From assembly GCA_016234445.1 (NCBI GenBank), contig JACRBT010000014.1:124001-188000 (forward strand): DNA of 64,000 nt. The letters are read 5' to 3'. Position numbers and translations under genes: made by a program. The stretch comes from Chloroflexota bacterium. Its GTDB lineage: Bacteria > Chloroflexota > Dehalococcoidia > Tepidiformales > Tepidiformaceae. A model generated the notes under the pieces. The model searched no databases and was not told the origin of the DNA. It saw only the letters and a list, made by a program, of their open reading frames with translations. This document shows, piece by piece, positions 1 to 64,000 of the stretch; within the stretch, counting starts at the first letter, position 1; the number at the start of each line of letters is the position of its first letter.

Positions 1-1014
1 CGAGATCGTGGCGCCTTCTTCGATGGTGACGCGCTCGGCGAGGTCGATGAAAACCTCGCTGCCGATGTGCGTCCTGTCGCCGATGGTGAGGTTGGAGAAG
101 TCCCGGCTGGCGTTGACGATGCTGATCGGTCCGACGATGCGGGCGTCGCTGGAAACGCAGGCACCAAACTGGCGGAGCGCCGCGGCGTGCCCAGAGCGCA
201 TCCGCCGAAGCTCGGCCTGGACACCGTCGATGTCTTCGCGGAGATAGATCCAGCGAAGCCGGAGGCGGGTGCCGTTGAAGAAGAAGCGGTTGAGGGGGCG
301 TCCCACCGGCCGGAGCAGGGGCCGGATGTTTGCCAGCCCGTTCGTGCCCCTCTGGGTGGACGGCGCGGCGACAGCCGCCGCGGCGTGCGGGCCGGGGGTG
401 AACACCAGGTAGGTCTGGCGGGTCGCCGGCACGATCCCGCGTTCCGCCAGCAGCCAGCCCCGGGCGCTAAAGAGGGGAATATAGTCGTGTTCGAAGATGT
501 AGCGGGCGCCCTTGAGGTTGGCGTGGTCGCTCTCGCTGATCTCGTTGATGTAGATCGCCTTGCGGGCGATCTGGGTCATCCGCTCGACGACGGTCGGGAG
601 CGTTTCTTCGGGCAGGTGCTGGAGGACGCGATGGACGACGACAAGGTCGAACCGGCGGCCGGGGTCAAGGTCCTCGGCTTTGCTCCGGAGGGTCGGGATG
701 CCGGGGTGGAGCCTGTTGGCGAGGGCGAGGGCGCGGCCGGCGATGTCGACGCCGAGGACTTCCTTCAGGCCCGCTTCTTCGTAGACGGGGAAGAGCCGGC
801 CGGAACCGCAGCCAAGGTCCAGGAGGCTTTGGACTTCCCGATCCTTGATGATCTGGCGGAGGACCGCGAAGTCCGAGCGATCTTCGTTCCACTGGCGGTG
901 GAGGTCGGGGGTGCGAAGCTCCCAGTACCAGCGGCGGGCGCGGCGGTAATTGAGCAGCAGGAGCCTGTAGGTTGCGGCCCGGCGGTAACGGTCAAAGGTG
1001 GCGGCGGCTTGCAT
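1..1014 (-). CDS. SAM-dependent methyltransferase fused to a left-handed beta-helix (acyltransferase-like) domain, 3' end cut by window
   Basis: The frame opens with ATG at 1014 and stays open to the left edge (338 codons seen), so the C-terminus is missing. Residues about 60-160 form a class I methyltransferase: motif I DLGCGSG at 66-72, then GVDIAGRALALA and a post-motif region DLVVVHRVLQHLPEETL. After a basic linker, residues about 286-338 show hexapeptide-type periodicity (IGDRTHIGSEVFIDLAERV), typical of the left-handed parallel beta-helix of acyl- or acetyltransferases. I infer a bifunctional enzyme of surface glycan or lipid modification; substrate unknown. A -10-like TATACT lies about 45 nt upstream. 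No frameshift was seen between the two parts, so the fusion looks real. Confidence 0.8.
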   Translation of the reverse strand, partial: MQAAATFDRYRRAATYRLLLLNYRRARRWYWELRTPDLHRQWNEDRSDFAVLRQIIKDREVQSLLDLGCGSGRLFPVYEEAGLKEVLGVDIAGRALALANRLHPGIPTLRSKAEDLDPGRRFDLVVVHRVLQHLPEETLPTVVERMTQIARKAIYINEISESDHANLKGARYIFEHDYIPLFSARGWLLAERGIVPATRQTYLVFTPGPHAAAAVAAPSTQRGTNGLANIRPLLRPVGRPLNRFFFNGTRLRLRWIYLREDIDGVQAELRRMRSGHAAALRQFGACVSSDARIVGPISIVNASRDFSNLTIGDRTHIGSEVFIDLAERVTIEEGATIS

Positions 1015-1209
1015 GCGGCGATTCCCGGACGGGGCCCTGCACTCGCGGCCCGCATGCCGAGTATAGGGTCGGCGCCGGCTTAGCAGCCATCGTCCGCCGT
1101 CGTGGAACCTGCCCGCCGGCCGCTCCTTCCCCATCCCTTTCCCGTCTTTCTTCCGTCAAGACATGGCCGCCCGTACACTCACGAGGAAGTCGCCCGGCCC
1201 GGAGTTCCC

Positions 1210-1965
1210 ATGTCACGCAGGCTTTGGCTGGCCCTCGGTTCCAGCCTGCTTCCCGCTTTGCTCCTTGTTGCCTGCGGTGGCGGTGGCGGCGCCGCGAGCA
1301 CCCCGCCGGCCGGCACATCGGCCACCCCGCAGGCCACGGCCACCGCCGTCCTGCCGCGCGATACGAAGGCCGAGCCCGCCCTCGACGGCCCCGCGAGCAA
1401 GTACGGCATCCTCCAGGACGACCTCGGGGCCAACTTCCTCATCGACTTCAAGGGCACCTTCGTGCTCGACGCCAAGAGCTACGGCGCCACCAAGACCTTC
1501 CCGGCCGGGACCAACGGCGAGGCACTGCTCACCGAGTGGGGCTATGCCGGCGGCTTCGAAGCGTCATTCGAACCTGAGGGACGCCAGACGGCGATGCTCA
1601 ACGGCGGCTTCTACCTCGCAGTCGAGAGCCACCTCTTCAAGACCGCCGACGGCGCGTCGAAGGCGTTCAAGTACTTCAACGGGCGCCTTGCCACGGTCAA
1701 GTCGAACCAGGCGGTCACGACGGTCTCGGTCGGGAACGAGTACGCGGCCTGGCTTACCGTCGGGGACAAGATCGCCGGTTCGCAGGTGACCGCCGTCTAC
1801 CATCGCTTCATTTTCCGGCGGGGGAACCTGGTCACCGTCGTCCTCACCTCCGGGGCCGAGCCGTTCATGCGGGTGGACATCGCCCGGGCGGTGGCGGTGC
1901 TGATTGACGAGAAGGCGACCGGCGAGAAGCCCGCACTCGCGCCCACGCCAACGGCGAAACAGTGA
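1210..1965 (+). CDS. Secreted lipoprotein, tandem paralogue A
   Basis: 251 residues from ATG 1210, preceded by GGAG at 1201-1204. The N-terminus is a lipoprotein signal (MSRRLWLALGSS then a lipobox LLLVAC), followed by a Gly run and an Ala/Thr/Pro-rich linker, so the mature protein is probably lipid-anchored outside the membrane. The folded part contains SHLFKTADGASKAF and YHRFIFRRGNLVTVV, both shared with the next gene. A TTCCGT-17 nt-TACACT promoter-like pair ends at 1179. The next gene starts inside its stop codon, so the two are translated together. No enzymatic motif was seen; function unknown. Confidence 0.8.
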   Translation: MSRRLWLALGSSLLPALLLVACGGGGGAASTPPAGTSATPQATATAVLPRDTKAEPALDGPASKYGILQDDLGANFLIDFKGTFVLDAKSYGATKTFPAGTNGEALLTEWGYAGGFEASFEPEGRQTAMLNGGFYLAVESHLFKTADGASKAFKYFNGRLATVKSNQAVTTVSVGNEYAAWLTVGDKIAGSQVTAVYHRFIFRRGNLVTVVLTSGAEPFMRVDIARAVAVLIDEKATGEKPALAPTPTAKQ

Positions 1966-2708
1966 CGCGGCGGCTCGGACTGGCGGCGGCTGTGGTCGCG
2001 CTGGCGCTGGCGCTGGCTACGGCGACCTGTGGCGGGGATGACGCTGCCGGCGATGACACTGACGCGAGCGGGCTGGGTGGGCCCTCGCCCAACCTCCAGG
2101 GGCCGGCCTCCCGGTACGCTCCCTACCTGAACGAACTCCGTGGCGAATTCGAGGCCAACCCCTCCGGCACCTACGGCTTCACCGAGCAACTCTACGCGGG
2201 GTCGGGACCGTTCCATTCGGCGGCGGAAGCGGCCCAATTGATCGGAGACTGGGGCTATGTCGACGGCTACCAGGCGACCTACGAGCCGGTCGGCCTCCTG
2301 GCGGCGGCGGTCCAGGGGCGCTTCTTCGTGACCACCGAGACCCATCTCTTCAAGACGACCGACGGCGCCCGCAAGGCTTTCGACACCTACGCCGCCTACT
2401 ACGCGGCGGCGACGGGCTCCGTGGCTGTGGCCGACGCCCAGGGTCTCGCGAACCAATCGGCCGCCTTCAAGATTGAAAGCGGCACCCTCGGGAACTCCAC
2501 CGTCAACGCCGTCTTCCACAGTTTCATGTTCCGCCGGGGCAACCTTGTCGCGATCGTGAGGACGTTCGGTGGCGTGCCATTCATGACTATTGAACAAGCG
2601 CGCGCCGTCGCGGTTATCATGGACGAGCACGCGCTGGGTAAGCGCGTCAATGATGAACCGACTCCCGACACACGTGGAGGCCCCCCCACGCCGGTGGGGA
2701 AGAACTAG
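1962..2708 (+). CDS. Secreted lipoprotein, tandem paralogue B
   Basis: 248 residues from GTG 1962, which overlaps the TGA of paralogue A, a sign of translational coupling. It has a lipoprotein-type signal ending LATATC at about residue 23. It shares with A the order of conserved blocks: an LxGPASxY start to the folded part, a WGYxxGxxAxxEP block, THLFKTTDGARKAF, and FHSFMFRRGNLVAIV followed by ARAVAVIMDE. This indicates a tandem duplication with strong divergence. The subtilase follows 24 nt downstream on the same strand and may be in the same transcript. Function unknown; an exported pair acting with the protease is possible but unproven. Confidence 0.78.
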   Translation: MTRRLGLAAAVVALALALATATCGGDDAAGDDTDASGLGGPSPNLQGPASRYAPYLNELRGEFEANPSGTYGFTEQLYAGSGPFHSAAEAAQLIGDWGYVDGYQATYEPVGLLAAAVQGRFFVTTETHLFKTTDGARKAFDTYAAYYAAATGSVAVADAQGLANQSAAFKIESGTLGNSTVNAVFHSFMFRRGNLVAIVRTFGGVPFMTIEQARAVAVIMDEHALGKRVNDEPTPDTRGGPPTPVGKN

Positions 2709-2732
2709 CCGGCGCTTGGCCGGGGAGGGGCT

Positions 2733-4937
2733 GTGCGGAAGCGGACTCTAGCTATCCTGGCGGCCTGCGCTGCCGTGCTGGCGGCTGCCCCCGGAACGGG
2801 CGGGGTGGAAGCAGCGCCGCCCACCGCGCCGGAATCGTACGTGGTCGTCCAATACGGCGTGGCGACTGGCGTAAGTGCCGCCCGCGCCGGGGCTTCCCTG
2901 GGCGAACTGGGCTACCGCTCCGTGCCGGTGCCAGCGGGCGAATCCCGGGAACACTTCCTCGCGCGGCTCCGTTCGATGCCCGGAGTGCTCTCCGCGGAGG
3001 CCGACGCCGAGGTCTTCGCCGCAGAAACCCCGGACGACCCGTTCTATGCCGGCAGCCAGTCGCCCTACCTGGCGGCGATTGGCGCCCCGGCGGCGTGGGA
3101 CCTCCACGGCGGCAGCAACACCGTCGTCGTGGCGGTGCTCGACTCCGGCATCGACCTCAACCATCCCGATCTCGCCGGGCGGCTCTGGGTGAACACGGGG
3201 GAGGTCCCCGGCAACGGCATCGACGACGACGGCAACGGTTGCACGGACGACGTCAACGGCTGCCGCTTCATCAACCTCACCGCCGACCGGCAGTCCGGTT
3301 GCGGGTACACCTATTCTTCGGTCCCCGGCAGCGCCCGCGGCGAAGTCCAGGACGACAACGGCGGCAGCAACCACTCGCACGGGACGATCGTCTCCGGGAT
3401 CATCGGGGCCGCCGGGAGTAACGGCGTAGGCATCTCCGGGGTTGCATGGGACGTCCGGCTCATGCCCGTGAAAGTGCTCGACTGCGGGACGCCGTCGCAT
3501 CTCGGGCAACCGAGCGGCGACATGGCGAACGTCGCTCACGGGATCGACTACGCCCGGAGGATGGGCGCCGACGTCATCAACCTCAGCCTGGCCAGCAGCC
3601 CGCCCCACCAGCAGGCGGACATCCAGGTGCTCCGCGACGCCATCCAGGCGGCCGAGGCCGAGGGCATCATCATCGTCTGTGCCGCCGGGAATTTCGGGAC
3701 GAACCCCACCCAGCCGGGCCCCGGTTACCCCGCGGCCTACACGCAGTACGAGAACATCATCGCCGTGGGCGCGGCCGACAACCTGGCGGGGTACACGTGG
3801 GCCAACTACAGCAGCTACGGGCCGGCCCTCGACTTCGCGGCGCCGGGGAGCAACATCGTGGGGACGCTGCGTTCCGACCTTGGCCTCGCCCAGCCCTATG
3901 GGAGCGAGCCCAAGGGGACGAGCTTCGCGGCGCCGCTCGCGGCGGGGATGTTCGCGCTGATGAAGTCGCGCAATTCCGGGCTGACGGCGGCGGACTACAT
4001 CGCCATTGCCCGGGCCGCCGCGACCCCCCCCGCGCTCGCGCCTCACGGGGGCAACTGGGCCGGGTCGGGGATCATCAATGTCGGGGCCGCCCTCCAACGC
4101 CTGCCCCTGACCGTGACCGGCAGCGCCCTCCACGACTGGAAGGACGAACTCGGCGCCGAGGTGCGGGCGGTGGTCGAGGGGAACGCCTGCGGCAGCGTCA
4201 CGGCCTCGGCGGGGTTGCTCGCGACCTTTTCGTTGCCGGTCAAGCCGGCGGCGGAAGTCGCGGGCTGCGGCTCCCCGGGCAAGAACGTCCAGGTGTATGT
4301 GGCGAACCGGCCGGCGACCCCGCTTGTGCAGTGGCCCGGCCGCAACAAGGACCTCAACCAGCCGGCCCAGGACTACAGCAGCGTCTCGCCGCCGCCGGGG
4401 ACGGTCGTGGTGCAGGTCTACGGCTCCACCTGGAGCAATGTCGGCCACCTGGAAGCGACGGGTGAGATCCCGGGGGCGCTGGGGTACCTGCCGAACCCGT
4501 GGTCCGAGACCTACGCCTGGGACCCCGTCCTGCCGGGAGCCGATTCGCCGGGGGCCTACCGCCGCTACCTGAAGGAGGCCCCCGCCTACGTCAACAACTG
4601 GAGCTACGTCGCCGCCTACCAGGCCTACTGGGTCAAGGCGCCGGCAGCGAGCCTGGGCGTCCTGAACCCGAATCCGCCTCTCGGCCGGACGGTGACGTTC
4701 CAGCCCGGCTGGAACAACTTTGTCTACACGGGCACGAACCGCTCGGTGGTCGATGCGCTGTCGGGGATCGTGGGCCAGTACAGCGCCGTCCTCCGCTACG
4801 ACAACAGTGCTTCCCGCTGGCTGACTTACGCCGCCGGCGCGCCCCGTTATCTCAACGACTTCGGGGCGCTGCTGAAGCTGCAGGTGTATTGGGTGTATGT
4901 GACGGCGCCCGGGCCCGTCGCGGTGACGATGAACTAG
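2733..4937 (+). CDS. Secreted subtilisin-like serine protease (S8)
   Basis: 734 residues from GTG 2733 with a GGGGAGGGG Shine-Dalgarno just upstream. It has a signal peptide (residues 1-28), a prodomain-like stretch (about 35-95) and an S8 catalytic domain (about 100-455). Catalytic residues are visible: Asp137 in AVLDSGIDLNHPDLAG, His216 in NHSHGTIVSGI, oxyanion Asn320 in CAAGN, and Ser397 in GTSFAAP. The domain contains paired cysteines and an acidic, Gly/Asn-rich insert (about 155-180) that could bind calcium. The C-terminal 270 residues are Trp/Tyr/Asn-rich and recall surface-binding modules, without a family I can name. It is expected to act outside the cell as an endoprotease. Confidence 0.92.
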   Translation: MRKRTLAILAACAAVLAAAPGTGGVEAAPPTAPESYVVVQYGVATGVSAARAGASLGELGYRSVPVPAGESREHFLARLRSMPGVLSAEADAEVFAAETPDDPFYAGSQSPYLAAIGAPAAWDLHGGSNTVVVAVLDSGIDLNHPDLAGRLWVNTGEVPGNGIDDDGNGCTDDVNGCRFINLTADRQSGCGYTYSSVPGSARGEVQDDNGGSNHSHGTIVSGIIGAAGSNGVGISGVAWDVRLMPVKVLDCGTPSHLGQPSGDMANVAHGIDYARRMGADVINLSLASSPPHQQADIQVLRDAIQAAEAEGIIIVCAAGNFGTNPTQPGPGYPAAYTQYENIIAVGAADNLAGYTWANYSSYGPALDFAAPGSNIVGTLRSDLGLAQPYGSEPKGTSFAAPLAAGMFALMKSRNSGLTAADYIAIARAAATPPALAPHGGNWAGSGIINVGAALQRLPLTVTGSALHDWKDELGAEVRAVVEGNACGSVTASAGLLATFSLPVKPAAEVAGCGSPGKNVQVYVANRPATPLVQWPGRNKDLNQPAQDYSSVSPPPGTVVVQVYGSTWSNVGHLEATGEIPGALGYLPNPWSETYAWDPVLPGADSPGAYRRYLKEAPAYVNNWSYVAAYQAYWVKAPAASLGVLNPNPPLGRTVTFQPGWNNFVYTGTNRSVVDALSGIVGQYSAVLRYDNSASRWLTYAAGAPRYLNDFGALLKLQVYWVYVTAPGPVAVTMN

Positions 4938-5029
4938 CCGGGCCCTCATCCCATCTCTCCCGCTGCGGCGGGCGAGGGGGACGCGGGCGTCGACGGGCTT
5001 CGTTCAGGTCAAGCGGGAAGGCCGTAGAG

Positions 5030-5650
5030 CTAGCGGACGGGCTTCCCTGCCGCGATCCGCATCAGGTTGATGACCTGCTGCAGCGCTCCCTGGACGTCGG
5101 CGTCCGGGTCGACCAGCAGGGTGAGACGGCTGCCCCAGTAGAACGCCATGAGGGCGTGGGCGAGATGCTTCGGGTCGATGGAACTGGGGAGGTCTCCCTC
5201 GGCGCGGGCGCGGGCGAGGAGGTTGCGGAGGACGATGGTGACCGCCGCCTCGGAGTCCTTCGCGGCGAGGAGACCGGCGGCGTCGTTCGAACGCGCCAGG
5301 TCGAGCATGTGTTCGAGGGCGAGGATGGTGTAGGTGCGCTCCGCGGGGTCGACGATGCGGCCGAAGGAGTCGGCGGCAAGGGCTTCGAGGTCGGCCATCG
5401 GGTCGACGGTGCCTTCGGCGACGGGCGCCCAGCGGGCGGCTACTTCGGCGCTGCCGCCGAGGAAGCAGACGTGGGCGAGTTCATCTTTGCTGGCGAAGTA
5501 ACGGTAGATGGCGCCGGGGGAGATGCCCGCTTCCCGGGCGACGGCGGCCATGGTGGCGTCCTGGATGCCCTCCCTGGAAAAGACGCGGCTGGCAGCTTCG
5601 AGGATGCTGCGCCGCCGCGCTTCCAGGTGGGCTTCCGGGACTTTCGGCAT
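5030..5650 (-). CDS. TetR-family transcriptional regulator
   Basis: 206 residues from ATG 5650. The N-terminal helix-turn-helix is canonical TetR: RRRSILEAASRVFSREG, then DATMAAVAREAGISPGAIY and RYFASKDEL (residues about 10-58). The C-terminal ligand and dimerisation domain is all-helical and not recognisable as to ligand. A longer in-frame opening to 5821 exists but is low-complexity and overlaps the small gene at 5652, so the MPKVPEAH start is preferred. That start lies one base after the TGA of the upstream 57-codon gene, so the pair is an operon. Palindromes at 5852-5886, just before that operon, are the likely autoregulatory operator. Confidence 0.9.
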   Translation of the reverse strand: MPKVPEAHLEARRRSILEAASRVFSREGIQDATMAAVAREAGISPGAIYRYFASKDELAHVCFLGGSAEVAARWAPVAEGTVDPMADLEALAADSFGRIVDPAERTYTILALEHMLDLARSNDAAGLLAAKDSEAAVTIVLRNLLARARAEGDLPSSIDPKHLAHALMAFYWGSRLTLLVDPDADVQGALQQVINLMRIAAGKPVR

Positions 5651-5651
5651 G

Positions 5652-5825
5652 TCAGGCGTGGGCCGGGGTGTTGCTGCTGGCGAAGACGCGGCGCTTTGCG
5701 GTCTTGAGGGCGCGCTCCAGCCGTTCGACGGTGCTGATGCGGTCCCATTCGAGGCGGAAGTCGATCGTCCGGGCCTGGGCGGTGAGTTCGCGTTCGCGGG
5801 CTCTTGCCATGTCGAGCTCAATCAT
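5652..5825 (-). CDS. Small basic protein upstream of and coupled to tetR (57 aa)
   Basis: A 57-codon frame from ATG 5825, with an excellent AGGAGG Shine-Dalgarno 10 nt upstream. It ends in TGA one base before the tetR start. The product is mixed-charge and probably helical (RARERELTAQARTIDFRLEW, then DRISTVERLERALKTAKRR). There is no signal or membrane segment. The strong ribosome site, the tight coupling and the operator directly upstream argue that it is translated. It could be a small partner or modulator of the regulator; I recognise no family. Confidence 0.6.
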   Translation of the reverse strand: MIELDMARARERELTAQARTIDFRLEWDRISTVERLERALKTAKRRVFASSNTPAHA

Positions 5826-5851
5826 CGTGGGTGATCCTCCTGGGGTCTACT

Positions 5852-5886
5852 AACTGAATCGGCGTTCAGTAACTGAATGTTCAGTT
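5852..5886. promoter_or_regulatory. Clustered TetR operator half-sites
   Basis: Four ACTGAA/TTCAGT half-sites lie in 35 bp: ACTGAA 5853-5858, TTCAGT 5865-5870, then AACTGAA-TG-TTCAGTT at 5871-5886 (a 7-bp perfect inverted repeat). Adjacent halves combine into three overlapping palindromes with 6-, 1- and 2-nt spacers. The position just upstream of the small ORF/tetR operon suggests autorepression. The stretch is AT-richer than its surroundings. Confidence 0.75.
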
Positions 5887-5988
5887 ATTTTTCTGGGGAA
5901 GTCAAGTGAACTAGTTCACACAAGCGGGCGTTCCCGGGGAATCATCCGCGGGGGGAGTCCAAGCCGCGAAGGCCGCCTGTGAGACCAC

Positions 5989-6022
5989 CGGCGCCGCTCC
6001 GTGCCCGTCGCGGTACGGATGG
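5989..6022 (-). repeat. Dispersed GC-rich repeat, imperfect copy
   Basis: CGGCGCCGCTCC followed by CGTCGCGGTACGGATGG after a short variable part; a degenerate version of the 34-bp unit at 6065-6098 and 46359-46392. The gap 5887-6132 holds these repeats and no gene that I can support. Confidence 0.7.
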
Positions 6023-6064
6023 CGACGCTGGCGGCTATCGCACGGCTACAGGGGATGAGACCAC

Positions 6065-6098
6065 CGGCGCCGCTCCCTCGCGGTCGCGGTACGGATGG
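6065..6098 (-). repeat. Dispersed GC-rich repeat, perfect copy
   Basis: 34 bp identical, in reverse complement, to 46359-46392, 40 kb away. Core on the minus strand: CCATCCGTACCGCGACCGCG, continuing AGGGAGCGGCGCCG. Confidence 0.85.
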
Positions 6099-6132
6099 CC
6101 ACGCCGGCCGCCCGAACGCCGACAGCCGAGAG

Positions 6133-6921
6133 CTACTTCAGGAAGGCGAGGATCGCTTCGTTGTACTCTGGGGCGAATTCGATGATCCCGACATGGCCGC
6201 CGGAGAGCGACTGGCAGGACGCCCCGGGGATCAGCGCCGCCAGCTTCTCGGTCCGGCGCGGCGCCACGAGCATGTCTTCCTTGCCCGCGAGGACGAGGGT
6301 GGGCGCCTTGATCCCGGCCGCCCGGTCGCGGGTGTCGAAGGCGAGGACGGCCTCGGCCTGGCGGATGAAGGCGTGGTCCGGCTGGGGATAGGGGTTCGCG
6401 AGCGAGTTCTTGATCGAGCCTTCGAAGCGGGCGGCGTCGTCCAGCAAGTCGGCGCTGTAGAGCCAGTTTGCGGTCAACCGCACCTGCTGCTCGCGGCTCA
6501 TGTTCGAACGGCGGACGTCGACCCAGCTTCGCACCAGGTTCGCGGTCGCCCCGGCGAAGGAAGCAGCGGTGGAGACGAGGATGAGCTTGTTCACCCGCGC
6601 CGGGTACTTGAGCGCGAATTCCTGGGCGATGGCGCCGCCCATGCTGAACCCGAGGATGTGGGCCTTCGGCAGCTTCAGGTGGTCCAGCAGCCCGGCCAGG
6701 TCGTCGGCCATCTGGGCGATGGTGCAGGGGCGGTCGGGCGCGCTCGTGCGGCCGGCGCCACGATTGTCGAAGGTGATGACCCGGAAGGTCGCGGCCAGCG
6801 CCGGGACCTGGAAGGCCCAGCCCTGGAGGTCGCCGCCGAGGCCCATGACGAGGACGAGCGGGTCGCCGCTTCCCTTCTCTTCGTAGTACATCATCAAGTC
6901 GCGAATGGGCGCGGTAGGCAT
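6133..6921 (-). CDS. Alpha/beta-fold hydrolase
   Basis: 262 residues from ATG 6921; a weak AGGA lies about 10 nt upstream and a TACAAT -10-like box about 35 nt upstream. The fold is a classic alpha/beta hydrolase: oxyanion region VMGLGGDLQGW (residues 25-35), nucleophile elbow GFSMGG with Ser93, acid Asp216 in LAGKEDMLV, and His243 in SGGHVG. FDNRGAGRTSAPD at 51-63 is typical of the haloperoxidase/3-oxoadipate enol-lactonase-like branch. It is encoded 68 nt downstream of asd on the same strand. The substrate cannot be told from sequence. Confidence 0.88.
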   Translation of the reverse strand: MPTAPIRDLMMYYEEKGSGDPLVLVMGLGGDLQGWAFQVPALAATFRVITFDNRGAGRTSAPDRPCTIAQMADDLAGLLDHLKLPKAHILGFSMGGAIAQEFALKYPARVNKLILVSTAASFAGATANLVRSWVDVRRSNMSREQQVRLTANWLYSADLLDDAARFEGSIKNSLANPYPQPDHAFIRQAEAVLAFDTRDRAAGIKAPTLVLAGKEDMLVAPRRTEKLAALIPGASCQSLSGGHVGIIEFAPEYNEAILAFLK

Positions 6922-6989
6922 CGGCGTGTCCTGGGGTGCTGGTGTGGGTCGAATTGTACGGGCCGTGTTGGTGCGGGCGAGCGCCGCCC

Positions 6990-8018
6990 TCAGGCCCGCC
7001 GGCCGATGAGCCCCCGCCGCGCGGCTTCTTCGATCACCTGGACGACGTTCGTCGCCGCGCCCTTGCGGATGCTGTCGGTGACGGTCCAGAAGGTGATGGC
7101 GCCGGGGAGGGACGAGTCCGCCCGGATCCGGCCGACGAGGGCGTCGTCGCGGCCGGCGGCGTCCATCGGCGTCGGGTACTGCTCGGTCGCGGGGTCGTCC
7201 ATCAGGGTGACCCCCGGGGCGGATGCGATGAGCCTGCGCGCCTCCGCCGGGTCGATCGGGCGCTCGAACTCGGCCCAGACGGTCATGGCGTGGCCGAAGA
7301 AGGTGGGGATGCGGACGCAGGTCGCGCTCACGGCCACATCGGGCGCGTGGAGGATCTTGCGCGTCTCGTTCGCCATCTTGATCTCTTCCTTCGTGTAGCC
7401 GTCCTCGGCGAAGAGGTCGATCTGGGGGACGGCGTTGAAGGCGATCTCGCGCTTCTGGGTGCCCGACGGCTCGTGGCGGCCTTCGAGGGCGGCCCGTGAC
7501 TCGGCGGCGAGGCCATCGACCGCTGCCCCGCCCGCGCCCGCCACCGCCTGGTAGGTGCTGACGATGACGCGCTTGAGGGGGTTGACCCGGTGGATCGGCG
7601 CGAGGGCGAGGACCATCGGCGTCGTCGTGCAGTTCGGCTGGCTGACGATGCCGCGGTGCCATTCGAGGTCTTCGGCGTTGATCTCGGGGATGACCAGCGG
7701 CACGGCCGGGTCCATCCGGTAGGCGCTGGAGTCGTCGACGACGAAGCTGCCGTTGGCCTGGGCGATGGGCGCGTACTGCTTCGAGGCCGCCCCGGAGGCG
7801 GAGAGGAAGACGACCTGGTCCTGGGCCGTGAAGCTGGCCTCGCTGGTCTCTTCGATGGTGATCGGCTTGCCCCGGAAGTCGATGGTCTTGCCGGCCGAGC
7901 GCGCGGTGGCGAGCAGCCGCAGGCGCTTGACGGGGACGTTGCGGGAATCGAGGAGCTTGAGGAACTCGCGGCCGACGATGCCAGCGCCGCCGACTACCGT
8001 GATGTTGTAGGCGTCCAG
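6990..8018 (-). CDS. asd: Aspartate-semialdehyde dehydrogenase
   Basis: Converts L-aspartyl-4-phosphate to aspartate semialdehyde with NADPH, at the branch to lysine/DAP, threonine and methionine. Visible: NAD(P)-binding TVVGGAGIVGREFLKLLDSR at the N-terminus, catalytic Cys130 in SQPNCTTTPMVLAL, and RIPTFFGHAMTVW with the conserved Arg and His. The most credible start is CTG 8018 (LDAYNITVVGG), giving 342 residues, the family's usual size, with GGGAG seven bases upstream. No ATG, GTG or TTG lies in frame nearer than ATG 8123, which would add 35 odd residues read through a tandem repeat. Rare CTG initiation here is inferred. Confidence 0.93.
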   Translation of the reverse strand: MDAYNITVVGGAGIVGREFLKLLDSRNVPVKRLRLLATARSAGKTIDFRGKPITIEETSEASFTAQDQVVFLSASGAASKQYAPIAQANGSFVVDDSSAYRMDPAVPLVIPEINAEDLEWHRGIVSQPNCTTTPMVLALAPIHRVNPLKRVIVSTYQAVAGAGGAAVDGLAAESRAALEGRHEPSGTQKREIAFNAVPQIDLFAEDGYTKEEIKMANETRKILHAPDVAVSATCVRIPTFFGHAMTVWAEFERPIDPAEARRLIASAPGVTLMDDPATEQYPTPMDAAGRDDALVGRIRADSSLPGAITFWTVTDSIRKGAATNVVQVIEEAARRGLIGRRA

Positions 8019-8090
8019 GGCAGTGCTCCCGGGGGAGGATGTGTGGGTGGGGTTATGGTATCCCGCCGCCCGGGAAGGGTCACTCCGGGG

Positions 8091-8118
8091 AGTACCGAGT
8101 ACCGAGTACCGAGGCCCG
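8091..8118. repeat. Heptamer tandem repeat AGTACCG
   Basis: Three perfect AGTACCG units (8091-8111) followed by a degenerate unit AGGCCCG (8112-8118), in the gap upstream of asd. Confidence 0.9.
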
Positions 8119-8127
8119 AGCACACTC

Positions 8128-8158
8128 GCTAACAGCTAACAGCTAACAGCTAACAGCT
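8128..8158. repeat. Heptamer tandem repeat GCTAACA
   Basis: Four perfect GCTAACA units (8128-8155) plus GCT. On the minus strand the array brings TAG stop codons into all three frames. The end of the neighbouring minus-strand gene lies inside the array. Confidence 0.92.
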
Positions 8159-8676
8159 GGAATCGGCTGCCAGCCGCTGTGGCCGGTGGTGCCGTCCGGG
8201 TTCTCCCAGGAGACGTTCGCCATGGGGTAGTCGCCAGCCACGCGAGGGGGGCCGGCCGTGGGCTGGTGGACGACCACAAAGCCGCCGATGTCGGCGGCGG
8301 CGCCCGGCGCGAGGGTGGGCATGGACTTGCCGGAGGCCATCCAGAACGTGGTCGCGTCGGTCCGCACTTCGGCGCTGGTCGCGCGCGATCCGGCGGCACT
8401 TTCGTTTGCGAGGCGGAGTACCTTCGCGTCGATCCAGCCAAGTGGCCGGAGGAGGGCGTTGTGGCCCGCGGGCACGGCGGCGGCGGGTGCGATGGCCGGC
8501 GGCTTCTTCCCCCAGATCTGCGTCGCAACCAGCCCGGCGAGGAAGCCGGTGACCACGAGGAAGACTACGGCCCCTGGCGCCCCGCTGCTCACGCTGATAC
8601 TGACCAGCGTCGCCAGCCAGATCCAGAAGATGATGACGATCGCGCACCCGGTCGCGATGAAGTTCACCACTCGCAT
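8143..8676 (-). CDS. Membrane-anchored protein of unknown function
   Basis: 177 residues from ATG 8676. Two closely spaced N-terminal hydrophobic segments (VVNFIATGCAIVIIFWIWLA, then APGAVVFLVVTGFLAGLVA) are followed by a soluble domain of about 110 residues containing RTDATTFWMASGK and GGFVVVHQPTAGPP. It probably sits in the cytoplasmic membrane by a helical hairpin. The last codons and the TAG stop fall inside the GCTAACA heptamer array (8128-8158), so copy-number change in the repeat could alter the C-terminus. I recognise no family. An upstream in-frame ATG at 8718 is possible but less likely. Confidence 0.6.
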   Translation of the reverse strand: MRVVNFIATGCAIVIIFWIWLATLVSISVSSGAPGAVVFLVVTGFLAGLVATQIWGKKPPAIAPAAAVPAGHNALLRPLGWIDAKVLRLANESAAGSRATSAEVRTDATTFWMASGKSMPTLAPGAAADIGGFVVVHQPTAGPPRVAGDYPMANVSWENPDGTTGHSGWQPIPAVSC

Positions 8677-8814
8677 GGGGCCAGTCTGGCCGTTCCGGCG
8701 GCGTGGCGACAGGGCCAACAGTCGCTGCTGGGAGGGGCCACCCGGGGCAAAGTCTCCCGTCGCGCGGGGGCACGGCTGCTACACTGACCGGCATCCTTGC
8801 GCCCGGAGCCGGCC

Positions 8815-10002
8815 ATGACCGCACCCGCACCCGCTTTCAACCCGGGGAGCCCCGAGTTCCTCGAAGACCCATATCCCTTCTACAAGATGGGCCAGGCGAT
8901 AGGCCCGATCTGGGTTGAACAGCCCGGTATCTGGCTGGCCTTCGGCTACGACGAGATCACGGCGATCCTCAAGGACCACGCGACGTGGTCCTCGGGCGGC
9001 GGGGCTATGGACGCCATCCCGGAGGATGCGCCGCCGCCGGGGATGCTCTTCAGTGACCCTCCCCGGCATACGCGCCTCCGTTCGCTCGTCTCACAGGCCT
9101 TCACTCCCCGGATGATCGAGCAACTTGAACCCCGGATCGCCGCCATTGCGGACGAACTGGTCAGCGCTATGGCGCAGAAAAGCGCCTGCGACCTCGTGGA
9201 GGAACTTGCCTACCCGCTGCCGGTCATTGTCATTGCCGAGATCCTCGGGGTACCGGCCGAAGACCGGGCAATGTTCAAGAAGTGGTCGGACGAGGTGGTT
9301 TCGACGCTCGGTGGCGGTTTCGACGGCCAGGCCGGCCAGGTGCCCGACGCGACGTTCGAGGCGATGCGCGAGTACTTCACCCGGATGGCCGACGCTCGCC
9401 GGGCGGAACCTCGCGCCGACCTGATCAGCGGACTCGTCCGGGCGGAGATCGATGGGGCGCGGCTCAGCTTCGACGAACTTCTCCAGATGCTGGTGCTCCT
9501 CCTGGTGGCGGGGAACGAGACGACGACGAACCTGATCGGCAACGCTGTCCTCGCCTTAATGGAGCACCCCGACCAGCTCCACCGTATCTACAACGACCCC
9601 TCGCTCCTCCCCTCGGCGATCGAAGAGGTGCTCCGGTTCTCCTCGCCGGTGCAGGCGACGGCGCGAGTCGCAATGCGCGACACCGAAGTCAGCGGGCGAA
9701 CCGTCCGCGCCGGGCAGCAGGCCGTCACCTGGCTCGCTGCCGCGAACCGCGATGCGCGAGCCTTCCCCGACCCCGACACCTTCGACGTCGGCCGGGCGCC
9801 GAACCGGCACCTGGCCTTCGGGCTCGGCATCCACTTCTGCCTGGGGGCGCCCCTCGCCCGGATGGAGGCCCGGATCGCCCTCGGCGCGTTCCTCGCCCAC
9901 ATTCAGCGCTTCCGCCGCGCTGACGACGGCCCCCTTCCGCGCGTGCCTACCTTTATCATGCGCGGGGTACGCTCCCTTCCCATTACCTACCGGGGGCGCT
10001 GA
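8815..10002 (+). CDS. Cytochrome P450
   Basis: 395 residues from ATG 8815 with GGAG upstream; a TACACT -10-like box lies about 30 nt upstream. P450 signatures are all present: I-helix LVAGNETTTNL (oxygen activation), EEVLR of the ExxR motif, and the haem loop FGLGIHFCLGAPLAR with Cys342 as the iron ligand. The size and soluble N-terminus match bacterial class I P450s, which need a separate ferredoxin and reductase; none is encoded nearby. A flavin monooxygenase gene follows after 15 nt, so the two oxygenases are probably co-transcribed. Substrate unknown; terpenoid, steroid or alkyl chain oxidation are all possible. Confidence 0.95.
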   Translation: MTAPAPAFNPGSPEFLEDPYPFYKMGQAIGPIWVEQPGIWLAFGYDEITAILKDHATWSSGGGAMDAIPEDAPPPGMLFSDPPRHTRLRSLVSQAFTPRMIEQLEPRIAAIADELVSAMAQKSACDLVEELAYPLPVIVIAEILGVPAEDRAMFKKWSDEVVSTLGGGFDGQAGQVPDATFEAMREYFTRMADARRAEPRADLISGLVRAEIDGARLSFDELLQMLVLLLVAGNETTTNLIGNAVLALMEHPDQLHRIYNDPSLLPSAIEEVLRFSSPVQATARVAMRDTEVSGRTVRAGQQAVTWLAAANRDARAFPDPDTFDVGRAPNRHLAFGLGIHFCLGAPLARMEARIALGAFLAHIQRFRRADDGPLPRVPTFIMRGVRSLPITYRGR

Positions 10003-10017
10003 CGGAGGCTCCCTGGT

Positions 10018-11253
10018 ATGACTGAACGGTACGATCTGATCGTCGTGGGCGGCGGCATCGCCGGCGGTGCGCTGGCAACGGTCATGGCGCGCGAAGGCCA
10101 GCGCGTCCTCGTCCTCGAACGGACGACCGAATACCGCGACAACGTCCGCGGCGAGTGGATGGCCCCCTGGGGCGTGGTCGAAGCGACGAAGCTCGGCCTC
10201 TATGACATGCTTCTCCAGGGCGGCGGCCTCCACATCGCCCGCCACGTCCCCTACAGCGAAGGCGTCGACCCCGCCGAAGCGGAGGCCGGGACGATGCCCC
10301 TGAGCGCCTTTGTCCCCGGTGTGCCGGGCCCGCTGACCCTTGGCCACCCGGCGACCTGCGCCATCCTCGACCGCTCGTCACGCGATTCCGGCGCCACCGT
10401 CCTTCGCGGCGTCACCGACGTGAAGGTCCACCTCGGCGCGGCGCCGTCGGTCAGTTACGTCCATGAGGGCGCGACCCATGACGCCGCTTGCCGCCTGATT
10501 GTCGGGGCCGACGGCCGCAACTCCGCCGTCCGCCCCCAGACGACGATCGCGCTCCACCGCGACCCGGCCCACCATCTTTTCTCCGGGATGCTGGTCGAAG
10601 GCGCGACCGGGTGGGCTCAGGACACCGAGGCGATAGGCGTCGAAGGCGACGTCAACTGGTTCATCTTCCCCCAGCTCGACGGCCGCATCCGCCTCTACCT
10701 CGGCTACAGCCTCGAACAGAAGGACCGGCTGGCCGGCCCGGATGCGCAGCAGCGCTTCCTCGACGCCTTCCGGCTAAAGTGCGTCCCCGGGATCGAAGCC
10801 ATCGCGGAGGCGAAGCCGGCGGGCCCCTGCAACTCGTTCCCCAACGCCGACAGCTGGACCGACGTGCCGTTCGTCGAGGGCCTCGTCCTTGTCGGCGACG
10901 CTGCCGGCTGGAACGACCCGATCACCGGCCAGGGCCTGAGCATCGCCATGCGCGACGTCCGGATCGTCAGCGACCTCCTCAAGAGCGCCAGCGACTGGAA
11001 GCCGTCGCTCTTCGCGCCCTACGCCGAGGAGCGGGCCGAACGGATGCGGCGGCTGCGGTTCCGGGCTTCGGTGAGCGCGACCCTGGAGTGCGAATTCGAC
11101 GCCGCCGCCCGTGAGCGCCGCAAGAGCGGCCGCGAACGCTGGACGCGCGACCCCGCCTTCTTCCCGCTGCTCCTGGTGCCGTTCGTCGGCCCGGAGATCG
11201 CCCCGCCCGAAGCCTTCACCCCCGAAGCCCGCGCCCGCCTCCTCGCCCCCTGA
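10018..11253 (+). CDS. FAD-dependent monooxygenase (PHBH-like)
   Basis: 411 residues. The N-terminus YDLIVVGGGIAGGALATVMA holds the dinucleotide-binding GxGxxG of FAD enzymes, followed by VLVLERT. The second FAD motif is LVLVGDAAGWNDPITGQGLS at about 285-304 (GD motif of aromatic hydroxylases). DGRNSAVR matches the middle DG motif. It likely hydroxylates or epoxidises an organic substrate with NAD(P)H and oxygen, in the cytoplasm. It lies 15 nt after the P450 gene, which suggests sequential oxidation of one substrate, though that link is inference. Confidence 0.9.
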   Translation: MTERYDLIVVGGGIAGGALATVMAREGQRVLVLERTTEYRDNVRGEWMAPWGVVEATKLGLYDMLLQGGGLHIARHVPYSEGVDPAEAEAGTMPLSAFVPGVPGPLTLGHPATCAILDRSSRDSGATVLRGVTDVKVHLGAAPSVSYVHEGATHDAACRLIVGADGRNSAVRPQTTIALHRDPAHHLFSGMLVEGATGWAQDTEAIGVEGDVNWFIFPQLDGRIRLYLGYSLEQKDRLAGPDAQQRFLDAFRLKCVPGIEAIAEAKPAGPCNSFPNADSWTDVPFVEGLVLVGDAAGWNDPITGQGLSIAMRDVRIVSDLLKSASDWKPSLFAPYAEERAERMRRLRFRASVSATLECEFDAAARERRKSGRERWTRDPAFFPLLLVPFVGPEIAPPEAFTPEARARLLAP

Positions 11254-11288
11254 GGCGACTGCCGCTCGCCCCTCGGCCCCGCTCGTTC

Positions 11289-11294
11289 TAGCCT
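11289..11294 (+). promoter_or_regulatory. -10-like TAGCCT of a putative leaderless gene
   Basis: TAGCCT ends 7 nt before ATG 11302; there is no Shine-Dalgarno between them. Confidence 0.5.
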
Positions 11295-11301
11295 GTCCTT
11301 G

Positions 11302-12006
11302 ATGGACCGTCTCCCGGCGCATGTGGTGGTCGAACGGCGCGACGGCCGCAAGGAGGTCTTCCTCCACCGCTCGATGGCGGTCATCTCCCCGGCGCGGGTG
11401 GAGATTCGCGGGGCGCGGAGCACCATCATCCTGCCGGTCATCGCCCTTGCCCTGGCGGGGACGGCCGGGACCGTGATGGCGATGAAGGGGGGCGCGATCC
11501 CGTTCTGGGCGCTGGTGGGGATGCTCCTTTTCTGCCTCTTCGCCGTCCCCCTGGCGGTGATGAGCCTGATCGGCTCGATCGCCGGCGCCGAGGTGATCGC
11601 GGACGCGCGCAAGGGATCGATCACCTGGCAGCAGGGCTACCTCGGGATGGGCATCGGGACGAAGGAACTGGTCCCCTTCGACCGCATTGACCACCTGGAG
11701 GTGACGATCGAGGGCGACCAGCCGGACCGCTGGCGCGGCGAAACCGACTCCATGCGCCAGTTCGCCCTCGTCCTCGTGAAGAAGAGCGGCAAGCGGCTGT
11801 TGATGGCGAATGTGCCGGTGCCGCCTTCGGGGCAGACCGATGGCATGGACCGCACCCTCGCCGTGGGCAACGCCATCGCGGAGATCGCGGGGACGACGGT
11901 GATGCTGCCCGAGGGCTGGGAACTCGTCGAAATCGACACCGCGACGGGCGAACCGGCGCCGAAGCCCGCCCCGGCGAAGCCCCGGACGAAACGTTCGCGC
12001 CGTTGA
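11302..12006 (+). CDS. Membrane protein with two central TM helices, unknown
   Basis: 234 residues from ATG 11302 (a TTG directly before it is also in frame). A short N-terminal domain (VERRDGRKEVFLHRSMAVIS) is followed by two hydrophobic helices (about residues 35-55 and 65-92). A cytoplasmic domain then reads KGSITWQQGYLGMGIGTKEL and VPFDRIDHLEVTIEG, which recalls a bacterial PH-like fold. The tail is Lys/Arg/Pro-rich. No catalytic motif was seen. A TAGCCT box 7 nt upstream and no ribosome site suggest a leaderless transcript separate from the preceding monooxygenase gene. Confidence 0.65.
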   Translation: MDRLPAHVVVERRDGRKEVFLHRSMAVISPARVEIRGARSTIILPVIALALAGTAGTVMAMKGGAIPFWALVGMLLFCLFAVPLAVMSLIGSIAGAEVIADARKGSITWQQGYLGMGIGTKELVPFDRIDHLEVTIEGDQPDRWRGETDSMRQFALVLVKKSGKRLLMANVPVPPSGQTDGMDRTLAVGNAIAEIAGTTVMLPEGWELVEIDTATGEPAPKPAPAKPRTKRSRR

Positions 12007-12069
12007 GGTTGGCAATGACCCGGCGGCCCTCCATCCTTGTTCGTGGGCAAGCACGGCCCGGGAGGCAGC

Positions 12070-12474
12070 ATGGACGACGCACTCGAAGCGCTCTTGAAGG
12101 CGAAAACGATCGCCGTCGTCGGGCTCGACAACCGCACCTTCCGCACCGCCTACCGGATCGCCGTCTACCTCCAGCGCGCCGGCTACCGCGTCATCCCCGT
12201 GCCCTTCCAGGAACCGGCCGAGGAAGTCCTCGGCGAGAAGGCCTACAAGCGGCTCGTCGACATCCCCGAGCACATCGACCTCGTCGACGTCTTCGTCCGT
12301 TCGGAGCAGACGGACCCGGTCATCGACGACGCGATCGCGGCGGGCGTGGGCGCGATCTGGCTCCAGCAGGGCATCCGCAACGACGAGGGGCTGGCGAAGG
12401 CTCGCGCCGCCGGGATCGTCGCCACGGAGGACCGCTGCACGATGGTCGAACACCGCCACCACGCCCGCGCATGA
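12070..12474 (+). CDS. CoA-binding domain protein (YccU-like)
   Basis: 134 residues from ATG 12070, directly after GGAGG at 12061-12065. It is a single Rossmann-like CoA-binding domain as in YccU and the succinyl-CoA synthetase alpha subunit: TIAVVGLDNRTFRTAYRIAV, VIPVPF, HIDLVDVFVR, and AIWLQQGIRNDEGLAKARAA followed by EDRCTMVEH. The family binds CoA or acyl-CoA without a known catalytic role. The next gene begins with an ATGA overlap, so both are translationally coupled. Confidence 0.9.
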   Translation: MDDALEALLKAKTIAVVGLDNRTFRTAYRIAVYLQRAGYRVIPVPFQEPAEEVLGEKAYKRLVDIPEHIDLVDVFVRSEQTDPVIDDAIAAGVGAIWLQQGIRNDEGLAKARAAGIVATEDRCTMVEHRHHARA

Positions 12475-13232
12475 GGCAGGCACTCGGCGTCGCCTTCGCT
12501 GCGCTGTTGCTGGCGGCCGGCGCGATGGCCTGCGGCGGCGATTCTCCCGCCGATATGGCCCCCACCGCGACCAGCACGCTTCCCACTGAGCCGGCGCCGA
12601 CTGCGACGACCGCGACAAAGGCATCGTCCAGCCCGACGTCCGCGGTCCCGGCATGTCCCTTCGACGACAAGGGCATCTGCACCGCCGCCGCGCGCGTCGA
12701 ACAACTGCTCGTGGGCCTCAGCTTCGACCAGTTCGCCACCTTCGCGGTCGAGCGGACCGTCGCCTGTCCCGCTCCGGCTGCGCCGGCGCCGGGCCTGCCG
12801 GCCAGCCTCTGCGTCGGGAAGGCCGCAGGCGAACAGGTAACGGGCTACTCGGCCGGGGTGCGGCGGGGGACCGTGTTTGCCTACTCGCGCGAAGACTTCC
12901 AGAAGTTCCTCCTCCAGGCGCGCATCGAGGAACAGCCTCAGCGCTCCGACGCCTACGGCAGCGGCCTCCTCCGGGTCGTTTCGATAGCCGCCGTTTCGGA
13001 CGACGGCTGCCGCGACTGCTACCGGGCGGAACTGAGCCGTCTCGCGCTCTCGGCCGGGCAACCGGTGCGGCGGGCGGTCAGCGTTTGGTTTGCGAAGCAG
13101 CCCGGCGGCGACTGGCGGCCGGTGGCGGTCATGGTGGGCAGCTACCTGAACCAGAAGGAGATGGACGCCCAGGTGCGTGGCGGCAGCATCGATGGCGTAA
13201 CCTACGTGGCGTGGGCGACCGGCGCCCACTGA
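12471..13232 (+). CDS. Lipoprotein with Cys-rich mature domain
   Basis: 253 residues from ATG 12471, whose ATGA overlaps the upstream stop. A short signal peptide ends in a lipobox AAGAMAC, followed by a Thr/Pro/Ala-rich linker. The mature domain begins VPACPFDDKGICTAAARVEQLL and carries four further cysteines (TVACPAPA, ASLCVGKAA, DDGCRDCYRAE), so disulfides are likely outside the cell. The fold region DGVTYVAWATGAH closes the protein. No known family; possibly a ligand-binding or stress-type lipoprotein. Confidence 0.75.
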   Translation: MRQALGVAFAALLLAAGAMACGGDSPADMAPTATSTLPTEPAPTATTATKASSSPTSAVPACPFDDKGICTAAARVEQLLVGLSFDQFATFAVERTVACPAPAAPAPGLPASLCVGKAAGEQVTGYSAGVRRGTVFAYSREDFQKFLLQARIEEQPQRSDAYGSGLLRVVSIAAVSDDGCRDCYRAELSRLALSAGQPVRRAVSVWFAKQPGGDWRPVAVMVGSYLNQKEMDAQVRGGSIDGVTYVAWATGAH

Positions 13233-13308
13233 GGTTCTTGCCGCTTTCTTGTTGCTCACCGGGGGCTTCCCGGCACTTTTCCGCCCTCCCCGGCAATCCT
13301 GGAGTGAA

Positions 13309-13352
13309 CCCCGGGCCGGGCACCATACCTCCCCCCGCTGCCCGGCCCGGGG
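13309..13352. other. Strong GC hairpin upstream of a lipoprotein gene
   Basis: Perfect 14-bp arms CCCCGGGCCGGGCA (13309-13322) and TGCCCGGCCCGGGG (13339-13352) around a 16-nt loop. There is no T-run, so it is a poor intrinsic terminator. It lies between two lipoprotein genes, 32 nt before the second start, and is followed by GGGGGGACGCAAGGGGG. Confidence 0.7.
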
Positions 13353-13384
13353 CCGAAAGCCGGGGGGACGCAAGGGGGCTACGG

Positions 13385-14059
13385 ATGTTCAACCGGTTCC
13401 TGGTTCTCGGCGCGATCATGGCCACGCTCGCATTTGCAGCCTGTGGGGACGACGACAGCAACGATGCCTCCCCAACGCCAGCCGCCAGCGCCACGGCTGC
13501 GGCAACTTCCCCAGGCACCCAGCCCGCGGCCACCGCGACGAAGCCCGCCGCCACGGCCACGCCAACGAAGGCCGCGACGCCACCCGCGGACGGCACCATC
13601 GACCCCCTGGGCGCGGGCCAGACGACGCCCTGGACGGTGAAGGCGCTCCCTGAGACGTTCACCCCACCCGCCATCCTCGACGACGTCCGGATCGGTGTCC
13701 ACCCGGAAGAGGGCGGCTGGGAGCGCATCGTCTTCGAGTTCAAGGGGACGAACCGCCCCGCCGCGGTCATTGAATACGTGAACCAGGCCGTGGCCTGCGG
13801 GTCGGGCCAGGCCGTGGCCCTGCCGGGGACAGCCGTGCTCCAGGTGCGCATCAGCCAGGCTGCCGCCCACGACGAAGCCGGCAAGCCGACCATCGACTCG
13901 GCGACGGTCAAGGGCCCCGGCACAACCATCCTCCAGGCGACCGGCACCTGTGACTTCGAGGGCGTCGTCACCGTGGCGCTCGGCCTCAAGGGCAAGCAGA
14001 ACTTCAAAGTGACGACGCTGACGAACCCGACCCGGATCGTCGTCGACGTCAAGCAGTAG
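13385..14059 (+). CDS. Lipoprotein with AMIN-like domain
   Basis: 224 residues from ATG 13385. The signal ends in the lipobox LAFAAC, followed by a long Thr/Ala/Pro linker (about residues 25-75) that would span the cell surface. The folded domain has the pattern of the AMIN-like family of secreted proteins: DDVRIGVHPEEGGWERIVFE and FKVTTLTNPTRIVVDV at the end. Such domains are thought to bind cell-wall or surface ligands; no enzyme is attached here. The gene lies behind a strong hairpin (13309-13352) and has its own promoter or is read through from 12471. Confidence 0.75.
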   Translation: MFNRFLVLGAIMATLAFAACGDDDSNDASPTPAASATAAATSPGTQPAATATKPAATATPTKAATPPADGTIDPLGAGQTTPWTVKALPETFTPPAILDDVRIGVHPEEGGWERIVFEFKGTNRPAAVIEYVNQAVACGSGQAVALPGTAVLQVRISQAAAHDEAGKPTIDSATVKGPGTTILQATGTCDFEGVVTVALGLKGKQNFKVTTLTNPTRIVVDVKQ

Positions 14060-14090
14060 GCGCGGGGTGCGAGCGCGCGGTCGCCGGTGG

Positions 14091-14096
14091 TAGGCT
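14091..14096 (+). promoter_or_regulatory. -10-like TAGGCT of a putative leaderless gene
   Basis: TAGGCT ends 7 nt before ATG 14104; no Shine-Dalgarno. Confidence 0.5.
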
Positions 14097-14103
14097 TCCG
14101 CCC

Positions 14104-15003
14104 ATGACCCAGCCCGCTCCGGTCATCATCGAAGCCGCCCTTAACGGCGCTACCCCGAAGCGGGCGAACCCCCACGTGCCGCGAATCCCAGAAGAAGTCG
14201 CGGCCGACGGGCTTCGCTGCCTGGCGGCCGGGGCGGCCATCGTCCACAACCACAACGACGAGCCCGTGGTCGGCGGCGCCAGCGGGGTCCATGACCCCCA
14301 ACCCTACATCGAGGCCTGGCGGGCGATCCTTCGCGAGCGGCCGGACACGCTCCTCTACCCGACGATGGCCAGCGGCGGTCCCCACACCACCATCGCCGAG
14401 CGCTACGCCCACATCCTGGCGCTCGCCAAGGCGGGCGTCCTCCGCATCGGGCTCGTGGACCCCGGTTCGGTGAACGTCGGCCCGGCCGACGCGGAGGGCA
14501 TCCCGGCCGGGAGCGGCACCTACCTGAACAGCTTCGCCGACGCCCGCCACATGTTCGCGACCTGCCGGGACCTGGCCCTCGGGCCAAGCATCTCCATCTT
14601 CGAGCCCGGCTTCCTCCGGGTGGCGCTGGCCTACCACCGCCAGGGCGTCATGCCCGCCGGGGCGCTCGTAAAGCTCTACTTCGGCGGCGAACGGTCGAAC
14701 TTCGGGCTGCCGCCTACGCTCCCGGCACTCGAAGCCTACCTCTCGATGCTCGACGGCACGGGGCTGCCGTGGTCGGTGGCGGTGCTCGGCGGAGACGTCG
14801 TCGCCAGCGGGCTTGCACGGCACGCCCTCGAACGCGGCGGCCACGTCCGGGTCGGGCTGGAAGACTACGCCGGCCCGCGGCAGCCCACGAACGTCGAGCT
14901 GGTCGCCGAAGTGGTGGCGCTCGCGGAATCGCTTGGCCGCCCGGTTGCCACATGTGACGAGGCGGCGGCGATGCTCGGTCTGCCGAACCGAAGCGGCGGA
15001 TAG
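14104..15003 (+). CDS. Beta-keto acid cleavage enzyme (BKACE, former DUF849)
   Basis: 299 residues. BKACE enzymes cleave a beta-keto acid with acetyl-CoA to give a CoA ester and acetoacetate; the family type is 3-keto-5-aminohexanoate cleavage enzyme (Kce) of lysine fermentation. Visible family features: VIIEAALNGATPK at the N-terminus, the metal-binding IVHNHND (His48, His50), YPTMASGG, FEPGFLRVALAY, and GGDVVASGLARHALERGGHV followed by RVGLEDY. The missing lysine-fermentation neighbours mean the true substrate is open. A TAGGCT box 7 nt before the start suggests a leaderless mRNA. Confidence 0.92.
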   Translation: MTQPAPVIIEAALNGATPKRANPHVPRIPEEVAADGLRCLAAGAAIVHNHNDEPVVGGASGVHDPQPYIEAWRAILRERPDTLLYPTMASGGPHTTIAERYAHILALAKAGVLRIGLVDPGSVNVGPADAEGIPAGSGTYLNSFADARHMFATCRDLALGPSISIFEPGFLRVALAYHRQGVMPAGALVKLYFGGERSNFGLPPTLPALEAYLSMLDGTGLPWSVAVLGGDVVASGLARHALERGGHVRVGLEDYAGPRQPTNVELVAEVVALAESLGRPVATCDEAAAMLGLPNRSGG

Positions 15004-15039
15004 CCGCCCGGGTTCGGCCGGGACGCCCGGCGGATGGGG

Positions 15040-15045
15040 TATATT
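15040..15045 (+). promoter_or_regulatory. -10-like TATATT of a putative leaderless gene
   Basis: TATATT ends 6 nt before ATG 15052, which supports that start over the ATG at 15034 lying upstream of the box. Confidence 0.55.
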
Positions 15046-15051
15046 GATGTC

Positions 15052-15618
15052 ATGGTGACGAAGACGCGGGTCAGCCTCTCCGAGTTCCTCGCGATGGAGG
15101 AGTGCAAACCCTACCTCGAACTCGTGGACGGAGAGGTGCTCCAGAAATCCATGCCAAACGCCGCCCATAGCGCCCTGGTCTGGGAACTCAACCGTCGCAT
15201 CGGGAACTACCTGCACGATACCCGCGAGGGCCGGGGAGAAACGGAGCTCCGGCACGTCGACACCCGCGAGGAGCGCGTCTATCTCCCGGATGTTGCGGTG
15301 ACGCTGAAAGGTCCCTCACCGGCTGAAGCCGGCCGAGGCCCGGTGGAGATCGCCCCGGACTTCGCCATTGAGGTCCTTTCCCCCGACGACCGCGCCGGCG
15401 ACATCATCGATCGGGTCCAGTTCTACCTCCGCGCCGGCGTCCAGCTCACCTGGATCGTCGACCCCGAGCGCGAGACGGTGACGGTGTACCGTCCGGGCGC
15501 TGCGCCGGAAGAGCACCGGGCGCCGGAAAAGCTCGACGCCCGCCCCGTGCTGGCTTCGTTCGAAGCTGATCTTGCGGAGCTGTTCGCGGTCCTCCACGAT
15601 GGCGAGGACGCTTCCTAG
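15052..15618 (+). CDS. Uma2-family (DUF820) PD-(D/E)XK nuclease-like protein
   Basis: 188 residues from ATG 15052. The start MVTKTRVSLSEFLAMEE fits the family, and a TATATT box sits 6 nt upstream. Family features: YLELVDGEVLQKSMPNAAHS, VYLPDVAVTLKG, and DFAIEVLSPDDRAGDIIDRV with the catalytic-type acidic residue and IEVLSP signature, then GVQLTWIVDPE. Uma2 proteins are abundant in Chloroflexota and cyanobacteria and have a restriction-endonuclease-like fold, but their biological role is unsettled. It stands alone here with no obvious partner. Confidence 0.9.
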   Translation: MVTKTRVSLSEFLAMEECKPYLELVDGEVLQKSMPNAAHSALVWELNRRIGNYLHDTREGRGETELRHVDTREERVYLPDVAVTLKGPSPAEAGRGPVEIAPDFAIEVLSPDDRAGDIIDRVQFYLRAGVQLTWIVDPERETVTVYRPGAAPEEHRAPEKLDARPVLASFEADLAELFAVLHDGEDAS

Positions 15619-15660
15619 CCCGCTCTTCCTCCCGTTTCGACACCGTTCCGCCGCCACCCT

Positions 15661-15666
15661 TAGACT
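15661..15666 (+). promoter_or_regulatory. -10-like TAGACT before an MFS gene
   Basis: TAGACT ends 10 nt before ATG 15677; leader absent or very short. Confidence 0.4.
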
Positions 15667-15676
15667 TGCCCGAACG

Positions 15677-17017
15677 ATGACCTCCACCGTCCCCCGGCAC
15701 ACCCCGTTCGCGGCACGGGTGCTCCCCTCGCGCGTCTTCTACGGCTGGTATGTGGCGATCGCCTGCGCGCTCCTGATGTTCGTAGGCGTTGGTGTTGGCT
15801 ACTACGGGCTGCCCATCTTCCTCAAGCCCCTTCGCGACGAGCACGGCTGGTCCACCACCCAGGTCAGCTGGGCGCCGGCCATCTACTTCTGCGTTTCAGG
15901 GCTCGCCTCGGCCATCGTCGGGCCGTTCATCGACCGCCGGGGACCGCGCGTCTTCATGGCGACGGGGATGCTGGTCAACGGGATCAGCGCCGCGCTGATT
16001 GGCCTCGTCTCGTCCCTCTGGCAGCTCTACGTGGTCTACTTCGTCTTCGCCGTCGCCTTCGGGATGTCGAGCTCGGTCGCGATCAGCGCCATCATGGCGC
16101 GGTGGTTCATCCGCAAGCGCGCCCTCGCGATGAGCATTTCCTCGACCGGCGTCTCGCTGGGCGGGGCGATCCTGGCTCCGGTCGCGAGCAAGCTCATCGA
16201 CGCCGGCGGCCTCGAGCTGGCGACCCCTATCCTCGGGGCGCTGGTGCTCATTGTCGGGCTGCCGGTGGTGCTTCTCGTCGTCTCTTCGGAACCGGCGGAG
16301 ATGGCGCTAACGCCAGACAACGACCCTCCCGCCGGGCCGCCAAGGCCGCTGGCCGGGGTCCTGAGCCGCGAAGTCCAGATGCGCACATGGTCTCGCTCCC
16401 AGGCGATGCACACGCTCTCGTTCTGGGCGATCTTCACCGCCTTCCTCCTCGTCCTCATCTCCCAGACCGGCTACATCGTCCACCAGGTGACGTTCCTTGA
16501 AGAGCGGCTGGGCTCGCGGAGCGCGGCGGCCTTCACGATCAGCGTCACCGCCGTCGGCAGCATCGTCGCCCGGCTGGCCGTGGGCATCTTCGCCGACGGC
16601 GTCGACAAACGGCTCCTGACGATCATCCTTTTCGTCGTCCAGGCGACCTGCATCCTCCTGGTCGTCCACACGGAAAGCGTGCCCGCGACCTGGGCGATCA
16701 CGCTCGTCTTCGGCTTCACCATCGGCAACATCTACATGATGCAGTCGCTGCTTGTGGGCGAGATCTTTGGGCTCGTTTCCTTCGGGTCGATCTTCGGGCT
16801 GATCATGCTGGCCGGGCAGGTGGGGAGCGGGATCGGGCCGATCGGCGTTGGCTTTCTCCACGACCAGTTCGACGGCTACGGCGTGCCCTTCACGGTGCTG
16901 GCGATGTGCAACTACGTCGCCGCCATCGCCGTCCTCTTCGCGCGGCCCGTCGGGGAACCGGCTGCCGTCTCCGCTCCGCTTCCGGACCTGCCCGCCGCCT
17001 CGACGGGCGGCGAGTAG
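15677..17017 (+). CDS. MFS transporter (oxalate/monocarboxylate-type)
   Basis: 446 residues from ATG 15677 with about 12 hydrophobic segments. The first cytoplasmic loop has a variant MFS motif A (IVGPFIDRRGPRVFMATGML), and a central loop of about 60 residues separates the two six-helix halves. FYGWYVAIACALLMFVGVGV at the N-terminus and the HGWSTTQVSWAPAIYF loop are typical of the oxalate:formate antiporter / monocarboxylate branch. It sits in the cytoplasmic membrane and probably moves a small organic anion. No linked catabolic gene fixes the substrate; BKACE lies two genes upstream. Confidence 0.9.
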   Translation: MTSTVPRHTPFAARVLPSRVFYGWYVAIACALLMFVGVGVGYYGLPIFLKPLRDEHGWSTTQVSWAPAIYFCVSGLASAIVGPFIDRRGPRVFMATGMLVNGISAALIGLVSSLWQLYVVYFVFAVAFGMSSSVAISAIMARWFIRKRALAMSISSTGVSLGGAILAPVASKLIDAGGLELATPILGALVLIVGLPVVLLVVSSEPAEMALTPDNDPPAGPPRPLAGVLSREVQMRTWSRSQAMHTLSFWAIFTAFLLVLISQTGYIVHQVTFLEERLGSRSAAAFTISVTAVGSIVARLAVGIFADGVDKRLLTIILFVVQATCILLVVHTESVPATWAITLVFGFTIGNIYMMQSLLVGEIFGLVSFGSIFGLIMLAGQVGSGIGPIGVGFLHDQFDGYGVPFTVLAMCNYVAAIAVLFARPVGEPAAVSAPLPDLPAASTGGE

Positions 17018-17020
17018 CGG

Positions 17021-17284
17021 TTACCGGCGGCGGCGCTTCCAGGCGGCGGCCCCGAAACCGGCCAGGATGAGAGCACCAAGGGCGCCGCTGGCCGTCCCGA
17101 TTGCGAACGGCATCGCCGCGCCGCTGGAGTCCGCGCTGGTCGAGGCGGCTTCGTCCGGCGCCGTCGCTGGAGCGGCCGATGCCTCGCTGTCCCGGGAGAG
17201 AGAGGCCTGCGTGACGCCGCTCCCGCTTACGCCCGTGACCGAGGTTCCGCTCCCCACGACTCGGCGGCCGGCCCGAACGGCCAT
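17021..17284 (-). CDS. Small Ser/Thr-rich protein with C-terminal TM and poly-Arg tail
   Basis: 87 residues from ATG 17284. A Ser/Thr/Ala-rich N-terminal half is followed by a hydrophobic segment (FAIGTASGALGALILAGFGA) and a KRRRR tail, the layout of a C-terminally anchored surface protein. It lacks an obvious export signal and a ribosome site. It is convergent with the MFS gene ending at 17017 and divergent from the PadR operator. Its last residues resemble the TM-RRR end of the cupredoxin at 54807-55325. It could be a remnant of a larger anchored protein. Confidence 0.4.
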   Translation of the reverse strand: MAVRAGRRVVGSGTSVTGVSGSGVTQASLSRDSEASAAPATAPDEAASTSADSSGAAMPFAIGTASGALGALILAGFGAAAWKRRRR

Positions 17285-17306
17285 ACCGCGGGCTTTGTCC
17301 ACGGAC

Positions 17307-17332
17307 GTATCGGATTGCGATACATCGGTATC
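17307..17332. promoter_or_regulatory. Probable PadR operator
   Basis: GTATCG (17307-17312), 5 nt, CGATAC (17318-17323) form a perfect inverted repeat. GATAC (17319-17323), 4 nt, GTATC (17328-17332) form a second one sharing the middle arm. It lies 38 nt before the PadR start. Confidence 0.7.
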
Positions 17333-17369
17333 CTGACTATCATGGCCGAAACGCTCCCCGGAGATGGCC

Positions 17370-17789
17370 ATGGCCGACATGAAAGACCCCGATTACTGGG
17401 ACACCGCCATCCTCCGCGCGGCCGGCCGATTGCTGATGCTCGCCGCCTTCGACGAGCGCCCCGGCCACGGCTACGACATCGCCCGGCGTCTCTCCAGCCT
17501 CTGCGGCGCCTGGTGCAACCCCTCCGCGGCGATGATCTACCCCGCCATCCACGAACTCGAAGCTGCCGGGCTGATCGCCTGCGAAGCCGCCTCCAACACC
17601 CGCGGGCGGAGGGTCTGCAGCCTCACCGCTGACGGCCGCGAGGCGCTCCAGGTCGGGCTTGCCGCCTGGGCCCGCTTCCTCCCGGCGATGGAACGCGTCC
17701 TCGCGGCCAGCGGCGACCCCTCGCAGTGGCCCGAAGCCGCCTCCTGTGGCGCCGCAGCCGAAGGTTCCGCCGGGCCGTCCACGTGCTGA
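17370..17789 (+). CDS. PadR-family transcriptional regulator
   Basis: 139 residues from ATG 17370 (CGGAG 6 nt upstream; in-frame ATGs at 17364 and 17379 also exist). The winged-helix PadR pattern is clear: LLMLAAFDERPGHGYDIARR, then NPSAAMIYPAIHELEAAGLI, then the wing CEAASNTRGRRVCSLTADGR. The C-terminal dimerisation helix is short and ends in a Cys/Ala-rich tail. The following MFS gene starts at GTG 17783 inside this gene, so regulator and transporter form one operon. The palindromes at 17307-17332 are the likely operator. PadR proteins usually repress efflux or phenolic-acid stress genes until a small ligand binds. Confidence 0.92.
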   Translation: MADMKDPDYWDTAILRAAGRLLMLAAFDERPGHGYDIARRLSSLCGAWCNPSAAMIYPAIHELEAAGLIACEAASNTRGRRVCSLTADGREALQVGLAAWARFLPAMERVLAASGDPSQWPEAASCGAAAEGSAGPSTC

Positions 17790-19009
17790 GGGCGTCCGCC
17801 GGCGCCATCGAGAAGTGGTGGCGGGTCATCCTCCTCGGCATCCTCACGGTCGGCTCTTACGGGATCGCCGTGTATTCCTTTGGCGTCTTCATCGGCCCCA
17901 TCCACGACGACACGGGCTGGTCGGTGGGGGCGCTCTCGGGGGCGTTCACGCTCAGTTCGCTGGCCGGGGGCGTGGGCGCGGTGGGCAGCGGCTGGCTCCT
18001 CGACCGTCTCGGCGGCAGGCCGGTCATGCTCGGCTCGCTGGCGATCGGGACGGCGCTGCTCTTCCTTGCCTCCACCGCCGAGAGCGTGGAGGTCTTCGTC
18101 ATCGCCTGGGGCGCCGGCGGCGGGATCATCTCGGCCGGGCTCTTCTATAACATCACGATGGCGCTGACGACGCGCCTCTTCCCGGACAACCGCGTGCGCG
18201 CGTTCTCGATCCTGACCTTCGTCGGCGGGTTCGCGGCCGTCCTCTACTTCCCTTTCGCCGGCTTGCTGGTGGACCTGATGGACTGGCGGGTGGCCCTGCG
18301 CGTGCTCCTCGTGTTGCTGGTCCTGCACGTGCTCCCGGCAGCGTTGCTGGTGCGCGGGGGCGCGGCGGCGAGGGGTCCGGCCGCCGCCCACGCGACCACT
18401 CCCGGCAACCGGCCGAGCGTGCTCGGGGCCTTCCGCACCCCGGAGGTCCTCGTGATGATCGCGATGTTCTCGCTGGCTTCGATGGCCTTCGGGGCGATCC
18501 AGGTGCTGCACGTCCCGGCGATGACGGCGGCGGGGGCGTCCCTCGGGGCGGCTACCGCCGTCGCCTCCGTGCGGGGGCTCCTTTCCCTTCCCGGCCGGGC
18601 GCTGATGGGGCCGGTGGTGTCGCGGTTTGGCGTCCCCCGGACCATGGGGCTGACCTATGTCCTTATGGCCGTTGGCACCCTGCCGCTGGCGATCGGCGGC
18701 GAAATCTGGTGGCTCCTCGCCTTTCTCGTCGTCACCGGCCTCGCCTTCGGGACGATTTCGCCCCTCCACGGGCTCTATGCCGCCGATGTCTACGGTGAGC
18801 GCCGGATCGGCACGCTCATGGGCATCCAGTCGCTCATAGTCAGCCTCGTCTCGGCCACCGGCCCGATGCTGATGGGCCTGACGGTCGACGCCACCGGGGG
18901 CTACCGGGTGGCGATCGTCCTCACCAGCGCCCTCTTCGGCGGCGCCCTCCTCCTGCTCGTCGCGCGCCCGCGCGGCCAGGGTGTGGCCGTGCCCCAAGCG
19001 GCGGCGTGA
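17783..19009 (+). CDS. MFS transporter, co-operonic with padR
   Basis: 408 residues from GTG 17783, overlapping the padR stop at 17787-17789. There are twelve hydrophobic segments; WWRVILLGILTVGSYGIAVY starts the first and SGWLLDRLGGRPVMLGSLAI is motif A after TM2. A loop of about 30 residues (GGAAARGPAAAH...) separates the halves. By location it is the transporter controlled by the PadR regulator, so drug or metabolite export is likely, but the sequence also resembles the oxalate/monocarboxylate branch. Substrate unknown. Confidence 0.9.
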   Translation: MLRASAGAIEKWWRVILLGILTVGSYGIAVYSFGVFIGPIHDDTGWSVGALSGAFTLSSLAGGVGAVGSGWLLDRLGGRPVMLGSLAIGTALLFLASTAESVEVFVIAWGAGGGIISAGLFYNITMALTTRLFPDNRVRAFSILTFVGGFAAVLYFPFAGLLVDLMDWRVALRVLLVLLVLHVLPAALLVRGGAAARGPAAAHATTPGNRPSVLGAFRTPEVLVMIAMFSLASMAFGAIQVLHVPAMTAAGASLGAATAVASVRGLLSLPGRALMGPVVSRFGVPRTMGLTYVLMAVGTLPLAIGGEIWWLLAFLVVTGLAFGTISPLHGLYAADVYGERRIGTLMGIQSLIVSLVSATGPMLMGLTVDATGGYRVAIVLTSALFGGALLLLVARPRGQGVAVPQAAA

Positions 19010-19042
19010 TCGCAAAACGTAAAGATGCTGGCGATGTGGTGG

Positions 19043-19048
19043 TATCCT
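19043..19048 (+). promoter_or_regulatory. -10-like TATCCT of a putative leaderless gene
   Basis: TATCCT ends 6 nt before GTG 19055. Confidence 0.5.
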
Positions 19049-19054
19049 CGGGGC

Positions 19055-19855
19055 GTGTCCACCGGGGAGAGCGAGCCAGAGTCATCGGATGCTAGCCTTG
19101 AGCGGACGCTCGACGCCATCTCCGTGCGGATGGCGGCCGTGCTGCGGTTCGTGGCGGAAGGCCACACCCAGGCAGAGATTACGAAGCGTTCCGGTGTGCC
19201 GCGCGAGACGGTCCGGGACTACGTCCGCCAGCTCGAACAACTGACTGGCTCCGCCGACATGGGCGAACTTGGCAGCTGGTGGCTGGAGCACCGCAGCGCG
19301 TGGGCGCGGCAGGTTGCTGCCCGGGCGGGCGCGGAGACCCCGGCGGGAGCCCGGCGCCGGCCGGCTTTGCGCCGGGCGACGAAGGCCAACCGGCGCGCCC
19401 GGACGCGGCGTCCCCGGTTGCGCGAGGCCGCCGGCACCCATCCGCTGGCTGGCGGCCCGGGGCAGCGGCGCCGCGCGCTGGCCCGGATGGGACTGACCAC
19501 CGGGGCGCTCTTCGCTCTCCCGCTGCTCCTCCTTGTGGTCGCGATCGCGATTGCCTACGGCCAGGGCCGCGACGAGACCGGCGATGGCACCGCGGTCAGC
19601 GCCTCACCGGCGGCAAGCGACTCGACGGTGATTGCGCCCCTTGAGGCGGTGCAATCTTTCGACGGAGTCCGCCAGGGGGGGTCGCGGGTGGCGGTCTGTG
19701 CGGACGCGGGCGGCTCCTTCTTCGTGTACTCCACGGAGCTGACCTTCGCAGACGCGATGGCCGGGGCCGCTGCCCGGGACACGTCCAGCCCATGCGCGGT
19801 CCGGGTCGAGCCCGAGACGGGGCTCCCGGCACCAGCTCCCGGCGTCATCAGCTAG
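19055..19855 (+). CDS. Membrane-bound HTH protein with extracytoplasmic tail
   Basis: 266 residues from GTG 19055; the TATCCT box 6 nt upstream decides this start. Residues 26-62 form a helix-turn-helix (AAVLRFVAEGHTQAEITKRS, then GVPRETVRDYVRQL), like LuxR or sigma region 4. A very basic linker (about 95-140) leads to one TM helix (about 146-168, ALFALPLLLLVVAIAIAY). The remaining 95 residues would lie outside and include two cysteines and the end motif ETGLPAPAPGV. The layout suggests a one-component membrane sensor that binds DNA directly, as in CadC/ToxR. The next gene encodes a secreted protein with a matching C-terminus. Confidence 0.7.
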   Translation: MSTGESEPESSDASLERTLDAISVRMAAVLRFVAEGHTQAEITKRSGVPRETVRDYVRQLEQLTGSADMGELGSWWLEHRSAWARQVAARAGAETPAGARRRPALRRATKANRRARTRRPRLREAAGTHPLAGGPGQRRRALARMGLTTGALFALPLLLLVVAIAIAYGQGRDETGDGTAVSASPAASDSTVIAPLEAVQSFDGVRQGGSRVAVCADAGGSFFVYSTELTFADAMAGAAARDTSSPCAVRVEPETGLPAPAPGVIS

Positions 19856-19937
19856 ACACTCCCCCGGCCTCGAATGGCTCCGGGCGCCGAACTACTGTCG
19901 CGCCTCGCGGCGGCCCAGATTCGGAGTGGCGGATTTT

Positions 19938-19955
19938 CACCCCCGGCGGGGGGTG
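19938..19955. other. Short GC hairpin in the 19856-20094 gap
   Basis: CACCCCC (19938-19944) and GGGGGTG (19949-19955) with a 4-nt loop, flanked by TTTT on the left. It may be part of a terminator on the minus strand or a processing site; nothing else was seen in the gap. Confidence 0.4.
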
Positions 19956-20094
19956 GATTCCGCCGCGCGGGGCGGCCTAACCTCGAAGCCATGCGGCAGG
20001 CAGAGGAGGATCCAGAAGCCGCCAGGATCGGACAGCCCCACCATCGAGACTCACGCCCAGTAGTGGGCATTCCAACGGGAACGGAGCAGATCAG

Positions 20095-20733
20095 ATGATT
20101 CATAATCGATCCTTCAGAGTCCGACTGATAGCGGCTGCCGGCGCGGTGGCGCTCGTAGCCTCCGCGGCAGGCCTGGCCGCAGGGTGGCGAACCGCGGACG
20201 TTCGCGGTTCCGTGCCTGGCCCAGACGTCGAGCAGGCGGTCACGTTGCTCCCCGGGAGCGCCATAAGCTACGAGGAGCACGAACAGGCGGTGCGCAACAT
20301 GGCGGCGTGCCTGGAAGCAGCCGGCTGGGGGGTGGACTTCGCCCCTGGTAAGGGCCTTCGCCCAACCAGGATCCTGGGCCATTTCTATGCTCCTCCTGAC
20401 TCTCCGACCGCGGTCCGCTCCGCCGACGCGGTATACATGGCTTGCGGCCGGCAATATCTCGATGCCGCGGACGACGCCTGGCAGGCCCAGCTCGACCGTG
20501 ACCCCGTGAAGTTGGATCAAGCTCTTGATCGGCTGGAGGGGTGTGTGAGGGCGGGCGGGCCTGCGGAAACGGTGGCGGTGGGGGGCGGCTACGCCTACGG
20601 CATTTACCAGGACTGGACTCCCCGCGCGGTCGTGGTGCGGGCCGGTGAACAGCAGACGTACGGCCAGTGCGCGCTCGAGTTTGAGGCAGAGACGGGCTTT
20701 CTCGCGCCTCCGCCGGGCGTGAGCAGCGACTGA
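20095..20733 (+). CDS. Secreted or membrane-anchored protein of unknown function
   Basis: 212 residues from ATG 20095. An N-terminal signal-anchor (RVRLIAAAGAVALVASAAGL) is followed by a soluble domain with cysteines in AACLEAAGWGV, YMACGRQYLDAAD, EGCVRAGG and QCALEF. The blocks NMAACLEAAGWGV and EGCVRAG are common in secreted proteins of GC-rich bacteria. The C-terminal motif AETGFLAPPPGV resembles that of the upstream membrane HTH protein, so the two may share a recognition surface or origin. A strong terminator follows at 20743. Confidence 0.7.
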   Translation: MIHNRSFRVRLIAAAGAVALVASAAGLAAGWRTADVRGSVPGPDVEQAVTLLPGSAISYEEHEQAVRNMAACLEAAGWGVDFAPGKGLRPTRILGHFYAPPDSPTAVRSADAVYMACGRQYLDAADDAWQAQLDRDPVKLDQALDRLEGCVRAGGPAETVAVGGGYAYGIYQDWTPRAVVVRAGEQQTYGQCALEFEAETGFLAPPPGVSSD

Positions 20734-20742
20734 GAACGCAAG

Positions 20743-20784
20743 GACGCCTGCCGCATCGGTTCCCCGCGCGGCAGGCGTCTTTGG
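20743..20784 (+). terminator. Intrinsic terminator
   Basis: Perfect 12-bp stem GACGCCTGCCGC (20743-20754) / GCGGCAGGCGTC (20768-20779), 13-nt loop, then TTTGGTGT. It lies 10 nt after the gene ending at 20733 and faces the convergent thiolase operon. Confidence 0.8.
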
Positions 20785-20809
20785 TGTCCCGTCTCCGGGG
20801 AAGCGCCGG

Positions 20810-22042
20810 TTAGTTGACGCCGACCACGAACGTGCAGCTGGTGGTGCCGCTGCCGCCGATATTCAGCGTCGCAACCTTCTTCGCGCCTTCCACCTGGTAG
20901 CCGCCGGCCGTGCCCGTCACCTGGCGGTAGGCGTCCAGCACCTGGCGCACGCCCGTGCCGCCCACCGGGTGGCCGCAGCCGATGAGGCCGCCGCTCGGGT
21001 TGATCGGCAGCTGGCCGTCGAGTTCGATGACGCCCTCTTCGATCGCCTGCCAGGACTTGCCCGGCGCGGTCAGCCCGAAGTGGTCGATGGCCATGTACTC
21101 CGAGGTCGTGAAGCAGTCGTGCGTCTCGATTGCGTCTACCGCCCAGACGTCGGCGACCTTCGCCCGGTTGAAGGCGTCAAGGATCGCCTGGCGCGTGTGC
21201 GGGAGGACGTAGGGGTTGTCGCGGCTCTCGGCGACCTTCTCGTCGAAGCCAAGCGGGGCGGTGTGGTGCCCCCAGCCGAGGATGCGAGGGATCTTGTTGA
21301 TGTCGAGCCCGCGCGCCTTCGCATACTTCTCGGTGTAGCGCTTGCTGGCGAGGAAGACGCAGATCGCGCCGTCGGTCACCTGCGAGCAGTCGGAGATCTT
21401 GATCCGGCCGCCGATGTTCGAATTGAAGCGGTCCTGGCTCTTCGCGTGCTCTTCGCTCATGTACCAGCCGCGGGTCTGGGCGAGGGGGTTCTTCTTGGCG
21501 TTCGCGTAGTTGATCGCGGCGATGTGGGCCAGGTGCTCGTCCTTCAGGCCGAAACGCTTGTCGTATTCGTCGCCAAGGCGGCCGAAGAGCTTCGGGAAGG
21601 GGTAGCTGATGCCCGCCGCTTCCTTTTCGTACCAGGCGGCCGTGCCGAGGAAGTCGCCGCCCCGGGCCGAATCCACCGACTTCATCTGCTCGACGCCGAC
21701 GACCATCGAGAGGTCGTAGCGCCCGGCTTCGATTTCGGCCGAAGCGGCGAGGAGGGCGATGGAACCGGAGGCGCAGGCGGCTTCGTGGCGGCCCGTGGGC
21801 AGGCCCGAAAACGCCGGGTGCGTCTCCACGAGGAAGGCCCCGAGGTGTCCCTGCATGGTGTAAAGCTCGGCCGCGAAGTTGCCGACGTGCCCGACCTCGA
21901 CGTCTTCCGGCGGGATCTGCGTCGCCTGGAGCGCGCCCGTCACGACCTCGTTGAACATCGCGGAGATGTGCTTGTTCTCCTTCGTCCAGTTGCGGGCGAA
22001 GTCGGTCTGGTAGCCGCCAAGGATGAAAACTGGCTCGGTCAT
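20810..22042 (-). CDS. Thiolase family acetyl-CoA acyltransferase
   Basis: 410 residues from ATG 22042 with GGGAGGAA 10 nt upstream. Thiolases condense or cleave acyl-CoA units; the acyl-enzyme cysteine is Cys90 in EAACASGS, and the general-base motif is NPSGGLIGCGHPVGGTG (His358). HDCFTTSE and the end GGSGTTSCTFVVG are typical of the SCP2/type I-like thiolases that act with 3-hydroxyacyl-CoA dehydrogenases. It lies 21 nt downstream of the dehydrogenase gene, so the pair forms a degradation operon for fatty or alicyclic acyl-CoAs. The exact chain length cannot be inferred. Confidence 0.92.
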   Translation of the reverse strand: MTEPVFILGGYQTDFARNWTKENKHISAMFNEVVTGALQATQIPPEDVEVGHVGNFAAELYTMQGHLGAFLVETHPAFSGLPTGRHEAACASGSIALLAASAEIEAGRYDLSMVVGVEQMKSVDSARGGDFLGTAAWYEKEAAGISYPFPKLFGRLGDEYDKRFGLKDEHLAHIAAINYANAKKNPLAQTRGWYMSEEHAKSQDRFNSNIGGRIKISDCSQVTDGAICVFLASKRYTEKYAKARGLDINKIPRILGWGHHTAPLGFDEKVAESRDNPYVLPHTRQAILDAFNRAKVADVWAVDAIETHDCFTTSEYMAIDHFGLTAPGKSWQAIEEGVIELDGQLPINPSGGLIGCGHPVGGTGVRQVLDAYRQVTGTAGGYQVEGAKKVATLNIGGSGTTSCTFVVGVN

Positions 22043-22063
22043 GGTGCAAATTCCTCCCTTTGA

Positions 22064-23392
22064 CTAACCGGCGAAATAGCGGCCGGGCGTGACGTACGGC
22101 AGGTTGAACAACGGCGTGGGGATCTCGCCGCGAAGGGCGGCGTCGAGCACCGGGGCCGAGGGCAAATCGTAGCGCTTCAGCATTGCCGCTGTCCGCTTCA
22201 GGCCGATGAGGTCGACGAGGCCGCTCGGCGGCGCCCAGTTGAACCCGGCCGTCATGATCCGGTCTGCGTCGGCATACGTGGCGACCACTTCGTCCTTGCC
22301 GACGCGGTTGAGGGCGTAGCTGACGTAGCCAAGGATGACCTTGCGGGCGATGTCGGCCTGGGCACCCTCTGCCTCCATGAAGCAGTCGATGCCCTGCTGG
22401 TAGCGGCCGCTGCGGTGGTAGGCGCGGACCTGTTCGACGAACGGCACCTTGAGCCCGGGGTCCACGGCGACGTACTTGCCGGACGCGGGGTCGAGGACTT
22501 CGCTGCGAAGCTTCCCGTCGAGGGTGAACTTGCGGTAGAAGCCGCCGAGTTCGGGCGTCTTGTCGCCGAGGTGGCCGTGGTGGATGAGGTCGCCCATGTA
22601 CTTCGGCATGGTGAACGAACCGATCGCCTCGTCCGTCGCGTTGGCGGCGACGTTGTCGACGATCGCCTGGTGGACATCCCAGCCGACGAGGTCGACGGTC
22701 GCCAGGGGGGCCATCGCCCGGCCCGTGTAGGGGCCGACGAGCGTGTCCATGAGCTGGACGCCGTGCTTTTCGGCGAGCTGGGCGACTTCGTTCAGGACCT
22801 TGAAGCCGATCCGGTTGCCCGCGAAGGCCGGGGTGTCGGTGCAGGTGATGACGGCGCGCCCGAAGCGGTTGGCGAGGAGATCTTCGACCGCCGCCACGAG
22901 GCCCCGGTCCATCGCCGGGTGGGGGATGACTTCGACGCCCGTCATGACGTGCGGCGGGTTGTAGAGGTGGATGCCGGCGAAGTGCGACTGGAAGCCCTGA
23001 CTCAGGCCCGCCGACATCTCCCGGATCGAAAGACCCGAGGAGACGGTGGCGACCAGCGCGTTGGGCGGCCGGACGGCATCAACGCGGGCGAAGATGTCCT
23101 TCTTGAGGGAGAGTTCTTCGGCCAGGCATTCGAAGATGAGGTCGGCGCCGGCGAGGACGGTGGCGAGGTCGTCATAGGTCGCGCAGCTGACGGAGTTGAT
23201 GATCGTTTCCGACTTCGCGATGCCCTGGATCTGGCCGAGGGCCTGTTCGGCCTTGCCGATGTCGCGGGCGACGAGGGTGACTTCGCACCCCCCGGAGGCG
23301 AAGAGCGCGCCCGATCCGGCGCCCATCGCCCCATTCGCGCCAAGCACGACGACCTTTTCGAGCCGTACGGCTGGCAGTGTTTCCGTGGTCAA
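22064..23392 (-). CDS. 3-hydroxyacyl-CoA dehydrogenase
   Basis: 442 residues from TTG 23392, with GGAGGAAGG 5 nt upstream that decides this start. It oxidises 3-hydroxyacyl-CoA to 3-ketoacyl-CoA with NAD. The NAD domain has VVVLGANGAMGAGSGALFA (a GxGxxG variant with Asn-Gly) and the catalytic His142 in FAGIHLYNPPHVMTGVEV. The C-terminal helical domain contains DTPAFAGNRIGF and a long extension (residues about 230-440), as in FadB-like dehydrogenases without an enoyl-CoA hydratase part. The thiolase gene follows after 21 nt, which fits successive beta-oxidation steps. Confidence 0.92.
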   Translation of the reverse strand: MTTETLPAVRLEKVVVLGANGAMGAGSGALFASGGCEVTLVARDIGKAEQALGQIQGIAKSETIINSVSCATYDDLATVLAGADLIFECLAEELSLKKDIFARVDAVRPPNALVATVSSGLSIREMSAGLSQGFQSHFAGIHLYNPPHVMTGVEVIPHPAMDRGLVAAVEDLLANRFGRAVITCTDTPAFAGNRIGFKVLNEVAQLAEKHGVQLMDTLVGPYTGRAMAPLATVDLVGWDVHQAIVDNVAANATDEAIGSFTMPKYMGDLIHHGHLGDKTPELGGFYRKFTLDGKLRSEVLDPASGKYVAVDPGLKVPFVEQVRAYHRSGRYQQGIDCFMEAEGAQADIARKVILGYVSYALNRVGKDEVVATYADADRIMTAGFNWAPPSGLVDLIGLKRTAAMLKRYDLPSAPVLDAALRGEIPTPLFNLPYVTPGRYFAG

Positions 23393-23545
23393 GGTCCCTT
23401 CCTCCGGCAACAGCGAGTTACGTCCGGAAGAGAATACCGGAGAGACGGGGCGGACGTACAGTTTCGCTGATACGAACGTCGTCTCGTATCGGTTGGCGCT
23501 ATCGATCTCTCGTCCGGCGCCGAAACAGGCTTGCCTCCGCTCTGG

Positions 23546-23551
23546 TAGATT
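23546..23551 (+). promoter_or_regulatory. -10-like TAGATT of a putative leaderless gene
   Basis: TAGATT ends 6 nt before GTG 23558. Confidence 0.5.
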
Positions 23552-23557
23552 CCGCCC

Positions 23558-24352
23558 GTGAGCGAATCCACCCCAGACTACGGCCTCATCGACCGCGCCG
23601 GCCCGGGCGCCGGGATCTTCTATCCCCGGCGCGATTCCTCGCCCGCCCCGGCCGGCGCGACCGACCTCCTGTTGGAGGTGGCGCCAGGCGTCACCCTGGG
23701 GGCGCGGTTCTACGCCACGGACCCGGCGCTGCCCACCATCCTCTACTTCCACGGCAACGGCGAAGTCGCGGGAGACCACGACGACATCGCCCCGCTCTAC
23801 CACGACTTCGCCGCCGCCAACCTCTTCGTCGTCGACTTTCGCGGCTATGGGCGGAGCGGCGGCATGCCTTCCTTCGCGACGCTCGTCTCCGACGGCCCGG
23901 CCGCGGCCGCGCGCTTCCACGCCATCCTTGACGAAGCCGGGTTCAGCGACCGCCGTTTCGTCATGGGGCGCAGCCTGGGCAGCCACCCGGCGCTCGAAAT
24001 CGCGGCGCGCTGCCCGGGACGGTTCCTCGGGCTGGTCATCGAAAGCGGGGCGGCGAACTTGCGGCGGCTCGCGGACCGCATGGGCGTGGACGCCAGCTCA
24101 GGGGAGGCGGCGGCGCTGATAGCGGCCCACGAAGCCAAGATCGCCGCGATCCGCCTGCCCGTGCTCCTCATCCACGGCGAACAGGACGAGCTCATCCCCG
24201 TCGCCCACGCGCGCCTCCTCTACGACCTCCTCGCCGGGACGGAGCGCGAACTCGTGGTCATCCCCGGGGCCGGCCACAACGACCTCCTCTGGCTGGGGAT
24301 CGCGCCCTACTTCCAGGCCATCCGGTCGTTCGTCGCCCGCCACGGGGCCTGA
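23558..24352 (+). CDS. Alpha/beta hydrolase (serine aminopeptidase/BEM46-like)
   Basis: 264 residues from GTG 23558. The hydrolase core shows ILYFHGNGEVAGDHDD (oxyanion loop HGNG), FRGYGRSGG, the nucleophile elbow GRSLGSHPALEIA, the acid in HGEQDELIP and the His in GAGHNDL. The HGNGE-RGYGxS pairing is typical of the BEM46/AB-hydrolase 1 branch with esterase or thioesterase activity. A TAGATT box lies 6 nt before the GTG and there is no ribosome site, so the mRNA may be leaderless. It is divergent from the beta-oxidation operon. Confidence 0.88.
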   Translation: MSESTPDYGLIDRAGPGAGIFYPRRDSSPAPAGATDLLLEVAPGVTLGARFYATDPALPTILYFHGNGEVAGDHDDIAPLYHDFAAANLFVVDFRGYGRSGGMPSFATLVSDGPAAAARFHAILDEAGFSDRRFVMGRSLGSHPALEIAARCPGRFLGLVIESGAANLRRLADRMGVDASSGEAAALIAAHEAKIAAIRLPVLLIHGEQDELIPVAHARLLYDLLAGTERELVVIPGAGHNDLLWLGIAPYFQAIRSFVARHGA

Positions 24353-24388
24353 GGGTTCGCGCCCACACCACAGATCCGTTTCTGTGCT

Positions 24389-25990
24389 ATGGTGGATGGG
24401 AGCGCACGCACATGCCGTGCCGCGGATGTCTCCTCAGGCTCTGTTGAAGCGGTGGTTGAGGTGTCCCGAGAGGGTTGGACCTCGCTCACCACGAATAACA
24501 GACGGAGAACAACTTACCTGCTTACCCTGAACCCCCAGACCAGCGATCAGCCAACCGGCGATCGCCCCGCCCCCACCAAAGCCGCCACCTTTGCTGACCT
24601 CGGCGTCTCCCGCGGCCTGGTCGCCATGCTTGCCCGCCGCGGCATCACCGAGCCCTTCCCCGTGCAGGCGCTCACCATCCCCGACGCGCTCGCGGGCCGC
24701 GACGTTTGCGGCAAGGCCCGCACCGGCTCGGGCAAGACGCTCGCCTTCGGCCTGCCAATGATCGAACGCACGACCCGCTGCAAGCCGCGCCGGCCCCAGG
24801 CCCTGGTCCTCGTCCCGACGCGTGAACTCGCCAGCCAGGTCACGAACGAACTGGCGCCGCTCGCCGCCGTCCGCGAACTCCGCATCGCCGCCGTCTATGG
24901 CGGGATGTCGCTCTTCCGCCAGGCCCAGGCCATGCGCGCCGGCGTCGAAATCGTCGTCGCCACCCCCGGGCGCCTCAACGACCTCCTCCAGCGCGGCGAC
25001 GTTTCCGTTGCCGACGTCACCCTCGCCGTCATCGACGAAGCGGACCAGATGGCCGACCTCGGCTTCCTTCCGCAGGTCGAACGCATCCTCGACCAGATCG
25101 AACACCAGCACCAGACGCTCCTCTTTTCGGCCACGCTCGATGGCGACATCGACCGCCTGGTCCGCAAGTACCAGGACAATCCGGTCTTCCACGAAGCCGT
25201 GAGCGAAGAGGAAAGCCCCCTGGAGATGAAGCACCGCTTCCTCGCCGTGGCCGAAGACGAAAAGGTGAAAGTCGCCGCCGACATCTGTGCCGGCCCGGAA
25301 CGCACGCTCCTCTTCGTGCGCACGCAGCGTGGCGCCGACCGGCTGGTGAAGCAGCTCGCGACCGAAGGCGTCGCCGCCGGGGCCATCCACGGCGGCCTCA
25401 GCCAGCCCAAGCGTGAACGCGCCCTCCAGTCGTTCGCGCGGGGCACCGTGCCCGTGCTCGTCGCGACGAACATCGCCGCCCGCGGCATCCACGTCGACGG
25501 CGTCGACATCGTCATCCACCACGACCCGCCGGAAGACTCGAAGACCTACCTGCACCGTTCCGGGCGCACGGCCCGCGCCGGCGCCTCGGGCCTCGTCGTC
25601 ACCCTCGTCGGGCCTGACCAGCTGCGCGCGGTGAACATCCTTCGCCGCGAAACCGGCGTCCGCGAATCGGTTGTGCCGATGATCCCGGGCGACCTTCGCC
25701 TCAGCGACCTTGCCGGGTGGACGCCGCCGCAGGATTCTGAACATGAACGAACCGGCAGCGCCAACGGGAACGGTGGCGGCACCGCGACCTATCGCCGCAA
25801 CGGCGGTGGCGGACAGCGCGGCGGCTACCAGAACCGCGGCCCACGCCCGCCTCAGCAGGGGCGCTGGGGTTCGCAGCCACGTCGCGACGCGCCTGTCGCT
25901 GCCGGGGATCGGCCGCGCCAGGATCGCCGGGACGACCGGCCGTCCCAGGGCCCGCGTTACCAGCCCGCCAATATGGGGAGGACCCGATGA
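24389..25990 (+). CDS. DEAD-box RNA helicase with RGG-rich tail
   Basis: ATP-dependent RNA unwinding or remodelling; such proteins act in ribosome assembly, translation or RNA decay. Visible motifs: [20 protein letters not shown] plus the Q motif, Walker [24 protein letters not shown] in [11 protein letters not shown], and motif [14 protein letters not shown]. The tail of about 90 residues is Arg/Gly/Asn/Gln-rich (disordered RNA binding). The frame opens at ATG 24389, but the first 43 codons look non-coding; CTG 24518, 10 nt after GGAG, may be the true start with a leader of over 100 nt. The stop overlaps the infA start. Confidence 0.95.
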
Positions 25991-26205
25991 CCAAGAAAGA
26001 GGGAATCGAAGTGGAGGGGACGGTCACCCAACCCCTCCCGAACGCCATGTTCAAGGTGGAACTGGCGAACGGCCACGAGGTTCTCGCCCACATCAGCGGC
26101 AAGATTCGCAAGAACTACATCAAGATCCTGATGGGCGACCGCGTCCTCGTGGAGCTTTCGCCCTACGACCTCACCCGCGGCCGGATCACCTACCGCTTCA
26201 AGTAG
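25987..26205 (+). CDS. infA: Translation initiation factor IF-1
   Basis: 72 residues, the normal IF-1 length. The OB-fold sequence is canonical: [20 protein letters not shown], then [20 protein letters not shown] and [18 protein letters not shown]. It binds the 30S A site and supports start-codon selection. ATG 25987 overlaps the TGA of the helicase gene (ATGA), so the two are translationally coupled. This is unusual because infA often lies in the ribosomal protein operon. Its 3' end overlaps the convergent rlmB by 8 bp. Confidence 0.97.
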
Positions 26206-26992
26206 GCGGTTCCGCCGCCTCAGCCTCAGCCCCTGGCGCCGCCGGCCATTGCCGCCGCCAGAGGTAGCTGAGCGCGCCGCAGGCCACCCCCACGTTCAGC
26301 GACTCCACCCGCGGGTTCATCGGCAGGGCGACAACGAAGTCGCTCTCCTTCCGCAACAGCTCCCCGATCCCCTCGCCTTCGCTCCCCAGGATGAGCGCCG
26401 TCTTCGCGGGCCAGTCGAAGGCTGTCGCCGGCTGCGATCGCTCGCCCGTGTCCGCCGCGACCACCCAGTAGCCGTGCTCCTTCAGCGTCCGTACCGCCAT
26501 CGCCAGGTTCTGGGGGGCGGCGACCGGCGCGATGAAGCTGAGCCCGGCGCTGGCGCGATGCACCCCCGGCGTCAGTAGCGCCCCCCGCCGCCGCGGCAGG
26601 ACGATCGCGTCCGCGCCCACGGCGACGGCGGTCCGGAGCACGGCCCCGAGGTTCTGCGGGTCGGTGACGCGGTCGAGCAGGAGCACGAGCGAGTGGCCGG
26701 TGCTCCGTTTTGCGACGGCTTCGAGGTCCACCGGCTCCTGGTCCTTCAGGCGCACGAGGAGGCCCTGGTGGACACCGTCGCCGGTCAGTTCGTCCAGCCG
26801 GGGGATGTCGACGGCGACGACCGGGACGCTCGCCGCGCGGGCTTTCGCCACGAGTTCGAGCACGCGGTCGTTGCGGGTGTCGCCGAAGTAGTGGAGGGAC
26901 CGGACCATGCCGGCGGCGAGGGCCATGGAACAGGCGTTGATCCCGAAGGCGAGGTCGTCCGGGGTCGCGTTGGGCTTGGGGCGCATGCGCAT
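26198..26992 (-). CDS. rlmB: 23S rRNA (guanosine 2'-O)-methyltransferase, TrmH/SpoU family
   Basis: 264 residues from ATG 26992; a second ATG lies at 26986. The SPOUT knot signatures are clear: [19 protein letters not shown] (motif 1), [11 protein letters not shown] (motif 2) and [20 protein letters not shown] (motif 3). The N-terminal part (about 1-70) is the small substrate-binding domain, with [13 protein letters not shown] and RSLHYFGD. RlmB methylates G2251 of 23S rRNA; related members act on other guanosines, so the exact site is inferred. A TACACT box 6 nt upstream suggests a leaderless transcript. It is convergent with infA. Confidence 0.9.
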
Positions 26993-26998
26993 GACTGG

Positions 26999-27004
26999 AG
27001 TGTA
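26999..27004 (-). promoter_or_regulatory. -10-like TACACT of a putative leaderless rlmB
   Basis: On the minus strand TACACT is followed by 6 nt (CCAGTC) and then ATG 26992. Confidence 0.5.
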
Positions 27005-27174
27005 CGTGAAGGCGGGAAGGAGGGGCCGCTCATTGGGCGCGACTTCAACGGCCGCTACGTGACGGTTATCATCCAGCCAACCCCGGGCGATCCCCGGGTT
27101 TGGCGCCCGCGGACCGCGTGGCCGAGCAAGAAAGGCGAGGTCACGAAGGCTCGCAAGCAAGGAGTGCGTTAGTG

Positions 27175-27486
27175 ATGAAAGAAGCTGACGAGGCTGAACG
27201 CGCTGACTGGGAGGGCGAAGGCCAGTTGCGGCGCGGTAGTCGCGGCGGTGGAAGTGCGGTTCAATCGGTGCGCTTCGGCCTCGAAGAGCTCCGTGAGATC
27301 CGCGCGGCCGCGGCACGTGCCGGCATCACCACATCCGAGTTCATCCGGCAGGCCGCCATCGCCCGGGCCGCCGGGCCCGCACCCGGGGCGTTCAAGGTCA
27401 CTGGTGGGGTGGTGGGCGAAGTCTTCAAGCAGGCGAGCGAGGGTACGGAGAATCCCCATCGGGTAGACCTGCGCTCGACGGGCTAA
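27175..27486 (+). CDS. Ribbon-helix-helix type DNA-binding protein
   Basis: 103 residues from ATG 27175 (GGAG 10 nt upstream; GTG 27172 is an alternative). After an acidic N-terminus comes an RHH-like unit: AVQSVRFGLEELREIRAAAA and ARAGITTSEFIRQAAIARA, i.e. one beta-strand and two helices, as in CopG/Arc-type repressors and antitoxins. No toxin gene adjoins it; the convergent neighbour is a DNA adenine methylase, 9 bp away. It could be an orphan antitoxin or repressor. Function is inferred from the fold only. Confidence 0.65.
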   Translation: MKEADEAERADWEGEGQLRRGSRGGGSAVQSVRFGLEELREIRAAAARAGITTSEFIRQAAIARAAGPAPGAFKVTGGVVGEVFKQASEGTENPHRVDLRSTG

Positions 27487-27495
27487 GGGCCGCAC

Positions 27496-28368
27496 TCAGG
27501 GTCCCCCACTCTCCGCGGCCCGCGCGAAGTTGTCGATGAGCAGTTCCGGCACGGGGGCCCGCCCGTGCCCCGCCGAGTTGATCGCCCGCGACATGGGGAC
27601 GACGTCGAAGCGATAGCCACGGCCGTCGTAGAGGTCGCGGACGGCCGGGTGGTCCGAGTTCGAAAGCACGGCGAAGACCCCGCGCCGGGTCATCGCTTCG
27701 AATGCGTCCCGGAGCCGCTCCTGCTCGCGGGGGCCGAAACTGGCGGCGGTGTAGGCGGTGAAGTTCGCCGTCCGCGTGAGCGGCTGGTAGGGCGGGTCGA
27801 GGTAGACGAAGTCGCCGGGCCTGGCCCGGTCGCAGGCGGCTTCGAAGTCCTCGCAGCGGATCTCCACGCCGGCGAGCGCCGCCGAGCAGGCCCGCAGCCC
27901 GGCCTCGTCGAGGATGCGGGGGTTCGCGTAGCGGCCGTGGGGGACGTTGAAGCCGCCGTTGGCGTTGACCCGGTAGAGCCCGTTGTAGCAGGTGCGGTTG
28001 AGGAAGATGAGGCGGGCGGCGCGCTCGGTTTTGTCTCTGGGTTCGGCGGCGCGCACACGGTAGTAGAAGTCGCGGCGGCCGTCGTGGTCCCGGGCCAGGT
28101 ATTCGGCGGCGAGGGGCCGAAGCGCCGCGATCAGACCTTCGACGGCGCCCTGGACGGCGAGGTAGCAGTCCACCAGCGCTCCGTTCGCGTCGGAGATCGC
28201 CGCGGGGAGCCCGGGGTGAGCCGCCCGGACCGCGAAGAACACGGCGCCGCCGCCCACGAACGGCTCATGGAAGCGGCCGCAGGCGCGCGGGACGCGAGCG
28301 GCGATCAGCGGCGCCAGCTTCCCCTTGCCCCCGGCCCACTTCAGAAACGGTGTCGCCATTCGCGTCAT
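27496..28368 (-). CDS. dam: DNA N6-adenine methyltransferase, Dam family
   Basis: 290 residues from ATG 28368 (28359 is an alternative). The order of motifs is that of alpha-class Dam/DpnM enzymes: FLKWAGGKGKL (residues 8-18), motif I FHEPFVGGGAVFF (33-45), ISDANGALVDCY, NRTCYNGLYRVNANGGFNVP (a Dam hallmark), and catalytic DPPY at 191-194. It transfers a methyl group to adenine, probably in GATC, although the recognition site is inferred. No restriction endonuclease gene is beside it, so it looks solitary, with possible roles in regulation, repair or anti-restriction. The RHH gene is convergent and 9 bp away. Confidence 0.93.
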   Translation of the reverse strand: MTRMATPFLKWAGGKGKLAPLIAARVPRACGRFHEPFVGGGAVFFAVRAAHPGLPAAISDANGALVDCYLAVQGAVEGLIAALRPLAAEYLARDHDGRRDFYYRVRAAEPRDKTERAARLIFLNRTCYNGLYRVNANGGFNVPHGRYANPRILDEAGLRACSAALAGVEIRCEDFEAACDRARPGDFVYLDPPYQPLTRTANFTAYTAASFGPREQERLRDAFEAMTRRGVFAVLSNSDHPAVRDLYDGRGYRFDVVPMSRAINSAGHGRAPVPELLIDNFARAAESGGP

Positions 28369-28448
28369 TGTGGGGGGCCTGCCCGGCGTGGGGAATCAGG
28401 CCTCCGCCGCGCTGGACACCGCCCCCGCCGCGCCACACCCTTGGGGAC

Positions 28449-29024
28449 ATGGCTGACAAAGCCCCTGTCTCCCGCGCCCCGCGCCCTGTCTTCTTCGGCT
28501 GCGCGATGGTCGTCTTCGCGGTGGGCTTCCTCGTCTTCTTCGTCATCCTCGCGGCCGCCTTCCTCGAGTCCGGCGCCGACAGCGGTGCGACGGTGCTCGA
28601 AGCCCCGGAGGCCTACGCGCGGGGTTCGTTCGAACTCAACCCCCAGCGCGGCTTCTACTTCATCCGAACGATCGACGGCGAGTTCGTGGCCTTGAACACG
28701 CTCGACGCCGCCAATCGCGCCGCCGCCAGTGGGCGCTGCCGGGTCGCCCCCCTCCCCACCGACGACCCCGCCCTCCCGGAGTTGCTGACGCGCTATGCAT
28801 CGCGGCTCAACCCCGTGGCCGTCGGCACGACGGTGCTTTTCCGCGAAGGCTGCAACGGCGCCGTCTACGACATCACCGGCCTCCGGCTCGACGGCGAAGG
28901 GCCGAACCTCGACCGCCACCCGGTGACGCTCCGAGCCGACGGGCGCCTCTCCGTGGACGTCTCGAAGCGGCTCTGCAGCCGGCGCCAGGGCAGCGACCTC
29001 TTCGCCCCCGTTGAGTGCCCGTAG
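28449..29024 (+). CDS. Membrane-anchored degenerate Rieske-like protein
   Basis: 191 residues from ATG 28449. One TM helix (about 14-38, CAMVVFAVGFLVFFVILAAA) anchors an outer domain. The C-terminal part GCNGAVYDITGLRLDGEGPN plus HPVTLRADGRLSVDVS copies the spacing of the second half of a Rieske 2Fe-2S domain. However, the CxH and CxxH cluster ligands are not both present: Cys97 and Cys135 remain, but the ligand histidines are missing. It is therefore probably a Rieske fold without a cluster, or a different metal site. It lies just upstream of gyrB but has no known functional link to it. Confidence 0.65.
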   Translation: MADKAPVSRAPRPVFFGCAMVVFAVGFLVFFVILAAAFLESGADSGATVLEAPEAYARGSFELNPQRGFYFIRTIDGEFVALNTLDAANRAAASGRCRVAPLPTDDPALPELLTRYASRLNPVAVGTTVLFREGCNGAVYDITGLRLDGEGPNLDRHPVTLRADGRLSVDVSKRLCSRRQGSDLFAPVECP

Positions 29025-29058
29025 GCGGCTGTCCGAGACTCCCGGAGGTGGCGTCTAG

Positions 29059-35720
<6,662 letters not shown>

Positions 35721-35812
35721 ATCGTTCGCGGCTTCAGGGGATCGGCGGCTCGAATTCGGGGTAAACCCTTACGTGCCGTGGGGCACAGGGCGCGCCCGGG
35801 GTCTCCTTCCGC

Positions 35813-35818
35813 TATCCT
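35813..35818 (+). promoter_or_regulatory. -10-like TATCCT of a putative leaderless gene
   Basis: TATCCT ends 6 nt before GTG 35825; a GGAG directly abuts the GTG but is too close for a normal Shine-Dalgarno. Confidence 0.5.
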
Positions 35819-35824
35819 GCGGAG

Positions 35825-36196
35825 GTGGCCGAACAGTACGTCGCAACCGACAAGCGCACCGGGCTCGAAGTCGCCGTCACGGGCGAATTCCCGCCGCACC
35901 CGGACGACCGCGTCCGCATCGCCCGGACGACGACGCTCTTCACGCGGCTCATGTCCACCATCCTTGCCACCGAGAACGAGAGCCAGCGCCGCGAACGCTT
36001 CTTCGCCATCGAAACCCAGCTGGAGATGGCCGACGCCCTCATCCGCGAGGACATGGAAGAAGTCCAGCGGCTGATGCAGAACACGATGGAGCGCATGGGC
36101 ATCAGCCGGGAGCAGCTGGACGACCTCACCCGCCGGATCATGGAGCAGTTCGGCGGCGGCGGCGAAGGTCCCTCCCTCCCCGGCGGCGAAAACTAA
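35825..36196 (+). CDS. Hypothetical helical protein
   Basis: 123 residues from GTG 35825. The N-terminal third is beta-like (VATDKRTGLEVAVTGEFPPH, PDDRVRIARTT), and the rest is helical and acidic (ESQRRERFFAIETQLEMADA, EDMEEVQRLMQNTMERMGI), ending in a Gly-rich tail. No signal or TM helix. I recognise no family. It is divergent from the histidine kinase, with about 100 bp between them that hold both promoters, and convergent with the gene ending at 36203. Confidence 0.65.
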   Translation: MAEQYVATDKRTGLEVAVTGEFPPHPDDRVRIARTTTLFTRLMSTILATENESQRRERFFAIETQLEMADALIREDMEEVQRLMQNTMERMGISREQLDDLTRRIMEQFGGGGEGPSLPGGEN

Positions 36197-36202
36197 GAGC
36201 GC

Positions 36203-36772
36203 TCAGCCCACCGGGGCCGGGGCGCCTGCCTCTTCCGCGAACGCCCGCTCCATGATGCTCCCCATCTCGTCGAGGCCGCGTCCGCCGGTATTCTCTGTGA
36301 CGGCCCCGGCAATCTCGCGCCAGAGCCCGATCACCTGCGCCAGCTGCTCGCGATGGTAGATCGCGTAGGCCGAGGCTATCGTCTCGAGGTCCCGGCCGAG
36401 GCGGTCGAGCTCCGGCGTGCCCCGCTCCTGGGCCAGCCACGCCAGCCTGGTCGCAAGGTGGTCCCAGGGCCAGGTCACCACGACGTGCTCGCGGTCCGAC
36501 AGTGCCGCCTGGAAGCCATCAGCCGTCCGCCGTGCCACCAGCGCCGCCTCTTCGATGGTCGCCGGGGCGGCGCCGAGCCTTCCCCGCGCCGCGCCGGGGT
36601 TCGCGTAGGCGGCGCCGCAGAGGATGGAGCCGGCGCTCGCGCAGGTCCGTTCGAGTTCGGCGAAGCTCAGGGAGGCGAGGTCACGGTCGCCCAGGAACTG
36701 GCGAAGCACCCACGCCCCGAACGACGGCCGGGCAGGCGGATGGTGTGGGCGGGCGCGCGCGAAGATCTTCAC
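36203..36772 (-). CDS. Hypothetical protein, operon with a small zinc-ribbon-like gene
   Basis: 189 residues from GTG 36772. Helical, Ala-rich, with FGAWVLRQFLGDRDLASLSF, RTADGFQAALSDREHVVVTW and YHREQLAQVIGLWREIAGAV. No signal, TM or catalytic motif was recognised. The start is 5 nt after the stop of the 63-residue gene at 36778, so the two are probably one transcript. Function unknown. Confidence 0.6.
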   Translation of the reverse strand: MKIFARARPHHPPARPSFGAWVLRQFLGDRDLASLSFAELERTCASAGSILCGAAYANPGAARGRLGAAPATIEEAALVARRTADGFQAALSDREHVVVTWPWDHLATRLAWLAQERGTPELDRLGRDLETIASAYAIYHREQLAQVIGLWREIAGAVTENTGGRGLDEMGSIMERAFAEEAGAPAPVG

Positions 36773-36777
36773 TCACC

Positions 36778-36969
36778 CTATTCTCGGCTGGCGGCCGCTC
36801 GCTCCACACGGGGCCGGGGGGCGATCGCCGCCACCACCGCCGCGGCCGGGGCCGCCGCCGGGGGAAGGTAGAGGAGCTCCCCGCAGAGGCCGCAAAGCAT
36901 CCGGCCGGGCAGTGGCAGGGGGCGGCCTTCGAAGACGCGCTGGTGTTCTTCCTCGGGGTGAGGGCACAT
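36778..36969 (-). CDS. Small zinc-ribbon-like protein (63 aa)
   Basis: ATG 36969. The N-terminal half has MCPHPEEEHQRVF and MLCGLCGELLYLPPA; Cys2, His4 and the CGLCG pair form a C-x-H ... C-x-x-C arrangement that could hold one zinc ion. An Ala/Pro-rich hydrophobic stretch and a basic tail follow. It ends 5 nt before the next gene on the same strand. There is no clear ribosome site. Small single zinc ribbons often mediate protein or nucleic-acid contacts; no more specific role can be given. Confidence 0.5.
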   Translation of the reverse strand: MCPHPEEEHQRVFEGRPLPLPGRMLCGLCGELLYLPPAAAPAAAVVAAIAPRPRVERAAASRE

Positions 36970-37042
36970 GCCGCCAGCCTTGGCCCTTCGCCCGGGAGCC
37001 CAAATCCCCTGGTGTCACTCCCCGCCATCGTCCCCGGCGGCG

Positions 37043-37048
37043 TAGGAT
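37043..37048 (+). promoter_or_regulatory. -10-like TAGGAT of a putative leaderless sulfatase gene
   Basis: TAGGAT ends 6 nt before ATG 37055. Confidence 0.5.
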
Positions 37049-37054
37049 TCCCCC

Positions 37055-38578
37055 ATGCCCGACTCGCCCGAACCGGCCCCGTCCCTTCCCCGCAACGCCG
37101 TCGTCATCCTCCTCGACAGCCTCAACCGCCACATGCTCGGCGCTTACGGAGGGCGCGAGTTCGCCACCCCGAACCTCGACCGCTTCGCCGCCCGCAGCGT
37201 CCGTTTCCAGAACCACTACACCGGCTCGCTCCCCTGCATGCCCGCCCGCCACGACCTCCTCTGCGGCGCCCTCGACTTCCTCTGGAAGCCCTGGGGCTCG
37301 ATCGAAGTCTGGGAAGACGCCATCACCGTCGCCCTCCGCCAGGCCGGGATCACGTCGATGCTCCTCTCCGACCACCCCCACCTCTTCGAAGTCGGCGGCG
37401 AAAACTACCACACCGACTTCACTGCCTGGGAGTACGAACGCGGCCACGAAAGCGACCCCTGGAAGACCCGCCCCGACCCGAGCTGGATTGGCGCGCCCCA
37501 CTGGGCCGGGGTGAAGTTCGCCTACGAAAACTCACGCGGCTACTTCCGCGACGAAGCCGACTTCCCCGGCCCCCGGACGATGGCCGCCTCGGCCCGCTGG
37601 CTCGAAGAGGATTCGTCCTACGCCGACCGCTACTTCCTCTTCGTCGACGAATTCGACCCGCACGAGCCCTTCGACACGCCCGAGCACTACGCCCGCATGT
37701 ACGACGACACCTGGGAAGGGCCGCACCTGATCTGGCCGCCCTACCACGCCGCCACCACCAGCAAGGGCGTCCTCACGCCGCGCCAGGCTCACCAGGTCCG
37801 CTCCTGCTACGGCGGCAAACTGACGATGATCGACCACTGGTTCGGCCGCGTCATGGAAGCGCTCGACCGGACCAACGCCTGGGAGGACACGGCCGTCATC
37901 GTCTGCACGGACCACGGCCACTACCTCGGCGAGAAGGACATCTTTGGCAAGCCGGCGGTGCCTGTGTACGAACCGCTTGGCCACATCCCGCTGATGATCT
38001 CCTGGCCGGGCCAGGCCCCCCGCGACGTCACCGCGCTCACGACTTCGGTCGACATCCACGCGACCCTGCGGGAGATCTTCGGGGTCGCCGCCCGCCACCG
38101 GACCCACGGCGTCTCCCTCGTCCCGCTGGTCACGGGCCAGGTCGCATCCGTGCGCGACTACGCCCTCTCCGGCGTCTGGGGCCGCGAAGTCCACCTCGTC
38201 GACGGTCGCCACAAATACGCCCGCGCACCCCAGGGCGAGAACTCCCCGATCTCCGTCTGGTCGAACCGCTGGTCGACGATGCCCGCGGGGCCAACGAAGC
38301 TGAACCTGCCGCCGCCGGACGACCGCGCCTGGCTGGACCACATGCCGGGGACCCGCATCCCCGTCATCCGCCAGCCCTTCCAGCCGGGCGACATGCTGCC
38401 CTACTGGGCGGGCGGCCGCTTCACCGGCAACCACCTCTACGACCTCGGCATCGACCCGACGGAGGACGAGAACCGCGCCGGCCACCCGCTCGAACGCGAC
38501 ATGGCCGACCTCCTCCGCCAGGCCCTCCAGTCGATCGAAGCCCCCGACGACCAGCTCGCCCGCCTCGGCCTCGCGTAG
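37055..38578 (+). CDS. Sulfatase (formylglycine-type)
   Basis: 507 residues. Type I sulfatases hydrolyse sulfate esters using a formylglycine made from Cys in CxPxR; here Cys61-Met-Pro63-Ala-Arg65 is intact. Metal-binding signatures: VVILLDSLNRHMLGAYGG (residues 16-33), VDEFDPHEPFDTP, and CTDHGHYLGEK with Asp-His. It has no signal peptide, so it is probably cytoplasmic. No formylglycine-generating enzyme (sulfatase-modifying factor) is in the window, so the modification would come from elsewhere. The substrate is open; related enzymes also include phosphonate or phosphodiester hydrolases. Confidence 0.93.
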   Translation: MPDSPEPAPSLPRNAVVILLDSLNRHMLGAYGGREFATPNLDRFAARSVRFQNHYTGSLPCMPARHDLLCGALDFLWKPWGSIEVWEDAITVALRQAGITSMLLSDHPHLFEVGGENYHTDFTAWEYERGHESDPWKTRPDPSWIGAPHWAGVKFAYENSRGYFRDEADFPGPRTMAASARWLEEDSSYADRYFLFVDEFDPHEPFDTPEHYARMYDDTWEGPHLIWPPYHAATTSKGVLTPRQAHQVRSCYGGKLTMIDHWFGRVMEALDRTNAWEDTAVIVCTDHGHYLGEKDIFGKPAVPVYEPLGHIPLMISWPGQAPRDVTALTTSVDIHATLREIFGVAARHRTHGVSLVPLVTGQVASVRDYALSGVWGREVHLVDGRHKYARAPQGENSPISVWSNRWSTMPAGPTKLNLPPPDDRAWLDHMPGTRIPVIRQPFQPGDMLPYWAGGRFTGNHLYDLGIDPTEDENRAGHPLERDMADLLRQALQSIEAPDDQLARLGLA

Positions 38579-38581
38579 CGT

Positions 38582-39514
38582 CTACGCCATCCCCGGGAGC
38601 CCGTCACCGTAGACGATCAGTGCGATGCCCGCGGCGGCCATCACCACCGCCGTCACCCGCGCGACCTGCGGGCCCCACTTCGTCACCTTCTCCGTGAAGA
38701 TGAGCACTCCGAGCGTGACCATCCAGCCGATGCTCATGACCCCGGCGACGATCAGGCCGACCATCAGGCCCACGCAGCATCCCAGGCACCAGAGGCCATG
38801 CTTCACGCCCATCCGCAGGGCCCCGGCGGGGCCGTCGCGCCACTCCTTGAGCATGAACCCGAGCGGCGACCGGCACTTCGAGAGGCAGAAGCCCTTGAAC
38901 CCCGTGAACTGGTAGATCCCGGCGCCGATCAGCAGCGTCCCGCCGATGTAGGGTCCGGCGTCCGTCACCGCGTCCCAGCGTGCGGCGGCCTCCCCGGCGA
39001 GCTCATTCAGCCCGTAGACCGCGACCCCGAACACCCCCCAGACGAGGATGTAGCTGGTCACGAACAGTCCCACAAGCAGCCCAGCCCTGCCCTTTCCGTT
39101 CGTCTTCCTCGCGGTCCGCGTGTAGGTTGCTGCCATCGGCACCGCAGCCGGGAACATCATCCCCGCCATCATCGCCACCCACGCCCCGGAAAAGACCGCG
39201 AACGTCGCCGGCCAGGGCCATGAGTCCATCTGCTGGGAGACACCGATGCGCATTCGGAGGTCTTCGCGCGGCGACATCGTGTCCATGCCCGTCATTTCGC
39301 CGTCGGGCATCATGTGTTCTTCGGTGGCCGCCCCGTCCATGGCGCCGTCGTCCATCGCGGGCATGCCACTGCCCGTGGCGGGCTCGTCGTCCATCGCCGC
39401 GTTGTTCGTGAGGACGATCGCCCACGCCCCGACGGTGACCGCGAGCAGGGCAGCCCCGATGGTCAGCGAGACCCGGTCCAGTTGGACATGCCGCTGCAAG
39501 GTGGCTGCGTTCAT
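38582..39514 (-). CDS. DUF2182 membrane protein
   Basis: 310 residues. About seven hydrophobic segments follow a Met/Asp/His-rich extracytoplasmic loop (GSGMPAMDDGAMDGAATEEH, residues about 48-67, then MMPDGEMTGMDTMS), which looks metal-binding. The family signature is clear: WVAMMAGMMFPAAVPM, KGFCLSKCRSPLGFML and GVKHGLWCLGCCVGLM, with paired cysteines. DUF2182 genes usually sit beside DUF1326, as here 25 nt upstream. The pair has no assigned function; a role in copper or other metal handling is often suggested and fits the Met/His/Cys content. Confidence 0.9.
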   Translation of the reverse strand: MNAATLQRHVQLDRVSLTIGAALLAVTVGAWAIVLTNNAAMDDEPATGSGMPAMDDGAMDGAATEEHMMPDGEMTGMDTMSPREDLRMRIGVSQQMDSWPWPATFAVFSGAWVAMMAGMMFPAAVPMAATYTRTARKTNGKGRAGLLVGLFVTSYILVWGVFGVAVYGLNELAGEAAARWDAVTDAGPYIGGTLLIGAGIYQFTGFKGFCLSKCRSPLGFMLKEWRDGPAGALRMGVKHGLWCLGCCVGLMVGLIVAGVMSIGWMVTLGVLIFTEKVTKWGPQVARVTAVVMAAAGIALIVYGDGLPGMA

Positions 39515-39539
39515 CGGTTATCGCGTCCTTCCGCCCGTT

Positions 39540-40142
39540 TCAGGCGCTCCACGCGAACGGGACACGCATCGCCGCACCCAGGCTCTCCCAGCGCCGCAGT
39601 TCCGGGTCGCTCCCGCCGGACCCCACCCCGTTGGCCAATTCCGCTTCGGGCGTTGCGAAGGCCTCCATCACCGGCGCGTCGAGCAGCCTCGCGCGCTGAC
39701 CGTTGGACGTCTTGAACCAGGTCATCTGGATGGTCCCGGCGCCCGCGATTGACCCCTTGACCTCGTTTTCGTCGGCGGTGACGGAAATGGCCGCGACCTT
39801 CGACGGAAGCCACGCGGCAACGGCGTCTTTCAGCCCGGCCCAGACCCCGCCCCGGTTGCCCTGGAAGATCGCTTCGAGGTGTCCCCGTTGCTGGGCGCTG
39901 AGGGCCGTGTCGAAGTAGATCCGGCCTTTTTCGATCCCGCCGAAGAAGTCTCCCGGAAGCTGGAGCGCCACCGCCATTTTCGCGCCGCTCAGGTCAACCC
40001 CGTCGGCCGAGCCGCGCTCGATTTCGTAAAGCTGGATGGCGGAGCACCAGCCCTGGTCTGGCTCCGCCGGCCCGAGGACGCAGCGGCAGTTGGCCTTGCA
40101 GCTGCAGGATTCGTACCAGGCGCCTTTCATGTTCCACGCCAT
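39540..40142 (-). CDS. DUF1326 protein
   Basis: 200 residues from ATG 40142. The N-terminus MKGAWYESCSCKANCRCVLG is the family hallmark, four cysteines within ten residues, probably a metal or redox site. The rest contains GWCSAIQLYEIERGSADGVD and KMAVALQLPGDFFGGIEKGR. There is no signal peptide. It precedes the DUF2182 membrane gene by 25 nt, the conserved partner arrangement. No biochemical role is established; the pair may handle copper or a thiol-linked cofactor. Confidence 0.9.
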   Translation of the reverse strand: MAWNMKGAWYESCSCKANCRCVLGPAEPDQGWCSAIQLYEIERGSADGVDLSGAKMAVALQLPGDFFGGIEKGRIYFDTALSAQQRGHLEAIFQGNRGGVWAGLKDAVAAWLPSKVAAISVTADENEVKGSIAGAGTIQMTWFKTSNGQRARLLDAPVMEAFATPEAELANGVGSGGSDPELRRWESLGAAMRVPFAWSA

Positions 40143-40338
40143 GTCGTTCGCTCCCTTCGATCATGACAAGCCGGGAGCGGCAACCCCCGTGCGGCGTCGA
40201 GTATGCCGAAGAGCAAAGAGGAATACAAGTAGTCTATGTGAGCAATTGAACAAGCGGATTGATGCCGCGCCAACAGCCCCTCTGAGCTCGCCCGCCGCAC
40301 CCCGGACAGTCGCTCCACACCCTTCCCGGAGCTTCGCC

Positions 40339-41658
40339 ATGACCACTGCCCGCCGCCGGCCGGAACCGCCCTTCCCCGTCACCCTCCAGCGCATGGACGA
40401 AGACCGCCTCCGCCGCTACCGCGACAACCTCGACTTCTACGAAGGCCGCCAGTGGCAGGGCCGTGCCCGCCGGGGCGAACGCCGCCTCACCTTCAACTAT
40501 GCCCGCGCCTTCGTCGACAAGATCACCAGCTACCTTCTCGAAGGCGCCTCGATCCAGGTCGAAGCCCGCGACGGCGACTCCCCCGAAGGCCGCGCCCGCG
40601 CCCGCGCCGCCGAGACCGCCCTCCGCGAAGTCGAATCCGCAAACGGCCTCGCCCAGCTCGACTTCGAGACCGAGCTCGATTGCGCCGTCCTCGGCGACGC
40701 CGCCTACCGCGTGACCTGGGACGCGGCCGACGGCACCGTCCGGGTCACCGCTCCCGACGTCCAGGGCATCTTCGCCTGGCGCGTCCCCGATGACCCCGCC
40801 CGGGTGGTGACGGTCGCCAGCCAGTACCGCGTCGGCGACGCCTCACCCTCGGGGGCGCCCGGCGGCGAGTCGCTGGTCACCGAGCGCTGGACCGTGGACA
40901 GCTACGAATCCTGGCAGGGCAACGACCTCGTCCAGCAGGCGCCCAACCCCTACGGCTTCGTCCCCTTCGTCCTTTTCCCGAACGTGCGCGAGCCGAAACA
41001 GACCTGGGGCGCGAGCGACGTCCCCGCGCTGGTGCCCTCCAGCCGCGAACTGAACCGCGCCTACAGCCAGCTGAGCCAGATCCTCGAACTCTCCGGCAAC
41101 CCGATCGCCGTGCTCGAAGGGGTGAACGGCTCCCAGGACATCGCCGTCGAGCCCGGCGCGGTCTGGGAAGTGCCCGAGAACGCCAAGGCCTACCTCCTCG
41201 ACCTCCTCAAGGGTGGCGGCGTCGCCCTCCATCGCGACTACATTGACCTCATCTACCGGACGCTCCACGACCTCGGCGAATCGCCGCGGACCGCTTTCGG
41301 GCACAACCCCCAGGGCCTGAGCGGCATCGCCCTCAACACCGAACTCGACCCGCTGGCGAAGAAGGTCGCCCGCAAGCGGCTCATCCGGACGACCGTCTAC
41401 GAACGCCGCTCGGGGCTGATCCTCCGGCTGCTCGCCCGGTACACCGGCCTCGACATCGAAGGCCTCCGCCCGGTCATGCACTGGGGTCCCGTCCTTCCCG
41501 TGGATCGCTCCCGGCAGGTCGCCGACGAGCGGACACTGGTGCAGGCGGGCATCACCTCGCGGCGCACGGCCGCCGCCCATCTCGGCGCCGACGATCCGGA
41601 AGCGGAGTGGGCGCGCGTCCAGGAGGAGGGCGGCGCGGGGGTCGCGGCGGGAAAGTAA
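40339..41658 (+). CDS. Phage portal protein (SPP1 Gp6-like)
   Basis: 439 residues from ATG 40339 with GGAG 7 nt upstream. Portal proteins form the dodecameric DNA gate of tailed-phage heads. Visible family blocks: RYRDNLDFYEGRQWQGRARR at the N-terminus, RLTFNYARAFVDKITSYLLE, VPALVPSSRELNRAYSQLSQ, and a stem-like ISRRTAAAHLGADDPEAEW near the C-terminus. No terminase, capsid, protease or tail gene flanks it, which is odd for a prophage. Three tightly coupled unknown genes follow. Codon use is like the host genes, so the insertion is old or the gene is domesticated. Confidence 0.88.
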   Translation: MTTARRRPEPPFPVTLQRMDEDRLRRYRDNLDFYEGRQWQGRARRGERRLTFNYARAFVDKITSYLLEGASIQVEARDGDSPEGRARARAAETALREVESANGLAQLDFETELDCAVLGDAAYRVTWDAADGTVRVTAPDVQGIFAWRVPDDPARVVTVASQYRVGDASPSGAPGGESLVTERWTVDSYESWQGNDLVQQAPNPYGFVPFVLFPNVREPKQTWGASDVPALVPSSRELNRAYSQLSQILELSGNPIAVLEGVNGSQDIAVEPGAVWEVPENAKAYLLDLLKGGGVALHRDYIDLIYRTLHDLGESPRTAFGHNPQGLSGIALNTELDPLAKKVARKRLIRTTVYERRSGLILRLLARYTGLDIEGLRPVMHWGPVLPVDRSRQVADERTLVQAGITSRRTAAAHLGADDPEAEWARVQEEGGAGVAAGK

Positions 41659-41911
41659 AGGTGTCACAGAAAAATACCCGCCGGTCGGTAACCTTTGAGC
41701 AGACATAAACGTTTGTATCTGTGAAGCCGGGGCGCTCCCCGGAGGCCGGGCCACATCCCCGGCCCCATCCCAACAATCAGGTGTCCCACGCGGTCCAGAT
41801 ACGGAGTTCGTCCTATGCCGAGGGTCTTCACTTTTCCTCAACGATTGCCGTATTAGATTCTAGACATAGACGCGAGGCCCACTGACCCGAGCCGAACGCC
41901 TGGAGGTCGCC
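41659..41911. other. AT-richer intergenic region in the portal island
   Basis: 253 bp without a supported gene. An inverted repeat TCACAGA (41664-41670) / TCTGTGA (41718-41724) brackets an AT-rich core with AAACGTTT. Further right, CCGTATTAGATTCTAGACAT (about 41846-41865) is the most promoter-like part and precedes the gene at 41912. Confidence 0.45.
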
Positions 41912-42331
41912 ATGAGCGAACCAGCCACCAGCGTTATCTTCACCGCCGACGAACTCTGGCTCCTGCAGTCCGTGATTCGCCACGAAATGGCTCAGCCCGA
42001 GCAATGGAAGGCCCCGCCTGTCAGCGCCTCCCTCAACGACCAGGTCGCTGAAGCGCTCGTCCTCTGCCACGACCACGACCAGGCCGAAGCCGCCGTCCTT
42101 CTCAGCATTGCCGATTGCCTCGCCATCGACTTCTGCGTCCCCCAGGCCGCGAAGTCGCCGGCGGGGCTGCCCATCGGCAAGCAGGTCCTGTTGAAGTCGT
42201 TCCGGGCGCGCTCGGAGATCGCGAGCCGCTGGGCGCCGTCGAACGCCGAACCCGAAGCCCCTTCGCACGACGAACTGCTCACGAAGCTGGACCAATGGAA
42301 ACGCCGCCGCCGCGGCAAGAGGAGTGCCTGA
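41912..42331 (+). CDS. Hypothetical protein of the portal island
   Basis: 139 residues from ATG 41912 with GGAGG 5 nt upstream. It is helical: TADELWLLQSVIRHEMAQPE, LNDQVAEALVLCHDHDQAEA, AVLLSIADCLAIDFCVPQAA, ending in KRRRRGKRSA. The basic tail could bind nucleic acid. It is followed by TGA-G-ATG coupling to the 46-codon gene. I recognise no family. The same coupling recurs at the next junction, so the last three genes form one translational unit. Confidence 0.65.
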   Translation: MSEPATSVIFTADELWLLQSVIRHEMAQPEQWKAPPVSASLNDQVAEALVLCHDHDQAEAAVLLSIADCLAIDFCVPQAAKSPAGLPIGKQVLLKSFRARSEIASRWAPSNAEPEAPSHDELLTKLDQWKRRRRGKRSA

Positions 42332-42332
42332 G

Positions 42333-42473
42333 ATGCCCGCACCCACCACCACCCCCGTCGTCACCCCCACCACGAACCCGAACGAGTCGCCCTGGCCCGA
42401 ACGCTACACCGACCCGGCCCGCATCTGCCCGCAGCAGCGGCGCGAAGGGGCCTCGCCGGACGTGGAGCCTTGA
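42333..42473 (+). CDS. Small Thr/Pro-rich protein of the portal island (46 aa)
   Basis: ATG 42333 one base after the preceding TGA, with GAGGAG about 9 nt upstream. The peptide is Pro/Thr-rich (MPAPTTTPVVTPTTNPNESP), then WPERYTDPARICPQQRREGA, and likely disordered. The strong ribosome site and TGA-G-ATG coupling on both sides support translation. No family recognised. Confidence 0.5.
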   Translation: MPAPTTTPVVTPTTNPNESPWPERYTDPARICPQQRREGASPDVEP

Positions 42474-42474
42474 G

Positions 42475-43269
42475 ATGGCCGCCTTCTGGTCCGAACACGC
42501 CTACGACCCCGGCCAGGACCGAACGGCAGAGGGCCCCCGGCCGCTCGCGGACCGCGTAGTCAACCGCTTCGACCCCGCCGGCATCGACGCCAGCCCCGGA
42601 CGCCGCCTGCGCGCCTTCGCCGCCCTGATTTGCCGCGGCGAATGCGGCATCGTCCTCGCCCCCACGGCCCGCGGCGAGCAGCTCCTCGTCTGGCCCGACC
42701 GCGACGTGACCTACGGCGAGCTTCTCGGCCTCGTCCAACGCGACCCCGACCTCGGCCGGCTCCGCGGCGCCCTCTCCGAGCTCCCCCTCCGGATCGGCGA
42801 CTACGGTCCCCTGATCCGGGACTTGCCGGAGTCGCCCCAGCGGTCGAACCGCGACCCGGACCTCCATTCGGCCCTCCAGGACCTCGGCGACGAGATCAAC
42901 GAAGACATCCGCGAGGCCCTCGAATCGCTCGACAACCCCCACGCCTGGTACCCCGGCATCGACCAGGGCATCGACCCCGTGACCGACGACCACGTCCGGC
43001 TCGTCATCTGGGCGCTCCAGCGCGAACTCGACCGCGAGCTCCGCACCGGTTCCGGCAGCATGTCGTCGCTTTCGCCGCTGCCGGCCGCGCCGCTGAGCGA
43101 GCTCCCCTGGGACGTCCAGCGCGCCCTGGCCGAGCGCCGCCGCTGGCGCTACCGCCAGTGGGGCCTGGGCCGCGACCAGTGGGAGAAGGGCCTCTGGAAC
43201 CTCTGGGAAGTCCCCGCCGACCCGGACTACGTCCCCCGCCGCTCGGCCCGCCTGACCGCCGCGGCATAG
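42475..43269 (+). CDS. Hypothetical protein of the portal island
   Basis: 264 residues from ATG 42475, one base after the TGA of the small gene. The N-terminal half has MAAFWSEHAYDPGQDRTAEG, LRAFAALICRGECGIVLAPT and GEQLLVWPDRDVTYGELLGL; the middle is acidic and helical (LHSALQDLGDEINEDIREAL, DDHVRLVIWALQRELDREL). The C-terminus is Trp/Arg-rich (RRRWRYRQWGLGRDQWEKGL). No catalytic or membrane motif. It closes the portal island; the next gene belongs to normal chromosomal metabolism. Confidence 0.65.
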   Translation: MAAFWSEHAYDPGQDRTAEGPRPLADRVVNRFDPAGIDASPGRRLRAFAALICRGECGIVLAPTARGEQLLVWPDRDVTYGELLGLVQRDPDLGRLRGALSELPLRIGDYGPLIRDLPESPQRSNRDPDLHSALQDLGDEINEDIREALESLDNPHAWYPGIDQGIDPVTDDHVRLVIWALQRELDRELRTGSGSMSSLSPLPAAPLSELPWDVQRALAERRRWRYRQWGLGRDQWEKGLWNLWEVPADPDYVPRRSARLTAAA

Positions 43270-43348
43270 GATCCGCCCGCCCCCGACTGCGCGCTTACAT
43301 CCCCCTTCGCCCTCCCGTGCGAAAGTCGATCGCGGAGGCGTACACACC

Positions 43349-44248
43349 ATGCAGGTCGCGATCACCGGTTGCAGCGGGCTCATCGGCACGGCCCTGCGCC
43401 AGCAGCTTGAAGCCGCGGGACACACCGTCACCCCCGTGCGGCGCGGCCCCCCAACAGACCCGGCAGCCCACTGGGACCCGGCCTCGGGCTGGTTCCGCGA
43501 AGGCGCCCTCGATGGCATCGACGCTGTCGTCCACCTCGCCGGCGCTTCCATCGGCGAGGGGCGCTGGTCGGCGGCTCGGAAGCAGGAGATTCGCGCCAGC
43601 AGGGTAGAGGCGACGGCCCTGCTCGTCCGTCACCTGGGCACGCTTGCGAACCGCCCCCGGGTGCTCGTCACCGCCAGCGGCACCGGCTTCTACGGCAACC
43701 GCGGGGACGAACCCCTCACAGAAGACTCCACAGGCGGCAGCGGCTTCCTCGCCGACCTCGTCCGCGACTGGGAGGCGGAGGCGGCCAGGGCCGGCGACCT
43801 CGGCCTCCGCGTGGTCCTCGCGCGGACGGGCGTCGTCCTGGCGAAGGAAGGCGGCGCGCTGCCGAAGATGATCCTGCCCTTCCGCTTCGGGGCCGGCGGC
43901 AGAATCGGCAACGGCCGGCAGTGGCTCTCGTGGATCTCGCTGCCCGATGTGACTGGCGTGCTCGCCGACCTCCTCGCGCGCGACATCGCCGGCCCCGTGA
44001 ACGTCGTCGCCCCGAACCCCGTCACCAACCGGCAGCTCACCTCGGCGCTGGCGAAGGTGCTCCGGCGCCCCGCCGTCTTCCCCGTCCCCGGCTTCGCCCT
44101 GAAGTTGCTCATCGGCGAATCGGCCGAGGAGCTGCTCCTCCAGGGCCAGCGCGTCCTCCCGGCCAGGCTGGAGGCCGCCGGCTACCAGTTCCAGCAGCCC
44201 GACCTCGCCTCCGCGCTCACCGCGACCCTCAAGGGCGGCCAACGGTAA
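43349..44248 (+). CDS. TIGR01777-family NAD-dependent epimerase (YfcH-like)
   Basis: 299 residues from ATG 43349. Extended short-chain dehydrogenase with VAITGCSGLIGTALRQQLEA (GxxGxxG), DAVVHLAGASIGEGRWSAAR, and SGTGFYGNRGDEPLTEDS with the Tyr-Gly-N pattern. GRQWLSWISLPDV and NVVAPNPVTNRQLTSALAKV are family blocks. The C-terminal DUF1731 segment (FPVPGFALKLLIGESAEELL) is present. The family is linked to cell division inhibitor SulA-like annotations, but the activity is not known. Confidence 0.92.
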   Translation: MQVAITGCSGLIGTALRQQLEAAGHTVTPVRRGPPTDPAAHWDPASGWFREGALDGIDAVVHLAGASIGEGRWSAARKQEIRASRVEATALLVRHLGTLANRPRVLVTASGTGFYGNRGDEPLTEDSTGGSGFLADLVRDWEAEAARAGDLGLRVVLARTGVVLAKEGGALPKMILPFRFGAGGRIGNGRQWLSWISLPDVTGVLADLLARDIAGPVNVVAPNPVTNRQLTSALAKVLRRPAVFPVPGFALKLLIGESAEELLLQGQRVLPARLEAAGYQFQQPDLASALTATLKGGQR

Positions 44249-44327
44249 TCGCGCGCCGCGAGCGGTCCCCCGCCGCGGGTTCGCTCCTCGCCGTATAGTT
44301 GCGCCCATCCCACCGGAGGGTGTCGAG

Positions 44328-45212
44328 GTGCGCGATTTCGAAGGGAAAGTGGCGGTCGTCACCGGCGCCGCCAGCGGCATGGGGCGCGCGTTCGCCGAAA
44401 AGTTCGCCCTCGAAGGCATGAAGGTCGTCCTCGCCGACTACGAGGAAGCGCCGCTGGAAAAGGCCGTGCTCGACCTCCGCCAGCGGGAGTTCGAAGTCAT
44501 GGGCGTCGTCGCCGACGTCTCCAGCGCGGTCGCGGTGGAAGAACTCGCCCGCCGGACCGTCGACGCCTACGGCAAGGTCCACATCCTCTGCAACAACGCA
44601 GGGGTCGTCGCCGACAGCGAACTGGGCCGCCTCGGCTGGGGCCAGGGCAAGGCGATCTGGGACCAGTCGCTCAAGGATTGGCACTGGGTGATGGGCGTCA
44701 ACTTCTTCGGCGTCGTCAACGGCATCCACGCCTTCGTCCCGGGGATGGTCGCCCACGGCGAAGAGGGCCACATCGTCAACACCGCTTCCATCGCCGGGCT
44801 CACTTCCGGGCCGGGCCTGCCCATCTACGGGGCGTCGAAGCACGCCGTCGTCCGCGTCAGCGAGGCGCTCCATGCCCAGCTCGCGGAGGCGGGGTCGAAG
44901 CTCAGGGCGTCGGTCCTCTGTCCCGGCCGCGTGACCACCCGGATCGCCCTCGCCAGCCGGAACAAGCCCGGCGAGATGTACGAACCCGGCGAACAGCCCC
45001 CTTCGCGCGAAGACCTCGAACGCCGCGAACAGGAATGGGCGACCCGCCCCGGCGCCCCCGGCATGACCCCGGAAGAGGTCGCCGGCCTCGTCTTCGAAGC
45101 GATCCGCAACGAGCAGTTCTGGATCCTCACCCACGACGAATACGACCCCGCGATCCGCGCCCGCATGGAGTCGATCCTCGCCCGCCGGAACCCGGAAGCG
45201 CGCGGCTTCTGA
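44328..45212 (+). CDS. Short-chain dehydrogenase/reductase
   Basis: 294 residues from GTG 44328, preceded by GGAGGGTG. Classical SDR: VAVVTGAASGMGRAFAEKFA (cofactor), NNAGVVADSE, catalytic Ser in VNTASIAGLTSG and Tyr-x3-Lys in YGASKHA. The C-terminal extension (PGEQPPSREDLERREQEWAT) is longer than usual. A TATAGT box about 25 nt before the start may be its promoter. It probably oxidises or reduces an alcohol/ketone with NAD(P); the substrate is unknown. Confidence 0.92.
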   Translation: MRDFEGKVAVVTGAASGMGRAFAEKFALEGMKVVLADYEEAPLEKAVLDLRQREFEVMGVVADVSSAVAVEELARRTVDAYGKVHILCNNAGVVADSELGRLGWGQGKAIWDQSLKDWHWVMGVNFFGVVNGIHAFVPGMVAHGEEGHIVNTASIAGLTSGPGLPIYGASKHAVVRVSEALHAQLAEAGSKLRASVLCPGRVTTRIALASRNKPGEMYEPGEQPPSREDLERREQEWATRPGAPGMTPEEVAGLVFEAIRNEQFWILTHDEYDPAIRARMESILARRNPEARGF

Positions 45213-45330
45213 CCGCGGCCAGCGCGCTTGTGCAGCCCTGGCTCAAGCCCGGTAGAATCCCCGATCACCCACACCGGGCGCCGCGCGGTCCACGTCGCCG
45301 GGCCCGTCACCCAGGAATCGAGGAACCCGC

Positions 45331-46122
45331 ATGTCTGTCGCACCCACAACCGTCTCCGTCCGCGGAGGGATGTTCAACCCGCCCGTCTATCGCGCCGGCC
45401 GCGGCGAACCCCTGCTCTATCTCCACGCCGCCGGCGGCATGGGCCGCGGCTGGACGCCCGAGCTCGCCGCTCTCGCCGAGTCCTACGACGTCATCGTCCC
45501 CGTCCATCCCGGCTGGGACGACACCGCCGGCCTCGACAAGATCGACGACATCCACGACATGGTCGTCTACCTCCAGGACCTGGCCGACGCCCTCGGGCTG
45601 AAGTCGTTCAACCTCGCCGGCCACTCGATCGGCGGGCTCTTCGCCGCCGAACTCGCTGCCGCCCGCCCCGACATGGTGAAGAAGCTCGTCCTCACCTGCC
45701 CCGTCGGCTTCTGGATCCCCGAGACCCCTGTTACCGACCTCTTCATCCTCCTCCCGAACGAGCTCCCCGGCGTCATCTTCGGCGACCTCACGAACCCCGT
45801 GATCCCGACGCTCTTCCAGCCGCCGAAGGACGAAGACGAGATGGCCCAGATGATGTACCTGCAGCTGACGAACTTCTCGGCCGCCGGCAAGTTCATCTGG
45901 CCCATCCCCGACAAGGGACTGAAGAAGCGCATCCACCGCCTTTCCGCCCCCACGCTCATCGTCTGGGGCGACCAGGACCGCCTCACACCGCCCGCCTACG
46001 CGGACCTCTTCCATTCGAAGATCCGCAACTCCCAGGTGGCGATGATCAAAGGCGCCGGTCACATGGTCCCGCTCGAGAACACGCCCGCCTTCGCCGCCGA
46101 GGTCAAGGCCTTCCTGGGGTAG
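45331..46122 (+). CDS. Alpha/beta hydrolase
   Basis: 263 residues from ATG 45331. HAAGGMGRGW is the oxyanion loop, VHPGWDDTAGLD follows, the nucleophile elbow is LAGHSIGGLFAAE, the acid lies in VWGDQDRLTPP and the His in KGAGHMVPLE. A TAGAAT box at about 45252 gives a leader of about 70 nt. It stands next to the SDR gene on the same strand, and the two may act on one substrate. It is followed by a 388-bp repeat-filled gap. Confidence 0.88.
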   Translation: MSVAPTTVSVRGGMFNPPVYRAGRGEPLLYLHAAGGMGRGWTPELAALAESYDVIVPVHPGWDDTAGLDKIDDIHDMVVYLQDLADALGLKSFNLAGHSIGGLFAAELAAARPDMVKKLVLTCPVGFWIPETPVTDLFILLPNELPGVIFGDLTNPVIPTLFQPPKDEDEMAQMMYLQLTNFSAAGKFIWPIPDKGLKKRIHRLSAPTLIVWGDQDRLTPPAYADLFHSKIRNSQVAMIKGAGHMVPLENTPAFAAEVKAFLG

Positions 46123-46138
46123 CGGCCGCGGCCCCACG

Positions 46139-46167
46139 CCATCCGTACCGCGACCGCGAGGGAGCGG
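46139..46167 (+). repeat. Dispersed GC-rich repeat, unit 1
   Basis: 29 bp identical to the first 29 bp of 46359-46392 and to the reverse complement of part of 6065-6098. The gap 46123-46510 holds four members of this family and no supported gene. Confidence 0.85.
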
Positions 46168-46214
46168 TGTCTCCGCGCGCGGCACACCCGGCGGCGCGCC
46201 AGCCGCAATCCCTG

Positions 46215-46240
46215 GCCGTGCCGCGACCGTAAGGGAGTGG
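46215..46240 (+). repeat. Dispersed repeat, diverged unit 2
   Basis: GCCGTGCCGCGACCGTAAGG and GAGTGG; an imperfect inverted partner lies at 46311-46336 (22 of 26 bases match). Confidence 0.65.
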
Positions 46241-46310
46241 TTGTTCGAACCTCCGCCCAAGCGCGAAGGATGGCAGCCCGTGGCCCGCACAGGTGTGCAC
46301 ACGCGGGAAC

Positions 46311-46336
46311 CCGCTCCTTAACAGTCGCGGCACGGC
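46311..46336 (-). repeat. Dispersed repeat, diverged unit 3
   Basis: Inverted relative to unit 2; the arms could form a large cruciform or RNA stem with about 70 nt between them. Confidence 0.65.
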
Positions 46337-46358
46337 GATGCGAGACCCTCCACGAGCC

Positions 46359-46392
46359 CCATCCGTACCGCGACCGCGAGGGAGCGGCGCCG
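46359..46392 (+). repeat. Dispersed GC-rich repeat, unit 4
   Basis: 34-bp unit identical in reverse complement to 6065-6098; followed by CACACCCGGCGGCG, which also follows unit 1. Confidence 0.85.
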
Positions 46393-46510
46393 TCTCTCGC
46401 GGCACACCCGGCGGCGTTCCGGGCGACCGGACTTCGACAGGGTGTGTCTCGATGCGGAAGAGTCGCGCCCGGCGATGCGCCCACGGTGGGGCGCGGCTAC
46501 CCCTTCCCCG

Positions 46511-46831
46511 CTACTGGATCGGCGACTTCGGCGTCGCGATCATCCGCGTCACCTGCATCTTCTCGCGCTCCATCATCGCCGGGATGCGCGGGCCGATGCT
46601 GTTCTTCCACTCGTCGCACTGGTAGACGGCCTCGTAGAGCGCTTTCCGCTCCTCTTCGTCCTTGAACCGCCGCAGCCAGATGTAGGTGGTCTCATCCTGC
46701 TCCGAAACCCAGCTCCCGAGGATCACCATCCCCTTCGCGACCTGGAGCGGGATGATCTCCTCCTCCATCAGGCGGACCCATTCCTCGCGGTAGCCGGGGA
46801 CGATGGTGTACTGGCGCAGTTCGAAGAGCAT
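46511..46831 (-). CDS. NIPSNAP-family protein
   Basis: 106 residues from ATG 46831. A dimeric ferredoxin-like alpha+beta barrel of the NIPSNAP type: MLFELRQYTIVPGYREEWVR, GMVILGSWVSEQDETTYIWL, RRFKDEEERKALYEAVYQCD. Bacterial members are small cytoplasmic proteins of unclear function, often near oxidoreductases. It has no signal or TM segment. It lies 79 nt downstream of the minus-strand gene ending at 46910. Confidence 0.9.
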   Translation of the reverse strand: MLFELRQYTIVPGYREEWVRLMEEEIIPLQVAKGMVILGSWVSEQDETTYIWLRRFKDEEERKALYEAVYQCDEWKNSIGPRIPAMMEREKMQVTRMIATPKSPIQ

Positions 46832-46909
46832 GGCTTCCTCCGTGGGGTGTCACGGGATTCTCAGTGACGCCGCACCCCGGCGCAAACGAAGAGAGGCGGC
46901 CCGGCGCCC

Positions 46910-47206
46910 TCAGGAGAGCGTTACTTCGTAGACGTACCGCGCGCCCTGCTGGAGTTCGACGCGCGCCCGCTTCCCCGCCGTCAGGGCCGGGAGGCGGAGG
47001 AACCAGTGCCGGTGCGGCAGCTCCGGCCCCCGGCATTCGCAGGCGTACGACTCGATCCGGGCAGGCAACCCCACGCCTTCGAAGCGGATCGCGAACGGCT
47101 GCCCTTCCGGCGGGAAGTACCCGAGCTTCGCCTTTTCGATGAGCAGGTAGCTTTCCTTCGCCTCTTCCTTGGAGACCTTCCGTTCGTACGCTTTCGCTGA
47201 CGCCAC
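46910..47206 (-). CDS. Hypothetical protein
   Basis: 98 residues from GTG 47206, with GAGGCAGCAGGG upstream. Blocks: YERKVSKEEAKESYLLIEKA, PFAIRFEGVGLPARIESYAC and PHRHWFLRLPALTAGKRARV. A C-x-C (ACECRG) with HRH nearby could bind metal. The beta-rich C-terminal half ends RVELQQGARYVYEVTLS. No family recognised. It is divergent from the YCII gene at 47304, and the gap holds a TACAAT promoter box for that gene. Confidence 0.6.
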   Translation of the reverse strand: MASAKAYERKVSKEEAKESYLLIEKAKLGYFPPEGQPFAIRFEGVGLPARIESYACECRGPELPHRHWFLRLPALTAGKRARVELQQGARYVYEVTLS

Positions 47207-47303
47207 CCCTGCTGCCTCCTGCGACTGCCGGCCCCCGGCCCGCGCGCGACGATTGTACCCCGAAGGCTACAATGCCCGGCGTAACCATCCACCGGGAAGC
47301 CCC

Positions 47304-47621
47304 GTGCCCGAAGAACAGCCGCCGCTCTATTTCGCCGTCTTCCACCAGCCCGGCCCAAACTGGGCGGAGGGTGTCCCCTTCGGCGACCAGGACGGGGTCG
47401 AGGTCCATGTCGCCTTCATGAAAGAGCAACTGGAGAAGGGCAACCTCGTCCTCGGCGGGCCATTCCTCGACAACTCCGGCGGGATGATGGTCCTCCGGGC
47501 CGCCTCCCTCGAAGCCGCCCGCACGATCGCGTCTGGCGACCCTGCCGTCCGCCGCCGCCTTCTCCAGGTGACCGTAAAGCCGTGGCTCCTGGTGATGGAC
47601 GCCCTCAGCCCGGAAGCGTAG
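47304..47621 (+). CDS. YCII-like protein
   Basis: 105 residues from GTG 47304. The YCII fold (dimeric alpha+beta) shows LYFAVFHQPGPNWAEGVPFG, VHVAFMKEQLEKGNLVLGGP and SLEAARTIASGDPAVRRRLL. YciI-type proteins bear a putative His-Asp active site; here the HVAFMKEQLEKG stretch corresponds. A TACAAT -10-like box at 47269-47274 would give a leader of about 25 nt. The 3-methyladenine glycosylase gene follows 13 nt downstream, probably in the same transcript. Confidence 0.85.
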   Translation: MPEEQPPLYFAVFHQPGPNWAEGVPFGDQDGVEVHVAFMKEQLEKGNLVLGGPFLDNSGGMMVLRAASLEAARTIASGDPAVRRRLLQVTVKPWLLVMDALSPEA

Positions 47622-47634
47622 ACAGGAGGCCACC

Positions 47635-48138
47635 ATGGAAGCGCCACAACAGGTCCAACCATCGAAGCTCGCCGACTACTTCGAGGTCCTGACGAAGGCC
47701 GTCTTCCAGTCGGGCATGAGCTGGAAGGTGGTCGAAGCGAAGTGGCCCGGCTTCCGCGCTGCCTTCCACGACTTCGACCCCGCCACCGTCGCCGGTTTCA
47801 GCCCCGACGACGTCGACCGCCTCTGCGCCGACCCCCGGATCATCCGCAACCGGCGCAAGGTCGAGGCCACGGTCGCCAACGCCGAGACGATGCTGGCGGT
47901 CGACCGTGAGTACGGCGGCTTCGCGAACTACCTCCGCGCCCACGGCGGCTTCGACGCGACCGCCGCCGACCTGAAGAAGCGCTTCAAGTTCGTCGGCGAC
48001 CTGGCCGCCTACTACCTCCTCTACGTAGTTGGCGAACCGGTGCCCCCGCACGAAGAGTGGATGGCCACCCGGGGCGTCACCCTGGAGCGCCGCCGCCCAC
48101 CCTCGACGGCGTCGCTGCCCCGCCCGAGGGGGCGCTGA
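47635..48138 (+). CDS. tag: DNA-3-methyladenine glycosylase I-like protein
   Basis: 167 residues from ATG 47635. Tag removes 3-methyladenine from alkylated DNA. Family blocks: LTKAVFQSGMSWKVVEAKWP, RIIRNRRKVEATVANAETML and RFKFVGDLAAYYLLYVVGEP. The N-terminal zinc-snap Cys and His of E. coli Tag are absent, as is the C-terminal Cys; short zinc-free members are common in GC-rich bacteria. It overlaps in operon logic with DUF2277 (TGA-G-ATG junction). Activity is inferred. Confidence 0.85.
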   Translation: MEAPQQVQPSKLADYFEVLTKAVFQSGMSWKVVEAKWPGFRAAFHDFDPATVAGFSPDDVDRLCADPRIIRNRRKVEATVANAETMLAVDREYGGFANYLRAHGGFDATAADLKKRFKFVGDLAAYYLLYVVGEPVPPHEEWMATRGVTLERRRPPSTASLPRPRGR

Positions 48139-48139
48139 G

Positions 48140-48349
48140 ATGTGCCGCAGCATCAAGACCCTTCGCGGCCAGGAGCCGCCCCCGACCGACGACGAGGTGG
48201 TGGCCGCCGCGCTCCAGTTCGTCCGCAAGATCAGCGGCTACCGCAAGCCGTCCCAGAAGAACGCGGCCGCTTTCGACGCCGCCGTCGCCAACGTGGCCGA
48301 CGCCACCCGGAAGCTGCTCGCCGAGCTGGGAAGCCCGCCCGCGAACTGA
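48140..48349 (+). CDS. DUF2277 protein
   Basis: 69 residues from ATG 48140, one base after the glycosylase stop. The sequence MCRSIKTLRGQEPPPTDDEV, AALQFVRKISGYRKPSQKNA and AVANVADATRKLLAEL is the family pattern; the N-terminal MCR with one Cys is conserved. Members are small helical proteins of unknown function, commonly found beside DNA repair or oxidoreductase genes. The tight coupling suggests co-production with the glycosylase. Confidence 0.92.
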   Translation: MCRSIKTLRGQEPPPTDDEVVAAALQFVRKISGYRKPSQKNAAAFDAAVANVADATRKLLAELGSPPAN

Positions 48350-48397
48350 GCGCCTGGCCCCTTCCCGGCCCAGGACTCTCCCGAGCGGCCGGAGGCG

Positions 48398-48442
48398 TTG
48401 ACCAACTTACAGTGTAAATCGTACAGTGGCTTACGGCGTAAG
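48398..48442 (+). promoter_or_regulatory. Promoter with two CTTAC-N3-GTAA operators
   Basis: TTGACC (48398-48403), 18 nt, TACAGT (48422-48427) form a promoter. CTTAC-AGT-GTAA (48406-48417) sits between the boxes and CTTAC-GGC-GTAAG (48430-48442) just after the -10. Centres are 24 bp apart, so a repressor of the TetR or similar type could bind both. No regulator gene is adjacent. Confidence 0.7.
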
Positions 48443-48476
48443 TTTCCCGGTCACGCCCAAGGAGAGTTCAGCAACC

Positions 48477-49469
48477 ATGCAGGCACTCGTTCACGACCGC
48501 TTCGGCTCCCCCGACGTCCTCGAACTTCGAGAGGTGGACACCCCTTCACTCGATGACAAGAGTGTGCTCATCCGTGTCTGCGCCGCCTCGGTGAACCCAC
48601 TGGACTGGCACATGCTGACCGGCAGGCCCCTCCTGATGCGCGTGTCAGCGGGGGTCCGGCGCCCCAGGAGCCGGATCCGGGGCGCGGATGTCGCCGGTCG
48701 CGTCGAAGCGGTGGGTGCGACGGTTACCCATGTCCAACCCGGCGACGAGGTCTTCGGCGTCGGCGAGGCCACCTTCGCCGAGTATGCGCTGGTCCCGGGA
48801 AACGCGGTGGTCCACATGCCGAAGACCCTGACCCACGCCCAGGCAGCGTGCGTCCCCGTCGCGGGCCTCACCGCCCTCCAGGCGCTGCGCGACAAGGGAG
48901 GGCTGCAGGCCGGCCAGGCGGTGCTCATCAACGGGGCCGGCGGCGGCGTCGGTACCTTCGCGGTCCAAATCGCCAGGGCAATGGGCGCGCAGGTCACCGG
49001 TGTCTGTAGCACTCGCAACGTTGAGCTCGTGCACTCCCTCGGGGCCGAGCACGTGATCGACTACACCCGGGACGACTTCACGGCCGCAGGGAAGCGGTAT
49101 GACCTCATCGTCGACAACGTCGGCAATCACGGGTTCTGGGCACTCCGGCGGGCGCTGACCCCCGCCGGGCGGTGCGTCATCGTCGGCGGGCCCAAAGGGA
49201 ACGTCTTGTTAGGCCCTCTTAGTTCGATGGTGCGAAAAAAGCTGGCTTCCAGGTTCGTCAGCCAGTCGTTCGTCCCGTTCTTCGCCTCCCCGAACCGGCA
49301 CGACCTCCAGGCACTCGCCGAACTCGTCGACTCCGGTGCGGTCACCCCCGTGGTCGACAAGATCTACGCGCTTGGAGAGGTTCCCTCCGCCCTCAGGCAG
49401 ATCGCGGGCGGACACACCCGGGGAAAGCTCGCGGTCGAGATTCAGCGCGCGCCGGACCGCGAACAGTAA
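48477..49469 (+). CDS. NAD(P)-dependent quinone oxidoreductase / MDR-family dehydrogenase
   Basis: 330 residues from ATG 48477 with AGGAGA 12 nt upstream. Medium-chain dehydrogenase without zinc ligands, zeta-crystallin/quinone reductase-like: MQALVHDRFGSPDVLELREV, AASVNPLDWHMLTG, and the cofactor motif GAGGGVGTFAVQIARAMGAQ. GAEHVIDYTRDDFTAAGKRY and DNVGNHGFWALRRAL are typical. It probably reduces quinones or enones, i.e. electrophile detoxification. The promoter carries two operator-like palindromes (48406-48442), so induction by an unlinked repressor's ligand is likely. Confidence 0.93.
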   Translation: MQALVHDRFGSPDVLELREVDTPSLDDKSVLIRVCAASVNPLDWHMLTGRPLLMRVSAGVRRPRSRIRGADVAGRVEAVGATVTHVQPGDEVFGVGEATFAEYALVPGNAVVHMPKTLTHAQAACVPVAGLTALQALRDKGGLQAGQAVLINGAGGGVGTFAVQIARAMGAQVTGVCSTRNVELVHSLGAEHVIDYTRDDFTAAGKRYDLIVDNVGNHGFWALRRALTPAGRCVIVGGPKGNVLLGPLSSMVRKKLASRFVSQSFVPFFASPNRHDLQALAELVDSGAVTPVVDKIYALGEVPSALRQIAGGHTRGKLAVEIQRAPDREQ

Positions 49470-49655
49470 CCCGGGCGGGCGCCTGCGCCGGTGCCGAGCC
49501 ACGTGAACAGCGTGACCGGCGGGGCCGGGCCAGGCTCCAGCCAGCCCGGATCTCGGGGTTCTCCATGACATTCTCGCGAGATCCCCGCCGCGTTGCCCCG
49601 CTGCCTTAACGACCGGCCCCCGCCCGCCGATACCTACCGTGGGGAAGGGACGGAC

Positions 49656-50630
49656 ATGGCGCGCACACCAGACTTCATCGACCTGCTGGCGGATGCTGAC
49701 CTGCTTCAGCTCATGCTGCTGAACTGTCCCGATGGTGTGGTCGCCACCGACCAGGACCACAAGGTCGTCCTCTATACCGGCGCCAGCGAACAGCTCTTCG
49801 GGTTCGAACCGATCGACGTCCTGCATAAGGATGTCAGCCGCCTCTTCGCCGACCCGCTGCAGTACCCCGAGTTCCTCACCCTCCTCGACGACAACGGCCG
49901 CGTCGTCAGCCTGGTCATGCTGGCGGCACGCAAGGGCGGCCACGCCTTTTCCGCCGCGGTCTCCGCCTCGCGGCTCAGCGACCGTTACGGCAACACCTCG
50001 GGGCTCGTGCTTTACGTCCGAGACCACACGAACGTCCAGGCCATCGAAGCGGCTCTCCGCGACAACAACGAGCGTCTCCAGGAAGCCGTTGGCAAGCTTG
50101 ACCACGTCGCCCGGCACGATCAGATGACCGGCCTCCTCAACCGCGCCAGCGCCATGGAGGCGGCCCGCCAGGCGATCCTTGCCGCCGGCATCCAGGACCG
50201 CCAGTTCGGCGTCGCGGTCTTCGACCTCGACCAGTTCAAGGCGGTCAACGACAGCTACGGCCACCTCGTCGGCGACGAAGTGTTGGCCGCGCTCGCCGCC
50301 GTCCTCCGGGCGACCGCCCGCCACGGCGACATTGTCGGGCGTTTCGGCGGCGAGGAATTCGTTGCCTTCCTCCCGGGCGCCGACCTCGCGGCCGTGGTCG
50401 GCTTCGCCGAGCGCGTCCGCCTCGCGATCGAAGCGGCGGCGGTCGTTGTCGGCGGCGAAGTGACGGTGCACACCACCGTCTCCGCCGGGGCTGCGGCAAT
50501 CCCGACTTGTGCCGATAACCTTCGCGAGGCCATCCGCGTGGCCGACAACCGGCTCTACCTCGCGAAGCGGTCGGGCCGCAACCGCGTCGTTGGCGTTGAC
50601 ATCATGGAGGCCGGCCAGGAGGCCGCCTGA
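49656..50630 (+). CDS. PAS-GGDEF diguanylate cyclase
   Basis: 324 residues from ATG 49656 with GGAAGGGA upstream. The N-terminal PAS (about residues 15-130; DGVVATDQDHKVVLYTGASE, LFGFEPIDVLHKDVSRLF) senses an unknown signal. The GGDEF domain carries the active site GGEEF at 231-235 and an intact I-site RHGD (222-225), so product inhibition by c-di-GMP is expected. FDLDQFKAVNDSYGHLVGDE is also conserved. It makes c-di-GMP in the cytoplasm. HDOD and degenerate-GGDEF genes follow with short gaps, so the three form a signalling operon. Confidence 0.94.
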   Translation: MARTPDFIDLLADADLLQLMLLNCPDGVVATDQDHKVVLYTGASEQLFGFEPIDVLHKDVSRLFADPLQYPEFLTLLDDNGRVVSLVMLAARKGGHAFSAAVSASRLSDRYGNTSGLVLYVRDHTNVQAIEAALRDNNERLQEAVGKLDHVARHDQMTGLLNRASAMEAARQAILAAGIQDRQFGVAVFDLDQFKAVNDSYGHLVGDEVLAALAAVLRATARHGDIVGRFGGEEFVAFLPGADLAAVVGFAERVRLAIEAAAVVVGGEVTVHTTVSAGAAAIPTCADNLREAIRVADNRLYLAKRSGRNRVVGVDIMEAGQEAA

Positions 50631-50649
50631 ACGAAAGAGGGGGCACACG

Positions 50650-51618
50650 GTGACGGGAGAGATGCCGGTCGAATTCGAAGCGCGGAACCGCCTCCGCCTG
50701 ATCGTCAGCCGTACCACCGAGCTCACCCCCCTCAAGGCCGTCGCCACCAAGGCCATTTCGCTTGCCGAAGACGAGCGCACCGCGGCAATGGACCTCGCCA
50801 CCGTCATCAGTTCCGACCAGGCCCTCACCGCCAAGCTCCTCCGCCTTTCAAACTCCGCCTACTACGGCTATGCCCGCCGGATCAGCAACGTCCGCGAGGC
50901 GGTCATCCTCCTCGGGATGCGGACGGTGCGCTCCGTCGCCATCGCCTCGGCGATCATCGACGCCCTGAAGGTGCCGGAGGACCGCGAGTTCGACCAGGAC
51001 CTCTTCTGGGCCCACAGCGTCTGCACCGGTCTCACGGCCGAGGCGATCGCCCGGGAGACGCGTGCGGCCCGCCCGGAAGACGCCTTCACGGCCGGGGTGC
51101 TCCACGACGTCGGCAAGCTCGCGATGATGCTCACCGAGCCCGAGCTCTTCGCGGAAGTGGTGGACCTGGTCACGACCGAGGGCCTTCGCTACCACGAAGC
51201 CGAGAGTGCCGTCTTCGGCGTCAGCCATGAAATCGTCGGCTTCCGCCTCGCACAGCGCTGGAGGTTCCCCGAGCCCCTCGTCGACGCGATCCGCAACCAC
51301 CACCCGGAGAAGGGCGTCTCCCGGGTGGAGACCCTCGCCGACATCGTTGCCGCGGCCAACCTCGCCTGTAACCGGGAGGGGCTGGCCTGTGGCTTCGACT
51401 GGACCCAGCACCCCGACCGGAAGCCGGTGCTCGCCCTCCCCCGGAAGGTCGATGAGGCGATCGCCAGGACCCCTGGTGGGATGCGGACGATCGAGGAAAA
51501 GGCGCGCGCGTTCCTCCTCCACGTCACGGCTCGCACCCCCCGCTGGTACGCCACCCACGCCGCCGAAGAGCCGAAGGAAACGGCGTCCGACGACGAAGCT
51601 GTACGTGGCGCGGCCTGA
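50650..51618 (+). CDS. HDOD-domain signalling protein
   Basis: 322 residues from GTG 50650, after AGAGGGGG. The HDOD domain is clear: LTPLKAVATKAISLAEDERT, VISSDQALTAKLLRLSNSAY, YGYARRISNVREAVILLGMR and VLHDVGKLAMML. HDOD proteins organise signalling, often with c-di-GMP, but most lack catalytic residues; the HD pair in HDVGKL is kept here. It has no membrane segment. It follows the diguanylate cyclase by 19 nt and shares a TGATG overlap region with the next frame, so it is co-expressed. Its role in reading c-di-GMP is inference. Confidence 0.93.
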   Translation: MTGEMPVEFEARNRLRLIVSRTTELTPLKAVATKAISLAEDERTAAMDLATVISSDQALTAKLLRLSNSAYYGYARRISNVREAVILLGMRTVRSVAIASAIIDALKVPEDREFDQDLFWAHSVCTGLTAEAIARETRAARPEDAFTAGVLHDVGKLAMMLTEPELFAEVVDLVTTEGLRYHEAESAVFGVSHEIVGFRLAQRWRFPEPLVDAIRNHHPEKGVSRVETLADIVAAANLACNREGLACGFDWTQHPDRKPVLALPRKVDEAIARTPGGMRTIEEKARAFLLHVTARTPRWYATHAAEEPKETASDDEAVRGAA

Positions 51619-51662
51619 TGGCGGGGGTCAGAACGTCCGATGTATTCCCTAGAGGGCCTGGG

Positions 51663-52415
51663 ATGGAACGAGAAACTGATCTCCTGGATCAAGAACCCGA
51701 GCAGGTTGGCGGCGGCAAGCGCAGACTCGTCCGCGTCCTGAGCTTCATCCTTTGGGGCGCCGTGATCGCAATCCAGGTCGCGGGCGCCATCCGCAACCCC
51801 TCGCTCGGCAACTACATCACCGTCGGGATGTTCCTGCTTCTCTTCGTCGCCGTGAACCTCCAGATGCTGGTCGTCCAGTGGGCCTCCCGTCGCCACTGGC
51901 GCTCGCTGGCTGTCAAGCTGCGCGGCTCCTCCTACATCAGCGATCTCCACAGCCTCCCGAACCGCAACTACCTGCTCGCCGAACTGCGGCGCGAAATGCC
52001 GAGGGCCCGCGCCGCCGCCCGCCCCTTCATGCTCATCATGATTTCGCTCGACAGCCTTGCCGAGATCCGCGGCCGCCGCGGCAACGACTTCTCCGAGCGC
52101 GCCCTCCATTCCATGGTCGACCTCCTTCGCCGGATCACTCGCACTTCCGACTTCATCGCGCACCTCGAAGACGGCCGCTTCTGTGTCGTCCTCAATGAAT
52201 GCTCGCAGGACGACGTCTGGAAATACCTTCGCAGGGTGCCCGGCACCATCGCCGTCAGCGACGGCCACCGCATGTTCGAAGTGCCCGTCTCGGCCCGAAT
52301 CCACGAATACGACATGGAGTCGCTCTACGCGACGGACGTGCTCCGCGAAGTCGAGGATGCCCAGCCCCTTCGCCGCAAGGAACAGCAAGAGCGCCACTGG
52401 ACCGAGGCCGCCTGA
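51663..52415 (+). CDS. Membrane protein with degenerate GGDEF domain
   Basis: 250 residues from ATG 51663 (AGAGGG 6 nt upstream; ATG 51618 overlapping the upstream stop is possible). Two TM helices (about 25-43, SFILWGAVIAIQVAGAI, and 52-75) precede a GGDEF-like domain: DLHSLPNRNYLLAELRREMP, PFMLIMISLDSLAEIRGRRG and HSMVDLLRRITRTSDFIAHL. The active-site loop GG(D/E)EF is replaced by HLEDGRFCVVL, so it cannot make c-di-GMP. It may bind GTP or c-di-GMP or act as a membrane scaffold for the two upstream proteins. Confidence 0.85.
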   Translation: MERETDLLDQEPEQVGGGKRRLVRVLSFILWGAVIAIQVAGAIRNPSLGNYITVGMFLLLFVAVNLQMLVVQWASRRHWRSLAVKLRGSSYISDLHSLPNRNYLLAELRREMPRARAAARPFMLIMISLDSLAEIRGRRGNDFSERALHSMVDLLRRITRTSDFIAHLEDGRFCVVLNECSQDDVWKYLRRVPGTIAVSDGHRMFEVPVSARIHEYDMESLYATDVLREVEDAQPLRRKEQQERHWTEAA

Positions 52416-52422
52416 CCCTGCC

Positions 52423-52779
52423 TCAGCCGCCCAGGCTTCGCGCCAACAGCGCCAGGACGATCACCAGCAGCACTGCCCCACCGGCAACGCGCAACGCCTG
52501 TTGCGACCGTTCCCTCGCAGCGCCGTGGTCGGGTATCGGCGCGAGCGCGGCGCCCCCGGCCAGTTCGGCCACGACGTTGCGCGCCGCCCCAATGTCCGTC
52601 GATGCGACGAGCACCGGGTAGACCGCCCACCCCGGGGTCGCTGCCCCGCCCAGGGCCGCCCCGACGCCGCGCTCGAACGAGGACGCTTCGATCCCCGCCG
52701 CGTGGAGCGCATCGATCCAGATCGCGGCCTGGACGGGGTCGCTCGCTTCGGCGACGACGACGCGCCTGGGGCCGGTCAC
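52423..52779 (-). CDS. DUF2007-like protein with C-terminal TM helix
   Basis: 118 residues from GTG 52779, whose GTGA overlaps the pyk stop. The N-terminal domain (RRVVVAEASDPVQAAIWIDA, LHAAGIEASSFERGVGAALG, PVLVASTDIGAARNVVAELA) matches the putative signal-transducing DUF2007 fold. A C-terminal TM helix (VAGGAVLLVIVLALLARSLG) anchors it. The family has no known biochemistry. Coupling to pyruvate kinase is notable but unexplained. Confidence 0.8.
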   Translation of the reverse strand: MTGPRRVVVAEASDPVQAAIWIDALHAAGIEASSFERGVGAALGGAATPGWAVYPVLVASTDIGAARNVVAELAGGAALAPIPDHGAARERSQQALRVAGGAVLLVIVLALLARSLGG

Positions 52780-54212
52780 GAGCCGTAACCTTCGGATTCG
52801 CCGGCCCGGTGGAGCTTCAGGAAGTTCGTCGTGCCCCGCGCCTGCACCGGCAGGCTGGCGACGACGACGACCTCTTCGCCGCGGCCCAGGTGCCCCCCGC
52901 CGATGAGCAGTTCGTCCACGAGCCGCAGCATCTTTTCGGAAGAATCCACGAGCGGGCCGAGGAGAGGCACCACCCCGCGCGCCAGCGAGAGCCGCCGGAA
53001 GACCGCCTCCACCGGCGTCACCGCGAAGATGGTGGCGTTTGGGTGCACCTTGCTCTGGAGGAAGGCCGTATACCCGCTCCGCGTGAAGCAGACGATCGCC
53101 TTCATGTTCGCGTCCGATTCGACGATCCGGCGGGCGGCCAGGGCGACGACGTAGGAGTGGTCGTCGGCCCCCACCGCCGGGGGACGGTCGTGGTCGGGGA
53201 GCGCCGCCGCTTCGGCCGTGCGGATGATGCGGTCCATCATCGCCACGGCCTCCACCGGGTAGCGGCCGACCGCCGTCTCCTGGCTCAGCATGAGCGCGTC
53301 CGACAGGTCCCAGGTGGCGTTGGCAACGTCGCTGCTCTCGGCCCGCGTCGGCCGCGGCGAATCCACCATCGACTCCAGCATCTGGGTCGCCGTGATCACC
53401 GGGATCATGTGCTGGGAGGCGGAGTTGATGATCCGCCGCTGCTCCACGGGCACCTGTTCCGGGGGCAATTCCACCCCCAGGTCGCCGCGCGCCACCATCG
53501 CCCCATCCGCCTCAGCGAGGATCGAGTCGAGGTTCGCCACCGCCTGCCGCCGTTCGATCTTGGCGATGATCGGCGTGTCGGCGCCCAGCGAGCTGATCAG
53601 CGCCCGCGTCCGCGTGATGTCGTGGGCGTCGCGGACGAAGCTGAGGGCGAAGAAGTCGACCTGCCCTTCGACCCCCGCCCGCACGGCCAGCCGGTCTTCG
53701 TCCGTCAGCGAAGGGAGGGTCAGCGCCGACGAAGGGAAGTTGACCCCCTTGCGCGGCCCCAGCGGCCCCCCGACGAGTACGCGGCAGAGGAGCCCGTCGC
53801 GGCTCACGGACTCCACCTGGAGTTCGATGTTCCCGTCGTTGATGAGGACATGTTCGCCAACCCCGATGTCGTCGGTGAGGTGCGGGTATTCCACGGTGAA
53901 GCGTTCGGGCGTGCCCTCGACGTGGTCGGCGGTCAGGGTCACGGTCGCGCCCTGGACGAGGTCGATGGCGAGCCCGCTGCGGGTGGGGCCGGTCCGGAGC
54001 TTCGGCCCGGCGAGGTCCATCAGCACCCCGATCGGCCGGCCCTCGGCCTCGGCGACCGCGCGGACCATCCGGATCGCCCCGAGGTGCTCCTCCATCGTCC
54101 CGTGACTGGTGTTCAAGCGGGCGACGTCCATCCCCGCCCGGATCATGGCGGCGATGACCGCCGGGTCGAGCGATGCCGGCCCGAGCGTGCAGACGATCTT
54201 CGTGCGGCGCAT
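52776..54212 (-). CDS. pyk: Pyruvate kinase
   Basis: 478 residues from ATG 54212. It makes pyruvate and ATP from phosphoenolpyruvate and ADP, the last step of glycolysis. Signatures: MRRTKIVCTLGPASLDP, NTSHGTMEEH, DLAGPKLRTG, the catalytic Lys in IIAKIERRQAV, MVARGDLGVELPPEQVP, and ITATQMLESMVDSPRPTRAE. The C-terminal allosteric domain is present. A TAGACT box 5 nt before the start and no ribosome site suggest a leaderless transcript. It is co-transcribed with the DUF2007-like gene. Confidence 0.96.
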   Translation of the reverse strand: MRRTKIVCTLGPASLDPAVIAAMIRAGMDVARLNTSHGTMEEHLGAIRMVRAVAEAEGRPIGVLMDLAGPKLRTGPTRSGLAIDLVQGATVTLTADHVEGTPERFTVEYPHLTDDIGVGEHVLINDGNIELQVESVSRDGLLCRVLVGGPLGPRKGVNFPSSALTLPSLTDEDRLAVRAGVEGQVDFFALSFVRDAHDITRTRALISSLGADTPIIAKIERRQAVANLDSILAEADGAMVARGDLGVELPPEQVPVEQRRIINSASQHMIPVITATQMLESMVDSPRPTRAESSDVANATWDLSDALMLSQETAVGRYPVEAVAMMDRIIRTAEAAALPDHDRPPAVGADDHSYVVALAARRIVESDANMKAIVCFTRSGYTAFLQSKVHPNATIFAVTPVEAVFRRLSLARGVVPLLGPLVDSSEKMLRLVDELLIGGGHLGRGEEVVVVASLPVQARGTTNFLKLHRAGESEGYGS

Positions 54213-54217
54213 ACCCC

Positions 54218-54223
54218 AGTCTA
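54218..54223 (-). promoter_or_regulatory. -10-like TAGACT of a putative leaderless pyk
   Basis: On the minus strand TAGACT, GGGGT, then ATG 54212. Confidence 0.5.
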
Positions 54224-54300
54224 GCGCGGCCCCGGCCTTTCCGAGGCGAATCTCGGGCCTGCCGTCGCCCCGGATTGGGACCAACGGCCGTGACGGGAGC

Positions 54301-54702
54301 ATGGACGGGCACGAAACTGGGGCTGTGAAGCTCTCTTCGCGCTCGCGGATCATCCTGGTGGCCGGAATCCTTGCGAGCGTCGCGATTGTCGCGGTCGCCC
54401 TCCTCGCGACTCGCGGCGGGGGCGACGGTACGATCACCATCGAACTCCGCGACTTCAGGATGGTGCCGCCCCTGGTGCAGCTCGAAAGAGGCCAGGAGGT
54501 GCGGATCAAGGTCGTGAACAAGGGCCTCACTTCCCACGACCTCAAGCTCCAGGGCAAGAGCGGCAGCCAGGTGCTCCCGCCGGGCTTCTCCGAAGTCATC
54601 ACGATCGGGCCCTTCGACAGCTCGCTCCAGGCCTGGTGCACGATCGAAGGCCACCGCGCCCTTGGCATGGAGATGACCTTCGAAGTCGTGGAGGCGCGTT
54701 AA
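54301..54702 (+). CDS. Membrane-anchored cupredoxin
   Basis: 133 residues from ATG 54301 with GGGAGC directly upstream. One N-terminal TM (about 18-36, IILVAGILASVAIVAVALLA) anchors a plastocyanin-type domain facing out. Type I copper ligands are visible: His79 in LTSHDLKL, Cys113 and His118 in AWCTIEGHRALGM, and Met123. It could carry electrons to or from a terminal oxidase or copper enzyme. A second cupredoxin gene follows about 100 nt downstream. It is divergent from pyk. Confidence 0.9.
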   Translation: MDGHETGAVKLSSRSRIILVAGILASVAIVAVALLATRGGGDGTITIELRDFRMVPPLVQLERGQEVRIKVVNKGLTSHDLKLQGKSGSQVLPPGFSEVITIGPFDSSLQAWCTIEGHRALGMEMTFEVVEAR

Positions 54703-54806
54703 GCCGCCTTCACGATTGGGGCCATCCGCCCCTGTACCCGGGCTCGTACCGCCCCTGACACCCCCGCGGCTATCGCCGTTGGAGACTGCTCTTGAGGGAG
54801 AGGCAC

Positions 54807-55325
54807 GTGACCCACCACCGTTCGCTCGCAACCTTCGTCATCGGCGCGCTCGCCGCCATCGTCCTCGCGGGGTCGCTCGCCCTTTGGGACACCCCCGCGA
54901 GGGCCGCCAACCAGCAGGTGAGCATCTCGGGCGCGGCGTTTTCGCCGGCCACGCTCACAATCTCCGTGGGCGACAAGGTGACCTGGCAGAACAACGACGC
55001 CAACCTCACCCACACCGCCTCGTCGGACGCCGGCGTCAGCCCGGCCTTCGACACCGGCGGCATCTCCGGCGGCGCGACCTCCTCCGCGGTGACCTTCAGC
55101 CAGGCCGGGACCTTCGCCTACCACTGCACCATCCACCCCGGCATGCAGGCGACAATCGTGGTGCAGGCCGCGGCCGCGGCCACCCCGGCGGTGCCGAAGA
55201 CGGGCACGGGCCTCGCCGCGGACGACGCCGGCGGCAGCTCCCTGTTCCTGCCGCTGTTCGCCGCCGGGGCCGCGCTGGTCGCCGCTTCCGGGGCGTTCGC
55301 CTTCGTCGCCGCCCGCCGCCGCTAG
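54807..55325 (+). CDS. Secreted cupredoxin with C-terminal TM anchor
   Basis: 172 residues from GTG 54807 with GGGAGAGG 3 nt upstream; a TTG 15 nt upstream is an alternative. Signal peptide (about 1-33, ending TPARA), then a plastocyanin-like domain: ISGAAFSPATLTISVGDKVT, ligands His69 in LTHTAS, and Cys107, His110 and Met113 in YHCTIHPGM. A PKTGTG linker and a C-terminal TM with an ARRR tail suggest wall or membrane anchoring. It lies 104 nt after the first cupredoxin, so the two may share a promoter. Confidence 0.9.
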   Translation: MTHHRSLATFVIGALAAIVLAGSLALWDTPARAANQQVSISGAAFSPATLTISVGDKVTWQNNDANLTHTASSDAGVSPAFDTGGISGGATSSAVTFSQAGTFAYHCTIHPGMQATIVVQAAAAATPAVPKTGTGLAADDAGGSSLFLPLFAAGAALVAASGAFAFVAARRR

Positions 55326-55335
55326 CGACGGCGCC

Positions 55336-56565
55336 TCACGGGGCACCTGCGACCAGCCGGTAGACGCGCCCGCCGGTGTCGTCGACGACGTACAGTTCGC
55401 CCGCCTCGTCCTCCCCGAACGAGCTCACGTTGAGGCTCGTTTCGAGGAGGACGCCGGGCCGCCACCTGTTCCCGTCGGGCCGGAGCGACCGCAGCTGACC
55501 GTCGCAATAGTCGATAAAGACGTAGGCGCCCGCGATCGCCGGGACACGGCTGCCCCGGTAGACGTAGCCGCCGGTCACCGAACAGGCGCCGCCGGCGTGG
55601 CTGTATTCGGACGCGGGCGGCACCTTGCCATCCCGGGCACATCCCGTTGACGGCCTGAAACAGGCGCTCGCCTCCATCGCGTTCCAGCCGTAGTTCTCGC
55701 CGCCCTTGCTCCCCGCCGGCTGGAAGTCCACTTCCTCTCGCGCGTCCTGCCCGACGTCCCCAATCCAGAGGTCGCCGGTGGCGCGGTCGAAGCTGAACCG
55801 CCACGGGTTTCGGAGCCCGTAGGCCCAGATCTCCGGCCGGGCGCCGCTCCGGCCGGCGAACGGGTTGTCCGGCGGGATCCCGTACGGCGTCGTCCCCGAG
55901 TCCACGTCTACCCGGAGGATCTTGCCGAGGAGCGTGTTCAAGGACTGGCCGGTCCCCCGTGTGTCGCCGGCGCCGCCACCGTCCCCGGTCCCGATGTAGA
56001 GATAGCCGTCCGGCCCGAAGGCCAGCATCCCACCGTTGTGGTTCTCGCGGTCGTCGGGGATGGCGAGGAGCCGCCGCGCCGTCGCCGGGTCCGCCCGCGT
56101 GCTCCCCGCCGGCACACGGTATTCGGCCACCGAGTTGGCGCCGTCCTGGGCGGTGAAGGCCACGAAGAAGCGGCCGTTCTCCTTGAACTTCGGGTGGAAC
56201 GCGAGCCCGAGAAGCCCCTGCTCGTTGCCCGTGCTCCAGACAAACGACGTCATGTTGAGGAACGGCTCGGCTTCGACGGCGCCGTTGCGGATCACGCGGA
56301 TGATGCCGCTCTTTTCGACCACGAAGAGCCTGCCACTGCCGTCGCCGGCATGGGTGACGAACGTCGGCCGCTTGAAGCCCGCCGCCACCTCCTCCAGCGC
56401 CACGGGCCCCGAAGGAGCGGTCGGCGTCGCGTCTGGCGGTGCGACTGTCGCCGTGGGCTCCGGTGAGGGAGCCGGCCCGCCGCCGCAGGCCACCAGGAGC
56501 AGCCCGGCCGAGAGGCATGCCGTGGCAAGCAGGGGCAACCAGGGCAGTCGGGGGGCGCCGCTCAT
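55336..56565 (-). CDS. PQQ-dependent sugar dehydrogenase-like lipoprotein
   Basis: 409 residues from ATG 56565 (56577 is an alternative). A lipoprotein signal ends LLLVAC, followed by a Pro/Thr linker. The mature part is a six-bladed beta-propeller of the soluble glucose dehydrogenase/L-sorbosone dehydrogenase family: FVTHAGDGSGRLFVVEKSGI, EQGLLGLAFHPKFKENG, DDRENHNGGMLAFGPDGYLY, YGLRNPWRFSFDRATGDLWI and YVYRGSRVPAIAGAYVFIDY. It probably oxidises sugars or alcohols with PQQ outside the cell, passing electrons on; the neighbouring cupredoxins could be acceptors. No PQQ synthesis genes are here. Confidence 0.9.
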   Translation of the reverse strand: MSGAPRLPWLPLLATACLSAGLLLVACGGGPAPSPEPTATVAPPDATPTAPSGPVALEEVAAGFKRPTFVTHAGDGSGRLFVVEKSGIIRVIRNGAVEAEPFLNMTSFVWSTGNEQGLLGLAFHPKFKENGRFFVAFTAQDGANSVAEYRVPAGSTRADPATARRLLAIPDDRENHNGGMLAFGPDGYLYIGTGDGGGAGDTRGTGQSLNTLLGKILRVDVDSGTTPYGIPPDNPFAGRSGARPEIWAYGLRNPWRFSFDRATGDLWIGDVGQDAREEVDFQPAGSKGGENYGWNAMEASACFRPSTGCARDGKVPPASEYSHAGGACSVTGGYVYRGSRVPAIAGAYVFIDYCDGQLRSLRPDGNRWRPGVLLETSLNVSSFGEDEAGELYVVDDTGGRVYRLVAGAP

Positions 56566-56681
56566 CCCTCTCAGCATGCCGTGAGAAAGGTCAACGTGCA
56601 GGCAGGGCTGGCACCATCCTGTCGCCGGCCACACTGGTACGTGGCAAGGAAAGTTGGTGCCGGGAGAGTCAACTGGTCCGG

Positions 56682-56746
56682 CGCTGCCTCCCCCTCTCCT
56701 CCCGCGGGGAGGAGAGGGGGCCGGGGGGTGAGGGGGCCCGGCAGCG
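56682..56746. repeat. REP-like palindromic intergenic repeat
   Basis: Inner stem CCCCCTCTCCTCCC / GGGGAGGAGAGGGGG (56690-56720) around GC, plus outer arms CGCTGCC (56682-56688) and GGCAGCG (56740-56746). A degenerate relative, CCCTCATCCCATCTCTCCC followed by GGGCGAGGGGG, lies at about 4945-4981 after the subtilase gene. Confidence 0.75.
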
Positions 56747-56833
56747 ATCGAATGGGGACTTTCGTCGCCGGGACGAGCCTCGCCCCGCGGCCGCTATACT
56801 CCGGGTTGCCACACATCCCTCCGCAGGTGCCCC

Positions 56834-57916
56834 ATGGCCATCGACTCCCGCCCTCGCTACAACGACGCCCGCCTCCGTGCCTTCACCGCCGCCGTCTTCC
56901 AGCACTACGGCGTGTCCGCGGCCGACGCCGCCACCGGCGCCGAGGTCCTCGTCGACGCCGACCTCGCGGGCATCGAATCCCACGGCATCGCCCACCTCCC
57001 CTGGCATCCCGGCTACGCCCCCGGCCTCAAGCGCGGGATCGTCAACCCGAAGCCGTCCATCAAGGTCCTCCGCGACAGCCCCGTCGCCGCCTCCTGGGAC
57101 GCCGACGGCGGGGTGGGCGTGATCGTCGCGAAACAGGCGATGGACGCCTGCATGGCGAAAGCAGCGGCAACCGGTCTGGGGATGATCACCGTCCGCAACG
57201 GCCGCCACTTCGGCGCCGCGGGCTACTACGCCCACATGGCGGCGAAGCAGGACATGGTCGCTATGGCCATGTGCAACGTCCCCCCGATTGGCCTTGCCGC
57301 GGGCGGCGCCGAGCGCGTCTACGGCACGAACCCGATCGCCTTCGGGGCGCCGGTCGAAGGCCAGCACGCCTTCCTCCTCGACATGGCGACCACCGCCGTC
57401 GCCGGCGGGAAACTCGAGATCGCCATGCGCCAGGGCAAGCCCATCCCCTTCGGCTGGGCCGTCGACGCGGAAGGCAACGACTCCGCCGACCCGGCGATCC
57501 TCCGCAAGAACGGCGCCCTCCTCCCCCTCGGTTCGCGGATGGAGACGAGTTCCTACAAGGGCTACGGCCTCGGCCTCATGGTCGACATCCTCAGCGGCAT
57601 CCTCGGCGCCGGCGCGTCGGGGCTCTTCTCCGACCGCCAGCGGCTGGAACAGGGCTTCTGGTTCGCCGCCTGGCGGATCGACGCCTTCCGCGACCCCGCC
57701 GAGTTCAAGGCCGACATGCGCCGCCTCGTCGATACCATCCGTGCCACGAGGCCCGCGGCCGGCCGCGACGCCGTCCTCGTCGCCGGCGACCCCGAAGCAA
57801 TCGCCCGCGCCGACCGCACCGCCAACGGCATCCCCCTCGACGCCGAGACGATCGAACAACTCACCGCCCTCGGCGCCGAAGCCGGCACGCCCTTCCCGGC
57901 CGCGCTCGCCTCTTAG
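56834..57916 (+). CDS. Ldh-family malate/L-lactate dehydrogenase-like oxidoreductase
   Basis: 360 residues from ATG 56834; a TATACT box about 40 nt upstream is a likely -10. The fold is the Ldh/MdlD type, not the Rossmann LDH: RAFTAAVFQHYGVSAADAAT, DLAGIESHGIAHLPWHPGYA (His of the active site), VRNGRHFGAAGYYAHMA, GTNPIAFGAP, and SYKGYGLGLMVDILSGIL near the C-terminus. Members reduce or oxidise 2-hydroxy acids or delta1-piperideine-2-carboxylate with NAD(P)H; the substrate here is open. It is convergent with the MFS gene ending at 57920. Confidence 0.92.
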   Translation: MAIDSRPRYNDARLRAFTAAVFQHYGVSAADAATGAEVLVDADLAGIESHGIAHLPWHPGYAPGLKRGIVNPKPSIKVLRDSPVAASWDADGGVGVIVAKQAMDACMAKAAATGLGMITVRNGRHFGAAGYYAHMAAKQDMVAMAMCNVPPIGLAAGGAERVYGTNPIAFGAPVEGQHAFLLDMATTAVAGGKLEIAMRQGKPIPFGWAVDAEGNDSADPAILRKNGALLPLGSRMETSSYKGYGLGLMVDILSGILGAGASGLFSDRQRLEQGFWFAAWRIDAFRDPAEFKADMRRLVDTIRATRPAAGRDAVLVAGDPEAIARADRTANGIPLDAETIEQLTALGAEAGTPFPAALAS

Positions 57917-57919
57917 TCC

Positions 57920-59245
57920 TCATGGAGTCGACGGTGCGTGCTTCCGTCGCGGCTTGCGGATGAAGAGCACCAGCACCGCCGAGGCCATGTTCATGCCCGC
58001 GATCGTATAGAAGGCTCCGTCGTAGTTGCCCACCCGGTCGAAGTACATCGACGCCAGCAGCGGCGCCCCGGCCCCGAGGAAGAGCGGGAACGGCAGCCCC
58101 GCGCTCCGCACCGCGCCGAGGTACCTGCGGCCGAAGTAGGTGGCCCAGATCACTTCCTGCAGCGGGATCATCCCGCCCCAGCCGCAGCCAAGAAGGAAGA
58201 AGCCGAAGTAGACCATCCTGTCGGCGTTCGCCCCCACGCTGGCGGTGATCACCAGCATGGCCACCCCCGTGAGGGCGGCGCTGATCGACGCCAGCCGTTT
58301 CGGGTCGGTCTTGTCGATGAGGTAGCCCCAGAACGGTTTCGAGACCAACGCCGGGATCGAGGCCACCGTGATCATCAGCGCCGCCGTGCCCCGGCTGTAG
58401 CCGGCGTCGGTCATGAACGGGATCGTCTGGAGCAGCATCACCCCGATCGTCACGCCGAACATCCCGAAAGCGACGACCAGGAGATAGAACGCCCACGTCC
58501 GCAGGGCGTCATGGCGGGTGAGTGACGAGGCGAAGTCGGCCGAGGCGCGAAGCCCGCCGCCCGCCGCGATCTGCGCCGCCGACTTGCCGTCCGGGAAGAG
58601 GCCGTGATCTTCGGGAGCCCGCCGCATCGCCAGCGCCACGGGCAGGACGAGCACCGCCGCGCTCACCGCCATCACCCGCCACGCCGCCCGCCAGCCCCAT
58701 TCGTCCACCACCTCCGTCATGACCGGCGTCAGCGCCACCCCGGCGAAGGAGACCCCCATCGACGCCAGGCCCACCGCCCGCCCTCGCTGTTCGACGAACC
58801 ACTTCGAGAGCGTGACGTTCACCACAAGGTTGCCCATCATCGCCGCGCCGGCCGTGAGCACGAGCCCGTTCAGGATCACCCATTGCCAGAGCGTCTGCGT
58901 GAAGCTGAGCAGGAACATGGAGGTGGAGAGCACGGCGGTCCCGGCGAACATCAGCCTCCGCCCACCATGGCGGTCCACCTGGGTGCCGATGAAGAAGCCG
59001 GTGAAGGCCATCACGAACTGCGCCAGCGTCCGCGACAGGGTGAACTCCGACCGCGTCCAGCCGAGGTCGCGCGTCATCGGCCCCAGGAAGGCGCCGATCG
59101 CGTAGTTCTGTGACCCGACGGAGACGAACTGGGCGACAAAGGCCGCGCCGATGAGCCAGTAACCGTAGTAGATGCCGGCCCGGCGTTCCTCGACGGCCGC
59201 CCCCGGACCGGGCACGCGCACCCCATCCGTGCCTTCCAGCGCCAC
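57920..59245 (-). CDS. MFS transporter
   Basis: 441 residues from GTG 59245 with GGGAGGGAG upstream. About twelve TM helices; YYGYWLIGAAFVAQFVSVGS begins the first, and TQVDRHGGRRLMFAGTAVL is motif A after TM2. A 40-residue central loop separates the halves. GWTRSEFTLSRTLAQFVMAF and FVEQRGRAVGLASMGVSFAG match the monocarboxylate/oxalate-type branch seen twice more in this window. Substrate unknown; the neighbouring hydroxy-acid dehydrogenase suggests a carboxylate. Confidence 0.9.
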   Translation of the reverse strand: MALEGTDGVRVPGPGAAVEERRAGIYYGYWLIGAAFVAQFVSVGSQNYAIGAFLGPMTRDLGWTRSEFTLSRTLAQFVMAFTGFFIGTQVDRHGGRRLMFAGTAVLSTSMFLLSFTQTLWQWVILNGLVLTAGAAMMGNLVVNVTLSKWFVEQRGRAVGLASMGVSFAGVALTPVMTEVVDEWGWRAAWRVMAVSAAVLVLPVALAMRRAPEDHGLFPDGKSAAQIAAGGGLRASADFASSLTRHDALRTWAFYLLVVAFGMFGVTIGVMLLQTIPFMTDAGYSRGTAALMITVASIPALVSKPFWGYLIDKTDPKRLASISAALTGVAMLVITASVGANADRMVYFGFFLLGCGWGGMIPLQEVIWATYFGRRYLGAVRSAGLPFPLFLGAGAPLLASMYFDRVGNYDGAFYTIAGMNMASAVLVLFIRKPRRKHAPSTP

Positions 59246-59321
59246 CGGCTCCCTCCCTTGCCGCTCCTCTGCCCGGAGTCTACACACGACCGGCCACCCC
59301 CGCCCGGGCGAAGGACTCGCG

Positions 59322-59327
59322 TAGAAT
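59322..59327 (+). promoter_or_regulatory. -10-like TAGAAT of a putative leaderless gene
   Basis: TAGAAT ends 7 nt before ATG 59335. Confidence 0.55.
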
Positions 59328-59334
59328 CCCGGCC

Positions 59335-60099
59335 ATGCAAAGCGACGAGCGCCTGCGCCGGGTCGAACAGGCCACCGAAGTCCCCCTTCTCATCCTCGCC
59401 TTCGCGATGGTGCCCCTGCTCCTCGGGCCGGTCCTCTTCGACCTCTCCGACGCGGTCGAAACCAGCTTCCTCGTCGCCGACTGGTTCATCTGGGCCGCCT
59501 TCGCCACCGCCTTCGGGCTGAAGCTGGCTGTCGCCCCAAGCCGCCTTCGCTACGTCCGCGCAAACTGGCTGGAAGTGGCGATGGTCGCCCTTCCGCTCCT
59601 CCGGCCGATCCGTCTCCTCCGTCTCCTCCGATTCGCCCGCCTGGCCACCGCGGTTGGCTACAACGAGACCCTCGTCCGCCGCATCGCCTCCGAGAAAGGC
59701 ACCCAGTTCACCCTCGTGGCGGTCCTCACAATCCTGGCCACCGGCGCCGGGATGGTCCTCCTCGCCGAACGCGACGCCGATGGCGCCAACATCCACACCT
59801 ACGGCGACGCCCTCTGGTGGGCTGCGACGACCATGACGACCGTCGGCTACGGCGACCTCTACCCGACGACTCCCGCCGGCCGGGGCATCGCTGTCGCCCT
59901 GATGCTCTTCGGGATAGCCGCCCTTTCCGTCCTCACCGCGACCATCGCCGCCTTCCTCGTGCGCGACCGCGAAGACGTGCAGATGGCCGACGTCATGCGC
60001 GAACTCGAGCGGCTCCGGGGCATCGAAGCGCGCCTGGACGCCGTCGTCGAAGAGATGCGTTCGCAGCGCCCACCGCCCGGTGGGGGGGCCGCCGGATAG
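59335..60099 (+). CDS. Voltage-gated potassium channel
   Basis: 254 residues. Six TM helices with a voltage-sensor S4 (PIRLLRLLRFARLATAVG; Arg90, 93, 96, 99, 102 every third residue) and a pore loop with the K+ selectivity filter TVGYGD (169-174) in TTMTTVGYGDLYPTTPAGRG. A C-terminal coiled coil (MADVMRELERLRGIEARLDA) may tetramerise it. It sits in the cytoplasmic membrane. A TAGAAT box 7 nt before the ATG and no ribosome site suggest leaderless expression. Bacterial Kv channels tune membrane potential; regulation here is unknown. Confidence 0.95.
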   Translation: MQSDERLRRVEQATEVPLLILAFAMVPLLLGPVLFDLSDAVETSFLVADWFIWAAFATAFGLKLAVAPSRLRYVRANWLEVAMVALPLLRPIRLLRLLRFARLATAVGYNETLVRRIASEKGTQFTLVAVLTILATGAGMVLLAERDADGANIHTYGDALWWAATTMTTVGYGDLYPTTPAGRGIAVALMLFGIAALSVLTATIAAFLVRDREDVQMADVMRELERLRGIEARLDAVVEEMRSQRPPPGGGAAG

Positions 60100-60183
60100 T
60101 TGTGGTAATGGCCTTCAGTCCGCTGACCGCCTAGGATCGCCAACGACCGCCGCCGGGCCAGCCGCGACGGGGAGGGTTCAGCC

Positions 60184-61221
60184 ATGCCGCTTCGCTTCGG
60201 GATCTTCGACCACGTGGAACGCCGCGAGGGCATCCCCCTCCAGCGTCTCTACGAGGAACGGCTCGGGCTCATCGCCCAGGCCGACCGCGCCGGCTTCTGG
60301 GGCTACCACGTCGCCGAGCACCACCAGGCTGTCCTCGGCATGGCTCCCTCCCAGAACGTCTTCCTCGCCGCCGCCGCCCGCGAAACGAAGCAGATCCGCC
60401 TCGGCTCCCTCGTCTACTGTCTCCCCTTCTATCACCCCCTCCGCCTGATCGACGAGATCTGCATGCTCGACGCGATCAGCGGCGGCCGACTGCTGGTCGG
60501 CGTCGGCAAGGGCATCAACGCCGCCGAACACGCCCACTGGGGCCACGACGAGGCCACCAACTGGGAGGTTTTCGAAGAGAGCCTCGCTGTCGTCCTCGCG
60601 GGCCTTGGCGCCAGCCGCCTCACCCACGAAGGCCGCCACTACGCCTTCCGCGACGTCCCCATCCAGCTCCAGCCGCTCCAGCAACCCCATCCGCCGTTCT
60701 GGTACGCGGGCAATCACGACCACGCCGCCCGCTACGGGATGCACTTCCTCGGCGGCGGCCCCATCGCCCGGATGGCCACGGTCGCCACCGAATACCGCGC
60801 CATCTTCGCCGCCCGCACCGGGCCCTCGCGTCTCGGCCCGGTCGCGGAACCGATGATCGGCAAGGTCGCCCACGTCTTCGTCGCCGACACCGACCACGAA
60901 GCGGACCAGGTCGCCCGCCGTGCCTGGGCCGCCTACCACCACAACCTCACGAAGGTCGGCCGCGACCTCTTCGGCACCCACGCGGGCCAGGCGTCCCCCG
61001 CCGCCGACCCCACCCTCAGCGGCGACTTCGACCGCGCCCGGGCCGTCGAAGCAGCGATCTACGGCAGCCCCGAGACCGTGCGCGACTACATCGCCCGCTA
61101 CGCCGCCGAAAGCAACTGCAACTATTTCGTGGGCGCCTTCCAGTGGGGCGACATCAGCCACGGCCAGGCGACGCGCTCCATGGAACTCTTTGCCCACGAA
61201 GTGATGCCCGCCTTCCGCTGA
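60184..61221 (+). CDS. Luciferase-like (LLM) flavin-dependent oxidoreductase
   Basis: 345 residues from ATG 60184 with GGGGAGGG 7 nt upstream. TIM-barrel of the bacterial luciferase family: RFGIFDHVERREG, AQADRAGFWGYHVAEHHQAV, LGSLVYCLPFYHPLRLIDEI, DAISGGRLLVGVGKG and SPETVRDYIARYAAES. Uses FMN or F420; which one cannot be told. It may oxidise alkanesulfonates, aldehydes or other organics. It is convergent with ricT and follows the channel gene by 84 nt. Confidence 0.92.
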   Translation: MPLRFGIFDHVERREGIPLQRLYEERLGLIAQADRAGFWGYHVAEHHQAVLGMAPSQNVFLAAAARETKQIRLGSLVYCLPFYHPLRLIDEICMLDAISGGRLLVGVGKGINAAEHAHWGHDEATNWEVFEESLAVVLAGLGASRLTHEGRHYAFRDVPIQLQPLQQPHPPFWYAGNHDHAARYGMHFLGGGPIARMATVATEYRAIFAARTGPSRLGPVAEPMIGKVAHVFVADTDHEADQVARRAWAAYHHNLTKVGRDLFGTHAGQASPAADPTLSGDFDRARAVEAAIYGSPETVRDYIARYAAESNCNYFVGAFQWGDISHGQATRSMELFAHEVMPAFR

Positions 61222-61230
61222 AGGGCCGGC

Positions 61231-62589
61231 CTATTCGGGTGCGGACTCGCCCCCACCGGGCCCCCGGCCGCGCCCACCGCGCCGGCCACGACGCCTTCGG
61301 GCGGCCTGTTCGCCTTCGCCGGCGGCCCCCGGCGAGGGAGGTTCGCGGCGTTCGGGCGGCGGCGGGCCTTCCGTCGAGCGCTGGAAGACGCGGCCGCCCG
61401 GGAGGTTGGCTGGCGGCTCGTTACGGCCGCCGCGAGGCTCACCGGGCCGTCCCCGTCGCGGTTCGCCGGCCGGCCGTCCCCCGCGCTGCTGCCCGGGCTG
61501 GGGCTGTTGCCCGGTCCCGCCCCTCGGCTCCCGCCCCTCGCCGCGCTTCGCTTCGTCCCGCTTCGGGGGGACATTTCGCCGTGGTCCGCCGCCGGGGAGC
61601 CGCCCGCGGCCCGGGCCCGGTTCTTCGCGCACGGGCGCCTGCTGCGTGATCCAGTCCGGCTCAAGCGCAGGCACGGGAGGCGCCAGGTCCTCCTCCGTCG
61701 CCTCGATCAGCCCCTGTTCGATCGCGTCCGCGCGGCTGATGCTCGGTGGCGGCGGGGCGCTCTTGCTGCTCGTGTCCCAGCGCACCACCGTCCCCAGGTC
61801 GCGGTCGCCCACTTCCACCCGCTGGCCTTCGACCAGAAGCGTCACCTGCCGCCGGAGGATGTTGATGGCGATGACCTTGCCTTCGCCCGTCGGCGTGCTG
61901 CAGCGCTGGCCGATCTTCGGCAGCGTCTTGCGCATCTCGCGGTAGCCCTCGTCTTCGTACGAAAGGCAGCACAGCAGCCGCCCGCAGAGTCCGCTGATCT
62001 TCTGCGGGTTCAACGGCAGTTCCTGGTCCTTCGCCATCCGGATCGAAATCGACGGGAAGGTGGTGAGCCAGCTCGCGCAGCAGAGTTCCCGCCCACAGAC
62101 GCCGTAACCGCCGGCCAGTTTCGCCCGGTCGCGCGCGCCGAGCTGCCGCATCTCCACCCTCGCCCCGAACCTGTCGCCCGCGCGGCGGATGAAGTCGCGG
62201 TAGTCCAGGCGCTCTTCGCTCGAAAACGAAATCGTCAGCCGCTTCCCGTCGAGGGTGAATTCGGCTCCGTCGATGTGGGCGGGAAACCCGGTTTCCTCCG
62301 CGAGGCGCCGCGCCTCAGGAAGGACCTCCTCTGCCCGGGTCTTCTGCGCGTCCGCCCGGCGAATGTCCTCGTCTGTCGCCAGCCGGAGGATCGGCTTGAG
62401 GGGCTCGTCGCCGAGTTCGTTCACCACCACCTGGTCGGGGGCGATGACAACCCGGGCGACTTCGGGGCCGCGCGTCGTTTCGACGACGACGTATTCGCCG
62501 GGATCGAGTCGCATCCCGGCGGTATGGAAGTAGAAGATCTTCCCGGCGTTTCGAAAGCGTACGCCGGCAACGCTGGGCCGTTCAGGCAT
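61231..62589 (-). CDS. ricT: RicT/PSP1-family protein with RGG-rich tail
   Basis: 452 residues from ATG 62589. PSP1 core: GVRFRNAGKIFYFHTAG, ETTRGPEVARVV, and two cysteine clusters GVCGRELCCASWL (Cys165, 170, 171) and SGLCGRLLCCLSYE (Cys202, 207, 208), which in B. subtilis RicT hold an iron-sulfur cluster of the Ric complex controlling RNase Y mRNA processing. The C-terminal 150 residues are Arg/Gly/Pro-rich and disordered, likely RNA-binding, and are longer than usual. It overlaps holB by 8 nt, the common tmk-holB-ricT order. No other ric genes are in view. Confidence 0.93.
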   Translation of the reverse strand: MPERPSVAGVRFRNAGKIFYFHTAGMRLDPGEYVVVETTRGPEVARVVIAPDQVVVNELGDEPLKPILRLATDEDIRRADAQKTRAEEVLPEARRLAEETGFPAHIDGAEFTLDGKRLTISFSSEERLDYRDFIRRAGDRFGARVEMRQLGARDRAKLAGGYGVCGRELCCASWLTTFPSISIRMAKDQELPLNPQKISGLCGRLLCCLSYEDEGYREMRKTLPKIGQRCSTPTGEGKVIAINILRRQVTLLVEGQRVEVGDRDLGTVVRWDTSSKSAPPPPSISRADAIEQGLIEATEEDLAPPVPALEPDWITQQAPVREEPGPGRGRLPGGGPRRNVPPKRDEAKRGEGREPRGGTGQQPQPGQQRGGRPAGEPRRGRPGEPRGGRNEPPANLPGGRVFQRSTEGPPPPERREPPSPGAAGEGEQAARRRRGRRGGRGRGPGGGESAPE

Positions 62590-63676
62590 GTTCCTCGGAT
62601 TCTTCCCCGGGGGATTCAGCCAGTGTAACTCTCGGGAAGCAAAGGAGCATGAGTTCGAACGCCCCCCGGGGGACGACGTTGGCCTGGAGGTCGGCGCGGG
62701 CGCGGGTCACCGCCTTCAACGCCTCGACGAAGCCCGCCTGCGCGCCCGCCGCACTTGCCCCGGGCGCCGCGCTCTCCCGCAGCTGCGTCTCCCAGAAGGC
62801 TTCCCAGGCGTCGAGTTCCGTCAGCACGGGCGCCCGGTCCCGCCGCCAGCGCTCGGTCAGGTCGTTCGCGTAGGTGAACCGCTCCGTCAGCCGCCCCGAG
62901 GCCACCTTCGCGCACCGCGCCAGGATGCGGGCGCGGTCGCCCATCAGGTCCGGGTGGGCGGCGACGGCGAGGGCGCGGGCCGGGCGTCCACGGCTCTCCG
63001 CGGCGGCCCGGGCGGCGAGCGCAGGTTCCGTCCCCCGCGCCAGCAGCCCTTCTTCAATCTCGGCGCGCGGCACCGGGCGGACGTCGATCCTCCGGCAGCG
63101 GCTGCTGATCGTCTCCAGCATCGCCTCGGGCGCGGCCGTTACGAGGACGAAGTAGGTGTGGCCCGGCGGTTCCTCCAGCGTCTTCAGGATCGTATGCGAC
63201 GCATCGCGCCCGAGGCGGTCCGAAGGCTCGACCACGATCACCCGGTTCGTCGCCTCGAAGGGGTAGCGCGCCACCAGTTCGATGACGCCCCGCACCTGGC
63301 AGATGCGGATGTCGCGCGAAATGGCGTGGGAAGCGTGCCCGCTGTCACTCGGGCGCGGCCGGCAAAGCGTGTCCCCCGGCCCGAGGATGATGATGTCCGG
63401 GTGGTTCCGCTCGGCGATGTGGCGGCAGGGGCGGCACTCGCCGCAGGGCACCTCCGCGCTGCCCGGGGCCATGGCCGCGTCGGCCCCAAAGAGCGAAGGC
63501 GGCTGACCCTCGCCCCCCGCCCGGCGCTCGCAGTTCAGCAGCTGGGCCCAGTGCCGCGCGAGCATCGTCCGCCCCGTCCCCTCTGGCCCCGCGAAGAGCA
63601 ACGCATGGGGCGGCTCGGCGCTCGCGGCCAGCGCCGCCAGCTCCCGGAGGATCCCCCCATGCCCGATCACGTCCAC
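62582..63676 (-). CDS. holB: DNA polymerase III delta' subunit
   Basis: 364 residues from GTG 63676, preceded by a TACGCT box 6 nt upstream. Clamp-loader AAA+ subunit: HALLFAGPEGTGRTMLARHW with a Walker A variant (residues 30-37, Arg for Lys, usual in delta'), zinc module Cys49 plus VPCGECRPCRHIAERNHPD (Cys78, 81, 84), RVIVVEPSDRLGRDASHTIL, LKTLEEPPG, and SRC in ISSRCRRIDV. It opens and loads the beta clamp with the gamma complex. Longer ATG options upstream add low-complexity sequence. It overlaps ricT. Confidence 0.93.
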   Translation of the reverse strand: MDVIGHGGILRELAALAASAEPPHALLFAGPEGTGRTMLARHWAQLLNCERRAGGEGQPPSLFGADAAMAPGSAEVPCGECRPCRHIAERNHPDIIILGPGDTLCRPRPSDSGHASHAISRDIRICQVRGVIELVARYPFEATNRVIVVEPSDRLGRDASHTILKTLEEPPGHTYFVLVTAAPEAMLETISSRCRRIDVRPVPRAEIEEGLLARGTEPALAARAAAESRGRPARALAVAAHPDLMGDRARILARCAKVASGRLTERFTYANDLTERWRRDRAPVLTELDAWEAFWETQLRESAAPGASAAGAQAGFVEALKAVTRARADLQANVVPRGAFELMLLCFPRVTLAESPGEESEEHA

Positions 63677-63682
63677 CGCCGT

Positions 63683-63688
63683 AGCGTA
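63683..63688 (-). promoter_or_regulatory. -10-like TACGCT of a putative leaderless holB
   Basis: On the minus strand TACGCT, six nt ACGGCG, then GTG 63676. Confidence 0.5.
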
Positions 63689-63798
63689 GGCGGCACCCCG
63701 GTCATTGGCTATGGGATGGGTGGAGCGACGACGCTCCCCGCCCGGGGCAACACCGCCGTCCCGCGGGTTACTTGAAGAATGTCGATTAAACAAGTAAC

Positions 63799-63830
63799 TT
63801 GACCCCCGTGACAAGCGAGAACATATGTTC
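63799..63830 (+). promoter_or_regulatory. LexA-box promoter of the right-edge gene
   Basis: GAACATATGTTC (63819-63830) is a perfect 12-bp palindrome matching the Gram-positive type LexA consensus GAAC-N4-GTTC. TTGACC (63799-63804) is a -35; the box covers the expected -10 region. A second -10-like TATGAT lies at about 63899. This supports SOS control of the gene starting at 63940. Confidence 0.75.
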
Positions 63831-63939
63831 TAGACTCCGATTACCCGAAGGACAGGCATTTCGGCTTCGCGAAGCGTCGAAGGAGCCGGCGATGCCGCTA
63901 TGATGTCGGCAGAACGCTTCGTTCCGGGGGGCAAGACCG

Positions 63940-64000
63940 ATGAGCGACGGTTCGACCATCGAATGGACGCAGGCAACGTGGAACCCGGTTACCGGGTGTA
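63940..64000 (+). CDS. Gp37/Gp68 (DUF5131) family protein, cut by window edge
   Basis: Only 20 codons are seen, from ATG 63940 with GGGGGG about 10 nt upstream: MSDGSTIEWTQATWNPVTG... The IEWT-x-ATWNPVTGC opening is characteristic of the phage Gp37/Gp68 / DUF5131 family, whose members continue with a CxxxCxxC radical-SAM-like cluster and are often found in phages and in DNA-repair contexts. The Cys cluster lies beyond the edge, so the call rests on the N-terminus. The upstream LexA box suggests DNA-damage induction. Confidence 0.7.
   Translation, partial: MSDGSTIEWTQATWNPVTGC

Follow-up and report, generated by a model that had tools for sequence, protein, structure and literature searches.

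A solitary portal protein gene in a Tepidiformaceae genome probably belongs to a dispersed, SOS-linked gene-transfer-agent-like system

What is a phage portal protein gene doing by itself in a genome of the Dehalococcoidia? The question is raised by a stretch of 64,000 nucleotides, here termed the window, which is part of contig C1 of a Chloroflexota genome of 3.54 Mb (family Tepidiformaceae). An initial annotation described an SPP1-type portal gene of 439 aa without terminase, capsid or tail neighbours, and the Pfam and PHROGs matches and the open reading frames of the window agree with that description:

40339..41658, + strand: portal protein gene of the SPP1/phrog_64 type, 439 aa, identified by Pfam and PHROGs matches

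No terminase, capsid or tail genes were found beside it within the window. The protein belongs to the SPP1-type portal family (PF05133, phrog_64), as its Pfam match (SPP1_portal, 3e-15) is full length (residues 21–431) and above the cut-off (56.5 bits versus 25.5), and the PHROGs match is to the phrog_64 portal (2.8e-29). The predicted fold resembles phage portals with moderate confidence (pLDDT 62). The portal of the window's family differs from the SPP1-type family at large in having no adjoining terminase, capsid or tail gene. Relatives are present in 45 of the 61 sampled genomes of the class Dehalococcoidia, with identities mostly of 66–80% within the window's family and about 50–65% in the other families of the class, and the named relatives are mostly Dehalococcoidia of the Chloroflexota, including Tepidiforma. 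Most genomes have one copy, and in several the gene is reported as two pieces. In most genomes of the window's family the portal stands without other particle genes beside it and its neighbours vary from genus to genus; the gene for a ~690-aa protein, described below, lies about 2.6 kb from the portal in G010 and adjoins it in G015. A strain-specific remnant under relaxed selection is contradicted by the presence of the gene in 45 of 61 genomes and by portal dN/dS values of 0.06–0.16 (within-genus pairs tested). The portal gene at 40339–41658 is real, full length and single copy, and is no stray remnant.

Three genes follow the portal, and it had been proposed that all four form one system:

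41912..42331, + strand: 139-aa gene, opening a three-gene module distinct from the particle genes; module together in 8 family genomes
42333..42473, + strand: 46-aa gene, C-terminal half nearly invariant (TDPARICPQQRREGASPDV); 67–85% identity in seven relatives
42475..43269, + strand: 264-aa gene, third of the separate module; found in 9 of 61 genomes, outside the window's genome on contigs other than that of the portal

The three reading frames and their two identical TGA-G-ATG junctions are as first described, and the genes are kept together in 8 family genomes (loci L299–L305), the 46-aa protein, which has no family match, being the most conserved. However, the synteny comparison speaks against the four-gene system: in the other seven of these 8 genomes the module sits on different contigs from the portal. 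Most of the 45 portal-bearing genomes are without the module. Judged from its placement across these genomes, the module is a separate conserved unit that lies beside the portal by chance, outside the particle system. The 253-bp gap after the portal had been taken as a control region. It is indeed AT-richer (58% GC versus 69%) and holds the inverted repeat TCACAGA/TCTGTGA (at 41664 and 41718). The repeat was rejected as a control element since it is within chance expectation (4 inverted 7-mers versus a mean of 2.0 in shuffles) and is not conserved upstream of the corresponding gene in relatives.

Profiles of five further proteins, a large terminase (TerL), an HK97-type capsid, an SU10-type adaptor, the ~690-aa protein and a Cys/HTH protein termed c3, were searched in the window's genome and each was found once, while a scaffold homologue was recognized behind the motif described below:

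C14:38337-39656: TerL (large terminase), profile search of the window's genome
C1:71098-71364: c3 (Cys/HTH protein), profile search of the window's genome
C1:202350-202952: adaptor, SU10-type, profile search of the window's genome
C9:41478-43547: ~690-aa tail-like protein, profile search of the window's genome
C9:56857-57732: capsid, HK97-type, profile search of the window's genome
C1:59948-60316: scaffold homologue, behind the motif in a scan of the genome's own DNA

The particle genes of this genome are spread over three contigs (C1, C9 and C14), with the terminase and capsid genes, which the initial annotation had suggested looking for elsewhere in the genome, on C14 and C9, respectively. 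The existence of these partners supports its suggestion of a gene-transfer-agent (GTA)-type or domesticated locus. In G057 (locus L166) a single cluster contains TerL, portal, scaffold, capsid, an SU10-type adaptor, a 668-aa protein and an amidase. Elsewhere in the class, in other families, the large terminase, c3 and two small genes accompany the portal, and in Sphaerobacter it is found with terminase, capsid and tail-like genes. Sphaerobacter metagenome-assembled genomes (loci L052, L053 and L057) carry a compact cluster of related portal, terminase, capsid, tail-like, minor-head and amidase genes.

The packaging enzyme appears intact: RQxGKN is kept in 17 of 17 TerL sequences, all have DEAQD or DEAQE, and the C-terminal DD is conserved. 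The ~690-aa protein is only tentatively tail-like. Structure prediction from a two-sequence alignment was poor (pLDDT 33), so its assignment rests on gene order; its profile gave one marginal match against the PDB and showed no resemblance to the Sphaerobacter tail candidate. Scanning of the cluster proteins showed no contractile tail genes. The c3 protein has four conserved cysteines and a C-terminal HTH, with weak similarity to late transcriptional activators. Phage-type head, packaging and, tentatively, tail genes are hence present and intact, as expected of a GTA.

Six genes (portal, TerL, capsid, adaptor, ~690-aa protein and c3) were tracked across the genomes. The five partners are largely in the same genomes as the portal and almost always single copy. 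Of the 37 genomes that are at least 90% complete, 7 carry no more than one of the six genes and 30 carry four to six; 5 genomes have none, compared with 0.008 expected if the genes were independent, a statistic that ignores shared ancestry. The complete chromosomes of G012, G029 and G032 belong to one genus; in them the six genes extend over 211, 225 and 254 kb, respectively, with ordinary genes standing between them. These spans are much tighter than random placement would give (P about 1e-5 to 6e-5, for three chromosomes of one genus), and in all three chromosomes they are too wide for any one packageable unit, which is expected of a GTA.

Protein distances of the six genes follow those of RpoB (G031, with an incomplete RpoB sequence, was left out). 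Mantel correlations over all genomes were 0.86 for portal, 0.87 for TerL and 0.62 for capsid; within the family they were 0.72, 0.90 and 0.96, respectively, with 0.84 for adaptor, 0.81 for the ~690-aa protein and 0.69 for c3. The distances of the six genes also correlate with one another (r of 0.42–0.81). LexA was tried as a species marker and set aside, as it gave weak correlations in too few genomes. All six genes have dN/dS below 1 in within-genus pairs, with TerL reaching 0.57–0.69 in some Tepidiforma pairs, although the GC richness and codon bias of these genes may have led to underestimated dS. The RpoB correlations and dN/dS values together indicate the vertical inheritance and purifying selection expected of a GTA.

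A putative promoter motif, GTGMC-N7-TTGGAG-N17-CACGCT, precedes most of the particle genes. Its fuller form, GTGMC(A/G)-N7-YTTGGAGCTG-N~13-CCACGCT, is found upstream of the adaptor, ~690-aa protein, capsid, portal and TerL genes, often 6–7 nt before the ATG in the adaptor and ~690-aa genes. Scans used plain patterns, which were judged specific enough. All 16 matches to the strict pattern in 1.22 Mb of family DNA are at particle genes, and nine whole genomes yielded 31 matches compared with 4 for a reversed control. The 31 sort into 19 known particle genes, 6 new candidates, 4 ImuB-like gene starts and 2 unclear cases. Because the pattern was defined on known particle genes, only the newly found genes provide independent support. 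Among the new candidates are an M23 peptidase, two small membrane proteins (G012 and G029) that look holin-like by eye, a protein that is peptidoglycan-hydrolase-like by eye and has no Pfam match, a TerS-like protein (named from its gene position and inspection by eye) that has homologues across many genomes of the family, and a Cys-rich protein with a homologue in the window at 36778–36969. Four Tepidiforma genomes have a match where an ImuB-like gene begins, and this was taken as a coding coincidence. The ImuB-like gene with a motif match (a Y-family polymerase; L242, L244 and L262) is itself likely to be DNA-damage related.

Within the window the motif is associated with three features:

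40267..40307, + strand: weak motif match upstream of the portal, GCGCCA-N7-CTCTGAGCTC-N11-CCCGGAC, score 14.5
36976..37018, - strand: strong motif, GTGACA-CCAGGGG-ATTTGGGCTC-N13-CAAGGCT, score 17, ending 6 nt before ATG
36778..36969, - strand: 63-aa Cys-rich protein encoded about 3.4 kb away from the portal gene; candidate for a second regulon member within the window

The portal score of 14.5 is not significant alone, as 24% of random 153-bp pieces reach at least 14. The motif is strong before the portal of several relatives (for example, G012, G029, G032 and G023); several TerL genes, along with some others, have weak matches. By comparison, a score of 17 is reached by 0.27% of random 153-bp pieces, and the match at 36976..37018 is the only one of at least 16.5 in the window. 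A homologue of the 63-aa protein (53% over 43 aa) lies directly behind the same motif at G017:C2:1407503.

A second element suggests a link between the set and DNA damage. In 12 of 14 genomes the LexA-type box GAACN4GTTC stands upstream of c3, compared with a background of 0.5% per 150 bp, and it occurs in 2 of 81 regions upstream of the other five genes. It also precedes lexA in most genomes, including that of the window. As no regulator other than c3 was found in the particle set, c3 is a candidate activator of the motif-bearing genes, and the particle genes probably share both a promoter motif and a DNA-damage switch.

We propose that the portal is probably one gene of a domesticated, dispersed, SOS-linked, podovirus-type GTA-like system under one control circuit. 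What the sequence shows is the genes themselves, co-occurring in near single copy, their vertical inheritance and purifying selection, the motif and the LexA-type box. On DNA damage LexA would be inactivated, c3 would be derepressed, and c3, or a factor under its control, would activate the shared promoter of the terminase, portal, scaffold, capsid, adaptor, tail-like, holin-like and peptidoglycan-hydrolase genes. In this account the particle, packaging and lysis genes have become scattered through at least about 200 kb of the chromosome. A short-tailed particle would be assembled, filled by the terminase with whatever DNA is at hand, and released by lysis. The packaged DNA would have to be mostly that of the host, since the scattered genes are too far apart to fit on any one packaged fragment. 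We infer from the sequence that c3 is the activator and that particles may form, carry host DNA and benefit recipients. The fuller evolutionary account, of a GTA scattered almost to single genes, run as a regulon by SOS, c3 and one motif, conserved in a Chloroflexota family and derived from a cluster that persists in other families, is one that we regard as evenly balanced between right and wrong.

An older prophage whose decaying remnants were rearranged apart and no longer function, which was among the explanations first offered, would account for the separation of the genes and for the broken sets in some genomes. The portal reading frame appears broken in G015, G017 and G005, and in G049 the gene is truncated; G011 retains just a fragment of TerL, with the capsid undetected; and the 97% complete G013 (4 contigs) has kept c3 and lacks the other five genes. 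Some of these broken or missing genes may be assembly errors of draft genomes. Such decay also weighs against the GTA-like reading, as does the failure to detect c3 in a few genomes with the remaining genes (for example, G008, G039 and G054). However, neither relaxed selection nor a patchy, strain-specific occurrence was found, and independent decay would not keep near single-copy genes across the class, RpoB-like divergence, low dN/dS, intact TerL motifs and a common promoter motif. Hence, we consider decay very unlikely. A domesticated particle with a job other than DNA transfer, such as a compartment or a killing particle, for which PBSX provides the precedent (discussed in PMC12946183), is harder to set aside, as gene content is silent on cargo and role, but it too seems unlikely. 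TerL with its ATPase and nuclease motifs, the TerS-like gene and the portal are retained and co-inherited, which suggests that DNA packaging is selected, and contractile tail genes are missing from the cluster proteins scanned.

That the genes are only apparently scattered, and belong to a multi-locus satellite or a replication-competent phage, receives some support from virus-filed contigs. A viral collection contains 382 stretches that encode a portal relative, with identities of 52–59% among the best 80 of the 382, and a number of the portal-bearing viral contigs also carry the capsid. Two of the contigs examined, L405 and L408, have an integrase on the same contig as the related portal. 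Against this reading, the six genes extend over 211–254 kb with ordinary genes between them in complete chromosomes, and an unsystematic look at the family regions inspected recognized no integrase or replication gene in those regions. We therefore regard a satellite or phage as scarcely credible, and return to the dispersed GTA-like system as the preferred explanation. The virus-filed records with a portal or capsid of this group number several hundred (L336–L472). The integrases (L405:6370-7539 and L408:6195-7526) mark contigs that may be living temperate relatives of the dispersed set, while L359 and L362 have host-like genes on their flanks and may represent loci of chromosomes rather than viruses. 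Given the contigs with integrases and those with host flanks, the group seems to include phage-like as well as fixed chromosomal forms.

If the GTA-like interpretation is true, the system represents the far end of phage domestication, in which the host regulatory network, and not linkage, holds the virion together. Lone phage genes in bacteria, which are usually dismissed as remnants, may then belong to working systems. The interpretation is open to testing in cultured Tepidiforma.

Deposited complete phage genomes are much more distant than the relatives within the class (about 50–80%). The nearest are the Streptomyces phage BRock group for the portal, with homologues at 23–28% identity, and Pseudomonas phages for the capsid, with homologues at about 40%. 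In the GTAs of Alphaproteobacteria, RcGTA and CcGTA, most structural genes form a single main cluster, the particle is siphovirus-like and control is of the GafA type. They resemble the present system in vertical inheritance and in having particle genes under host control, putatively so here, with a dedicated activator there and a candidate one here, and they differ in that their genes are in one cluster encoding a siphovirus-like particle, whereas here the genes are scattered and of podovirus type. Most described GTAs come from Alphaproteobacteria, and very few are described from other groups (PMC12946183). In the titles and abstracts of an open-access library we found no account of a GTA in Dehalococcoidia or Chloroflexota, and our findings in these genomes point to a GTA-like system undescribed so far in the Chloroflexota. 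The closest known system is FpGTA of Faecalibacterium, which has, as the present system appears to have, a podovirus-like gene set and no self-transmission unit (PMC12946183). In FpGTA the TerS, TerL, portal, scaffold and capsid genes, with a holin and endolysin at a second locus, form two operons, and particles and packaged host DNA have been demonstrated (PMC12946183). The proposed Chloroflexota system, in comparison, consists mostly of single genes distributed over about 8–9% of the chromosome, most of them behind a copy of one putative promoter motif.
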